Under the pieces are notes generated by a model that worked only from the letters and a program-made list of their open reading frames with translations, had not been told where the DNA came from and ran no database searches. The translations under genes and the position numbers were made by a program. A DNA stretch of 64,000 nt, taken from positions 74,840,119-74,904,118 of the forward strand of contig OZ025248.1 in NCBI GenBank assembly GCA_964019135.1, read 5' to 3'. The DNA is from Arenicola marina (Eukaryota; Annelida; Polychaeta; Arenicolidae). Shown piece after piece: positions 1 to 64,000 of the stretch. Numbering within the stretch: the stretch's first letter is position 1; each line of letters opens with the position of its first letter.

Positions 1-1889
1 GGCCTATCTTGCTGCAGTAGTATTCCATCATATATTCCTGAGGCCCACCTTGCTGCAGTAGTATTCCATCATATATTCCTGAGGCCTACCTTGCTGCAGT
101 AGTATTCCATCATATATTCCTGAGGCCTACCTTGCTGCAGTAGTATTCCATCATATATTCCTGAGGCCCACCTTGCTGCAGTAGTATTCCATCATATATT
201 TCTGAGGCCCACCTTGCTGCAGTAGTAATACCATCATATATTCCTGAGGCCTATCTTGCTGCAGTAGTAATACCATCATATATTCATGAGGCCCACCTTG
301 CTGCAGTAGTAATACCATCATATATTCCTGAGGCCTATCTTGCTGCAGTAGTAATACCATCATATATTCATGAGGCCTACCTTGCTGCAGTAGTATTCCA
401 TCATATATACCTGAGGCCTACCTTGCTGCAGTAGTATTCCATCATATATTCCTGAGGCCTACCTTGTGGCAGTAGCATTCCATCATATATTCCTGAGGCC
501 TACTGTGCTGCAGTAGTATGCCATCATATATTCCTGAGGCCTATCTAGCTGCAGTAGTAATACCATCATATATTCCTGAGGCCTACCTTGCTGCAGTAGT
601 ATTCCATCATATATTCCTGAGGCCTACCTTGCTGCAGTAGTAATCCATCATATATTCCTGAGGCCTACCTTGCTGCAGTAGCATTCCATCATATATTCCT
701 GAGCCCTATCTTGCTGCAGTAGTAATACCATCGTACATTCATGAGGCCCACCTTGCTGCAGTAGTATTCCATCATATATTCCTGAGGCCTACCTTGCTAC
801 ACAGATATTCCATCATATATTCCTGAGGCCTACCTTGCTACAAAGATATTCCGTCATATATTCCTGAGGCCTATCTTGCTGCAGTAGGATTCCATCATAT
901 ATTCCTGAGGCCTACCTTGCTGCAGTAGTATTCCATCATATATTCCTGAGGCCCACCTTGCTGCAGTAGTATTCCATCATATATTCCTGAGGCCTACCTT
1001 GCTGCAGTAGTATTCCATCATATATTCCTGAGGCCTACCTTGCTGCAGTAGTATTCCATCATATATTCCTGAGGCCTACCTTGCTGCAGTAGTAATACCA
1101 TCATATATTCCTGAGGCCCACCTTGCTGCAGTAGTATTCCATCATATATTCCTGAGGCCTACCTTGCTGCAGTAGCAATATTATCTTATATTCCTGAGGC
1201 CAACCTTGCTACAAAGATATTCCATCATATATTCCTGAGGCCCACCTTGCTGCAGTAGTATTCCATCATATATTCCTGAGGCCTACCTTGCTGCAGTAGT
1301 ATTCCATCATATATTCCTGAGGCCCACCTTGCTGCAGTAGTATTCCATCATATATTCCTGAGGCCTACCTTGCTGCAGTAGTAATACCATCATATATTCC
1401 TGAGGCCCACCTTGCTGCAGTAGTATTCCATCATATATTCCTGAGGCCTACCTTGCTGCAGTAGTATTCCATCATATATTCCTGAGGCCTACCTTGCTGC
1501 AGTAGTAATACCATCATATATTCCTGAGGCCCACCTTGCTGCAGTAGTATTCCATCATATATTCCTGAGGCCTACCTTGCTGCAGTAGCAATATTAGCTT
1601 ATATTCCTGAGGCCAACCTTGCTACAAAGATATTCCATCATATATTCCTGAGGCCCACCTTGCTGCAGTAGTATTCCATCATATATTCCTGAGGCCTACC
1701 TTGCTGCAGTAGTATTCCATCATATATTCCTGAGGCCTACCTTGCTGCAGTAGTATTCCATCATATATTCCTGAGGCCTACCTTGCTGCAGTAGTAATAC
1801 CATCATATATTCCTGAGGCCCACCTTGCTGCAGTAGTATTCCATCATATATTCCTGAGGCCTACCTTGCTGCAGTAGTATTCCATCATG
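1..1889 (-). repeat. 41-bp minisatellite copying the CSTF3 exon 13 end and 5' splice site (about 46 copies)
   Basis: The 41-bp unit is repeated about 46 times from the window edge up to and into exon 13; the spacing of TTGCTGCAGTAG is exactly 41. On the minus strand each unit reads as the last 24 bases of exon 13 (codons for MMEYYCSK), then GTAGGCCTCAGGAATAT. Most units therefore carry the junction AGCAAG|GTAGGC or AGCAAG|GTGGGC. A minority have GATAGGC and lose the GT. Variant units with GCTACAAAGATATT recur, which suggests block duplication. The array probably continues left of the window. It lies in the intron after exon 13. Confidence 0.95.
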
Positions 1890-2008
1890 GCGGCCGCGAT
1901 GTACACCTCGAAGGTGCAGCGAGCATCCTCGCGAGCCATGCGGAAGATGGTTCGTGCCGCCTTGATGCCCTCGGCGCGGCGGGCGAACTTCATGTACTGG
2001 ATGCAGGC
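1865..2008 (-). CDS. CSTF3: CSTF3 exon 13, flanked on both sides by arrays made from its own splice sites
   Basis: Forty-eight codons, [20 protein letters not shown] and onward to MMEYYCSK, phase 0 at both ends. The acceptor is TTACAG|GCC and the donor AGCAAG|GTAGGC. Both junctions are the innermost copy of a minisatellite: 33-bp units on the acceptor side, 41-bp units on the donor side. The coding sequence itself is intact and well conserved. Confidence 0.95.
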
Positions 2009-5000
2009 CTGTAACACGTAACGGGGACATCAGTAACTGGCCTGTAACACGTAACGGGGACATCAGTAACTGGCCTGTAACACGTAACGGGGACATCAGT
2101 AACTGGCCTGTAACACGTAACGGGGACATCAGTAACTGGCCTGTAACACGTAACGGGGACATCAGTAACTGGACTGTAACACGTAACGGGGACATCAGTA
2201 ACTGGCCTGTAACACGTAACGGGGACATCAGTAACTGGCCTGTAACACGTAACGGGGACATCAGTAACTGGCCTGTAACACGTAACGGGGACATCAGTAA
2301 CCCCTGGTTACATGTGTCGTAATGTAATCTATCGTTTATGCACATGAGGTAAGCATAAAACTATGGACATGCTATGGATGTCCAAAAGGTGTTTGGTCAT
2401 GTATTGGATAAATACCCTTCAACAGGTTAACGTTCCTATACACTTGGTGTGGCCTTACACAATCATACCAAGACATCAGAATTCTATGTTAATAAGGTGA
2501 AATATATACAATATCATCAAACGCCATTTTATTTAGTACTCACCAATGTGGGATCCACACTTTCTACTTGAATAAATCGCTTGTATATGAGATGGACTTT
2601 GTCGAACTTCATGCGACTCTGGGGATTACAAACAGACAACAGTCAGCAGGTGTCAGTAATATCAGAACATCTAAAGCCAGACCCTATTTCCAGTGAAGGA
2701 TAGCCAGAGATACATCAGGCAGCAGACGGATACATGTACTTCGTCTTCCTAGCCCCATAGTATTTAGTGACAAATGCTGGAACTAAATAACGATCTTCAT
2801 CGAGGATCTCTTCATAACCCGATGGACATTTCTGATTGATTTCTGGCGTGATTTGTCCGTTTTCGGGGGTACCAACCTCTTCAAAGTCCGCATACGCGAA
2901 GTAAATGAGCATGTTGAGCTTGAGTAGCGTGGTAATGGCCCTCTCGTACATGGCAGCAGCCTCGTCCGCAAACAGCTTGCCGGTATTCTGGTCCTATAAC
3001 CCAATTAATTAACATTAACACATCCTATCATTTACATATCACTGTGGAATATAGTGGGGGCATCATCGTGTTTGTAACAGCTGATGTTTAAACGTTTTCT
3101 TCTCCAGGCGATCATCGCTATATCGAGAATGGTAGTGACACAAAAATATGATTTTTTTTACCGTTTCTTGTCATGTATATAAGTATAGGAATAATATAAG
3201 ACATGCGTGTTGGAAAATATCATCAAATCGAATCAGATAATGTAATAAAAGGGAAGACCTGGCACAACCGATTGCCTATTTTCCGATGGGGAATAGATAA
3301 TGTTACATCAAACGTGGAACCTCCTCCAAAGTGAAGGCCTTTCTCTGGCACCCTGCCACTGGCACTCTGCAACTGGCACTCTGTCACTGGCACTCTGCCA
3401 CTGGCACTCTGTCACTGGCACCCTGCCACTGGCACTCTGCCACTGGCACTCTGTCACTGGCACTCTGCAACTGGCACTCTGTCACTGGCACTCTGCCACT
3501 GGCACTCTGTCACTGGCACCCTGCCACTGGCACTCTGCCACTGGCACTCTACCACTGGCACTCTGCCACTGGCACTCTGCCACTGGCACTCTGCCACTGG
3601 CACTCTGCCACTGGCACTCTGTCACTGGCACTCTGTCACTGGCACTCTGCAACTGGCACTCTGTCACTGGCACTCTGCCACTGGCACTCTGTCACTGGCA
3701 CCCTGCCACTGGCACTCTGTCACTGGCACTCTGCCACTGGCACTCTGTCACTGGCACTCTGTCACTGGCACTCTGTCACTGGCACTCTGTCACTGGCACT
3801 CTGCCACTGGCACTCTGTCACTGGCACTCTGTCACTGGCACTCTGTCACTGGCACTCTGCCACTGGTACTCTGCCACTGGCACTCTGTCACTGGCACTCT
3901 GCAACTGGCACTCTGTCACTGGCACTCTGCCACTGGCACCCTGCCACTGGCACTCTGCCACTGGCACTCTGCCACTGGCACTCTGCCACTGGCACTCTGC
4001 CACTGGCACTCTGCCACTGGCACTCTGCCACTGGCACTCTGTCACTGGCACTCTGTCACTGGCACTCTGCCACTGGCACTCTGTCACTGGCACTCTGCCA
4101 CTGGCACTCTGCCACTGGCACTCTGCCACTGGCACTCTGCCACTGGCACTCTGTCACTGGCACTCTGCCACTGGCACTCTGCCACTGGCACTCTGCCACT
4201 GGCAATCTGTCACTGGCACTCTGTCACTGGCACTCTGCCACTGGCACTCTGCCACTGGCACTCTGCCACTGGCACTGCAGACACCCTACACTTACGCCTT
4301 TCTCCGTGAGCAGTTTACTGGACTGCTCGAGGTAGGAGGCGGCCTCGATCCACACGTCAGGGTGATGGCCCAGACACAGCAAGCACTGCTCGTAGGCAAA
4401 CATCACTGCAAACCACGGTGCTCAAACATCATGCTTAGCAAAACAAACTGACATCAATTTTTGCATTAAATTCTTTAAATATTTTAAATCGGATTTGTCT
4501 TGGTTTAAAAAAGTTAAAATTGCAGAACTATGTAAAATTATTGACTTTTTGTTTCATTATTTTGATATTTGCAGTGCAAGCACAACACACAGACGCGTAA
4601 CTTACACAGACACGACAGACTGCTTTACCTTTTCAGCTTTTGAGACAAGATAAGGCAGTTCGTCCTATTTCTAGCAACTATATTTGCACAATGTGGACAT
4701 CATGATACATGTGCTAAGCTTTCCTCTTCCAGCTTTTCTACCACCTGACTGACCTCTCTTGGCGATTGTGGTCTGGTCCTCAGTACGGAGCGGGTTGTTC
4801 TTCTCCCACGCGATGTACTTCTTCCACAAATCCACCTGAAAGACGGCACATTTACTGTCAAGCTCCGCGTTTAGCGCTAGAAGCTAACCAAGGCCGTGAT
4901 ATACTAGCTTTTATCGCCAGAGATGCCGCCACACGCGATATGCACCGCATCTAAGGTTTTCCTAAGGTCTCTCCTCGATACACAGGAAAGTCATCCAGTG

Positions 5001-8000
5001 GCTAAAATAAGGCCACAAAATGGCGAGAGAACAGCGAAGAAGGAAGAGACACGAAATCATCCAATCCAATTCAGTAATACACTGATCAGCGGGAATAAGA
5101 ACCACCAAGTGACGCGTATCCTAGTGTATAGAATTACGTTTTACATGATAATGGGACACTGGTTCTCTGCAGATATATCAACCAACCTGTTTGACTTCGT
5201 CAGGGTTGTTTTGAGGTGGCACGGAGGGAGCGTTCCTGTTTAACCCTTTGGTGACGACTTCATACTCCTTCGCTACTCGTCTGGCATTCATATAGTCTCT
5301 GCTCTTGTCATCCTGCATCTTCTTGGCTATCAAAGGGTTAATCCCCTAAAAAGCGTGACAAAATACATGGGCACGATTAACATTACTGAACTCGGAAAAA
5401 AAATGGACTAAAATGAGCACATGTCGATATATAAACATAGGGGTAGAACCCCCGACTCAGTTGAAAGCGAGCTCAGCGGCAGATCAACAAGTCGTGGGTT
5501 CGAACCTTGGAACCTGTATCTCAGGCCGATAGTATCTAACCTGATGTCATTGTCCCGGGAGCTTGTTTTTTAACTCAATTTCGCATTGATGTGCCCAAAA
5601 GAGGCCCAAGACACGAACGTGTCATTGCCATTGGTAGATCATATACTGCAGGACATTCAGAGGTTTAATTGCTGTCAGTAACGACCTGTTCAAAGTTATA
5701 GTAGTCCTTCCACAGTATTTCGATGTTTATCATTGGATTGACGACGCCCCGCTGGTAGACCTTGCGCACGGCTGTGATGCGCTGGTTCTCGGCATAAGAA
5801 CCGACGGCTTCACTGCAGAATCAAACACATGTTGTCACTATTATGTCATATTGTTGAAATAAATATATTCTTGATCTTGCATTACATGCATGACCCTGAC
5901 ATGAACTAAATTCCTCCATTAATTAAATTTCGTTCCGTGTTCTAAGAAAGTTTATATTTATTGATGATGATAACAGATGGAAATGATTATAGAAAAGTAC
6001 TGATGATGGTTATTGACGATGATTATTGATGATGGTTATTGACGATGATTATTGATGATGGTTATTGATGATTATTGATGGTGGTTATTGATGATAGATA
6101 CTGATGATGGTTATTGATGATGGTTATTGATGAAAGATACTGATGATGGTTATTGATGATAGATATTGATGATGGTTATTGATGATAGATATTGATGATG
6201 GTTATTGATGATAGATATTGACGAAAGATACTGATGATGGTTATTGATGATGGTTATTGATGATGGTTATTGATGATAAATATTGATGATGGTTATTGAT
6301 AATATATGTTGATGATGGTTATTGATGATAGATATTGATGATGGTTATTGATGATAGATATTGATGATGGTTATTGATGAATGATACTGATGATGGTTGT
6401 TGATGATGGTTATTGATGATAGATATTGATGATGGTTATTGATGATAGATATTGATGATGGTTATTGATGATAGATATTGATGGTGGTTATTGATGATTG
6501 CTGCAGATGACACAACACAATGCTGTATTTGGCGCATACTCACACAGACTTGAGGAAGCTGATGTAATCGACCCACAGTTGGTATGACATGATGTCCATA
6601 CCAATCTTGTCCAAGGCAAAGTCGTAAGCTTGCGCCATTTTCTCTCTGATAAAGATATAGTAACATTACAGTATCCGCATATACTGGACTCGGGTCGAGG
6701 TTCAGTAATGACCTAGGTGCAACGTGCCGTGTAGAGGGTGATCCAATTGACAGCAATTCTGCACAAAGCACATTCGTGATGAAAATTTATTTAAATTAAA
6801 CAGTGGATACTGTATATATATATGGCATTGCGGCATACAGTTTGACTAGTGCTCACCTGTACGTTGGTAAACTGCCTTTCGTCTCTTTGATGTAATGTAA
6901 GTATGTCTTCCACAAGTCAATGTTAAGAACTTTCATGAGGCATCGTTGGAACAACTGAGAGAAGAGATATGACAAAGACGTCACAGATATGGATATATTT
7001 CTGATATTATTTTCACTCATCGTTTCAGTTATTTAGTAATTGTTACAATGTATCACGACGACCGACCGTCCGACCGATGACGACCGACCGTCCGACCGTT
7101 GACGACCGACCATCCGACCGATGACGACCGACCGTCCGACCGATGACGACTGACCGTCCGACCGATGACGACCGACCGTCCGACCGATGACGTCCGACCG
7201 ATGACGACCGACCGTCCGACCGATGACGCCCGACCAATGACGACCGACCGTCCGACCGATGACGACCGACCGTCCGACCGATGACGACCGACCGTCCGAC
7301 CGATGACGACCGACCTTCCGACCGATGACGACCGACCGTCCGACCGATGACGACCGACCGTCCGACCGATGACGACTGACCGACGGACCGATGACGACCG
7401 AACGCCGGGCCGATGACGACCGACCGTCGAATCCATGACGACCGACCGTCCGACCGATGACGACCGACCGTCCGACCGATGACGACCGACCGTCCGACCG
7501 ATGACGACTGACCGTCCGACCGATGACGACCGACCGTCCGACCGATGACGTCCGACCGATGACGACCGACCGTCCGACCGATGACGCCCGACCGATGACG
7601 ACCGACCGTCCGACCGATGACGACCGACCGTCCGACCGATGACGACCGACCGTCCGACCGATGACGACCGACCTTCCGACCGATGACGATCGAACGCCGG
7701 GCCGATGACGACCGACCGTCGAATCCATGACGACCGACCGTCCGACCGATGACGTCCGACCGATGACGACCGACCGTCCGACCGATGACGCCCGACCAAT
7801 GACGACCGACCGTCCGACCGATGACGACCGACCGTCCGACCGATGACGACCGACCGTCCGACCGATGACGACCGACCTTCCGACCGATGACGACCGACCG
7901 TCCGACCGATGACGACCGACCTTCCGACCGATGACGATCGAACGCCGGGCCGATGACGACCGACCGTCGAATCCATGACGACCGACCGTCCGACCGATGA

Positions 8001-11000
8001 CGACCGACCGTCCGACCGATGACGACCGACCGTCCGACCGATGACGACTGACCGTCCGACCGATGACGACTGACCGACGGACCGATGACGACCGAACGCC
8101 GGGCCGATGACGACCGACCGTCCGACCGATGACGACCGACAGTCCGACCGATGACGACCGACCGTCCGACCGATGACGACCGACCGTCCGACCGATGACG
8201 ACCGAAAGCCAGGCCGATGACGACCGACCGTCGAATCCATGACGACCGACCGTCGGACCGATGACGACCGACCGTCCGACCGATGACGACCGACCGTCCG
8301 ACCGATGGCGACCGACCGTCCGACCGATGACGACCGACCGTCCGACCGATGACGACTGACCGACGGACCGATGATGACCGAACGCCGGACCGATGACGAC
8401 CGACCGTCCGACCGATGACGACCGACAGTCCGACCGATGACGACCGACCGTCCGACCGATGACGACCGAAAGCCAGGCCGATGACGACCGACCGTCGAAT
8501 CCATGACGACCGACCGTCGGACCGATGACGACCGACCGTCCGACCGATGACGACCGACCGTCCGACCGATGGCGACCGACCGTCCGACCGACCGTCCGAC
8601 CGATGACGACTGACCGACGGACCGATGACGACCGACCGTCGGACCGATGACGACCGACCGTCGGACCGATGACGACCCACCGATGACGAGCGACCATCGA
8701 ACCGATGACGACCGACCGTCGGACCGATGACGACCGACCGTCGGACCGATGACGACCGACCGATGACGAGCGACTATCGAACCGATGACGACCGACCGTC
8801 CGACCGATGACGACCGACCGATGACGAGCGACCATCGAACCGATGACGAGCGACCATCGAACCGATGACGAGCGACCATCGAACCGATGACGACCGACCG
8901 TCGGACCGATGACGACCGACCGTCGGACCGATGACGACCGACCGATGACGAGCGACCATCGAACCGATGACGACCGACCGTCCGACCGATGACGACCGAC
9001 CGTCGGACCGATGGCGACCGACCGTCCGACCGATGACGACCGACCGTCCGACCGATGACGACTGACCATCGGACCGATGACGACCGACCGTCGGACCGAT
9101 GACGACCGACCGATGACGAGCGACCACCGAACCGATGACGACCGACCGTCCGACCGATGACGACTGACCGTCCGACCGATGACGACCGACCGACGGACCG
9201 ATGACGACCGATCATCGAATCCATGACCGACCGTCCGACCGATGACGACGGACCGTCCGACCGATGACGACGGACCGTCCGACCGATGACGACCGACCGA
9301 TGACGACCGACCGTCCGACCGATGACGACTGACCGACGGACCGATGACGATCGAACGCCGGGCCGATGACGACCGATCGTCGGGCCGATGACGACCGACC
9401 GTCCGACCGATGACCACTAACCGACGGACCGATGACGACCGAACGCCGGGCCGATGACGACCGACCGTCGGGCCGATGACGACTGACCGTCCGACCGATG
9501 ACCACTAACCGACGGACCGATGACGACCGAACGCCGGGCCGATGACGACCGACCGTCGGGCCGATGACGACTGACCGTCCGACTGATGACGACTGACGGA
9601 CGGACCGATGACGACCGAACGCCGGGGCCGATGACGACCGACCGTCGGGCCGATGACGACCGACCGTCCGACCGACCGATGACGACCGACCGATGACGAC
9701 CGACCGATGACGACCGACCGTCCCTCCGATAGACGACGACCGACCGTCCGACCGATGACGACTGACCGACGGACCGACCGTCGGGCCGATGACGACCGAC
9801 CTTCCGACCGATGACGACTGACCGTCGGGCCGATGACGACTGACCGTCCGACCGATGACGACTGACGGACGGACCGATGACGACCGAACGCCGGGGCCAA
9901 TGACGACCGACCGTCGGGCCGATGACGACCGACCGTCCGACCGACCGATGACGACCGACCGATGACGACCGACCGATGACGACCGACCGTCGGGCCGATG
10001 ACGACCTACCGTCGAATCCATGACGACCGACCGTCGGACCGATGACGACCGACCGTCCGACCGATGACGACCGACCGTCCGACCGATGGCGACCGACCGT
10101 CCGACCGATGACGACCGACCGTCCGACCGATGACGACTGACCGACGGACCGACCGTCGGGCCGATGACGACCGACCGTCGGACCGATGACGACCGACCGT
10201 CCGACCGATGACGACCGACCGTCGGACCGATGACGACCGACCATCGAACCGATGACGACCGACCGTCGAACCGATGACGACCGACCGTCGGGCCGATGAC
10301 GACCGATCGTCGGACCGATGACGACCGACCGTCGGACCGATGACGACCGACCATCGAACCGATGACGACCGACCGTCGAACCGATGACGACCGACCGTCG
10401 GGCAGACGACGACCGACCGTCGGGCCGATGACGACCGACCGCTGACGACAGACCGTCGGACCGATGACGACCGACTGACAACCACTAATCGGCCGACAAA
10501 AACCGACCGTCAATTTACGTTAAAGCCACTAAAAATGCATGACATGAGTATCAAATACATTTTGACAAGTCAATAACCTGAGACATATTGTTTGCAGAAC
10601 TGTTACAAGTGCCATAAGATGTCACACGAGGGCACACCGGTATGCAGAAGCGGGCCGCAAGCGGGCCATCCTCGATATAAACCTGACGGTCATCGCCGCG
10701 GAAGGCTCATGGCTGGCCGTCGGCGATGACCAAACTATTCAGCCTTCGACTCACCTTTTCAACCTTTTCGTAATTGCGCGACTTCATCTGAAACAGGACA
10801 AGCGATAGATATGTACAACAAAACGTAGCTACTGAAAACTACTGTCAGACAGCAACTGCCTATGCCCCAGGTTAATCCGTATGCCATATCTGCCAGAACA
10901 GAATTATTAAAGTTTATGATGTTACTCAACATGGCAGACGTCATTTCAATTAAAAAAAAGGGTGATTATAACGAAGAGCGTCAGAATATAACATTATATG

Positions 11001-14000
11001 CAGTACTATATATACTACTCAGAACGAAACGATGCTATTCCCTAACCTTGATTTCAATACTGAACACTTTGTTGTATAGCAACCATCAATCGTCGAGGAA
11101 CGCCAAACGACCGCATAGTTAGAAAATTGACTGATGGATCTTCCGGGCAATACGAAGAATACACTGAACGTTTTGTTCTAGATACAATTCTTATAGATTT
11201 GGCATTCGCCCACATGGGACCCCGAAGCGCAGCTCAACACATGATATGACAAAATGGGGGAAGCTGGTTGTTTACATTTCGTTGTTTAATTTCGTATACA
11301 GTATTGGACAAGACTGCCCTCAGCGGTCTGCTGGCCAACCCACCCTACACCACCACTGCCCAGAGGGCAGACTTTGTACTTGGCATGGTTGATGTCTTCA
11401 TCAGATAAATAGTACCACGGCGCCATGTGGTTGCTAGAGCATTGTAATTTTTCGCAGCTTACTTTTACGAGAATGTTAAAAATAGTTTTCTGTGGTAAAA
11501 TTAATGCCCGTAATTAATATCTTTTATATTTGTAGAAGAGCTTGCAGCGCGGAAATAAACACAAAAACATACCACACGCGGCATCGGATGGGCAATATTG
11601 AGCATCCCCAGCATTCATCGAAAGCGTTAAGGCTGTGCATTTTGCAGATAAAACGGAATTTCCGGCTTGGGCTAATAAGCGACATTGCCACATATGTTGG
11701 ACATCAGACCAATGGGGCGAGGCAAAATATTCTGATATAGCCGGTAAACGATATGATAGATGTACCTCACATACAATGCTTTATGCTCCATAACGATATG
11801 ATAGATGCATCTCAAATCCAATGTTTTATGTTCCATAAACGATTTGCTTCAAGTTCAGAATGACCGTGTCAAAGTGCGATTATTCCCATCGTTCTACATA
11901 TATTTGGCACGTCGCCAAAATAATAAAATAACCCTGTCATTTAAAGGTATAATTTCTGCATAAGTCAAACACGAAACATGATCTTTCCGCGGGGTTCCTT
12001 ACATGGAGACTGGTATGTTCGTACATATATCGATATATGTCTGCTACAAAACGGCATTATCATACGGGACACTCGACAACAAGTTAGCAATAAAAAGAAT
12101 CAGTGACATGAACGAAATAGTTCGCAAACATGATTCATAAGCAGAAGGAACGGCGGTTGAGATTCGACAATTCGGTAAAACGATCATTGAACTTTTAGGG
12201 GTCTGGAAGGGGTAAAGGACGACAAGAGACCCAGGCATATTTGGAAAATCGACATGCGACATTGACCCCAAATTCCGACACTGAGGATCTGAAAAAGCGA
12301 CATCGACACAGCTTTTTGAAAAAGCGACACGGAACGTCGTGAAAAATTCACATTCGACACTGAGAATTTGAAAATATCGACACTGGAAACTGCGCCCCCC
12401 CCCCCTTCCAGATCCCTACTTTTACTTTTTAGTTCACCAAATAGAGGGAAGAGGGGGGGGTGGGCGGTTAGGCTTAACCTTCAACAAAATTACACGCACT
12501 ATTTCGCCTGTGAGGGAAAAAAAAATTGCTAGATTATTGTACACATTGTACTCCGTAACTCACCCTTCACCCATCTTTCAATCCGGGACAGAAATGCCGA
12601 GTCGCGTATGATGGAGCGCCACCATGTGACAATGTGGTGCGTATGATGGAGCGCCACCATGTGACAATGTGGTGCGTATGATGGAGCGCCGCCATGTGAC
12701 AATGTGGTGCGAGAATTGCAACTTCGTTGTTTCGCAAACAACTGAGAATCGCGTAACTACATTGACTCAATCCCAAAAAACATACATGTGTCTCCATTGT
12801 CACCAATGAGCCAGAAAGAATCCTGATTATTATCATCCGGGCATCGGCATTTAATTATCTCGTGGCACGAGCACGCCAATACCCATAATGCTGTGTTATA
12901 AGTAGGTTTGACGCGTGCTAGAACCCAAAACGTCAGTGACGAAAACGTCACACCACACGGTCTACACCATCTAGGACCAAATGTTCAGTTTCACGCTGCG
13001 TCGTGATTGCCGTGCTGTGAGCGCGCGCATGCGTCGCGCCCGGGTCAGCACTCAGCCAGTTCGGCCGCAGCTACAAATTATTGTTCATTTACGAGGTTAA
13101 TGCATATATCAGGCAGTATATCCCACTTGAGTTTCAAAGATATATGTGCTTTCATAAATGATGGAATATGGGGTATTGCCCGCAGCCCCTCCCCCCCTCT
13201 CTCTCTAGTCAAACTTAAAAGTGTATAACTTAAAGTGTATTGTCAAACTTCAAAGTGAAAACGTCAGACCAAGGTCTGACGTTTTCGTCACTTCGTCAAC
13301 ATTGACGTTTTGGATTCTAACATACGCGGGCAAAAGAATAAAGGGAAAGAAATGCATTTCGGAAATATATTTTTATAGCCAACATAAATGAGTTGCAGTA
13401 GTGGTTGTAGTTGCACTTGTAGAGCCAAAAACTCAGGTTGGATAGTCTATCATATTAGGCATCTTCGTCAGACTGTAGTCAAGGGACCTTAGCCGTTTCC
13501 GTATTTTAGAAGAACTGAAAAATGTTGGTGTTTAGCCCCGGGGGGGGGGGGGGGGGTATGTAAAATTAATTCACTGCGGGGGACTTTTTCGAGTATTTTG
13601 GTACGCCAATGGGTCCTATATTATCACTTTTGGTAACTGCATCGGTCTACTTTGGGGGCAGTTTGGAAAACTTCTCTGATTTTCTATTTACTACAGACCG
13701 TACATAAATCTGATTATAGATAACTCGAATCTGGCAATGATTCGGAGTCACACAATTTAAAAAAATGGTCCAGCCGGAAGCTGTCAAAAACGCAAAGTCG
13801 TAGGAATCCTTTATCTTTTATTTTCTGTAAACCGTCACATTTTGTCGTCCACTCGCTAGTGAAATAGACCGATACAGGCTGTCAATCATTCAGTGACGTC
13901 ACTTGTTTTATCCAAATCATGTGGTGAAGAAAGATCTTCCACGTGCGTTGTGTCGGACAAACAAGTCGGACAAACAAAAGCAGCAGGTCACTTTGTTGTC

Positions 14001-17000
14001 AGTTTCAGAGATGAGTACTTCTCACTTGTGTGTACCATCAGCTATGATTGTCAATTTCATACTGACGATAAAAAAAGAAAAAAAGACTCAAGCGTGGGTG
14101 GTCTTTGTGTCGGAGTGTGGAGCGGTCTATTGACACCAACGAATGGAAATTTACAACGAAGAATATACTTCATTGGGCAAATGTTCCGTTGCCATAGAAA
14201 CGGAATTGAGACACGCATTCGCCGTATAGCAAGTATAGAGAGGTGTCTTGAATAGCACGCCCGTGGGGGGCTCTGCTAGCACCAAAAATGTCTTTCACCA
14301 TTGGCCAAAAAAAAAAAAAAATTGTGACATCATTTCTGACAAACAAGACGGACGGATATAAGGCAAACAATTCTTTGCCTTAATAACAAGTTATTAACAA
14401 AATTAACATTTTGTTCATAACAAAATGTCGAATGCATTTTGACACACACGACACAAAAAGCAATCAACGAATTCGCGTTTGGCGTGTTGGGACTTTTCCC
14501 AAGCGGGAGTTAGATCGCGCAATTTGATTGTTATGGTTTTATTTTTATGCGCGACGTGAATAATTCGTAGATAGTTACGCACCGGTAACTCCCAACTCCC
14601 TTTGCAATGTTTGTGTTTTAGGCCGCTTTTGTACACAGAGTGGCTACACAGGTCCACACTCCCTCTGAACAGGGAGAGTATCTTTGGCAGCCTGTCCTAT
14701 TTTTTCGGCATGGCACGTATAGTATTATGGTATTTTGTCGGTAAATACGCAGAATATATCGTACAATAAATTATTGATGGGATGTTAAGTTTTGTGAGGC
14801 TCGCACTTGAACCTCGTGACTTCCATATTTCGGGTCAGGACAGTCAAATCACAGATGTATATTGCAATAAAATTGCCCGAGGGGGGCCGAAAATCTAAAA
14901 TGCTTCAAGGAAGCCGACAACCTGGCTTCTAACGCTGCTTTACCGATTCATATAATACCCAAGTGTCTATCCTCCAAATTACAGAATTTTGGAGGTGTGT
15001 CCGCGATTGACTAATCAGGAGGCGATACACTAATTATATGCAAACCGAAAATGACGCCTACTGTGTCAGCAAAAGAAGGGCGCGTGATCATCGCTAATAT
15101 AAATAGCTGCAATTCTAATCATGGTTATTTTACAGAGACAATCGTTGCAAGAGATATATCAATATGTTTCGATGCTATTTTTCCATGAAACACTGAGCTC
15201 ATCGTGTACTGCGCGGCTTGGAACGGCCGCTATTCATCCGTAAATCGCGGCCCTGATCTTTCGTTTCATGTGTTTCCCCTGATAGTCCGGGCAACTTATA
15301 TACCCAAGACAAATTGCAATGGTAATCAAACCTGTTTTTTCTCATTCCTTAGGTATCTAAGACTGGCATATCCAAAATCTACCAAAATGTATTCATTGGA
15401 ACATATTTTTGAGGGGGGTGACTTAGTTTATCTTTTTACCCCATAAGAAGCAACGTATTTTTACATAAACGAAAAGGCCCAGGGGGGCACTACATTTTGT
15501 TAGGTATATAAATATGTGCCGCCCAAATGACCCCTTTTTTCTCTCGATCCTCAGAGAAGAAATCTAAGATTTCTCTCGATGTACTGTTGAGATGAGACTG
15601 AAGTTTTATAAAGATTGTAGCTCTTGACTATATATTCCAGTTGATATCGAAAGGGTTTAAATGAAAGTTCAGCTCTTGACTATATATTCCAGTGGATATC
15701 GAAAGTGTTAATTAACCTCCTTATACATTGCCATGTATAGCCATATTGCTGTCAGTGTCTATTTTGGATGCCTTTTTAAGCATAAAAATCGCTCTCAATG
15801 ACCACAAAATCTCGCAAGTTTCTCTCGCTCTACATATGGCTTCCATGGTCTGGGCGGCACACCCCTACCACGGTTCTAATGTAGTGCCCCCCACCCCCCA
15901 CCCCCACCCACCGGAAAAGGTAGGACGGTGAGGCAGTTGAGACCCGCACTACGAATTGTGACCTACAACCCATATTTCCAGTGTGAACGAAAAACAGATA
16001 GGGCGGGGGGTGGCTAAGACACCCGGCCTGTCGTAAAAGAAACATTGGCGGACATCGCCGGTCATCCCCCCTCCCCCCGATCGCAAGTTATCAGTGACTT
16101 CCCCCCCCCCCCTTTTCAAATCCCTAGATCTGCCCCTACTACTGTAGAACGATCTGGCAGGTCGTAGCTAGGCCGACACGCCGGGGAGGGATGGTGCACA
16201 ATCCCAAATTCGGATGGTACCCCATGATAGGGAAGGGGTGACACCAGTTAGGGTAGAAGAGACGCCCCAAATTAGGGGAGAGTGCCCCAAGTGCACCCCC
16301 CACCCCTGTTTTCAAATTCCCAGATCCGCCCCTACTACTGAGATATTTGTTAGGGGCTTCGTAGGCCGACACAGGGATGGGGAGTTCGGGCGCTACCCAA
16401 CGTCTGTTTGGGGAGGAGACTCTCCTCAGGAGAGACATTTAAAATTCGGTGCTGCTCCAAAATAGGGGAGGGGATAGACCCCAAGTTAGGAGTGGCACCC
16501 CAAGTTTGGGAAGGGGAGAGGCCCCAATCGGTGTGACCCCCATTTGGGGTCCTACCCGAAGATAGGGGAAGGGAGACACCATAAGTTAGGGGAGGGGAGA
16601 CACCCTAAGGTCAGGTGATACCCCAAGTTAGGGGAGGGAAGACACCCTAAGGTCAGGTGATACCCTAAGTTAGGGGAGGGGAGGCACCCTTAGGTCAGAT
16701 GATACCCCAAGTTAGGGGAGGGGAGACACCCTAAGGTAGGGGAAGGGAAAACCCCAAATTAGGGGAGGGGCGACACCCAACGTTGGGTGAAATTCTAAGT
16801 TACGTAGGCACCTAAAGTTAGGGGTTGGGAGGCACCATAAGGTAAGGGAGGGGAGACGATCCAGTTGTTAGGGGATGAACACACCATGTTGGGGGTGGGG
16901 CACTCTTCATTTGCATAGAAAGTCTCACTTTAAACAGTGAAACGTTGCAGATTGAGATGTATCAAACCGGTATTTGTGACGGTGGAAATACAAATGATGA

Positions 17001-20000
17001 TTCCTAGCCACCCCCCACTTCAATTATATATATTTTATAACTTTGTTGTATCATGCCTATCTAGACCCGCATAGAGGTAGGTCTGCGCAAAAATAAGAAG
17101 CGTATATAGTCGATTAAATTGTGGAAATCGGACAATTTATGGAAAAGTGTGTGCGTCATACTTGAGACCCATCCGGCGCGGTGTGCAAATACACGGTGTT
17201 TATCGACAGCCGGAAAACCAGGAGCGTGGCCACTTATTAAACATTATGTAGAAACTTTAATATAAAATATATTTTATTTGTGTTTGTTGTATTTGGTAGA
17301 TTAAATAACACCTCATTACATATAGTAGGCAAAGGGTACGCAGGTTATAATTCGGAAAGGCGCCTCAGTTATAACGCTTTCTCTTCCACTTCGTGTTAGG
17401 ACAAATACGTAGGCCTATTCTATTCTATTCTAGTGTTACGGGGGTAGGGTAAACTACCCCCGTAAAAAATATCTTCCAATCATTAGATTTCGGTTGATTT
17501 TGAAAATGATATTCACAGATACATAAGGAATGAGAAAAAACAGGTTTGAGTACTATTGCAATTTGTTTCGGGTTGACCCCTGATTCAGCACAGGCTGCTG
17601 GATAATGAAGGCTACATCCACTGTTAAAGTTAAAATGCAAAAAAGACGATAGTCCAGCGGATAAACGAAAAAATAAGGTCGAATTGCGCATTGTGTGGTA
17701 AAAGCATGAGAGTTGGCAGTTGTAGTCAAATTTAGCTCTAGTGTCAAGTCAGATTTTATCCTTGACGACTTTGGCGGCCATTTTTTTCAAAATGGCGGAC
17801 AAACCCACCAAATATCTCTCAAATTAACACTGATAGAACCGCTGCAGAGGCGCAGTCTCTATATTAATGCCTATCCATAGGTTTTCGAGGCTCCTGAGTA
17901 CAAAGAAATCGTGATTGAGTAGCCAGGAGCCACGCATGCGCCATTTTCCAAGATGGTGGACAAGGCCAGCAAAATGATACGCGGAGAGAGACGGAGAGAG
18001 AGTTGAATTAATGTTTGTACGGGAGAACAGGTTTTATAGAAGAGGTTTGAAGAGTTTATACAGAAGTTGGAAGACACAGTGGAGAAGAATTGCTGATACG
18101 AAGTTTTATTTATTTTGAAACCCAAGTCAGGAATTGTGAGTCCCCGGCCTAATGCAATCACTCAGGTGTTCACTTATGTCGTTGACGATATCTGTTTTGT
18201 TTATTATGTGATAGACTGTTTGTTTAACGACAGGAGATTTATGAAATGTAATTTTTAAGGTTCGTTTATTATAACCCGTGTAATAGATAGGGAAATCCTT
18301 TTTGAGTAGATACTTTAATTAGTTCGAGCATTTGGTATTTAAGCTATGGAAAGCCAATGGCGTAATATTTTTCTTGCAGCCCCGACAGTCTGGAGGCGAA
18401 CTACTGTGGCTGAACCGAAGAAAAGCCAAGCGTTTTTTTTTTTTTACTTGATGATATACCACCATTGTATTATATTTTTCATACCCTGTGTCATTCGCAT
18501 ATAGTTTATATATTTTTTGTATAAAAGTTTAATAGTTTATCTGTGATTTTGATTGTATTTGATCGATTGACCCAACCGTCGGCAATCCTGTGACAAATTT
18601 CAAGGCCAGCAAAATAATACGCAATTTCTTGAAAATAAGAGGGATAGAAGCTTTATTATGATAGTTAGGTATGGTACATAGATTTTCGGGGTAGCTGAAT
18701 TCGAAAAAAAATCATTATTGAGTGTCCAGGAGCAACGCATCCGCCATTGTTTCAAAATGGCGGACAAGAGCACCAAAAATACCCAAGATCTCGGAAACTT
18801 AACACTGATCATTGATGATTTTCATGTTTATGTTTTCGGAGTCGCAGAATTATAAACAAATGTTACTGGGTATATATTGGAGCAACGCATCCGCCATTTT
18901 CCAAGATGGCGGATTAGGCCTGCAACCACACACAATATCTCTAAAACTAAGAGGGATTACTCTGTTTAAGTCCATATGTATAGATTTTAGGAGTCAAAGA
19001 ATTCAACAAGACACTATAGCTAAATTTGATTAGACATGAATTTTCGACATGTGTGCCAAATTTCAAAATGCACGATTTTTCGCTTATCCGCTGTACTACA
19101 ACGCATGATATCAGGATATTTTATGACGTGGCACACAGAAACGCCGCACCTTATTAAACATCTGGCAACAATTGTCATCAACAAGTAGTCTTTATTTAAG
19201 GAACGCTATACATATTTGTATTGATATAAATTAGGACAAAAACAGTTATATAAGCAAAAAATTACGTTAGAACAACGTTAACATATAACGTTAATTAAAC
19301 GTAGCTGCTAACGTTCAGTTAACGTTGGCATGCTACCTGAGGAGGGCGTTCTGCTTATAGTCCCTCGGTCTCAAATTCGGCATCGAAAGTGCAAAATTCA
19401 ATCTAAACAACCGTCGAAAAACTATTGAGGTCAACAGTAAGGGTTGGCTGTTGCGTAGGGCAGAGGTGATGTGAGGAACGAGCTCACGATTACTTGCTAA
19501 ACAACTGTAGGAATAATTTCGATATGAATTGGGTATTTGGCTGTAACACGAGGGGCGCAACTTGCGTATGAAGTCGCTGCATTCATGTAGGAACATTAAA
19601 AATGCGTCCTCAATTCCCAGCAAACACACAACGTTCGCACAACGTTGGTTTTTGGTTGTGATCACGCCATCTTAAAGTTAGCATCAGGACAACGTTTGTC
19701 ACAAACATTGAACTAATATTTGTAGCCTATATTCTATAAAATTAACACCTTCGTGTAGTGATTAATAAAAATTGGCTGCGTGTAAAAGTCGGGAGTGGAC
19801 GTTTTCTCAACGTTAGTAGACGTTACCTGAAAAATCAGACATCAGGAAAACAATATGTACTTGATTGTCTTTGACAGTCATGCTTCTAAGTAGTTCATCA
19901 TATACCCATTTGTTTCTGACGAAAGGTACAATTTAAATACTAGACTGAATGTTTACACAACGGTTGTGGTAAGTTTTCCGATTTGACCTGGTTTGCTGGC

Positions 20001-23000
20001 CCAACTCCTGTATATGCAGCGGTAAGGATAACGCCGCAGCGCTGCCTATTGAAGAAGATTAATGCTGTTATAAATGTGTTAGACTGGCTCGCATAGACGT
20101 CAGTGGCCTGTGTATGGAACATATGGTCCACCGGCCGAAGGGCCGACCGGAACCCTGCGGCCGGCGGGCCACATGGCTAGCATAATGGCATGTAGAATTC
20201 CATTGAGGAATTGTGCTTCCTCGCCATTAGTTTTCTTAGTTTTGTTCTTTGTCACGTACAGATTAAAGGTTTTATTTCATTTGTTTAGACTCCAGAGCAG
20301 ACAGCAGGCGCGGTTGCTCAGTCTGCCGAAAACTTCTATGGTGGCTAAAACATTCCATCAGGCTGTCTCTGCTGATAATTAATCAATCTTTTCTTCTTGA
20401 ATTTTATAAGAATTTTACCTTTAAGTTACTAGAAACTGGTTGCACGAAGGTTTAGAAACTGTTGTCCGACAACGTTAACGCTTGGAGCAACGTCAGGTCA
20501 CGACGTTAACTTGTTTGCTGGGATAATTAACCTAAATATGAACGTCAAACGAACCAGTAGCAATGTAAGGAAAATCAATGTATACATTGGTTGAGACCCC
20601 ATTTGATCGCGTTACCTTTTGGTAAGGCAAACAAATCTTGGCACACGACACGCCAGGAGGAACATTTCGAGTGACAGAAAGAACGTAGGCACCGTGCGGG
20701 GTGTTACAGTCCTTGGGGATATTATGATTAGTCTTACTGGTGCGAAGGAAATGCAGATGGAATGATATCAGATTAAAAAAAAATTGTGAGCTGTTTGTTG
20801 TTGACCATATTTCGTTCTTAGTTTGTTATTTTACGGTTCTTTTGGGCCAGGTATTGTAATTGTAATCAATTTTTGTAACTTACACCGATATACCTGATGA
20901 GTGTTGTTAAGCCTCGTCCCGAGGATACGATTCTACCATATCTTACCGTCTGGACAGGGGTGATTTTATGACCGGCAGGGCTTGTCGGGTGCAATAGAAC
21001 ATGCTCTATTTCGCTATAGGTCAAACCAAAGACATTGCAATGCGGATCATAACAAGGTTTTTGGTCAAACCTATAGGCATATCTGGTCAATCCGTGCAGG
21101 GGGTCTTTCTGTCACGTGACAGAAACGGACTCGGTGATTCGCTAACAAAATCGTACCGCGAGGACAGTGAGGTCTCATAGGTCAAGAAACAACAGGCAAA
21201 TCCAATAGGACAGACATACAAGAAAAACCTATCATCTTGACGGGAATTTATGGTGTTTAAAATCTTCGTTGCGTATACGGTCGATTTGGTGGTATTATGA
21301 CGGCCAGTTTCTCGTTCGAGGCAGACGCGCACGCCCTCTTGAACGTAATCATTTGAGTGCAGAATTGGACGTTGTTGATAACGATTACATTATAGATTAC
21401 GATTGATAAGAGGTTTTATTTTAGCACATTGCAAAGTAACAGGTGCGAACATGGATAGGTCGAAGTGAAATATAAACCCATGGGAAGATATGAGGCGGCG
21501 GGGAGATTTAAACTGACACTCAGAGATGATCGTTGCAACGGGTGCGCCAAAATAAACTTTTTCTACGTGAGTGGCTAAATGGGTGTTTGTGGCAATTGAA
21601 TGGCTGATCGGTGTGTGAAACCTCCCGGGGGGGTGGAGACACTGTTATATGAATCTGGTGGGGAGTTTATAATAAATAAAAATTTATAATAAAAAGAAAC
21701 CCCTAAAGAGCGGATATTTGAAAACTTGCGAATGGGGGGGGGGGGGCTTTGAAAATGTGCGGGTTGCCGCGAAAAATACCCCTTCCGAGCGGATTTTGGC
21801 TGTAAAACGCCCTGACCGTGCGGATTTTGAGGGTGAAAAAAGGGGGACGCTTTACCGCGGACGCCCCCCCCCCCCCCTCCCACACACAGCAATGTATTAA
21901 TTAACCCTCCATCCACCGCCCGTGTCGTGTCAAACGATCGAGAGATGCGGGGAAGAGGTCATTTAGACCTGATTTCACATCCCCCAATTTTGAGCACCTG
22001 CTTTTAAGAGATCCAGACATTCAATACACAGTTTCAACGGCCGCTGACAAGGGGAAGTGGTGCTCTGGACGCTTCTGTAGTCAGATCTAGTTCTGGTCCA
22101 GGACACCCCCTGTCGTTGAGACCGGTAAACAACAAGTGCATACGTTTATGGCGTTTCTCCACAGGCACAAGTTTGGACTTTTAGGGTATGTAACGTTAAA
22201 TGAATTGTTTCACACTTACTTTTTTCTCATTTGACAATGCAGGTTTTAAAAGCATGATTTGCCCGGCAACTCCGCATCTACCCTTAATTACAGAACGATC
22301 TTCAATAAAGTTCTTGAGTAAGTCAAAGCAAAGCTGGACCCCTCCCGCCTCCGTTCCCATATTTGAATCCAGTTTTTACGCCACATAAAAGTCCTGTAAC
22401 AGATCTCTGTAACTTTCGCGACGTCTAACAGCAGGTGTAGATGGCAGGACGATAAACATATGGTGGCGGCGGTACCGCGAATTAGCGAACGATTAAATGA
22501 CACAAAAAACGTGCCATGGGAGTGGCAGATAGAATGAACCTTCCAAGAAAACAGGGGTTACTAATTAGGCGGCATTTGGGCAGATCCGTCAATCAAGGCC
22601 ATATTACAGTCACGCGTGCTTTAAACTGGTATTCGCTTTTTCCAAGGAAATGTAAGTGTTTTAGACCACAGTTGTGCCCGTAATCGCTAAACAGTACTAT
22701 CTGTTCGATGGAAGCCGCTTGCTTAGGCCGATTAATTGAGAGGAAACAGCTTTACGGAGAAGGACACGGACCAAAACGTGCGCGCCTACTCGGTTTGTGG
22801 GAGTTTATCCTGACCTTATGTTACAAACCGTATAAACACATCTATAACAAAGTGTTTTCTTGTTCCTGGCTAAAAACGTCAAAGATTAATACAACAAAAG
22901 AATATTTTTTTCAGGACAACGCGATCGTTGTGCTTTGTTCAAAAGTTAATGCCATGTTGAGTTACCTCGTTATCTATATGCATGTTATTGGTAAAACTGG

Positions 23001-26000
23001 TAAAGTCCTGTCGCTTATAGGCGAATTAATGGCATGAACCACAGAAGTGCTGGTGATGCCATTTGTTGTCCGGCAATGGTATCATACTTTATATGTATAC
23101 AGGTACATACGTACGACGGGCTTGCAGCGGAAAGACAACTCGACACTCGATCAATTGAGACAACGCAAAAACAAAATCAGCAACACTCCAAGTGTAAATT
23201 ACGAAAGCAGTTTATATGGCATGATGCTTGCCATACAACGCCCGCTCCTCTCGCACTGAAAGGTACACGCAATGTTTTCGCCTTCATATTGCAGAAAGAC
23301 CATTCACAGCGGCTCGTCAAAAAAATATTCAATTTGTGAATGACTTTGCCACTTGTTTAAACAGACGCCGTGTGAATAACATTACGCAAGTATAGTAAAT
23401 GATCTTCTAAAATTAAGACGGACGGAAAAAAACATGCTGTAAAAACAATGTGAACAGTCTTTCAATACATAGTATTTCCCGACATGAGTGTACTTGAGGT
23501 CAGTTAAGTAAAGTTGCCAGTTTGTGCAGCAGTGTTTAGATAACCATTAAACATATCGAAACAAAACTGCTCTGAGAGTCCGTTTGGTTATCTGTTAAAC
23601 ATGTTGGCACGTACACCTAAAAATAGTGCTCGCCGCACCTAAAGCTTGCTAGTACAGATTAATATCGCAAACACCATCCACCCCCCTCCGCCTCTCTCAC
23701 GAGACAGCTAGTTATAATGAGCTTTCAAGCTCAATTTGGAACAAAAGAAAAAGAAAAAGTTAAAACATTACATTAAATCTATAAAATAAATTTAGGTCAC
23801 ACCCGCAATATGTTAATCTGTACTAGCTAGCCGGACTTGCAACTAGAGGCCTAGTTGATAAAGATAGAAACCTCGTGTTCTATGTAGATCTTCCAGTACC
23901 GGCCGGCGTTCGGAAACTGCCCAACAAGACGTTCGTAAACCTTCCTCGCCTCCTCCACCGGTTTCATCTGAAAAAACAGCCAGCGGAGGCAAAGAGGAAA
24001 AACTCATGAAAACAACGCATTTAGCAAGCTTTATTTGCAAACGCACCAATAAAAGGTCGGCTGAACAGAATTACAACTGAAGGACCGGGACACTGCTCTT
24101 TGCCTGGTGCTGGGTGTGCAGACGGCAGTCTAAATGAACGAATCAAAAATTATTGTAGAAAATAAAAAGGTAAATTGTAGGTTTTTGTCTTTGTGGTGTT
24201 ACATAATAAAAGATAAAAGAGCTACAGAACCAATGCTGTGTAAGTACTGTGAACAGATTTGACACTTCTCTGTTGACAAATATCACTTTACAAGGATATG
24301 TAGACTGTGCACGAACCTCAGGCACAGATACCTCCCGCCAGCAGCCGTGAACTAGCCTAAGACAGCCAATTTTATTGATCTTTTTAAATCTGGGGACCAG
24401 AAGAGTATTTGTTACATGGCTGCATTTATATACATTTTTTGTTGTTCGGGAAGAGAACTTAATTCTCTAGCTGGATGTAGGTCAGCCAGGCTCTCATTTT
24501 TATATACTTGGTTTAAATCAGTGATATTTACATTGTTAAATCTTGATTCTATGTATATAGTTTGTGATGCTCTAGGGTTCACTGCGCTCATATCACTTTA
24601 AATTTGTAAACATCCATGTATTATAGGCGCTGTGCCCAAGATACGAATAAACTATATATCTATAGACCAGACATAGAAGAGATATGTACAAAAACATCCC
24701 TTTAGAACATAGGTGTATATTGCGTCCATGAATACAACACTGCACCACATACAAAATTTAAAGGGACAGGGGGAGTGACGGAGGTACAACCCTAGGCTTA
24801 GTTGTTCACAACACCATCTTATTTTTATGTCTTCGTCCCAATAATATGACCTATAGTAGATTGATAGATTTAACTTATGAATAATATTTATTTTCAGAGA
24901 AGATGAGGAGGACAGAAGGGAAGTGCAGGTCATACGATTATGGAGATCCCTGTTCTACAACAGCAACTTGTTCATTCCATTTCCACTAAATTGTATTCAG
25001 ATGTAGACAGGTCTATGCAACATCCCAAGTTATTCACAACCACATGGGAGATCACACTTCACATGTCAGGTATATACACATGAAAACAAAAGCAAAATCA
25101 AAGATATCTGCTGCAGACTCCAGCTACAAAAATAAACATTTTATATCAAAGCTACACAAATAAATCTAAAACTCTTGGAACTATTTTTGTATTTATTACA
25201 TATGGCAGTTGACAATCTCTTGCAAATGAGGTATAACAATAAAGTCACTTCATTTGTACAATTTATTACCACACAATTGCATTGACTGGGGCACTTTTCT
25301 GACCAAATAACTGCATACGCATGCAAGCATACATTACCACTAGCATAGCATATTACATATATGATGACCACCTGCTATAAACCAGTTTTATCTTTTAAAA
25401 GTCAGCACAAAGTTATATTATGATTGCCACAGATTAAAAATAATATATTTTTCTATTGTTCAACTTAGCTATACATCAGCAAATTTATATTAAAAATGTG
25501 ATACTAAATGAAATATTTGTGTTAATCATTACTTTAAGACTAATGGTTCTAGTGATATTTCATAAGCACCTGCGCATCTCGTATAAGAACACTCCATGCT
25601 TCTGTGTCAAAAGGAGATGCAGCTATTCTTCTCTCAGCCTTGACAACTTTATCTGGTATGTAGCCAACCTCCTGCAAAATACATTGAGCAACATTCACCA
25701 TTAAACAGTGCCAAACAGGTGTTTACAAGAAAAAAAAAGCTTACCTTTTCAATTAAGATTTATATGGTAGGATAGACTTTGCGACCGAATTATCACATGG
25801 CATTCAAATGTTGTTATATATAGTGTCTTTGCTGGCATTGTAACCAACTATAATAATGAGTAGCTGGGTGCGCGCTGGCTGTTCGCAACATCACCAAGCA
25901 AACTGTATGTGTTGCAAGATGGCCCATGTGTGTCGCCACAGCAGTGAAAACAAAAAAAAATGGCCTGGTTTTCGATCAAAGACCAAACTGCGATATTGCA

Positions 26001-28839
26001 AAACTGATTGCCAGAAATCCCAAGGCTGAACACATGTTCCGAAAAAAGGTTGACATAGCTGACTTGTATTTTTTTCTGAATAACTCATTTACATATATTT
26101 CTGTTTCCATATGGAATGAAATTGGCACTCGCGTTGTCTAAGCAAATGATGACAACATGACAGCGGTGAAGGGTGCACGCTATGCAGCCGTCAATAAGCC
26201 AAATCACCCTTTCTAGTGCACACATATTTGATTTTTGGTGAAGGCCAGTCGGGACATTGTCTCTGCTGTGGTGTGCGTGATCAATGACATTTTTAAGGAT
26301 AAAGGCAAACTAGCCGGCATTAGTTAGGTATCTTGTGTTGTTGACTGATATTTATCTTCCATATGAGGATATAAGAGTAGACACATTGTCATTCTCATAT
26401 TGGGGTTGGTGACCCAGATGGGGGTAATTTAATACATGTCTGATGTGGGTATGTATACGTGTGTGGTGGGGTCCTATTGACATCCAGCAATGACGGAGAG
26501 ACCACACTGCTACATGCCTGTATATAGTGCAGATATTTCTTATAAAAAAGATACCCATCAGACCTGAAATATTCATAAAGCACAAGACCACTGGCACCGG
26601 CAAATAGTAGCAGGCTGCAGAGTAGCCTGAAAACAAGAAGTTACTGTTGTAAGACAGTTGGCAACGGGACAATAAGTAACATCTGACCTCATCGCAATTG
26701 GTCGCTGTTAAGAAAACTATTTTTTCATCTTGACTAAAACATTCAGCCTTAGTTTGAAATAACATATTTCTTCCTTGATATAAATCAGTGTGGGGCTGAA
26801 AAGTGATTGTTTAAGTAAAGATGGAAAAATATTTTTCTTGAACAGCGATCATGTGCGAGGAATTCAGATAGTTGATTATATATTCAGGACTATAAAAAAA
26901 TTCAGGATGCTTTAACTACTTTTGGTCAAATCGCTTCATTGGGAGAGAGAAAGGAGACTGAAGCCATGTCCTGGGGTAACCCCCTACTCTTTGCGAAGAA
27001 GGACATGGGATCATTATCCTGCGACCACACAGACACAGTGATGTTGTATTCAGACATTACTTATCATCCCATTGCCAAGTCTCTTATAACAGTAATGTCT
27101 GGTTTTCAGGCTACCTGCCTGACTGCGGAGTCACCAATAGAGGCCTAAGTTCTTACCCGTTTGAGTGTGCAGCTGCACTGTCACACACCTGCATGCTCAG
27201 GCTGGTAGGCAGGGACCAGGCAATATATCTAGACAGCAGACCCAATAACAAATGGCTGCTCAACTCATATATGTCTGCCTGGTCAGATGCCTATACCCTG
27301 AGATAGGTGTGTGGGGCTGTTGTAGTTTGGACTAGAGATTGGCTCAAATGTCTCTGGGGGTAAGTCTGATACAGGACTCATACGTGCTGGTACCCGACAT
27401 ATGAGAGATTCATGAGGTGCAACCTGCATGACGCCAGGAATTGGTGGGGGTACCTTAGCCCTGGTACATGCCTCTCTTACCACGCCCTTAAACGGAGTGA
27501 TTGTTTAATCACCGGTCGGCAATTTCTAATTATAGTCCTGGTGAGCGGCATGGCTCTCACCCTTGCTTCGTTTACGGGCGTGGTCAGAGAGGCATGTCCC
27601 AGGGCTAGGGGTACCTGTGCATCATATAGCTATTTGCCATGATCAATAATTTGCCTATCAAAAAGGATGAAAAGTAATTCCATAAGTGTTAAATTAATCT
27701 TTCGTTGCCTCATACTAAATATTGACCTTTTATGCATGCACTAAATAGCATGAAGGTTACACAAACTCGCTCCGCCACTTTGAGAATTTCGAAATAGACG
27801 ATAAGCCAAAATGGCATGGCGAGTATTAAAAAAAATATGTATTGCTTATTGCAGTTATAACATTTTTTCAAATGTTCATAATAAATATAAGACAACAAAA
27901 GAAAATCTCAACACCTACGGAATTACCTTTTATCACTTTGGAAGGTAGGCGATCTATTGATAAAGGCAAAAAGCTAGGGCAATTAAAGACACCCCCATTA
28001 ACTCCTGGCCTTATGTGGGGTGTACTTAATGGCTCCCTCGCATGTTGGATAGCAGCGCATATGTTGTTGGCATCCGTTCGTCTGCGAGATACGATGGATT
28101 TGCAGCTTTATTTAATTTAAGTTATACGATTCGTAATGCGGCATTTACGCTGATGACTGAGTAAGCCTATCTGTGATCGACAGAGCTTTCCACAGTCATC
28201 GCAACGGTGACCTGTCGATAGATCTTGGTTTGTGCTCGCTGGTGGACGCCTAGATTGGCGTTTCAAGCCCAGTTTCACAAACCATAGCGAGTCGTAGTGG
28301 GCCATTCCGTCATGCACGACATGTGCCCATCCCCTCTTTTAGGGATGTGCTATACGGTGAACTCGTCGACGGCAAAAGGCCAACTGGACAGCCAAAGCTT
28401 AGGTTTAAGGATGTTTGTAAGCGGGATATGAAGGCTTTCGGCATCGATCCAGATTCTTGGGAGCAGCGCGTATAAGCAGCCATATATCAGGGCTACCCCT
28501 GGGGGCACTTGCGCCAATCTATTGCAAAGACTAATGACAAGAGTGGGAATTGTTGGGCCAGAATTGTTATAGGCCCAACATCATTTAGCATGTTTAGTTT
28601 AGGTATTTACAAAACACATAACACAGTAACCCTTTAGCAATACCTAAATAGAGAGAGAGTATGTGGTTTGATGTTTGTTATATTGTCAAATTGTTATATT
28701 TGTCCCCCAGTGCCAGACTGTTTTTGTTACAATAGAACTTAGTCTCTGTTCGACTGTTGGGAGTCTTGGCCAAGCACTTTAACTTCGCCTGCGGCTGCGG
28801 TGGCTTACTTACCTCTGGTTGGTCAGTTTGTTGAGCCAT
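1865..28839 (-). CDS. CSTF3: Cleavage stimulation factor subunit 3 (CstF-77), N-terminal 13 exons, 3' part outside window
   Basis: CstF-77 is the HAT-repeat scaffold of the nuclear cleavage stimulation factor, which binds the GU-rich element in pre-mRNA 3'-end processing; its homologues are fly Suppressor of forked and yeast Rna14. Joining 28813-28839, 25570-25671, 23872-23967, 10755-10787, 6857-6954, 6544-6645, 5686-5812, 5187-5345, 4754-4835, 4296-4405, 2877-2993, 2544-2618 and 1865-2008 on the minus strand gives 424 in-frame codons, with GT donors and AG acceptors throughout. Tell-tale stretches are [100 protein letters not shown] and [12 protein letters not shown]. These match the animal family in order with no missing block. 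Family members are about 700 residues, so roughly 40% (end of the HAT domain, dimer region, Pro-rich tail) lies left of position 1. The start is the first ATG, in a good context (ACCATGG). Confidence 0.96.
2008..2301 (-). repeat. 33-bp minisatellite copying the exon 13 3' splice site (9 copies)
   Basis: Nine units start at 2008, 2041, 2074, 2107, 2140, 2173, 2206, 2239 and 2272; the 2173 copy has one substitution. On the minus strand each unit contains TACTGA (branch-site-like), a short pyrimidine patch TGTCCCCGTT and GTGTTACAG|G, which is an acceptor about 20 bases after the branch-like A. The copy nearest the exon is the real acceptor. In the CSTF3 phase the upstream copies read GCC AGT TAC TGA. 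Confidence 0.95.
2544..2618 (-). CDS. CSTF3: CSTF3 exon 12
   Basis: Twenty-five codons, [20 protein letters not shown] and VDPTL, with a CCCCAG| acceptor and ACATTG|GTGAGT donor, phase 0. It matches the family segment preceding IQYMKFARR. Confidence 0.95.
2877..2993 (-). CDS. CSTF3: CSTF3 exon 11
   Basis: Thirty-nine codons from [20 protein letters not shown] to YFAYADFEE. The acceptor TTATAG| has little pyrimidine tract. The donor is GAAGAG|GTTGGT. Phase 0. Confidence 0.95.
3336..4277. repeat. 14-bp minisatellite in CSTF3 intron 10 (about 67 units)
   Basis: Units CACTCTGCCACTGG, CACTCTGTCACTGG and CACTCTGCAACTGG, plus rare CACCCTGCCACTGG, with almost no indels. The array fills most of the intron between exons 10 and 11. 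Because 14 is not a multiple of 3 and the unit lacks stops, several frames stay open for hundreds of codons ([16 protein letters not shown] periodic text). These are not genes. Confidence 0.95.
4296..4405 (-). CDS. CSTF3: CSTF3 exon 10
   Basis: 110 nt encoding (V)[18 protein letters not shown] and on to SSKLLTEKG, with a TTGCAG| acceptor and AAAGGC|GTAAGT donor. The 14-bp minisatellite starts about 20 bases downstream of this donor. Confidence 0.96.
4754..4835 (-). CDS. CSTF3: CSTF3 exon 9
   Basis: 82 nt encoding [20 protein letters not shown] and QTTIAKR. The acceptor is TTTCAG|GTG and the donor AGAG|GTCAGT. It ends in phase 1, completed by TG of exon 10. Confidence 0.96.
5187..5345 (-). 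CDS. CSTF3: CSTF3 exon 8
   Basis: Fifty-three codons, [20 protein letters not shown] and onward to NNPDEVKQ. It includes the highly conserved [14 protein letters not shown] and NAPSVPPQN stretches. The acceptor is TTTTTAG| and the donor AAACAG|GTTGGT. Confidence 0.96.
5456..5545 (+). mobile_element. tRNA-like SINE fragment in CSTF3 intron 7
   Basis: AAGTCGTGGGTTCGAACCTT gives a perfect B box (GGTTCGAACC), preceded by a degenerate A-box-like GAGCTCAGCGGCAG. It is not a foldable tRNA gene. Confidence 0.45.
5686..5812 (-). CDS. CSTF3: CSTF3 exon 7
   Basis: 127 nt encoding (V)[20 protein letters not shown] and onward to YYNFEQ. The acceptor is CTGCAG| and the donor GAACAG|GTCGTT is weak at +3 to +5. 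Confidence 0.96.
5999..6497. repeat. 26-bp (13+13) AT-rich satellite in CSTF3 intron 6
   Basis: Alternating TGATGATGGTTAT and TGATGATAGATAT half-units with occasional deletions and C or G substitutions. It begins near a run of GATGATGATAACAG and ends about 45 bases before the exon 6 donor. Confidence 0.9.
6544..6645 (-). CDS. CSTF3: CSTF3 exon 6
   Basis: 102 nt encoding [20 protein letters not shown] and onward. The acceptor TATCAG|AGAG was chosen because it completes the Arg codon split by exon 5. The donor is TCTGT|GTGAGT, splitting the Val codon joined to exon 7. Confidence 0.96.
6857..6954 (-). CDS. CSTF3: CSTF3 exon 5
   Basis: 98 nt beginning [19 protein letters not shown] and ending in a split Arg codon (TACAG|GTGAGC). 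The acceptor is CTCTCAG| after a good pyrimidine tract. The 22-bp minisatellite begins about 100 bp upstream of this acceptor. Confidence 0.96.
7057..10476. repeat. 22-bp CpG-rich satellite in CSTF3 intron 4 (about 155 units)
   Basis: The core unit is GACGACCGACCGTCCGACCGAT with variants (CGTCGGACC, CGTCGGGCC, CATCGAACC, CGCCGGGCC, and truncated forms lacking CGTCCGACC). Several multi-unit blocks recur, for example around 7386-7440, 7690-7730 and 7930-7975, which indicates duplications of larger segments. Each unit contains about five CpGs, so the array is extremely CpG dense. The 22-bp period with no stop on the minus strand leaves several long open frames ([23 protein letters not shown]). 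I judge these to be repeat artefacts. Confidence 0.95.
10755..10787 (-). CDS. CSTF3: CSTF3 exon 4, 33-nt microexon
   Basis: Eleven codons, [11 protein letters not shown], with a CAG| acceptor and AAAAG|GTGAGT donor, phase 0. It fills exactly the gap between exons 3 and 5 in the family alignment. It sits between a 13-kb intron and a 3.8-kb intron containing the 22-bp array. Confidence 0.93.
10790..12190. other. CSTF3 intron 3, non-coding
   Basis: AT-rich intronic sequence. I see no family-matching exon and no transposon ends. Near-duplicate phrases with ACGATATGATAGATG occur at about 11748 and 11791. Confidence 0.5.
12198..12416. mobile_element. 219-bp MITE, TA-flanked, GGGGTCTGGAAGGGG family
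   Basis: The ends are inverted (GGGGTCTGGAAGGGG at left; CCCCTTCCAGATCCC at right), and TA flanks both sides (12196-12197, 12417-12418). The interior is rich in CGACAC and GCGACA motifs. Both halves match, in reverse orientation, the two ends of the longer element at 35119-36263. A TA target site and no coding capacity suggest a non-autonomous Tc1/mariner-type element. Confidence 0.8.
12604..12709. repeat. Three 35-bp tandem units
   Basis: The unit begins GCGTATGATGGAGCGCC and recurs at 12604, 12639 and 12674 with one A-to-G difference in the third copy. It lies in CSTF3 intron 3. Confidence 0.9.
12909..13332. mobile_element. Candidate 420-bp MITE with about 40-bp terminal inverted repeats
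   Basis: The left end carries TAGAACCCAAAACGTCAGTG then ACGAAAACGTCA. The right end carries its reverse complement with a few differences (TGACGTTTTGGATTCTAACA). A small palindrome GTCAGACCAAGGTCTGAC sits just inside the right arm. There is no open frame of note. I cannot fix the target duplication. Confidence 0.65.
13335..15480. other. CSTF3 intron 3, non-coding
   Basis: No recognisable exon. It contains a long G run (about 13541-13557) and scattered short homopolymers. The open frames near 13.9-14.25 kb show no family resemblance or codon pattern. Confidence 0.5.
15482..15892. mobile_element. Candidate 411-bp MITE, GGGGGGCACTACATT ends
   Basis: The left end GGGGGGCACTACATTTTG pairs with the right end AATGTAGTGCCCCCC, and an inner pair (GTGCCGCCCA and TGGGCGGCAC) extends the arms. 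Inside, a 56-bp segment containing AGCTCTTGACTATATATTCC is tandemly duplicated (15620 and 15681). The right half matches about 35640-35780, a second diverged copy. Confidence 0.7.
16150..16875. repeat. G-rich degenerate tandem repeat
   Basis: Repeats of about 40 bp around AAGTTAGGGGAGGGGAGACA and CCCTAAGGTCAGGTGATACC, clearest from 16560 to 16760 and decaying toward both sides. The closely spaced GGGG runs could form G-quadruplexes. Two phrases with CCCAGATCCGCCCCTACTAC or CCTAGATCTGCCCCTACTAC (about 16120 and 16320) look like transposon-end sequence. Confidence 0.75.
16880..17740. other. CSTF3 intron 3, non-coding
   Basis: AT-rich. The short sequence GTTACGGGGGTAGGGTAAACTACCCCCGTAA at 17436-17466 forms a hairpin. 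I see no exon. Confidence 0.4.
17745..18965. repeat. Diverged 150-170-bp repeat with paired GCCATTTT/AAATGGCGG motifs (4 copies)
   Basis: Copies centre at about 17780, 17950, 18755 and 18903. Each contains a near-palindrome of the type CCGCCATTTTCCAAGATGGCGG, usually preceded by GAGCAACGCAT or GAGCCACGCAT. It is followed by ACAAG.CCAGCAAAAT, ATCTC.AAA.TTAACACTGA and a line with TTTTCGG.GT.GCAGAATT. AAGATGGCGG matches the core of the vertebrate YY1 recognition sequence. A transposon-derived origin is possible; terminal repeats are not evident. Confidence 0.7.
19616..20522. mobile_element. Candidate 907-bp foldback element, CCCAGCAAACA ends
   Basis: The left end CCCAGCAAACACACAACGTT is mirrored by AACTTGTTTGCTGGG at the right, with further inverted AACGTT and CAACGTT motifs inside each arm. 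No open frame resembles a transposase. The flanks (AATT left, ATAATT right) do not give a clear target duplication. AACGTT-rich sequence also lies just left of it at 19265-19330. Confidence 0.6.
20523..23870. other. CSTF3 intron 3, non-coding
   Basis: No family-matching exon. It includes a 20-bp perfect palindrome around CACGTG at 21107-21126 and a homopolymer-rich block at 21720-21890. The short open frames show no recognisable domain. Confidence 0.45.
23872..23967 (-). CDS. CSTF3: CSTF3 exon 3
   Basis: Thirty-two codons starting [14 protein letters not shown], with a CAG| acceptor and CACGAG|GTTTCT donor. The donor departs from the consensus at +3 to +5. Phase 0 at both ends. It is followed by a 13-kb intron. 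Confidence 0.95.
23970..25569. other. CSTF3 intron 2, non-coding
   Basis: AT-rich sequence. I see nothing but short chance open frames. Confidence 0.45.
25570..25671 (-). CDS. CSTF3: CSTF3 exon 2
   Basis: Thirty-four codons, TTTGCAG| acceptor and GCGCAG|GTGCTT donor, phase 0 at both ends. It encodes the first HAT-type helix pair ([20 protein letters not shown]). The donor is weak after position +3. Confidence 0.93.
25672..26900. other. CSTF3 intron 1, non-coding
   Basis: AT-rich. An open frame at 25926-26141 (plus) has no recognisable motif and no splice context. Nothing else is supported. Confidence 0.4.
26905..27050 (-). mobile_element. SINE body fragment (same family as 43372-43611)
   Basis: Collinear with the complete copy at 43.4-43.6 kb: TTTAACTACTTTTGGTCAAA, GGGAGAGAGAAAGGAG, GCCATGTCCTGGGGTAACCC and ATCCTGCGACCACACAGACA. 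The tRNA-like head is missing and sequence diverges after about 27035. It lies in CSTF3 intron 1. Confidence 0.8.
27445..27620. repeat. Inverted repeat with about 50-bp arms in CSTF3 intron 1
   Basis: The arm at 27445-27495, read in reverse complement (TTTAAGGGCGTGGTAAGAGA then GGCATGTACCAGGGCTAAGG), matches 27571-27618 (TTTACGGGCGTGGTCAGAGA then GGCATGTCCCAGGGCTAGGG). The loop is about 75 bases. A transcript of either strand could fold into a long hairpin. Confidence 0.8.
28125..28317 (-). pseudogene. LINE ORF2 C-terminal zinc-finger remnant
   Basis: The minus frame contains [20 protein letters not shown] and LLSHQRKCR. This Cys2-His-Cys/His-type finger closes many non-LTR retrotransposon polyproteins (pattern C.DC...C.S.IGL.SH.R.C). 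No upstream reverse transcriptase is in frame. Confidence 0.7.
28329..28475 (+). pseudogene. LINE ORF2 C-terminal remnant, opposite strand to its partner
   Basis: The plus frame reads [40 protein letters not shown] and WEQRV, then stops. This is the conserved 'YGEL..GKR..G.P.LR.KDVCKRD.K' block that normally lies just before the terminal zinc finger in the same element. Here the two blocks lie 11 bp apart on opposite strands. Confidence 0.75.
28813..28839 (-). CDS. CSTF3: CSTF3 exon 1 coding part (MAQQTDQPE)
   Basis: Nine codons from ATG, ending GAG|GTAAGT, phase 0. The acidic start joins GAG GTT of exon 2, giving the short N-terminus that precedes the family's 'YVPEK' segment. The 5' UTR continues to higher coordinates with no visible intron. 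Confidence 0.85.
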
Positions 28840-29030
28840 GGTCGTAAAATTGCGCTGTTACTAGCATGGGAAAGAACACTACAACAACAAGAAAACAACA
28901 CACCAACGCTCAGTTTTATTTGGGATGATATATATATTTTAAACGCCGGAAAAAACATGAAAAATAAAGTTAGCGATTCGAAAACAGATTTATTATTCTT
29001 ACAAAATGGCGCATGAGTATTTCCGGTCAA
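28840..29030 (-). promoter_or_regulatory. CSTF3: Putative CSTF3 5' UTR and TATA-less promoter
   Basis: On the minus strand, upstream of the start codon, lie ACCGGAAAT (ETS-like) and AAAATGGCGC (YY1-like) within 29001-29030, about 165 bases from ATG. There is no TATA box. ETS plus YY1 motifs are common in housekeeping promoters. The transcription start is not visible. Confidence 0.4.
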
Positions 29031-29144
29031 AAACCCGGATGTTGGGAAAGCGCAATCTCCATCAGTAGACGTCGCGGCACATATTATGGCCCGCCGATGC
29101 GGCGATGTTGGCGGGAAACCATAAATAGAGAAAGTACTGTAGGG

Positions 29145-29300
29145 TGGATCCACAGGCACAGTACATCGACTGACACAAAGGGGTGGGGGGGGTGGAGGGG
29201 GGGTCCGCACCGCCTACTAATAGTTTTATTAGTAGGCGGTGCGGACCCCCCCCCCCCCCCCTCTCTGTGTCAGTCGATTTACTGCGTGTGTGGGTAGATC
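29145..29300. repeat. Long hairpin with 21-bp perfect inner stem
   Basis: The inner arms 29202-29222 and 29227-29247 (GGTCCGCACCGCCTACTAAT..) are perfect with a 4-base loop. They are extended by opposed G and C runs and by outer arms TCGACTGACACAAAG at 29166 and CTCTGTGTCAGTCGA at 29263. The arms weaken beyond 29145 and 29300. It looks like a foldback MITE just upstream of CSTF3. Confidence 0.85.
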
Positions 29301-29459
29301 CGTCGAATGTCGGCCGGGTGGGGCAATGTCGGCCGCTTTCAACCAAGTATCATACAAAGCAAGATATCTTTTATAATAAAAGTTTAAGAGCAACAACAAA
29401 TGTGTTTTGTGTTCGTGTTGTTTGCAACAAGCAGGGGATTCCCCCACGTACCCGTATGT

Positions 29460-29566
29460 TTACGTCAGGCAGGCGCGAAATTGGAATGTGAATATTACGT
29501 CACGTCCTAATTTCGCGCCCAACTCGTTGAGGTCGTGCAGGTCACAGGGTGATCAAAACATGGCGG
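29460..29566 (+). promoter_or_regulatory. Possible divergent promoter with E2F-like and CRE-like sites, ending in ATGGCG|GTAAGT
   Basis: GGCGCGAAATT and AATTTCGCGCCC (opposed E2F-like sites) flank TATTACGTCACGTC (CRE-like). They are followed at 29561 by ATGGCG directly abutting a consensus 5' splice site, GTAAGT. This could be the first exon of a plus-strand transcript spliced to 31339. No transcript evidence is available. Confidence 0.3.
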
Positions 29567-29913
29567 TAAGTACCAATTTAAATCATTAATAACTTAAATG
29601 ATTATGTTTACATGGTAGATTTTGATCTATAGCACTTAATTAGTAATATTTATATACATTTTGCAGAGACAAATAAGGGGAATATGTAATTATATATGTG
29701 GGCGACTCGACCACACCCATATTGGCTATCAATCAAATGGCTAGACATTCTAATTACCGGATGGTATGAATATTATACTTGTTGAAAATATTTAATACAC
29801 TAAAGTTGAATAAGTGGTGTCTAATTTAATTAACTAAAACTTAAACTAAGCTTATTTATCGTTAAATATTTCATTTGTGCTGGTTTCCACATAAACCTAA
29901 GTCCTGCAAGTTA

Positions 29914-31198
29914 GGGGAACATGGGGCAAAATGACCACCTTAAATTTTTTTTTTTTTTTTTTCGGGGACTGAAAAAGAGCCAAAATTTGGTAAACTGACA
30001 ACAGTAGTATTGTGAATAACATAGCTTGGATACATGCGAGTGACACGAACAAAATTTTTACTAGCACAGAAAACATGTTTTATGTCACAGTGGGTCATTT
30101 TGCCCCCTAATGGGGCAAAATGGTCAGCACATTATTTCAGCATGTTAATGAGTGAACTGAACAGCCTAAGAAGGCAAACTCCTAACTCTCTGGAATAGTT
30201 TGATCCAGAAGGATCACACACAGAAATTACAAATAACGGTTACGTCAGCAGAGGCGGATCGGGCGAGGGGGGGACACCCCCTTCCCCCACTTTTTGCCAT
30301 TTTTCGGTTCAAAATTTACGCCATCTGAGGCGCAGAACTCAGCTTTCATGCGAAGTCCTACTGTTGAACAGACCCGGGGCAGGGGCCGATCCAAGGGGGG
30401 CCGACCCGGCCCCGGCCCCTCTGTTTAGGGCGGAAATATATATAATTTATACCCACGGAACCCCCACCAGATTTGTGTAATAGTCCCCCCCACCCGTGTC
30501 TTATCCTGACGAGCTGCTGGAAGGTATGGCACTTAGTTTCTCCGAGGTTTCTGACTTCTCGAAATCAGCCGGGCCTTGCCACACTCTTTCTGTTGGTGGG
30601 GACCGTAGCGGGACATTGCCTGTTACGCTGTATCGCATGCGAATGAGTGCGCATGTATCGACTGGAGACACGATGTCACGTGCCGCCTGGCTCTGCCTCA
30701 ATCAACGCTTCCGGCTCCCAGGGGCGCACAACTCTCCCTTCTTCAGGCTCCCTGTAACTACAGGCACAGTAAATCAGTGGAGGGGGGAGGCAGGGGGGGG
30801 GGGGGGGGGGGCCACAACTCTATTAAAAATACGGCGCAGTATATTCCGCATCTGAATTACGTTTGGGGCTTGACTTGGACTCATATTTGATCGTGTTAAT
30901 TTATCAACATTTCCCCCCTAGCTAGTATCCACTGAGCTCTACTTTTTTTCAGTATTTACCATAGATGGCAACAGCCCAGAATCTTTTAATTCGGTAACGA
31001 GGGTCAGCTGTCTGCTTCAGCGCCCATTTAGATTTGTTAAAGTATCACCAAAGACCTTACTATCATAGTAAGGTCTTTGGTATCACGTAACAAACAGGAA
31101 TAAATATAAAACGCTTCAATACAGGTGGCAGCACCGCAATTGCGCGATATTGTGGTGGGCCATTTGACCCCGATGGGTCATTTTGCCCCATGTTCCCC
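29914..31198. mobile_element. 1285-bp TA-flanked DNA element with perfect 23-bp terminal inverted repeats
   Basis: The left end begins GGGGAACATGGGGCAAAATG and the right end is its exact reverse complement over 23 bp. TA dinucleotides flank both sides (29912-29913, 31199-31200). At 30093-30125 there is an internal head-to-head pair (GGTCATTTTGCCCC, CTAAT, GGGGCAAAATGGTC), as if a smaller element end had been captured. The interior has G and C homopolymers and no transposase. Target and ends fit the Tc1/mariner-pogo superfamily, non-autonomous. Confidence 0.85.
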
Positions 31199-31338
31199 TA
31201 TATCTAAAAATATAACACATCTGAACTTGTAAGAACAAAATTCTAAACAGTCACAATCTGTAAACAATCTTACTTAAAATTAGATTATACTATGTATCAA
31301 TTAGATCTACCATAAAATCTGACCTTTCGTATTTCTAG

Positions 31339-31632
31339 ATGGTCAGACGCTACAAGAAAAAAAACGTATTACGGCAATGGTCACAGGAGGACCTTGAAAA
31401 GGCCTTGCTTGAGTTTAGGGGCGGAAAGATGTCGGTGCGGCAAGCGTCGGAAATTTATGGCATTCCGCGAACCACCCTGAGTGATTACGTTCGGGGTACA
31501 TCAACGTCTGGCTGCTCACTTGGAAGAATCGCAGCCCTAGTGAGTGAGATGGAGGAAGGCCTTGTTGCTAAGGCACAGGAGGTATCCGAGAAGGGCCTTG
31601 GTGTCAGCAAAGATATTAGTACACCAAGATAG
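31339..31632 (+). pseudogene. Pogo/Tigger-like transposase, N-terminal Psq-type HTH part
   Basis: The reading begins at ATG right after a TTCTAG| acceptor-like sequence and runs MVRRYKKKNVLRQWSQEDLE, KALLEFRGGKMSVRQASEIY, GIPRTTLSDYVRG. This matches the Psq/CENP-B-type helix-turn-helix at the N-terminus of pogo, Tigger and Jerky transposases (W...DL..AL, G..SVR.AS..YG.P..TL). The frame is cut at VSKD by a 955-bp insertion (31608-32562), and a stop follows within it. The catalytic part lies at 32813-33270 in broken frames. A host gene built from the HTH exon cannot be excluded. Confidence 0.8.
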
Positions 31633-32562
31633 GTCATACGGCGCGCGCCCATTGTAAAATGTGCAATGCGGCGAGTATTGGCGCCGCTATGCGGCGAGCG
31701 CGTAACTTTGGGCTGCCACTGCGCTGACGACTACGCAGTCTGCGTGATCAGCGGCGCCCTGTTAACTAAAAATATGATGATCGCTATTAATCGAGTTGAT
31801 ATAAAGCCTGGTGGTATCTTTTTATGCTTTCAGGTATATTTGACATTAATGTGTAATTTTGTAGTGTTGATGCGGCAATGAATAGGCCTAGCTGTTAGTG
31901 CCACCAAGGCGTTATAGGGCCTATATATATATATTCCGAGAACGTCATTCACTAGCAGTCTACTATTTGATTTGGGGTGGGGTGGGGGGGGGGGGGGCTG
32001 GTTTTCTTAACTTGCTGATAATTTTGCTGCTTGTTAGCGATTATAATAAGACTACAACTTCATAATTATTTAGCACAGGTGTCAGGGTGGGGGGGGGGGG
32101 AGGAGGCTGCTTTCCCTAACTTACTGATAATTTTGTTGCTGCTTGTTAGCGATTATAATAGAATAAGACTACAACTTCATAATTATTTAGTACAGGTGTC
32201 AGGGGAACCAGCAGGTGGGTTCCTACTGTGTTTTGAATACGCTGTGGGGGACCCCTACCCTCCCCCCCCCCTCCTCTGATTTACTTTGCCTGATCGATTT
32301 TTAAATGCTAATAAAATGCTGATGACTGATAAAATTACAGCAAGACGCAGGTTTTATCTTTCTTTTTCCTTGGGGAATCTGAGAAACGACGTTCCTGGAC
32401 ATTTCTTTCGCGAATTCGCGCCATTCATGGCAAAAGAAATTTGAAGTTGATGCTTGTTGACGGACACTGTGCAACACTACGCGCTCACCGCTTGGCGGCG
32501 CCACCGGAGAACGATTACAAGGAAATCGCCGTATGACCAATCTTGGAGTACTAATATCTTTG
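31608..32562. mobile_element. 955-bp hAT-like non-autonomous element inserted in the transposase frame
   Basis: The terminal inverted repeats are 36 bp with two mismatches: left starts CAAAGATATTAGTACACCAA, right ends GGAGTACTAATATCTTTG. The direct repeat GTGTCAG flanks both ends (31601-31607 and 32563-32569), extendable to 8 bp if the terminal G is shared. Target duplications of 7-8 bp point to hAT-type insertion. A second inverted block (GGCGCCGC...GCGGCGAGCGCGTA, 31679 and 32479) lies inside. A segment with TTAGCGATTATAATA is tandemly duplicated at 32035 and 32147. Confidence 0.8.
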
Positions 32563-32812
32563 GTGTCAGTCATTTATTTGTAAACAACATTCTTGATCTT
32601 AATTATTTATTTAATTAATATAGCGTTGCGTCACTAATTATATTTTCTCTATTTTGGGAATTGATCACGCATTTGCATTCACTTTTAGCTGAAGTTAACA
32701 TCATGAAGTTAACACCTGAAGTTAATATCATGAAGTATTGAGTCAGCCACATATCTTCTCGCATATCCACACAATTTTAATCGTTCACCGGATTTCTTTA
32801 TGACAGGGCAGA

Positions 32813-33270
32813 TGACGCGACGACTCAGCCGGGTAAAGATTGGTACGAGGGCTTGAAACTCCGGTTCCCTCAATTGACCGTTCGCCGTCCAGAACCGACT
32901 TCTACGGTGCGGCTGAGGGCCATGAATCCGGAAATTGTTCAAAGTTATTTTCGAGATCTGGATGTGATACTTGGGGAAATTAATTTGAAAGACAAGCCGG
33001 ACTGCATTTGGAATGCCGATGAGACCGGCTTTTAAATGCAGCACCGGCCAGACTAGTCATTGCCAGAAAAGACACAACGGCGTTGCCGGGCCGAAGGTTG
33101 AATCGATCAGTGTTCTGGTTTGCGGCAACGCCTCGGGTGCAACAATTCCGCCTATGGTAGTCGTTAAGGGGAAAACGGAGCGCTCGTTGCATTCCTGGAG
33201 TGTCCATGCTGAACATGAGGGGGCCATGTGGACCTACAAACCGAAGGCCTGGATGGTGGACTTGTTGGGA
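32813..33270 (+). pseudogene. Pogo/Tigger-like transposase, CENP-B HTH end and DDE catalytic part, frameshifted
   Basis: One frame reads GKDWYEGLKLRFPQLTVRRP, EPTSTVRLRAMN and IWNADETGF, then a stop at 33033. This is the HTH_Tnp_Tc5/CENP-B tail followed by the first catalytic Asp motif (NxDETG). The next conserved block, ESISVLVCGNASGATIPPMV and VVKGKTERSLHSW, is in another frame. MWTYKPKAWM follows. At least one frameshift and two stops separate the blocks, and the C-terminal catalytic residues are not found, so it is inactive. Confidence 0.85.
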
Positions 33271-33722
33271 GTGTGGATTCCTTGGGGAGACCTAACACAA
33301 GTCACTGTATGGTTGCGCCCCACATGAAAAGAGCTCTCTAAACAAGTACTTGAACAGATTGAGTTTTTAAAAATGAATATTCAAAGTCAATTTCGACTTT
33401 GAGGCCGTGGGACGAAATTTGCTCGCCAGGTGGGGATTTATTGCCCGTGATTTTCAACTCTAACAGAGCCCCTGTTTCGCCCTGATATTCTGAGGAAAAA
33501 AACCCCCAAAAACTTAACGTTATATCAATGTTGCCTTGGAATAATAATAATAATTTATTGTTGTGATTGTTCTGTTGACGAAATTGTTCCGTTGAAACAA
33601 ACAAACAACAGGACAACATTTGCAACATCAGCAACATTTGCGCTTGTGACATCAAAGCCCCCCCACCCTTTCCTCACCGCCGAAATCCACACGGAAGGGG
33701 CATTTTATCCCGACAATCACCC

Positions 33723-33792
33723 GCAGACCCCCCCCCCCCCCACCACCACCAGATTTGTATAACAGTGCCCCCGCCCCCCCCCCCCCCCCCGG
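33723..33792. repeat. C-rich dispersed repeat fragment, second copy at 30459-30498
   Basis: CCACCAGATTTGTATAACAG then TGCCCC corresponds to CCACCAGATTTGTGTAATAG then TCCCCC at 30470. This is probably the end of a transposon family. Its extent is not resolved because of homopolymers. Confidence 0.45.
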
Positions 33793-33860
33793 CACTAGCC
33801 TCAGGGCGACTCTCGGGCGGGAATACCAGTAACACCCGTTGCGACGTCATGGTGGTAACT

Positions 33861-33925
33861 GGGGCCGGCGCGACAGCTCAGTAGGCTAGAGCGCTCGCAT
33901 TGAGTGCTCTGGTCACCTCTGGTCT
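33861..33925 (+). mobile_element. SINE tRNA-like head fragment
   Basis: GGGGCCGGCGCGACAGCTCA then GTAGGCTAGAGCGCTCGCAT matches the head of the full SINE at 43372-43611 with few differences. It contains an A-box-like sequence, and the copy ends near a G run before the B box. Confidence 0.85.
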
Positions 33926-33929
33926 GGGG

Positions 33930-35115
33930 GGGGGGGCGGTAAAGAGGTAAACAAATATATAAGGGGATGCCTCTGGGAGTTCAAAAATCTTACCCATTCA
34001 AGTAACAAGAACGGCGTAAAATGGCCCATCCGCTTATATGAGAAAGTTGCATGAGTGGCAAAATCTACTATCATGAAAAAAAATCCTTATGATTGCATAT
34101 ACCAAAAACTGGCTTGACCTTGCGGGTCAGACTGTTGAAGATTTCCCGTTATCAAGAAACGCAGGATGGTTAGACGTGCTTAATATAACTACATCTATGT
34201 AGGGTCTGTATGATGCTAAATAGAAAGTAGGCCTAAATAGACTTTTTCCGGCCCCCAATGTAGACCCATGCAGGTACCAATAGTGCATAATTTAGGACCC
34301 ATTAGCGTACCAAAGATACTCCCCCCCCCACCCCCACCCCTCTCCGCCGTCATGAGCCGCATGCTAGGTGATAACGGGCGCCGTGTTTACCGCGTCCTTC
34401 TGTCCGGTTATATATATGTTCTTTACAATATCAAGCTCAAGAGTTATTTCCAAATCCATGACTCTGGCTCTGAAGCGGAAAATGGTAACTCTAAATCTGA
34501 GACTTAAGCGCACTCTATTTTGTAAATAAAAGCGACATCCACAATTTGTTTTCATTGTTTCTTATTTCGAGGGTTTGAGTACCAAAACGCTGCTCCCAGG
34601 CTTAAAAATTTAGGGGTGCATATGGGGTGGGCGTGGAGTTTCAATAGTGGGGTCCCTTGCGATATTGGGATTAGGGATCATCATAATTTTGCTGCGACTG
34701 AACACGGTTAGATCATATACACTCTTTCAAACATATACCGTCAAACCAAATCTTTTGTAAAACTGAAGTAGATGTAGGCAGATATATATATAGGCCTACA
34801 AACGATTGAAGTGTCCGCAAATAGTTATAACTAACTATTTTCATGAAACGCTTTATACCCTGAAATAAAACGTCTTTAAAATAGTTTGCCTCATATTAAC
34901 GCCCCTGGACCTGTCACGTGTCTTCGGACCGGTGAGACATAAATTTCAGTCACAGACAGGTGTGCTCCACACAAAAAACTAGAAGCATACACCATTACAG
35001 TTCACATGGACAAAAGGAAGGTCGAATGCCAGATCGACCAGCGTAATTAAATAATTCTTTATGATTACACGTTTGGGAACGTTTCCATTCATGAACACTC
35101 ACACACCAGAAACAG
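33930..35115. other. Intergenic, no gene seen
   Basis: AT-rich with C-runs. It contains CACGTG at 34915-34920. I see no supported coding sequence or transposon ends. Confidence 0.4.
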
Positions 35116-35118
35116 CTA

Positions 35119-36263
35119 GGGGTCTGGAAGTGGGGATCCAGTGTCCAATGTCGATTTTTCAAAATTCGCCGTGTCAAATGTAAATTTTTCACGACCTTCC
35201 GTGTCGCTTTTTTACGGTGCCCGGTTTAGGACATGGCGATATTATATTTTACAAAAAAAATTATTCATTCCAAATTCTCTTGGACCACGACTTATCTTTT
35301 TCGAAAATAATAAACTCGTTCCTAACTTTGTCGCGGAACGAGTTTTTCGAAAACAAAATAAGTCGTTTCAAACCCGGAGTTGCAACCCGAGTTTTTTTCT
35401 TCTTGGCTGAACGGGGTGAGCATGGGATAGGAATGAGGGGAAAGGGAAAAAACGTTTTTTTCGCCTGTTAATTTCTCTCTTTCCTCGACGGTGCAGTTAT
35501 ACCTACATTTTCTCTCAATGTGGTCATCTGAGACTGAAACTTTCCATTTGTAATGAAAAAAATGTTCCATATTCTCCTTTCGGTAACCCCCTTTCCCGGA
35601 GATCTCAATCAGCTCAATCCCCACCATACGTTGTATAACTGTAATTGTCTATTTTGGATGCCATTTTTTTCTCCAAAATATGGTCTCTCCCTGATCACAA
35701 ATCGCGTACTTTTCCCTCACTCCCCATATGCCATGGGCGGCACACCCTTAACCACTGCAGTAAGGTAGTGCCTCCCCTCCCCCATTCCGTGGGGAAGGCT
35801 CGATTATTACGTCACACTGTTGCATATGGTTAACCAGCTACGAAATCAGCCACGTGCAATCATGGCTACCTTTGAAGTCGACCCGACTTTTTTTTTTAAT
35901 AACTCGTTCCGCGTCGAAGTTTGGAACGAGTTAATTTTTTTTATATTTTTTTATATGATTTGTTCTTTAGGCCACCTTAGTGCATACATGTGATAAACCG
36001 TGCCAAACAACCCCAGAGACAGATGGGGGTTGCAACGTACTTTTATACAGTCGATAACGCTACGACAACGGGGTCTTCGGAAAAAATATAACTCGGGAAT
36101 CGAAACTGAGCTTGAAACGTATTTTCCTAAAATGCGATTATCTGTGTCGTTGTCACTTTTCAGATCTTCAGTCTCGGGACTGATTTGGGGGTCAGTGTCG
36201 CATTTCGATTATTCAAATATGCCTGTGTCACATTTCGCCATTTATTTACCCCTTCCAGACCCC
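35119..36263. mobile_element. 1145-bp TA-flanked element of the GGGGTCTGGAAGGGG family with nested insertion
   Basis: The left end is GGGGTCTGGAAGTGGGG and the right end CCCCTTCCAGACCCC, with TA at 35117-35118 and 36264-36265. Its first 100 bp and last 150 bp match the two halves of the 219-bp MITE at 12198-12416 in reverse orientation. The middle 890 bp is therefore extra, including a diverged copy of the 15482-15892 element (about 35470-35781) and opposed AACGAGTT motifs. Confidence 0.75.
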
Positions 36264-36299
36264 TATCTGCCGATAGGAGAAACGATCCCAGCAGTATAA

Positions 36300-36673
36300 T
36301 TAGCCGCTCAGTTCTGAAATTTGACTTGGTTGCTGTTGCCGCAGTTGTTTAATTAAAGAACAGGTGGATCTAATATAACAATCTTTATAGAAATCATCTG
36401 TTCCTTTGCATTCTTAGTATTTATATGTGGTGAATAATATTCACTATTGACTGGTGTAGATAAAGGCACTCCACAGCAGGTTCGCACCTGTGGATGCGTT
36501 AATTACCGCTCGCGGGCGCGCCACACTGGTTGCGCACAGCTCCTAGGCCTTGCGGAGTTTACGGTGAACCTTACACCTGTAAGACAGAGTGCAGTGTGCA
36601 GAAGCTCATATCGGGTTTGCAGAAGCAGATACGGTGACTATTTGTGAAGGCAGAAGGCTTTCCTTCAGGCAAT
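36300..36673 (+). promoter_or_regulatory. CRY: Putative CRY 5' flank / 5' UTR
   Basis: It includes a short GC-rich stretch (GCTCGCGGGCGCGCCACA, about 36510). Plus-strand E-boxes CACGTG lie further upstream at 35851 and 34915. No TATA box or first non-coding exon can be placed with confidence. Confidence 0.3.
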
Positions 36674-36900
36674 ATGACCGAACCCGAACTAGTATCAGAA
36701 TCGCCGATAGCTCAGGAAACGACAGAGTCCGAAGTAGAAGAGCGGCATGTCATACATTGGTTCCGTCGCGGTCTGCGACTCCACGATAACCCAGCACTTG
36801 TGGAGGCCCTCAAAGAAAAGAAAACAACAACAATTCGATGTGTATACATTCTAGACCCGTGGTTTGCTGGTGCCTGTCAGGCTTCAGTCAATAAATGGAG
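36674..36900 (+). CDS. CRY: CRY exon 1
   Basis: First ATG in the frame, with an in-frame TGA upstream at 36635. It encodes an acidic 24-residue leader, then [20 protein letters not shown]. It ends AAATGGAG|GTAAAC, splitting an Arg codon. Confidence 0.95.
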
Positions 36901-39900
36901 GTAAACTAGGTGACAATGTCCTGCTCTCAATAATCAATAGAAGCTTATGTGTTAGATCACAGGTGCCTCAATCGTTGGTGGGGGGGGGGGGGGGAGTGGC
37001 TTCACACATATGATATGGAGCCTACCCACGATTGAGGCACCTGTGGCTTTGCAGCCAGTAACTAACCAGATCGAGCCATGCACCTGCATGTATTTACAAT
37101 AACACCAATTAATATATATAATATATAGGCCTTATTATTTTGTATGGTATATCAGCTTCATCAGTTTCAGCTACAAATGCTTTTCTGTTAATATTGTTAA
37201 TGGGAACACTCAAAGATCTTATAAATTCCTGACTGGTGATGTCCGAAAAGTTATGGCGAGATGCACCACAGAATCCTGATTCAGACAGGAATCCTGAATC
37301 AGACAGGAGCCTGAATCAGACAGTAATCCTGAATCAGACATGCCTGTATGGGACAGTTACCTAAAACTCCACAATCTTAGTGGAGTCAATGGAATCCATT
37401 CCAACTGGAGAGATGTACCTTGGAATCCTGAATCAGACAGCATCCTGAATCAGACAGGATCCTGAAGTAGACAGGATCCTGAAGGAGACAGGATCCTGAA
37501 TCAGACAGGATCCTGAATCAGTCAGTAATCCTGAATCAGAGAGTAATCCTGAATCAGACAGGATCCTGAATCAGACAGGATCCTGAATCAGACAGGATCC
37601 TGAATCAGACAGGATCCTGAATCAGTCAGTAATCCTGAATCAGACAGGATCCTGAATCAGACAGGATCCTGAATCAGACAGTAATCCTGAATCAGACATG
37701 CCTGTATGGGACAGTTACCTAAGACTCCACAATCTTAGTGGAGTCAATGGAATCCATCCCAACTGGAGAGATGCACCTTGGAATCTGGGAAGCTGGATAA
37801 TGAAGGGAGGTGGAATTGGACTTGTACATTGGTCGTTGTGATTACCTGTCTTAACCGGCAACTGCCCACTCGAACAACAATGACAATATGTACAGCTGCA
37901 AAACTGTTATAAATAACTGTATCTGGTTCAAGATGTGTCGTTAATGTTGTCTTCTCTGTTGCAGATTTCTGCTCCAAAGTTTGGAGGATTTGGATAACAG
38001 GCTTCAACAGCTAAATTCAAGACTGTTTGTGTTAAGAGGCCAACCTGCACAGATATTGCCCAAGCTCTTTAAGGTGATTTGTAATTGGTAGCAAGCACTT
38101 TTGTGGATTGTCCTTCATTTTGACATAAAGATGATGTGCAATTGTTCAGATATGTCATTGGATTAATTGCTATGCTTGATAATATTTTGGTCTCTCACAT
38201 ATTTTGTGAGACCTCATCGTTATAATTCATTTGTGGTTAATATTTAAGGGAAGAAAGGAAGAAATTTGTCATTTGTGTATTATACATATGCATATCAAAT
38301 ATACCAGTACTAAAATGTCAATAACAATATATGTTGTCTGTGCAATATGCAACCTACCTTGAGCTCAGATAATGAGGTCTGAGGACGCCAGGACTTGTAC
38401 CGGCTATATTGCTTTTAACATGTAAAAGCTGTGATCTATAGCTATCCTTGGACGAAAATATGCATGTATGGAAGAGAGTTTAATGTGCAGGGACCACTGT
38501 TTAGCATTCCTTGTGATTATGTAGGAATGGAACGTCACAGTCCTCTCATTTGAGAAAGATCCTGAACCATTTGGCAGAGAGCGTGATACTGCCATCTGCA
38601 AATTGGCCAATGAAGCAGGTGTTGAGATTATCTCGCGCAGCTCTCACACTTTGTACAGTCTCAAAAAGTAAGTACGCAGAGGTAAAGCATACTACATACA
38701 TTTCCAGATGTTGTTTATCTACTATAAAGATGGAAATAAGCAGTACCTGGAGGCTTAATTTTAACAAGTTCTTACTTGTATAGCCTTTCTTTTTAACAGC
38801 CTTCTGACTCTTTCGCAATATTAATCTGAAGCTGTGAAACTTAGAAAATCTGTTATGTCTGCAATGTCTTCAATGGCATTTTATTTCACTTGAGCCTATA
38901 AGGCTATGACATTGCAAGAATGTTAGCCTATACCTAAAAACGTTCTTACTTGTGTCATGCCTACTGTCATTCTATTTCAGAATACTGGACTGTAATGGTG
39001 GCCCTGCGCCTCTAACATACAAGCGATTCCAAGCTATTCTCTCCAAAGTCGACCTTCCACCTAGACCTGCAGAAGTTGTGACTATCGAGATACTGAATGG
39101 AGCGACTACCGAAGTCGGTAAAGACCATGATGACAAATATGGTATCCCGACACTAGAAAGTCTTGGTGAGTGTATTGTTCAACCACGTAATTACTGAAAC
39201 GACTTTCAAGTGTATACGAGTTATCGTGATGGTGATGTGGGGATGCATTGCTCACCAGTTGAATGCTAAATACGATTGCTCAAAAACATGTCTGCTTTGC
39301 ATTTATTTTGGCTCCTATACTGGATGACAGGTGCGATTGCAAGTCCCTTTTGCCCTTATTTGTAGAAAGAGGCTTCTATATCTGTCCATCCGACTTCTGT
39401 CAACTACCGGTATGCAATGAAAAAGACTGCTAGGCAACTATGAATAAAGAAACTTACACCTTTCGTATGTAGGGTTATGTACATGTATCGTTTTACCAGA
39501 CAACATGCTTCTTTGTAAATTCTTAATCTTTGTAAATGTAAGAGACATTGCTAACTGGTATGCATTATCAAAGCGGAGCTGTTTTACATTAAACCTCTGT
39601 GGTGTAGATAATACTATATGAGGTTTTCTATATGAAGACAGGATCTGTAATCATTGTAATCTAGGGGCTGTAGAAAACGAAATTCATGTCCTGTTAGAAT
39701 GCCCTTATTACTATGTTTTGCGTTCAAAGTATTTACCTTTAAATCTTCAAACTGTCAGAGCGTGTGATTTAATGTTTTCCTTTGTTATAACTATGTCGGC
39801 GAGAGATGAAGTTTTAGTCAGTCAACTGGCTGCTTTTGTTTATGATATGTTTAAATTCAGGAAAGCCAACTGAATTATGAAGTTTTAGTCAGTCAACTGG

Positions 39901-42900
39901 CTGCTTTAGTTTATGATATGTTTAAATTCAGGAAAGCCAACTGAATTGTTTTGGCGTTATATGTGTCATATAGCCTACGCACAATGAACACACAACAACA
40001 GCATATTGTGCCATGTATGCACTTTGGCCGGTGGCCGTTTTCTGCAATACACACATTCATTGATTCATATTCAAGTCAGGAAGTTAGTATTTTCATCTTC
40101 TTTCAGGGTTCAACACAGACCAGTTACACCCCACTGTCTGGATGGGAGGAGAAACGGAAGCACTCTCAAGGCTGGAGCGCCACCTGGAAAGAAAGGTAAT
40201 ACTCGTACCATCCTCGTTGCGTGGGAACCAGTGATGCGACATAGTGCGGCCAGTGTTATTTGATTTACTTGTTTCCATGCGAACATGGCCAGGTGTGCTA
40301 ATATGCTGTATTTCTATGCCCCTAAAGGCCTGGGTTGCTAGCTTTGAGAAGCCGAAGATGTCTGCCCAGTCGTTAATGCCATCCTCCACCGGATTAACAC
40401 CGTACCTGCGGTTTGGATGCCTCTCAGCCAGAACCTACTTCTGGAAGTTGACATTACTCTATCGAAAGGCAAGGACATATGTGATGGGGTTACAGCATAA
40501 TTAGAGCTCCAACGCTACTCATCTTAATTGGTATCAATTATGTAATTTAATTTCCTGTATCTTGTACACTTATGTATTATGTAATGCATTTGATGGGCTC
40601 TGTTACTGTCTTTACTTAGAAAGTAACGCCTAATTATATGTGATTTGTTATTGTATATTGCCTCTTAGGAATTTCTTGATTTGCTCTCAGTTCTTTGTTT
40701 CTCAGTGATGACGATTAACGATATACTTATATCGACCGGACTTTGTTGTGAATTTTCAGATGAAGAAGAGGAAATGTTGCCCCTTATCATTGCATGGCTT
40801 GGTACTGTGGCGAGAGTTCTTCTACGTGGTGGCCACGAAGAATCCAAAGTTCGACCGGATGAAGGGAAATCCTATCTGCCTTCAGATCCCGTGGGATAAA
40901 ACCCCTCAGGCCGTAGCCAAGTGGGCCGAGGTAGAAACTTGGTCTTATCCTAAGACATTGTCCATGTTTCCATGGTTTCACCTTTGATATATGTTGACGG
41001 GCCTGTATATTTACATGGATAATATTTACTGTTTTGCATAAGCTTTGTTGGAACGAGCGGCATAGGAGTCCCGATTGACCTTGTCTGATTTTAGTGTTTA
41101 TTCATAATGTCTTTAACCCGAGAGTATCTGTGATAGGGTTGTAGAATGGTGGACTATAGACAACTTACCAGTTTAGCTTTGGCATTGTTAACATAGAAAA
41201 GTGACTTGTGGTTTGCTTAAAGCAACCGGCCATTCCCAAGCCGGACTGCCAATCTTTGCCTTCGAAAAATATCGTACTACGGTACATTTGGAAGTCGAGC
41301 TGACCCCTTGCCTATAAATGATACCTTTCTGCTTTAATATTCCGCTTTTTATTTATTTATGATCGAATTATTATTTTGGTTGAATAAACGCTATTGAATC
41401 TAAAAAGATCGCTTTAAGATTGTAACGGTACGTAGATTATAGTTTTATGCCTATTTTCCATTATGTTTTAAGGGTAAAACGGGGTTTCCCTGGATCGACG
41501 CGACCATGGTTCAGCTGAAGACGGAGGGTTGGATCCACCACTTGGCACGGCATGCCGTCGCCTGCTTCCTCACGCGTGGCGACCTCTGGCAGTCCTGGGA
41601 GGAAGGCATGAAGGTCCGACACTACCGCTGCCTATTTCATAGTCTTTGTATTATGTGCCACGGGTATATGTGCCGAGCCGATGGTACTGTCCTTAATTAA
41701 TCGGTATTTGGTTCCAATTGCATGACCTGATGTCGGTTGTTTCATCCTGGATAATAGATTGCAAATGCGTAACTGGTGGGAAATATTTTGAAGTCCTTGA
41801 CTCTTTGGTATTGAGGTGATTACTGCCAAGGTTTGTGATTCTTTGTGTGTGTTATCGTTTGTATCGATATTGTCGTTACATCGAAAGTGCTTGCTTTCGG
41901 GGTTTTACTGATATATTCTCGACATTTTACACTTTTTGCCTCAAAATCTACCATTAGGGCTCGAAATAGAGGTTGAAATTGCCGTTATCAGTTGAAATCT
42001 GAAAGGTCTTGCCTTGAAGTGTTGAAACACTCCCGATCCATTGAAGTTTGACGTGGTGTTGCCATGACGTGACGACGTCTGACCTGGTGTTGCCATGACG
42101 TGACGACGTCTGACGTGTTGTTGCCATGACGTGACGAAGTCTGACGTGCTGTGCCATGACGTGACGAAGTCTGACGTGGTGTTGCCATGACGTGACGACG
42201 TCTGACGTGTTGTTGCCATGACGTGACATAGTCTGACGTGCTGTGCCATGACGTGACGACGTCTGACGTGGTGTTGCAATGACGTGACATAATCTGGCGT
42301 GGTGATGCCATGACGTGACGACGTCTGACGTGTTGTTGCCATGACGTGACGTGCAGGTGTTCGAGGAGATGTCACTGGACCTGGACTGGACGCAGAACGC
42401 CGGCACGTGGATGTGGCTCTCCTGCAGCACCTTCTTCCAGCAGTTCTTCCGCACCTACTGCCCAGTGGACTTCGGCCGACGCATTGACCCCAACGGAGAC
42501 TACATCAGGTTGGTAGGACGCTACTGGTAGTCTTAATCCTGTCATAACTTACGACATAACAACCATGATAAAAGCCGGTTGCGTCAGTAGGCGATGAGGC
42601 TCGTGGCGCTGGTATTCACACTGGTCATCCCGTGATGTGACCTCCTATCATATTTGGACGCTTTCTTAATGCTTAAAATGCATTCGCTGAGTTGACCATT
42701 TTTGCATATCTACAGGTTTGCCTAAGGTTGCCTAAGCCTTGAGATTATGAAATACAAGTTTATACCTTTTGGTTCTCTTAGCAAACATTCTTAAAACGTA
42801 TCCAGTGTTTTATTATATGCTCTACAATATTTTTGCGTCACATCGGACCAAAAGTGGTTAAAGCGTCCTGAATATACAAGCAAGCTACGTCACATCGGTC

Positions 42901-44743
42901 TATCCTAGTTAACGCACTATTTTAGCCACATGTGGTTAATATCGATATTTTTCGCTATGTGGCACTAACCTTACGCAGGCGATACCTTCCGGTCTTGCGG
43001 CGTCTGCCCAATAACTTCATCTTCGAGCCGTGGAAGGCGCCACTGTCGGTGCAAGAGGCCGCCAAGTGTGTGGTGGGCAAGGACTACCCGATGCCAATGG
43101 TCAACCACCAGGAAGTTAGCTATGTCAACATTGAACGTATGAAGCTCGTCTACCGCCAACTGGTCCTGCAGGGAGGTTAGCTCACCGATAGGCAGAAACA
43201 CCGCGATTATCTCCTTAAAGTTGCATATCGAGCTCTTTTCCGCCAGAAGGAAGCCCAGGCAACATATATCTATATCACAATGTGTAGAGAACTCGATTGT
43301 TTCATTCTATTAATTCAGAAACCTTGTAAACATAGCCGTTTCGGCTGTGATATGGTTGGTTGGTTATTTAGGACGCTTTAACCACTTTTGGTCATATCGC
43401 GTCAATGGGAGAAGGTAGGGAGAGTGGAGCCATGTCACCGGGGGTAACCCCCTACTTTTCACGAAGAAAGACATGGAAGACATTTATCCTGCGACCACAC
43501 AGACATGGCAACAGCGGTGCTCGAACCACCAATCCACGTGCCGTTAGGCTCTCAGGTGACCAGAGCACTCAATGCGAGCGCTCTAGCCCTCTGAGCTATC
43601 GCGCCGGCCCCGATGTGATGCGGCAAACGTGTCTAACCCGGGTCACCGCAGAACTCTGTCGCGGCACTGCTACTTATAAAAAAGCATCGCTAAGTTCACA
43701 AACTGATGACGGTTTACCACTAAGTTGAAAACCTGTGGTAAATTGATATCACGGGCAAGGCCAAGGGACTCTATTTTCCGGTCTGGCGTGTGTGGAATAT
43801 AGACAATTTTTTTTGGGACTATTCAAGGACTGATTCTTATTTGTATTTGGACATCTTTAGTATTGGCGGGAAAGAGCTCGATATGCAACTTTAATTTTAT
43901 GTGTAGTAATTTAGTAATATGCGTATGTACGACCCTCTGAATTTCAGCGTCTGTTCTACCGTAACTTAAAAAAATATACATTCTCACACGTAATAAGCAT
44001 TCCGAGATAATGTTCCGTAAGAAACCCCAGTCTGTAGTCCTCACAGACTACTTACCTGTCTGTGAAGGTTTTTCAGCAGAGATAATTTGGCGATTGTGTA
44101 AATTGCTGAGTCATGTTGCAGGGCCGCTGACCAAGTACATCCGGAAGCGTCAGCAGCACGTGGTGGAGCCCCACATAAACGAGGGAGCCCTGCTGTCCAG
44201 TATGTACACACGAAAAAACATGAATTGTTTGTGTTTTAGTCCATGTTTTTTCAGTTTAACCCGATAACCCTAATATTTCTGGTATTTTAAATTAGTACAT
44301 TGAGGAGCCCTTTATACTTTGCATATACTTACTTAGCAATTTAGGAGGTTTTGTTTTCAATCTATTTAAGGTACAAAATTCGTATTTGACGCATCTGTTG
44401 TATTCAATTGTATGTACTCATAGGCCAGTGTACAATATAGTACAAAAGAGACACTTGAATATAAAAAACATTCGGTGTTAATCTTAAGCCTGTGCTGATT
44501 GTTTGTTTGTTTCTGATTACAGTGAAGGTGCGACAGTTGATGTTGATGCCGCGGAGGGGGGAGGCGGTGCAGGCCAAGCGCGGCCACAGCTCAAGCTCCA
44601 GCTCAGAGCAGGACCACAAGCAGCAGCGGGTCTCCAACGCAATGCTACCGGCTCCCGACACCCTGCCCCACGGCCAGGCCGCCCACAGCCTGCCCCATGG
44701 CCAGACCGCCCACAGCCTGCCCCATGGCAAGCCCGCCCACTGA
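36674..44743 (+). CDS. CRY: Animal cryptochrome, vertebrate-like (type II) CRY, 12 coding exons, 617 aa
   Basis: Joining 36674-36900, 37965-38073, 38525-38667, 38981-39165, 40107-40195, 40328-40468, 40760-40930, 41473-41613, 42357-42508, 42979-43175, 44122-44199 and 44523-44743 gives 617 codons plus TGA. Residues about 25-190 form the photolyase alpha/beta domain ([35 protein letters not shown]). Residues about 225-515 form the FAD-binding domain ([80 protein letters not shown]). NAGTWMW holds the flavin-proximal Trp region. HDDKYGIP and [20 protein letters not shown] resemble repressor-type animal CRYs rather than Drosophila-type CRY. The 99-residue C-tail is basic then Ser-rich and ends in minisatellite-derived text. 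In such CRYs the role is repression of CLOCK:BMAL1 in the nucleus. A 6-4 photolyase is the main alternative. Confidence 0.95.
37264..37787. repeat. CRY intron 1 repeat: 15-16-bp units plus a 97-bp duplicated block
   Basis: Units AATCCTGAATCAGACAG and GATCCTGAATCAGACAG fill 37264-37330 and 37425-37695. A 97-bp block (TGCCTGTATGGGACAGTTAC to CACCTTGGAATC) occurs at 37331-37427 and again 358 bp later at 37689-37785, with four differences. It contains the hairpin ACTCCAC-AATCTTA-GTGGAGT. Confidence 0.9.
37965..38073 (+). CDS. CRY: CRY exon 2
   Basis: 109 nt encoding (R)[18 protein letters not shown] and [18 protein letters not shown], with a GTTGCAG| acceptor and TTTAAG|GTGATT donor. Confidence 0.95.
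38525..38667 (+). CDS. CRY: CRY exon 3
   Basis: 143 nt encoding [20 protein letters not shown] and on to SHTLYSLK. The acceptor is TATGTAG| and the donor CAAAAA|GTAAGT. The phase is shared with exon 4. Confidence 0.95.
38981..39165 (+). CDS. CRY: CRY exon 4
   Basis: 185 nt encoding [20 protein letters not shown] and on to [12 protein letters not shown]. The acceptor is TATTTCAG| and the donor TCTTG|GTGAGT. Confidence 0.95.
39622..39873 (+). pseudogene. Non-LTR retrotransposon ORF2 C-terminal fragment in CRY intron 4
   Basis: The open frame reads [40 protein letters not shown] and onward to FKFRKAN stop. The C..C...E.E.H.LLECP.Y..LR pattern is the post-RT Cys/His motif of CR1/jockey-like elements. 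A stop lies just upstream in frame, so only the tail survives. Confidence 0.8.
39806..39947 (+). repeat. 71-bp tandem duplication at the LINE 3' end
   Basis: 39806-39876 and 39877-39947 differ by one base (TTTTG/TTTAG). The first copy contains the last 21 codons and stop of the LINE frame. Confidence 0.95.
40107..40195 (+). CDS. CRY: CRY exon 5
   Basis: 89 nt encoding (G)[19 protein letters not shown] and [10 protein letters not shown]. The acceptor is CTTTCAG| and the donor GAAAG|GTAATA. Confidence 0.95.
40328..40468 (+). CDS. CRY: CRY exon 6, with a GC 5' splice site
   Basis: Forty-seven codons, [20 protein letters not shown] and on to WKLTLLYRK. The acceptor CCCTAAAG| is weak. Conservation ends exactly at CGAAAG|GCAAGG, which fits the strong-consensus class of GC-AG introns. 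No GT donor at or near this point preserves the frame into exon 7. Confidence 0.9.
40760..40930 (+). CDS. CRY: CRY exon 7
   Basis: Fifty-seven codons starting [20 protein letters not shown] and ending AVAKWAE, with a TTTTCAG| acceptor and GCCGAG|GTAGAA donor. The first residues are a basic, Cys-containing stretch where vertebrate CRYs have a variable loop. Confidence 0.94.
41473..41613 (+). CDS. CRY: CRY exon 8
   Basis: Forty-seven codons, [20 protein letters not shown] and on to [11 protein letters not shown], the most conserved FAD-pocket exon. The acceptor is TTTTAAG| and the donor ATGAAG|GTCCGA, weak at +3 to +5. Confidence 0.95.
42049..42352. repeat. 31-bp minisatellite abutting the CRY exon 9 acceptor (about 10 copies)
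   Basis: Unit TGACGTGGTGTTGCCATGAC then GTGACGACGTC, with CTGTGCC variants that drop two bases. It fills the end of intron 8 to within four bases of the exon. Each unit has up to three TGACG half-sites of the CRE type. Confidence 0.95.
42357..42508 (+). CDS. CRY: CRY exon 9
   Basis: 152 nt encoding [20 protein letters not shown] and on to DPNGDYI. The acceptor GACGTGCAG| directly follows a 31-bp minisatellite with no pyrimidine tract. The donor is CATCAG|GTTGGT. Confidence 0.95.
42847..42873 (+). mobile_element. SINE tail fragment
   Basis: GACCAAAAGTGGTTAAAGCG then TCCTGA is the reverse complement of the tail of the SINE at 43372. Nothing upstream aligns. Confidence 0.55.
42979..43175 (+). 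CDS. CRY: CRY exon 10
   Basis: 197 nt encoding [20 protein letters not shown] and on to [17 protein letters not shown], the last FAD-domain helices. The acceptor is TACGCAG| and the donor GGGAG|GTTAGC. Confidence 0.95.
43219..43890. mobile_element. 672-bp TTAA-flanked element in CRY intron 10, with a SINE inside
   Basis: The 27-bp terminal inverted repeats have one mismatch (AGTTGCATATCGAGCTCTTT...CGCCA). TTAA occurs at both ends (43215-43218, 43891-43894). A TTAA target is typical of piggyBac-type transposons. There is no coding capacity. The SINE occupies 43372-43611. Confidence 0.85.
43372..43611 (-). mobile_element. tRNA-derived SINE, near full length
   Basis: On the minus strand it begins GGGGCCGGCGCGATAGCTCA then GAGGGCTAGAGCGCTCGCAT, with an A-box-like ATAGCTCAGAGGG. 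A B-box-like GGTTCGAGCACC follows 60 bases later. The body contains TGTCTGTGTGGTCGCAGGAT and GGGGGTTACCCCCGGTGACA and ends ...ACCAAAAGTGGTTAAAGCGTCC. Relatives lie at 26905-27050, 33861-33925 and 42847-42873. Confidence 0.88.
44122..44199 (+). CDS. CRY: CRY exon 11, start of C-terminal tail
   Basis: 78 nt encoding [20 protein letters not shown] and GALLS. The acceptor is TTGCAG| and the donor GTCCA|GTATGT. YIRKRQQ is a small basic cluster. Alignment to other CRYs ends here, so exon structure rests on phase and splice consensus. Confidence 0.85.
44523..44743 (+). CDS. CRY: CRY exon 12, tail ending in minisatellite-encoded repeats
   Basis: ATTACAG| acceptor; with exon 11 it reads [40 protein letters not shown], then the 9-residue repeats [26 protein letters not shown] and stop. 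Each repeat is one 27-bp minisatellite unit, and the TGA comes from the first 46-bp unit. The frame is retained from exon 11. Confidence 0.85.
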
Positions 44744-46010
44744 GTATCTTGGCCTCCACAGCCTGCCCCAGGGCCAGGCCGCCCGCTGAGTATCTTGGCC
44801 TCCACAGCCTGCCCCATGGCCAGGCCGCCCACAGCCTGCCCCAGGGCCAGGCCGCCCACTGAGTATCTTGGCCCCCAGAGCCTGCCCCATGGCCAGGCCG
44901 CCCACTGAGTATCTTGACCCCCACAGCCTGCCCCAGGGCCAGGCTGGGCACTGAGTATCTTGGCCCCCACAGTCTGCCCCATGGCCAGGCCGCCCACAGC
45001 CTGCCCCAGGGCCAGGCCGCCCACAGCCTGCCCCAGGGCAAGTCCGCCCACTGAGTATCTTAGCCCCCAGAGCCTGCCCCATGGCCAGGCCGCCCACAGC
45101 CTGCCCCAGGGCCAGGCCGCCCACTGAGTATCTTGGCCCCCACAGCCTGGCCCAGGGCAAGTCCGCCCACTGAGTCTCTTGGCCCCCACAGCCTGCCCCA
45201 TGGCCAGGCCGCCCACTGAGTATCTAGGCCCCCACAGCCTGCCCCATGGCCAGGCCGCCCACTGAGTATCTAGGCCCCCACAGCCTGCGCCAGGGCCAGC
45301 TCGCCCACTGAGTATCTTGGCCCCCACAGCCTGCTCCAAGGCTAGGCCGCCCACTGAGTATCTTGGCCTCCACAGCCTGCCCCAAGACCATGCCGCCCAC
45401 TGAGAATATGGCCGCCCCCAGCCTGCCCCATGGCCAGGCCGCCCGCTGAGTATCTTGGCCTCCACAGCCTGTCCCAGGGCCAGGCCGCCCACTGAGTATC
45501 TTGGCCTCCACAGCCTGCCCCATGGCCAGGCCGCCCACAGCCTGCCCCATGGCCAGGCCGCCCACTGAGTATCTTGGCCTCCACAGCCTGCCCCATGGCC
45601 AGGCCGCCGAATGAGTATCTTGGCCCCCACAGCCTGGCCCAGGGCAAGTCCGCCCACTGAGTATATTGGCCCCCACAGCCTGCCCCATGGCCAGGCCGCC
45701 CACTGAGTATCTTGGCCCCCACAGCCTGCCCCATGGCCAGGCCGCCCACTGAGTATCTTGGCCTGCACAGCCTGCCCCATGGCCAGGCCGCCCACAGCCT
45801 GCCCCAGGGCCAGGCCGCCCACTGAGTATCTTGGCCCCCACAGCCTGCCCCATGGCCAGGCCGCCCACTGAGTATCTTGGCCCCCACAGCCTGGCCCATG
45901 GCCAGGCCGCCCACTGAGTATCTTGGCCCCCACAGCCTGCCCCATGGCCAGGCCGCCCACTGAGTATCTTGGCCTGCACAGCCTGCCCTATGGCCTGGCC
46001 ACGCACTGAG
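44690..46010. repeat. 46/27-bp GC-rich minisatellite spanning the CRY stop codon and 3' flank
   Basis: The long unit is CCCACTGAGTATCTTGGCCC then CCACAGCCTGCCCCATGGCC and AGGCCG. The short unit lacks a 19-base CTGAGTATCTTGGCCC-containing segment. About 30 units in total. The first short units are translated in CRY exon 12 and the remainder is 3' UTR or flank. The minus strand is open for 518 codons only because of the repeat. Confidence 0.95.
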
Positions 46011-46280
46011 CATCACAGGGCCAGTATCTTGAGTATCTTGGCCTCGGCATTATTGAGAGACTCGTGTCTGTCACTGATGGAATGCCCTAAGAAACGAATG
46101 TCTTGCATGTTGTGATGTGGAAGTGAGTGTGTGGGGGCTAATTGCTGTGTGGTTCATTGCAACAGTGCGTTGGGCAATCCAGTATTCATGTGTGTGCATA
46201 TAGGGGAATCTTACCTCACTTTTATTCCATCATACGATTTACCTTTGAAGTTGACAATGATTGACGAAATCTAAAATGTT

Positions 46281-46738
46281 ATGGACCAATCAAAGTGTGT
46301 ACAGTGTTTGTGTACGCCCAGTTATGGACCAATCAAAGTGTGTACAGTGTTTGTATACGCCCAGTTATGGACCAATCAAAGTGTGTACAATGTTTGTATA
46401 CACCCAGTTATGGACCAATCAAAGTGTGTAGTGTTTGTGTACGCCCAGTTATGGACCAATCAAAGTGTGTACAGTGTTTGTATACACCCAGTTATGGACC
46501 AATCAAAGTGTGTACAATGTTTGTATTCACCCAGTTATGGACCAATCAAAGTGTGTACAGTGTTTGTATACACCCAGTTATGGACCAATCACAGTGTGTA
46601 CAGTGTTTGTATACACTCAGTTATGGACCAATCAAAGTGTGTACAATGTTTGTATACACCCAGTTATGGACCAATCAAAGTGTGTACAGTGTTTGTATAG
46701 ACCCAGTTATGGACCAATCAAAGTGTGTTCAGTGTTTG
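46281..46738. repeat. 43-bp minisatellite with a CCAAT motif per unit (about 11 copies)
   Basis: Unit ATGGACCAATCAAAGTGTGT then ACAGTGTTTGTATACACCCA GTT, with one shortened copy at 46411-46450. GGACCAATCA fits the NF-Y consensus (CCAAT with flanking purines). Confidence 0.95.
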
Positions 46739-47317
46739 AAAATGAGATATTGTTCTTAGAGCAGTATTGATTCGGTTGTTTATGAATGTTAAAAGCAAAC
46801 TGACCCGATGTGCTCTTCGCGTTCATTTTGATAAGTATCTAATATTGTCTCAAAATGTTAGCGTTTCACGTGCTAAAATATTACGTGATCACTGCATTTA
46901 AGTTTCCGTCCAGCTATATGATGTATTTTATGACTTACAAGTTAGCTGTGTGGGTAAACAGATCCATCCAAGCACACTTTGTTATATAATTTGGTATAGT
47001 TGGTTATGAGTAAGCGGATGGAGTTTGATCTTGGGTTAGCATGACTGCGTGCCTTCCCCGATCCATAGGCATGGCAATGCCTGCAGTATGTACCCCCACC
47101 CCCGCTTTCGTGTTCCCAATGCGGCCCTTGTTTGTTGGTGTACCAGCTAACGAGTAACTATATTCTGCGTCGCTCTTGTCTGCGTAAAAAAGTACAACAC
47201 AGCCATGAAATGTCCCATGAGTCCCATTTAAAAAACTCTTACAGTGTTGAATGATAAATTAAGCATTAAATGGTATTCTTTCCAGTATCATCTTGATACG
47301 ACGTAGCGCTTTAAGAA

Positions 47318-50300
47318 CTTCCAACTTATCGTGGTTGCTATTGTCGTCGAGTGATCCCGTGCTATTGTACCGAGTGATATACTTCCAACTTGTCGTGGTT
47401 GGTATTGTCGTCGAGTGATCCTGTGCTATTGTACCCAGTGATATACTTCCAACTTGTCGTGGTTGGTATTGTCGTCGAGTGATCCTGTGCTATTGTACCC
47501 AGTGATATACTTCCAACTTGTCGTGGTTGGTATTGTCGTCGAGTGATCCCGTGCTATTGTACCGAGTGATATACTTCCAACTTGTCGTGGTTGGTATTGT
47601 CGTCGAGTGATCCCGTGCTATTGTACCCAGTGATATACTTCCAACTTGTCGTGGTTGGTATTGTCGTCGAGTGATCCTGTGCTATTGTACCCAGTGATAT
47701 ACTTCCAACTTGTCGTGGTTGGTATTGTCGTCGAGTGATCCTGTGCTATTGTACCGAGTGATATACTTCCAACTTATCGTGGTTGGTATTGTCGTCGAGT
47801 GGTCCTGTGCTATTGTACCCAGTGATATACTTCCAACTTGTCGTGGTTGGTATTGTCGTCGAGTGATCCTGTGCTATTGTACCGAGTGATATACTTCCAA
47901 CTTGTCGTGGTTGGTATTGTCGTCGAGTGGTCCTGTGCTATTGTACCCAGTGATATACTTCCAACTTGTCGTGGTTGGTATTGTCGTCGAGTGATCCCGT
48001 GCTATTGTACCGAGTGATATACTTCCAACTTGTCGTGGTTGGTATTGTCGTCGAGTGATCCTGTGCTATTGTACCCAGTGATATACTTCCAACTTGTCGT
48101 GGTTGGTATTGTCGTCGAGTGATCCTGTGCTATTGTACCCAGTGATATACTTCCAACTTGTCGTGGTTGGTATTGTCGTCGAGTGATCCCGTGCTATTGT
48201 ACCCAGTGATGTACTTCCAACTTGTCGTGGTTGGTATTGTCGTCGAGTGATCCCGTGCTATTGTACCCAGTGATGTACTTCCAACTTGTCGTGGTTGGTA
48301 TTGTCGTCGAGTGATCCCGTGCTATTGTACCCAGTGATGTACTTCCAACTTGTCGTGGTTGGTATTGTCGTCGAGTGATCCTGTGCTATTGTACCGAGTG
48401 ATATACTTCCAACTTGTCGTGGTTGGTATTGTCGTCGAGTGATCCCGTGCTATTGTACCCAGTGATGTACTTCCAACTTGTCGTGGTTGGTATTGTCGTC
48501 GAGTGATCCTGTGCTATTGTACCGAGTGATATACTTCCAACTTGTCGTGGTTGGTATTGTCGTCGAGTGATCCTGTGCTATTGTACCGAGTGATATACTT
48601 CCAACTTGTCGTGGTTGGTATTGTCGTCGAGTGATCCCGTGCTATTGTACCCAGTGATATACTTCCAACTTATCGTGGTTGCTATTGTCGTCGAGTGATC
48701 CTGTGCTATTGTACCCAGTGATATACTTCCAACTTGTCGTGGTTGGTATTGTCGTCGAGTGATCCTGTGCTATTGTACCCAGTGATATACTTCCAACTTG
48801 TCGTGGTTGGTATTGTCGTCGAGTGATCCTGTGCTATTGTACCCAGTGATATACTTCCAACTTGTCGTGGTTGGTATTGTCGTCGAGTGATCCTGTGCTA
48901 TTGTACCCAGTGATATACTTCCAACTTGTCGTGGTTGGTATTGTCGTCGAGTGATCCTGTGCTATTGTACCCAGTGATATACTTCCAACTTGTCGTGGTT
49001 GGTATTGTCGTCGAGTGATCCTGTGCTATTGTACCGAGTGATATACTTCCAACTTGTCGTGGTTGGTATTGTCGTCGAGTGATCCTGTGCTATTGTACCC
49101 AGTGATATACTTCCAACTTGTCGTGGTTGGTATTGTCGTCGAGTGATCCTGTGCTATTGTACCGAGTGATATACTTCCAACTTGTCGTGGTTGGTATTGT
49201 CGTCGAGTGATCCCGTGCTATTGTACCCAGTGATATACTTCCAACTTGTCGTGGTTGGTATTGTCGTCGAGTGATCCTGTGCTATTGTACCCAGTGATAT
49301 ACTTCCAACTTATCGTGGTTGCTATTGTCGTCGAGTGATCCTGTGCTATTGTACCCAGTGATATACTTCCAACTTGTCGTGGTTGGTATTGTCGTCGAGT
49401 GATCCTGTGCTATTGTACCCAGTGATATACTTCCAACTTGTCGTGGTTGGTATTGTCGTCGAGTGATCCTGTGCTATTGTACCCAGTGATATACTTCCAA
49501 CTTATCGTGGTTGCTATTGTCGTCGAGTGATCCTGTGCTATTGTACCCAGTGATATACTTCCAACTTGTCGTGGTTGGTATTGTCGTCGAGTGATCCTGT
49601 GCTATTGTACCCAGTGATATACTTCCAACTTGTCGTGGTTGGTATTGTCGTCGAGTGATCCTGTGCTATTGTACCGAGTGATATACTTCCAACTTGTAGT
49701 GGTTGGTATTGTCGTCGAGTGATCCTGTGCTATTGTACCCAGTGATATACTTCCAACTTGTCGTGGTTGGTATTGTCGTCGAGTGATCCTGTGCTATTGT
49801 ACCCAGTGATATACTTCCAACTTATCGTGGTTGCTATTGTCGTCGAGTGATCCTGTGCTATTGTACCCAGTGATATACTTCCAACTTGTCGTGGTTGGTA
49901 TTGTCGTCGAGTGATCCTGTGCTATTGTACCCAGTGATATACTTCCAACTTATCGTGGTTGGTATTGTCGTCGAGTGATCCTGTGCTATTGTACCCAGTG
50001 ATATACTTCCAACTTGTCGTGGTTGGTATTGTCGTCGAGTGATCCTGTGCTATTGTACCCAGTGATATACTTCCAACTTGTCGTGGTTGCTATTGTCGTC
50101 GAGTGATCCCGTGCTATTGTACCGAGTGATATACTTCCAACTTGTCGTGGTTGGTATTGTCGTCGAGTGATCCTGTGCTATTGTACCCAGTGATATACTT
50201 CCAACTTGTCGTGGTTGCTATTGTCGTCGAGTGATCCCGTGCTATTGTACCGAGTGATATACTTCCAACTTGTCGTGGTTGGTATTGTCGTCGAGTGATC

Positions 50301-51545
50301 CCGTGCTATTGTACCGAGTGATATACTTCCAACTTGTCGTGGTTGGTATTGTCGTCGAGTGATCCCGTGCTATTGTACCCAGTGATATACTTCCAACTTG
50401 TCGTGGTTGGTATTGTCGTCGAGTGATCCTGTGCTATTGTACCCAGTGATATACTTCCAACTTATCGTGGTTGCTATTGTCGTCGAGTGATCCTGTGCTA
50501 TTGTACCCAGTGATATACTTCCAACTTGTCGTGGTTGGTATTGTCGTCGAGTGATCCTGTGCTATTGTACCCAGTGATATACTTCCAACTTGTCGTGGTT
50601 GGTATTGTCGTCGAGTGATCCTGTGCTATTGTACCCAGTGATATACTTCCAACTTATCGTGGTTGCTATTGTCGTCGAGTGATCCTGTGCTATTGTACCC
50701 AGTGATATACTTCCAACTTGTCGTGGTTGGTATTGTCGTCGAGTGATCCTGTGCTATTGTACCCAGTGATATACTTCCAACTTGTCGTGGTTGGTATTGT
50801 CGTCGAGTGATCCTGTGCTATTGTACCGAGTGATATACTTCCAACTTGTAGTGGTTGGTATTGTCGTCGAGTGATCCTGTGCTATTGTACCCAGTGATAT
50901 ACTTCCAACTTGTCGTGGTTGGTATTGTCGTCGAGTGATCCTGTGCTATTGTACCCAGTGATATACTTCCAACTTATCGTGGTTGCTATTGTCGTCGAGT
51001 GATCCTGTGCTATTGTACCCAGTGATATACTTCCAACTTGTCGTGGTTGGTATTGTCGTCGAGTGATCCTGTGCTATTGTACCCAGTGATATACTTCCAA
51101 CTTGTCGTGGTTGCTATTGTCGTCGAGTGATCCTGTGCTATTGTACCCAGTGATATACTTCCAACTTGTCGTGGTTGGTATTGTCGTCGAGTGATCCTGT
51201 GCTATTGTACCCAGTGATATACTTCCAACTTGTCGTGGTTGGTATTGTCGTCGAGTGATCCTGTGCTATTGTACCGAGTGATATACTTCCAACTTGTAGT
51301 GGTTGGTATTGTCGTCGAGTGATCCTGTGCTATTGTACCCAGTGATATACTTCCAACTTGTCGTGGTTGGTATTGTCGTCGAGTGATCCCGTGCTATTGT
51401 ACCCAGTGATATACTTCCAACTTGTAGTGGTTGGTATTGTCGTCGAGTGATCCCGTGCTATTGTACCCAGTGATGTACTTCCAACTTGTCGTGGTTGCTA
51501 TTGTCGTCGAGTGATCCTGTGCTATTGTACCGAGTGATATACTTG
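47318..51545. repeat. 64-bp satellite array (about 66 copies) with higher-order structure
   Basis: Unit ATACTTCCAACTTGTCGTGG then TTGGTATTGTCGTCGAGTGA, TCCTGTGCTATTGTACCCAG, TGAT. Period is exactly 64 with essentially no indels. Variants (TATCG/GGTTGCTATT, CCCGTG, CCGAG, TGTAGTGG) recur in register when shifted by 1152 bp (18 units): 49311/50463, 49503/50655, 49695/50847, 49823/50975. Confidence 0.97.
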
Positions 51546-52655
51546 GCCAGTTGTTAAAAACTAAGATCTAGTTCAAATGACTTAAGAGACGCTCATTCTG
51601 CTGAAGTGAAAGCAGCCGTGGTAAAGCTTGGCTACTGATGATGGGTAGCCACGAGATGACTCCAGAGTGCCACTCGGAGAGGACACGAGCGGCAAGGTTT
51701 AATGTATTTAAATAGTGGTACTAAAGTATTTGGCTTCCGTATTGACGATGTATTTGACTTAAGGGATTATTTGTGAGGCGTCCATTCCACATTCGTTTGG
51801 TGTCTAGTCCTCGAGTGACCTCAATATCCCTGCAGATTGCATATCCTGATATATTGTATAGATACCAGTAATCGTTTTAACGGATCCTACGGCATTTTTC
51901 ACCTTTATCCTGCCTTATCTTTTGGGCTATTTTGGTAGAATTTACCGGACATATTGCTTCCTTTAGTCAGAGTATACATTTTAATATATGTTTTACATGT
52001 TATCGTTCCATGCGACCAACAAGGGCGACGCGACCCGTAGCCCAGGGTATTCTGTCAAGAAGGTCCAGAACGTCATTCCCTTGCACTTAACGGCCTTTCA
52101 TTGATATACCGAGGAGATAAACATGATATTTCTACGTGAAATATTCGAAAAGGTGCCCAAAAGCCGTATAGTTATTGTTGTTAATAATATTGTTAACTAT
52201 TTATTGTTATACTGTAGTATTATTGTATGTGTGATATCGTAGATCGATTGATCGTCATTGGCCTTCATGTTTTATTTTATAATATTATTAAAGTATGTTC
52301 AATTTGATCTCACACAAGTCACAGTTAAATAAGGATTGGCTCAAATAAAGGTCAGTAGAATGGGTTGACTTCAGAGGAAGACTGCAAACTATTGACGGCA
52401 AAATATCAAAATCGTAAAAAAGACCAGTCTGCCTTAGAAAAAACGGGTTATCTTACGTGCTCAATTAAGGAACTAGTAAACTATAGCTTTGTTACTCTTA
52501 TCACTAAATGATCAGTCTGTGAAACACTTTTGAAAATGATCTGGTCGATGGTTTTTCTGAAGGTCCAATGTACGTGAAGATCGGGACTATATTGTTAGAG
52601 GGGATCTAGAGTCGATTGACGCTTTCATTTAATCACACGCTATCTGCGTAATGCC
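51546..52655. other. Non-coding flank of the 64-bp array
   Basis: AT-rich unique sequence; no exon or transposon end recognised. Confidence 0.4.
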
Positions 52656-52659
52656 GACT

Positions 52660-52830
52660 GTTTCAGGGCCTAGAGGTGGGCGAGTGGTCTCCGCCAGGTT
52701 AGCCGTCGTGGGTTCGCACCTCATTGCCCGAATGTTCGTGCGGGATACAGGTGCCCATGTCACTATCGAAAAGAGTAGGAGTCCCTGCTCCAGTACAGGT
52801 CTCCGCTCTATCCCTGACCCTACCCACATA
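52660..52830 (+). mobile_element. Second SINE family, tRNA-like with GTGCGGGA tail
   Basis: GGTGGGCGAGTGGTCTCCGC (A-box-like, tRNA-Ser/Leu-like) and TCGTGGGTTCGCACC (B-box-like) are followed by TTCGTGCGGGATACAGGTGC and GAAAAGAGTAGGAGTCC. The tail resembles the 75-bp units at 63811-64000. Confidence 0.65.
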
Positions 52831-52849
52831 TATCGCCCAAAGTTTTAAT

Positions 52850-55800
52850 ACTGCGTTCACGTTTTCTTTTCAGCCATATTTTATTTATTGATATTGAGTT
52901 TGTAATGAGACTTTCGCTCGTACTCGTTTTTACTGTTGTTGCCGGCGTTGTGACTATTTTTTGTCGTGCAATAAAATGTCTATATTTGAAGGGTGTGTTG
53001 TTTCCTCGTAAAGACTGCAACATGTAGGCCAGTAGTCCTGCAAGCTGGGTGCGAGCCGCTGGAGAAAGTGTTTCTGTGTGGCCCGTGATATCTCTGGCCT
53101 TGCAGCTACAACATACATTATGCGATGCCGTGGGTGCCTACATGGAGAATTAACGTAGATCTTTTGTTTCTCTTTTGGTGCAGTTCAGCCATCGTGTCCC
53201 ACTCTGCGAAATGTCCAGGTTCGTTCGCGATAACTGTTCCCAAAAGAGTAGCGGGTAAGATTGCATCCATTGACATTATCTTCAGTTTAAGTTGTTATTC
53301 AGACACCCACCAAACAATGAACATGGATGCCCCGTTTGGTCAAGTGACATAAGCAACTACAGTTTGTTCTAGCAACCTGCTATAGCGTCTTAAACCAGAT
53401 TCTTTTTAAGAATGTAAGGATTCAGTCTTTATGAGTAAAATAGAAATCGCATATGACATTAAATGCCAATGGGCGGGAAACACACGCGCCCGAAAAAAAT
53501 GTATGGTGATTGTTACAATAAACTTTTGATACGGCCCTAAATATATTTTCACCGCGATAAAGTGGCACGAATTTCCTTCCAAAATACACGCCGAACGTTT
53601 CGCTTAATATCCTATAATCTTGACCTCATTTCAAGCGAAATAGGTTTAATAATGTCCCTTGCTTTCAAACAAAACAATACCTTTTGCAGTATATATGAAG
53701 CTTGCGCGTTTCTGTTTAACGACTGCGAAAGACCCCACACTGCACTCCTGGCTTCAATCAGCTACCTAATTTATAGCTATCTGAAACTGAGCCGAAATAA
53801 ATGTAGCAGTAATCGACAGCAACCCAATAAGGACCGAAGTGTATCATATTTCAGTTCCCAATAAATCAATACGTGGTTTGCCTGAAATGAAAGTTTGCTA
53901 GTTCTTTTTGAAATCTGAATGCACTGCGATACCGATGTGAAGTTTTGACGAAATTTGGAAGTTGTACAGGGATATACCAGCATTAAAGAAACTTATTTAA
54001 AAAATAGACACTAAACAACTGGAAATTTGAAAGCTAGATACTGGATACAGGACACAAATCAAAGTGGGGTCTGGACCCCATTTTTGTCTTCACGCCCAAT
54101 CAATATGGCGTCACGTAACAACATATTATTTAGGAAATTAAACTCTCTAATTATTATCATCCGTGTCAAGGAAAATATATATTTGGGGGATGTAGACCTC
54201 ATTATATTTCTCATGCCATTAGTCTGAAATATATGTATTTATTTCCGACTACAGAAGAATAGAAAATATCAGCATAATGTTCCACATGAAAGTATGCGAG
54301 TAACGCTTTTTTCAAAGTTAAAAAATTGTGTGACGTCACGCCTTTGTCTTAAGTGTTCATTATCTTGAAAAATGGATCGAAAAACAGACCTAGCCGTGTT
54401 GTATTAACGTAAGTGTGCGTTATTCAAATAAAGAACGGTTAAACAGTGCTTTATTTTAATAATGAACGAAAAAACTGTGCATTATCTAGATAAAGAACAG
54501 TTGTTAATATTGACTCGTCAAGTGTCACGGTATAATCAGTCGAGCTGAGCTGAGCGGAGCAAAGTTGGCTGGTGTTGACAGAACTTGCCAATTTCAAGAC
54601 AAACAATGGAATGCATAAATCAATGTTAAGCACCAAAGGGCGGGGGTTAGATCAGAAATCTCAAAATATATGGAAATTCCACAGTTATCGATTGCATACA
54701 TTTCTCATTATATCCGTCATATCGCTTTTCAAGGGGCGATGTTTTCACGAAACTAAGAAGCAATGACTTCCAAAATGTCTACTTCATCCACGCCTTCCCA
54801 CCCCTACCCTCCCCCTTGGGGCTTCACAATGACGAACCGTTGTTACCAAGATGTGCCTCATGTATTCGTCGGGCAGTGCAATTGACACAATAGTCAATTC
54901 CTGTGTCCAAACGTGAGCACAAGTCATGCCTTGTTATAACAATTTTATAACTACGTTAAAGAACTCGCTGTCGTGCATTCCCCAAATAAACCACTCGACG
55001 CGATCGCGTCTCGTGCTTTATTTTGGCGAATGCACTCCAGCTCGTTCTTTAACTAGTACATAGTGGATAGTCCAGTCTATGAAATAAAATTATTCTATAA
55101 AATTCATAGATCATTGCGATCGCTATCATTGATGGCTACTTATACAATATACAAATATACTGGTTATTATTCGAAATACGAATTCTGAATACGAATACCC
55201 CAAGTCTGGTGAACACGCTAAATGTATCCGAAGGAAAAATAACAAGACAAAGATTTTTTTCTAAATATATGGAGACTGCGGACATTTTTATTCCCGTGAC
55301 AATCGGCAGTCTTGTACAATTGTCGTCTTTCGACTAAACAAAAGACTGACAAAAAACACAGAGCGGCGTCTGGTCTTACATGTGACAAAAAGTTCATTTT
55401 CAGTAAGCGATCCAGTTATTAAACATGAGGTGAGAGATATATTGTCAATGTTATCACTGCCACGAAACACACCTCTTGTACCAAGACCAGACACAGGATT
55501 TACAACATGTATGTTGTTTAACAAGCCGGACTCGACCCCGGAGGATGAAGATGTACATAGCATAGCTCTCAAGTTGTTGCAGGCTGTCAAGCGTTATGCA
55601 TTAAAACACATTATGATCTATTGACCGAAGGCGTTTATGTTTACAACATGGTCATGCCAAGCCGTAGTTAATGGTCAACCTCAAATCGTGACAATCGGTA
55701 GAAAGCCAACTTCTTATAATTTATAAACATAACCATCGACTTATTCATAACATATATATTAGTTGAGGTCTTGCCGTACTTGATATAGTACAAGACGAGA

Positions 55801-57930
55801 AGTTACTTGATAGATGAGAAGTTACTTGACATATTAATTTTCAAAGGAGAATTCTGATGGCTCGTCTTCTTCCGTTTAAAACCACTGAATGTCGCACGTC
55901 ATTTGCTGCTTAACACGTAATCAATAACATTCGCCAAGCGACAGTCAACCACTCGCCATCAACAGCAGGCGAGCAACCACCCGGGCTATCACAAACATCC
56001 TGCAGGGCGTACAAATCGGTAACGGTCAAGAAGAAAACCGAAAATGGAGAGGCACTATTCCTGGCTACTGCAGCCAAACAGACAGAGCGCAAACATGTGT
56101 TTCCGGTTCTTTACCTCGGTCAACAGGTTATGCTGGGCACCAGAGGAACGTCCTTATGGAGTAGTTCCCACGTCCGAGGTGTTACCCGAGTCATGGACAA
56201 ACTTCAAGTAGGCTATCTCCTGCGGCAGCGACAACCCCGGCCGCCACATTCAAGTGATTCAGCTTAAGTAGGTAGATGGGTAAGAATAATCAAGTGTTGC
56301 CACGAATATCACGGTGCTATCTCCCGGTCCCACATTGTCAGGCTTGCTATCCTGCACTGACGTTATCAGTATATATATATAGACGGTCTCAGGGTTATGT
56401 ATGTATGTATGATTGAAAGATAGGTCAACGGGAGGGGGAGAGAAGCTTCTTATCTGTACATAGGTTCTACACCTTCTCAGTCAGTCTCTCACGCAATGCT
56501 TATCCATGAGGAGAGCTGGCATAGCGTTGCGGTTTGATGGGAATCATTGAATTTGCCGGCTTTATGGCTATGTGAATGGCACAGAACGGTTTAGATTTAC
56601 ATAATTGGGTATTGACAATACATTTATACCAGAATTTTTGCCTTTACCGAGCATATTGACAATACAATAATGAAATCATTAAGAATCGGGTCGTCCCTAC
56701 ACCCGGTCCGCTTCACATAACCTGTCCGATGTCGGGGACCCCAACGTAGGGGAAGCAACAAGCTGGTACCGCCGCTCCATCAGACCAGGGACCGTATTCA
56801 TAATCCCCTCGTAAGTTACGCACGAAAAGTCTTAGCCTCACCAGCTCGTTGTGGTTGTGCTCATGGTCAAGAAATTATATTCGATATGATTTTAGCACTG
56901 TCGTGAATCAGACAATCCACCACTGGGTGACTACCTACGTAGCTTGAACCCGATAATCGCTTGACAAATCTTCCACTTAGCGCTAAGTCTACTGCCGTAG
57001 GTATCGTAGCCGGTATCGTGCCGTAGGAGGGCTCAGTATCCCTTATCTAGAGTCTAAAACCTGGGTGGTGGCGGTGTGAGGGGGACGCTGGGCCACTTTT
57101 AAGTTTTGTATCCATATACATGGTATATAAGATGGGATATATATCTAGGATTATAGCCTATAACAGTGCCTTAATTATCTTGGGTTTAGCTCAGGGTGCA
57201 GCTGGTCTTCCATCCACATCATAGACTCATTCTCCGTGGTTTTCCCTTTCGAAACAGCTGATATTATATCAGAGGGTATTAAATAAATATGGAATTTCCT
57301 ATAAAAGACAACCTTGCACTGCGCAAAGCCTGGTCGCTAACCCCCCATAGTAGGTGTACGGGCGCTCTACTTTTGATAAACCCTCAGCATGTATCACTGT
57401 GACTATAAGAAACACGTAGGTTGCTGCAGTTACGCCCAGGGACATGCATATATAATATAATCACGGCTATCGTCCTCAAAAACTTACAAACTTTGTGTCT
57501 TGGCGGACTTAGAAACACATACATCGAGCATGGATGCCACACAAATCCAAACACATCGTGGCCACAAATATCGAGACAGACAGCGGTATTGCCCATCTAA
57601 CTACATGTTGACAACACCGTGCGACGTCACCGTTATATAGCTTGTAAGTTGAACTCCTTCAGAATGCTACTACGACGTAAGCGCAAAAGGTAAATGTATA
57701 GCAAATTGGGACAGAGCTCGATTATTAAAATATTTTACTTATCTGTGCTGACCACCCTAACCCGTGATATGACAAATAATGCCTAGCTCCATGATAAGAC
57801 GCAACCGCAGGCTATCATCACAACCGTATCAGATTATATAAACGGCACGACTGACGTCACCAATGACATTACCAATGCCGTCACCAATGCCGTCACCAAT
57901 AACATTGATTTTGAAGGAAGATGTTCTACA
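52850..57930. other. Long stretch without a supported gene
   Basis: AT-rich. The plus frame 55382-55624 (80 codons, SVSDPVIKHEVRDILSMLSL and onward) has no recognised domain or splice context. Other open frames are shorter and compositionally random. A few hairpins and short repeats (TGTATGTATGTATG near 56398; GCCGTCACCAATGCCGTCAC near 57880) are present. Confidence 0.4.
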
Positions 57931-57935
57931 TCAAT

Positions 57936-58169
57936 TTAGTTTGGGGACAGTAAGGTCAGAGGTACTTTTTTCCGCGCACATCTTGGGTCTTGATATACAA
58001 TCCACAGCTTATTGCAATCAATCCAGCTGAAGCCTGTACCACATGGTTGAGGCCAGACTTGAATTACTGTTCTCACTGCACAGGACTTCTCCTTGCGATC
58101 TGGATACACATGTAGACAACAAGTATATAACAGGAATACAACATATAGATATCCAAGGGCAATCTTCAT
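57936..58169 (-). CDS. Candidate small secreted Cys-containing protein, 77 aa (or exon of one)
   Basis: The frame starts MKIALGYLYVVFLLYTCCLH, a plausible signal peptide (Lys, then a hydrophobic run, small residues near position 20). A short mature part with four cysteines follows (SCAVRTVIQVWPQPCG, WIDCNKLW, DPRCARKK), then a stop. I do not recognise the family. Spacing of Trp and Cys is suggestive of an extracellular domain fragment. No neighbouring exons were found. It could be chance, though the hydrophobic start plus cysteines is unusual among the small frames here. Confidence 0.35.
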   Translation of the reverse strand: MKIALGYLYVVFLLYTCCLHVYPDRKEKSCAVRTVIQVWPQPCGTGFSWIDCNKLWIVYQDPRCARKKVPLTLLSPN

Positions 58170-61100
58170 TTATAACAATGGACTGTACCCATACCTTCAA
58201 GTTGAGTTTTGATACACACAATAGTCATGGATATGTATAATAAACTCAGATTATGCTGGTGCCTCATTTGCCTGCCAACCCCAACTAGTTTATAGAATCG
58301 ATACATATATCTATATATCTATATATATATATATTTACATATTTACAGAAACAATTATATCAAGCCGATCACATTAATATGAAACGCAATCAAGGCATTC
58401 ACCCACAGAACTACTGTACCGCGTAGATACAGCGGGTGCCATGCAAATCCCGAGTCACACCTTAGGTTCTGTGGACGTTCTGTGTCGCTCACGCACACAC
58501 ACACACACACACACACACTGTATAAAGGTTGCACTGCCCGTGGCTGCGGAGAGGGGCAAGGACAGACCAAGTCGTCTCGCGCGGGGCATTGGCACTCGGC
58601 GCGGTTCCATGTCATTGTCAAGTAAGTAATCATTGAAAACCCGATTAGTTACTACACACCTAGCAGAAAACGACAGCGACACGTTAATGATCACATATCA
58701 TACACACGATTAATAGGCTCATTGCAACCGCACAAAGTACGCCAGTGCAGTATGTAATGATATTCACGAACACCCATGAATTGCTGAATATATTATTTTG
58801 GCCTCCTAGACTTTTGTTTCATCAAGTGATCATAAGCAGACATATTCCAATAATATCCATTTCCACAATCAATCACATCTTACACTGATGCTTGTTGTCA
58901 TAAGAAGGTATCACTGACTTACACAGATTCTCGCCGTCATAAGAAGGTTCTACTGACTCCGTTTAACGTTCGACGCCGAACAAAACGCATAATTTTATTG
59001 GCCACGTAAGTATGAAAAAATAAAGTATCAAGAAAGTGACGTAATGCAAAGTTTAAAATTCAAATTAAGCCTAGAAAATATGGGAAAGGATTATAAATCG
59101 GAATGTCAGGCAGTTTTACACTGGGACAAAGTCTTGTTAATTACCCGTAGATATGCATTGACGACACATTGTATGGCAACGGAATATAAATCAACCAAGT
59201 CATTTACACATGGCAGTAGACATGGAAACCAGATTTAACCGCTGAACACGCAATATCAGTTGTCCAGTCCCCTCGTACCCATTTCTGTGACGCAATATAC
59301 TTTTAAAAAGCGTCAAATATTGACTGCGATCTCGGAAACGGAAGCCTTGACCAGCCTCGTAGATACATGGTCAATGAGTCACGTGATCAATGAGTCACGT
59401 GATATTGAACAAAACACAGGCAGACAGTTAGTCTTATATGGCATTGTTACAACTGATGTGTGACACTGTGACCTAAGGACGGAAAACACACACCTGTCTT
59501 GTCATGGACGATTTCATTTTCTGTTTCTCTTTAATACTTCCGCCTCTGGGATATAGATCTACCCTAGATATATGTATGGCAAATACTGCGGAATATATGA
59601 GCAAGTTATGACGATGCCGGCCGTTACCAAGACGACCATCAGCGAGAACGTGCTGAGACCATGGGTACGCCATGTTCGTTACATGGAGTCAAAGTGAGGT
59701 TTTCTTGCGGAGTTCGCTTTTGATAAGAGCAGTCTAAAAACACAGGAAAAAAACCCGCAATGGTCAGCAGGTTAAGTACAATGAGGTTATGTTACAGAGC
59801 TTATTAGTTTCTTTATTTATTCTGTAATTGTATTGAAAAGCTGCCGCTTCTGTTAACGTTGGCTCATCGCGGCTCTTGTGGTGACGTGATAAGGGAAACC
59901 GCACCCCCAGGGTCAATCCGGTACCATGGCAACGACCAATCGCACAACCGACCGGTTTTCGGCCTATGGATGCTAGAAAGTGTACCACCTTTCTCATATA
60001 CAGCATGTCTTCCTAACTTTACCATCGCACCATGCCTAATACCTAACATCGTTTCGGCCACCCCACGAAGTGTACGAAATACCATTCAATACTTTTCAAT
60101 ACAACCAAACTACATCTGAAGAAACATTGCATCAAGGCACCCATAAGTAAAGCTGATCAAAAGCCAAGATAAATAGCAAAACTAAAGACATTTTAATCGT
60201 TCCATAGATGTCACTGTTTAGGGTTAGCTCCAGTGTATTACTATCTTAAATTGTTGTATTTACTTCCATTGGACGCTGTAACATACGGTCTCAAAGTAAA
60301 TCCGAGAAAGCCATCCACTCATCTATAGATGCACCAATTTGAGAAAAATAAAAGTAAAACTTTAACAAGGTGGAAGTTTCATTCTAGGCCCATGGTAGAA
60401 CTTCACTTATATAACATGAATATTCTTTGAACAAATTACAATATTGTCCAGTTGCCAACATAACAGTTGCTGATCGGATTTGATCAAGCTTCTACATGCA
60501 TTCTCACATCACACAGGAGAAGTAATAACCCACATAACAATTTGTGACTGAACCAGCGAAATGTAACGCCCTCAAGATCTCGAGGCGACACAAGCAGATA
60601 AATGGCTCTTTAATCACTAACCCCTTCTGCGCAAAAGCCGCGCATGAACACAAGAAGATATGAAACGCCCTAGTCGATAGTTAACAAACAATGCTCATGC
60701 AACACGCAGTATCAAAACAGCCACGGTTATATCCTGTTTCAATATTAATATGTGTATATTTATGTACAAAATCATCGTTGCCTATGTATATAGTTGTATA
60801 TTGACATATAAGACGACTCAAATCTGAGCAAATCTGTAGCGAACTATTCATAGTCTTGAGAGTTTACTAGCAATTTTCACCCAAATGCAGTAGCCGCGTT
60901 TCCCGGTTCTGCGTGACGCAATCGGTATATTGTCTACATCAGACTGGTTCCCGACCCAGCTGTACTTACACATGAGCCACAAGATTACAGAGGGCGTACA
61001 AATAAAGTTCTCATGACTATCCAAACTTGGACAATTAACATAATTTTGATACAAACTAGATGAACAAGTCGTGTTCAAATGAAACAAAAAACTTGTCATG
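58170..61100. other. Non-coding stretch
   Basis: It contains a (CA)n run at 58493-58519 and a tandem TCAATGAGTCACGTGA pair at 59373-59404. No supported coding sequence. Confidence 0.4.
58493..58519. repeat. (CA)n microsatellite
   Basis: About 13 CA dinucleotides without interruption. Confidence 0.95.
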
Positions 61101-61106
61101 CTCATA

Positions 61107-61608
61107 TCTATCTCAACATGACACAATGACATTGGCAGTCACAGCTATCTCAACATGACATAATGACACTGGCAGTCACAGCTATCTCAACATGACACAA
61201 CGACCTGGCAGTCACAGCTATCTCAACATGACATAATGACATTGGCAGTCCGATCTCAACATGCCGTAATGACACTGGCAGTCACAGCTATCTCAACATG
61301 ACATAATGACACTGGCAGTCACAGCTATCTCAACATGACACAATGACACTGGCAGTCACAGCTATCTCAACATGACACAACGACCTGGCAGTCACAGCTA
61401 TCTCAACATGACATAATGACACTGGCAGTCACAGCTATCTCAACATGACATAATGACACTGGCAGTCACAGCTATCTCAACATGACACGATGACACTGGC
61501 AGTCACAGCTATCTCAACATGACATAATGACACTGGCAGTCACAGCTATCTCAACATGACACGATGACACTGGCAGTCACAGCTATCTCAACATGACACA
61601 ATGACACG
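61107..61608. repeat. 37-bp minisatellite (about 13 copies)
   Basis: Unit CTATCTCAACATGACATAAT then GACACTGGCAGTCACAG. Variants are CACAACGACCTGG (shorter), CACGATGACACTGG and a truncated copy at 61249-61275. The variant pattern of neighbouring units repeats (TAATGA, CACAACGACC, TAATGA), indicating block duplication. Confidence 0.95.
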
Positions 61609-61689
61609 AATATCTCACCACAGTGACGTATAGTTGGCGGTACGCACGTACGTAAATGCGTACACGTACAGGCCGTGGTCAGTCATAAT

Positions 61690-62100
61690 TATACAGCCCC
61701 CCACTCACCCTACACACACCCTGGGGCTGCTCCCCCTCTGCCCCCCGCCACCCCCCTACACACACCCTGCCCCCCCCTCTACACACACATTGCCCCCCCC
61801 CCCCCTAAACACACACTAGGGCTCCCCCACCACCCCCCCCCCCCTACACACAGCCGGCCCCCCGCTAAATACACCATGGGGCTCCCCCCCATCCCTGCAC
61901 ACACCCTGCCCCCCACCCTCCCCATCCTACACACGCCCTTGGGCTGCTGTACCCCCCCCCCCGCCTCCTACACACACCCTGCCCGCCCCCCCAATACACA
62001 GACCCTGGGGCTCCCCCCGTCCTGCACACACCATGGGGCTGCTCTGCCCCCGCACTACACACCCTGGGGCTGCCCCGCCCCCCTGCCCCGACCCTACCCT
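61690..62100. repeat. C-rich low-complexity tract
   Basis: Irregular repeats of CCCCCCTACACACACCCTG and CTGGGGCTGCCCC. It is probably what prevented assembly into the adjoining gap. Confidence 0.85.
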
Positions 62101-62158
62101 CTCGTGACATGATGGGAAGATAAGAGGACAAGGCTGTCACGTACATTTATATTCCATA

Positions 62159-62358
62159 NNNNNNNNNNNNNNNNNNNNNNNNNNNNNNNNNNNNNNNNNN
62201 NNNNNNNNNNNNNNNNNNNNNNNNNNNNNNNNNNNNNNNNNNNNNNNNNNNNNNNNNNNNNNNNNNNNNNNNNNNNNNNNNNNNNNNNNNNNNNNNNNNN
62301 NNNNNNNNNNNNNNNNNNNNNNNNNNNNNNNNNNNNNNNNNNNNNNNNNNNNNNNNNN
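62159..62358. other. Assembly gap, 200 N
   Basis: A run of exactly 200 N, likely a fixed-size placeholder. The FRS2-like exon runs into it from the right. Confidence 0.99.
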
Positions 62359-63072
62359 GTGTTCCTCGGTCTGGTTGGCGGCGGTGGGCGGCAGGTTGAC
62401 CACGATGCCGGCGATGTCTGAGGCCTGCACCAGCCCCTGCCGCGCCGTCGTGATATCCGTATTAACGTACTCATGCCCTCCCCCACCCCCACCCCCCCCT
62501 CCGCCGCCGAACACGCCGTTGATATACAAATGCGGGCTATCTTGAGGACTCCCGTCCGTTTGCGGAATTGTCGCATTATCCGCAAGCGAGCTGGGCCGGC
62601 CGCCGAGCCCGTCCAGGACCGGCACGCCGCCGGCGCCGCCGCCACCGCGCGAGAGCCCGGCCCCCACCTGCTGCGGCGGGTGCGGGTGGCCGTGCTGGCC
62701 CTGGTGCTGCTGATGCTGCTGCTGATGCTGCTGCTGCCCCTCCTCCTGGCCCGTCCGCTGGCGCTGGATGCAGTCCTGCAGCAAGTTGAACAGGGCCTCC
62801 GCCCGCCGGCAGCGGAAGGCGTAGATGCCGGGTCCGGTCGGGCAGCGCCGGCCGCTCTCGAAGGAGAACAGCTCGGCGTCGAAGCCGTAGCGGCGCAGGC
62901 TCTTCAGCGGCCAGCGGATCGGCTCCCGCTCCCGCTGGTACCAGACCAACTCGGAGTCGGTGATCTCGATCTTGCCCGGGTTGCGCTCCAGACCGTTGTC
63001 GTCCACGTTGATGACCTTGAAGACGCGCGGCGTGCCCTGCTCGGTGACGCCGCGTGAACACGTGCAGCCCAT
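62359..63072 (-). CDS. FRS2: FRS2/FRS3-like FGF receptor substrate, N-terminal exon, truncated by gap
   Basis: FRS2-family proteins are membrane-anchored docking adaptors that bind FGF and neurotrophin receptors through a PTB domain and recruit GRB2 and SHP2. The frame opens MGCTCS (Gly-2 myristoylation with adjacent Cys). At residues about 18-115 it shows an IRS-type PTB domain: RVFKVINVDDNGLERNPGKI, ITDSELVWYQRE, SLRRYGFDAELFSFESGRRC, GIYAFRCRRAEALFNLLQD. Gln/His-, Gly- and Pro-rich linkers follow, then HEYVNTD, a YxN GRB2-SH2 site as in vertebrate FRS2. The first ATG has a strong context (GCCATGG). 238 codons are visible before the gap; vertebrate proteins are about 500 residues, so the rest is missing. 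Whether it is FRS2 or FRS3, or the single pre-duplication gene, cannot be told. Confidence 0.9.
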
Positions 63073-63084
63073 GGCGCAAGGGGC

Positions 63085-63180
63085 TGGGTCTGGGGCTGGG
63101 GCTGGGCGGGGCGGGGCGGCTGGCTCAGAGGGTGGCTGGCTGCCCGGTAGCCTGGGACCCCAGCGGCCTCATCTGGTCAC
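63085..63180 (-). promoter_or_regulatory. GC-rich 5' flank of the FRS2-like exon
   Basis: On the minus strand CCGCCCCGCCCCGCCC (GC boxes, Sp1-like) and CAGCCCCAGCCCC repeats lie 15-50 bases upstream of ATG. This may be 5' UTR or promoter, or intron end if an upstream non-coding exon exists. Confidence 0.35.
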
Positions 63181-63444
63181 GCCTCGACCTGTGATCAAAG
63201 CACGACTATGACATACGGCGCACAATATAATAATATCATATCCATATGAAGATATATTACACTTATTTGCTTTGCATGATGTGTGAACAATATTTGTTTA
63301 CAAAATATCTTTAAATTATTCACTCATTCACTCTTTTATAATATAAACGAAAAACTTACTTCAAGTCAGACTCTATGTAACTTAAAAACTTAAAACTTTA
63401 AATAATGTATATATTGATTTTCGATATATATATATGATACCTAG

Positions 63445-63560
63445 ATACAGTGAAATATTGGTGCTTAGGTCAACTGGAAGAGGAGGCCAGATGCAAAGGG
63501 CGCGAACCCACGACGTGTCGGTTCACAGCTAACCCTCCTTGCGAACTGACCTAGGGGCGC
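63445..63560 (-). mobile_element. tRNA-like SINE copy
   Basis: On the minus strand CCTAGGTCAGTTCGCAAGGA then GGGTTAGC, with a B-box-like CGTGGGTTCGCGCCC. It shares the TCGTGGGTTCG phrase with the copies at 5500 and 52700. Confidence 0.5.
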
Positions 63561-63769
63561 TTATGAGATGTGTGCATGTAATGTAATATACATTGTATTA
63601 AGCTAGATTTATGTGGGCGAGAAGCTAGACAAGGGTGTATCCATAACAAAGGGAAATGCTTCGGATTCTCATTTTGAAGCCAAATGCCCCGCAGAAACCA
63701 AACGGAACAGTGGCGTCATCTGGTGAGAAACCACAAGTACAAAGGTCAACCCTCCACTTTGAATTGTCC

Positions 63770-64000
63770 AAAGCGGCCGGTGCGTGGTTCGACGCCCACT
63801 TGGGCAATACCTGCATGGTGGTGCGGGACAAAGATACCAGGTCTGTCTTCTGAAAGAGTAGGCGTTGTCTCCCGGAGATATGTACCTACATGGTGGTGCG
63901 GGATAAAGTTCCCAGGTCTGTCTTCTGAAAGAGTAGGCGTTGTCTCCCGGAGATATGTACCTACATGGTGGTGCGGGATAAAGTTACCAGGTCTGTCTTC
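63770..64000 (+). mobile_element. SINE copy with a 75-bp tandemly repeated tail, cut by window end
   Basis: A B-box-like GTGGTTCGACGCCCAC at 63783 is followed by units of 75 bp starting CTACATGGTGGTGCGGGATA and containing GTCTGTCTTCTGAAAGAGTA (63841, 63916, 63991). The first unit differs at a few bases; the later ones are almost identical. Confidence 0.7.

Follow-up and report, generated by a model that had tools for sequence, protein, structure and literature searches.

Minisatellites across splice junctions in the annelid Arenicola marina, with one CSTF3 exon spanned on both sides

How does an exon come to lie between two minisatellites built from its own splice sites, and which of the many copies would the spliceosome choose? 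Both questions are raised by a 64,000-nucleotide stretch of the Arenicola marina genome (contig OZ025248.1 of assembly GCA_964019135.1, positions 74,840,119 to 74,904,118 of the forward strand), hereafter referred to as the window; positions to its left carry negative numbers. A preliminary description of the window reported an intact exon with about 46 copies of its last 24 bases plus 5' splice site on the donor side and nine copies of an acceptor module on the other, and took this two-sidedness to be the special feature of the locus. Here we describe the anatomy of the two arrays, their counterparts at other exons and the frequency of such arrays in a survey of splice junctions.

A gene model and a protein match identify the minus-strand gene as CSTF3, which encodes the 77-kDa subunit of cleavage stimulation factor. 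The model has 20 exons (A to T) with in-frame joins to the stop codon, encoding 704 aa, and exons A to L, amounting to 415 aa, lie inside the window. The exon at issue, exon L, is probably coding exon 13, as the 11 coding exons identified upstream of it do not include the first. A 365-aa join of CSTF3 exon translations matches two CstF-77 chains (mouse and human), 2ooe at E = 2e-182 and 6uro at E = 3.8e-181, and exon L (translation ACIQYMKF...MEYYCSK) is gap-free within this match and intact, as first reported. Among the matches listed, the best CSTF3 identities are to Capitella teleta (83%) and Lamellibrachia (80%), with Branchiostoma at 75%. A tree of 19 CSTF3 proteins groups the window protein with Capitella and Lamellibrachia (support 99/97), the third annelid, Owenia, falling outside that group at a poorly resolved fork. 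These results point to an annelid host and speak against amphioxus. Ten of the 19 CSTF3 introns are array-free (nine of 211-545 nt and one of 1602 nt), eight consist of array over 47-96% of their length, and array makes up 5% of one 13-kb intron. Coordinates of the main features are given in Table 1.

Table 1. Coordinates of CSTF3 exons, splice sites and tandem arrays at the locus.
Feature	Position	Strand	Description	Basis
CSTF3 exon L	1865..2008	-	144 nt, phase 0/0	In-frame 20-exon model and CstF-77 chain match
CSTF3 exon K	2544..2618	-	Upstream neighbour of exon L	Exon model
CSTF3 exon C	10755-10787	-	33-nt microexon; flanking introns of 13.1 and 3.8 kb	
Donor-side array of exon L	1..1888 in window, extending left to -2116	-	41/42-nt unit	TRF and per-copy segmentation
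Proximal 5' splice site of exon L	1853..1864	-	First 12 intron nt, AAG/GTAGGCCTCAGG	Exon model
Acceptor-side array of exon L	2006..2301	-	9 copies of 33-nt module	TRF, segmentation, genome matches
Innermost acceptor module	2009..2038	-	Adjoins exon L	Sequence and exon model
Intronic array, non-spanning	3345..4276	-	14 nt × 66.6, starts 19 nt past exon I donor	TRF
Intronic arrays, non-spanning	7057..10441	-	12/22 nt, 90% of intron C-D	TRF

The donor-side unit consists of 24 nt of exon L followed by 17 nt of intron that include the 5' splice site. Within the window the array has a period of 41, 45.8 copies, a 91% match and a score of 3121 (TRF), in line with the approximate count first given; once neighbouring DNA is included the whole array is larger, at 97.3 copies, and fills 96% of the 4149-nt intron L-M. 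Per-copy segmentation yielded 97 complete copies comprising 46 distinct units, with GT at the donor dinucleotide in 63 and AT in 34, and this G-to-A variant makes +1 the most variable position of the array. Copies with AT lie in clusters (27 runs, compared with 45.1 on average after shuffling), and the 24 copies closest to the exon all carry GT, with no sign of a purging of decoys close to exon L. Divergence did not rise with distance from the exon, either here (Spearman 0.01) or in the exon N array described below (-0.04). Near the exon end of the array, two blocks of about 10 units each, at 971-1270 and 1384-1683, form a higher-order duplication with 99% identity. Read-through past the first donor gives V-G-L-R-N-I-stop and the use of an upstream acceptor gives A-S-Y-stop, both as the preliminary description had read them.

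On the other side of the exon, TRF reports a period of 33, 9.0 copies, a 99% match and a score of 585. Each module comprises a TACTGAT branch-like motif, a TTACAG acceptor and only 3 nt of exon, and AG is kept in all eight upstream acceptors. A 29-nt core of the module has nine exact matches in the 867-Mb assembly (762 contigs), all at the exon L locus, and the same core read backwards has none; in terms of exact genome matches, therefore, an introner-like dispersal of the core was not found. The repeat units thus reach both junctions of exon L with the innermost copy intact, as had been claimed, and the innermost acceptor module and the exon-proximal 5' splice site are the copies that would be expected to be used. 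The further suggestion that the arrays feed recursive splicing finds no footing in the units themselves, neither of which, on reading, has a pyrimidine tract and AG directly followed by a donor: the donor unit reads AAG/GTAGG without a pyrimidine tract, and the acceptor unit reads CAG/GCC.

Arrays of the same kind occur at other exons. In CSTF3 itself, the donor of exon N lies inside a 56-nt × 48.9 array that takes in 9 nt of exon sequence and has GTAAGT in 48 of 48 complete copies. Five junctions are spanned in the chaperonin gene CCT7 (the donors of exons 5, 6 and 10 and the acceptors of exons 8 and 9), whose exons were set from homologous proteins and whose 10 introns all have GT-AG. Donor-spanning arrays are also present in two further chaperonin genes, CCT C8 (29 nt × 40.1) and CCT C11 (55 nt × 10.9), and twice in the C7 myosin gene (37 nt × 6.6 and 32 nt × 11.7). 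In the eight donor arrays other than that of exon L, 150 of 152 near-copies have GT, a count limited to copies with at most two mismatches in 16 and hence biased towards intact GT. Two further candidates were rejected. CCT7 exon 10 was not accepted as another clear case of an exon with arrays on both sides, since the repeat at its acceptor has 1.9 copies and none passes the match test; the array at CCT C8 exon 230-326, which begins at the junction, has just one downstream copy that passes and was not counted as spanning.

Several other repeats deserve mention in their own right. At the CCT7 exon 9 acceptor (contig C17) the unit fuses the end of the intron with an exon segment that starts 36 nt further in and is thus non-contiguous in the gene, which hints at template switching. 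To the left of the window, a 65-nt × 12.0 array (-30118 to -29340) has a minus-strand unit with CAAGGTAA at its end, which resembles a further exon end plus donor. A 64-nt × 66.1 array of 97% identity (47317-51544) lies outside the CSTF3 exons found, and a 124-aa open reading frame (44488-44859) runs into a 46-nt array with nested periods of 73 to 257 (44677-46014). A plus-strand open reading frame at 31339-31629 seems to resemble the psq-type helix-turn-helix of pogo/Tigger-like transposases.

The survey of junctions covered 13 genes, namely CSTF3, nine chaperonin genes (PF00118) and parts of three myosin genes, and comprised 84 donors (19 from CSTF3, 10 from CCT7, 38 from other chaperonin and 17 from myosin genes) and 83 acceptors (20, 10, 36 and 17, respectively). 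We used 46 of the 49 PF00118 matches, omitting one on C5 and two on C10, and dropped one donor and three acceptors that had no boundary call. Outside CCT7, chaperonin boundaries were set from profile edges and then adjusted by means of a small matrix, and myosin boundaries from profile edges alone, in three stretches that cover 17 of the 77 listed matches; some of the last-exon 'donors' are doubtful. Of these, 9 of the 84 donors and 3 of the 83 acceptors had a junction-spanning array, distributed over five genes, with none in the other eight; leaving exon L out, the rates are 8 of 83 and 2 of 82. These counts are roughly what random birth of arrays would give, and the view of two-sidedness as a special design is not borne out by them. 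Exon L is the sole clear two-sided exon in the survey; the rates for single sides would predict 0.2 to 0.3 such exons.

Random birth was modelled as P(span) = 2(P-1)/(2(P-1)+R), where P is the unit and R the residual intron, under the assumptions of a random start in the array-free part of an intron and of tolerance for junction-spanning starts; it was applied to introns bounded on both sides, with residual intron lengths compiled by hand. Without exon L, 8 spanning arrays were observed against 4.73 expected among 24 arrays (P = 0.062), and with exon L, 10 against 5.26 among 26 (P = 0.015), which places the refuting condition set in the preliminary description, that junction arrays are no commoner than expected, near the border, on either side of it according to whether exon L is counted. 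The excess is driven by CCT7 (5 spanning against 2.50 expected of 7 arrays, P = 0.038), CSTF3 without exon L showing none (1 against 1.03 of 9). Random array birth in short introns accounts for much of the pattern, and no hotspot is needed for that much; the excess obtained with exon L and at CCT7 nevertheless counts against purely random birth, and a mild junction hotspot is possible. These two figures, together with the surplus of spanned donors over acceptors, are also what speaks for splice junctions as true birthplaces of minisatellites, at which donor or acceptor sequence, or DNA or RNA structure, would promote tandem duplication. We regard this reading as unlikely, given the outcome without exon L, the lack of any excess in the rest of CSTF3, the eight genes without a spanning array, the arrays that start at +19 to +86 within introns, and a donor-to-acceptor imbalance that is not significant (9:3, P = 0.15; without exon L 8:2, P = 0.11).

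The presence of dozens of intact decoys, and of distal choices that in exon L run straight into stop codons, might instead suggest that the arrays are functional, tuning CSTF3 splicing or feeding an NMD-coupled autoregulation of this 3'-end-processing gene. Similar structures in unrelated chaperonin and myosin genes, the ease with which read-through stops arise by chance, and the inactivation of one third of the exon L decoys at +1 make such a role highly improbable. The 99% repeated higher-order block in the donor array could likewise be seen as a sign of misassembly, in which case the arrays, or their sizes, would be artefacts of assembled repeats. An artefact of this sort fits poorly with the diversity of distinct units among the complete copies, with the occurrence of similar arrays in several unlinked genes, and with the lack of N runs in or near the arrays (the sole N run of the window lies at 62159-62358, and the loci to its left have 0), and we give it very little weight.

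The explanation that we consider likely is that arrays are born at random in introns, that duplications across junctions are nearly neutral, and that the exon-proximal site is used. Under this explanation, an annelid genome that often forms minisatellites within its short-intron genes would now and then undergo a small tandem duplication across a splice junction. The exon would retain a full end and splice site of its own, all additional copies coming to lie in the intron; were the spliceosome to keep to the exon-proximal site, the mRNA would be unchanged. With that site prevailing, duplications of this kind would be nearly neutral and could expand by slippage or unequal exchange, inflating the intron, with exon L having by happenstance acquired one array on each side. 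Tolerance of this type requires that splicing take place at the exon-proximal site; a duplication within an exon, by comparison, alters the protein. The anatomy of the arrays, their recurrence at other exons, the intact dinucleotides in most decoys and the near-random frequency are direct observations, while we infer from them that the exon-proximal pair is used (by exon definition), that the duplications are nearly neutral and that the arrays have no function.

Tolerance is supported by the intact exon L and the intact 704-aa reading frame of CSTF3, and would be supported further, if that animal has the arrays, by the CCT7 protein P0122 of a near relative, which has no repeat-derived residues across the corresponding junctions; its source, a 1826-base contig, is taken as a transcript. 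The near-universal GT among the near-copies of the eight other donor arrays shows that decoys there have not been purged, the exon L array being the exception. The variability at +1 in the exon L array (34 of 97 copies AT) could reflect selection on decoys. In in vitro work, splicing of duplicated donors reportedly favours those close to the 3' splice site; with such a preference in A. marina, a normal mRNA would be noteworthy. A reading that joins several of these elements, in which splice junctions are a source of minisatellites in this annelid lineage and introns grow largely by copies of their own splice sites, tolerated through exon definition (innermost acceptor with innermost donor) and more readily for duplicated donors than for acceptors, seems to us rather doubtful.

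If splicing is normal, this genome amounts to many natural competition experiments, each setting one real donor against up to dozens of near-identical copies, with decoy donors at fixed spacing and, at exon L, near-identical competitors on both sides. The choice of the spliceosome among equal sites would then become testable with RNA reads. Because its competitors lie on both sides, exon L could separate three rules that a one-sided array cannot: exon definition predicts the innermost site on both sides, a first-transcribed-wins rule the outermost acceptor with the innermost donor, and an intron-proximal donor preference the distal donor. The arrays also represent a simple route from short to long introns, and gene predictors may mistake their copies for exons.

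Tandem duplication and splice signals have been linked before. Intron gain by tandem duplication of an AG/GT sequence has been put forward as a model (PMC3087553) and described for a potato RdRp gene (PMC4974935); there too, as far as these accounts are drawn on here, splice signals are copied in tandem, but the new intron arises inside an exon, whereas the A. marina arrays enlarge introns that already exist and leave the reading frame as it was. Human internal tandem repeats that alter gene structure likewise act on exon/intron structure, and in the portion of that study considered here concern paralogues in segmental duplications (PMC2812944). Closer in phylogeny, minisatellites enlarge intron 1 of earthworm metallothionein genes, again in an annelid, but the arrays are described as lying inside the first intron, and the part of the account used here does not mention a splice junction in the unit (PMC12783039). 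Among the titles and abstracts listed from an open-licence library, we recognised no boundary-spanning annelid case and no two-sided exon.

The nearest parallel is that of the amphioxus mirage minisatellites, described in Adh3 and in the globins BflGb6 and BflGb9 (PMC3087553), with further examples in troponin C and lancelet PGBD5 (PMC3902484). The preliminary description had already pointed to them; the likeness in kind holds, but mirages are not confined to the donor-side arrays that it named, since acceptor-side cases are published in the globins, donor-side and acceptor-side arrays occurring there on different genes according to the sections cited here (PMC3087553). In both animals a tandem unit spans the exon/intron boundary and many copies keep AG/GT. 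Exon L has boundary-spanning units (24 exonic nt on the donor side, 3 on the acceptor side) of minisatellite size (41/42 and 33 nt), an intact exon-proximal copy that continues in frame within a conserved protein (20-exon model and CstF-77 match), and AG/GT in many copies (63 of 97 donors with GT, eight of eight upstream acceptors with AG). For amphioxus, the same sections report RT-PCR evidence of regular splicing despite the mirages, with the exon-proximal copy used, as well as tests of length instability (PMC3087553); for A. marina, such use is predicted. Copy number reaches 97 here, against the 3 and 6 units given for two BflGb6 haplotypes; about one in nine surveyed donors is spanned, and both sides of one exon are affected. 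The host, moreover, is an annelid, so that the parallel crosses phyla and boundary minisatellites are extended to a second one. The boundary-spanning structure is therefore of a known kind, and the A. marina arrays differ from the earlier ones in phylum, in copy number, in how often they occur and in flanking one exon on both sides.
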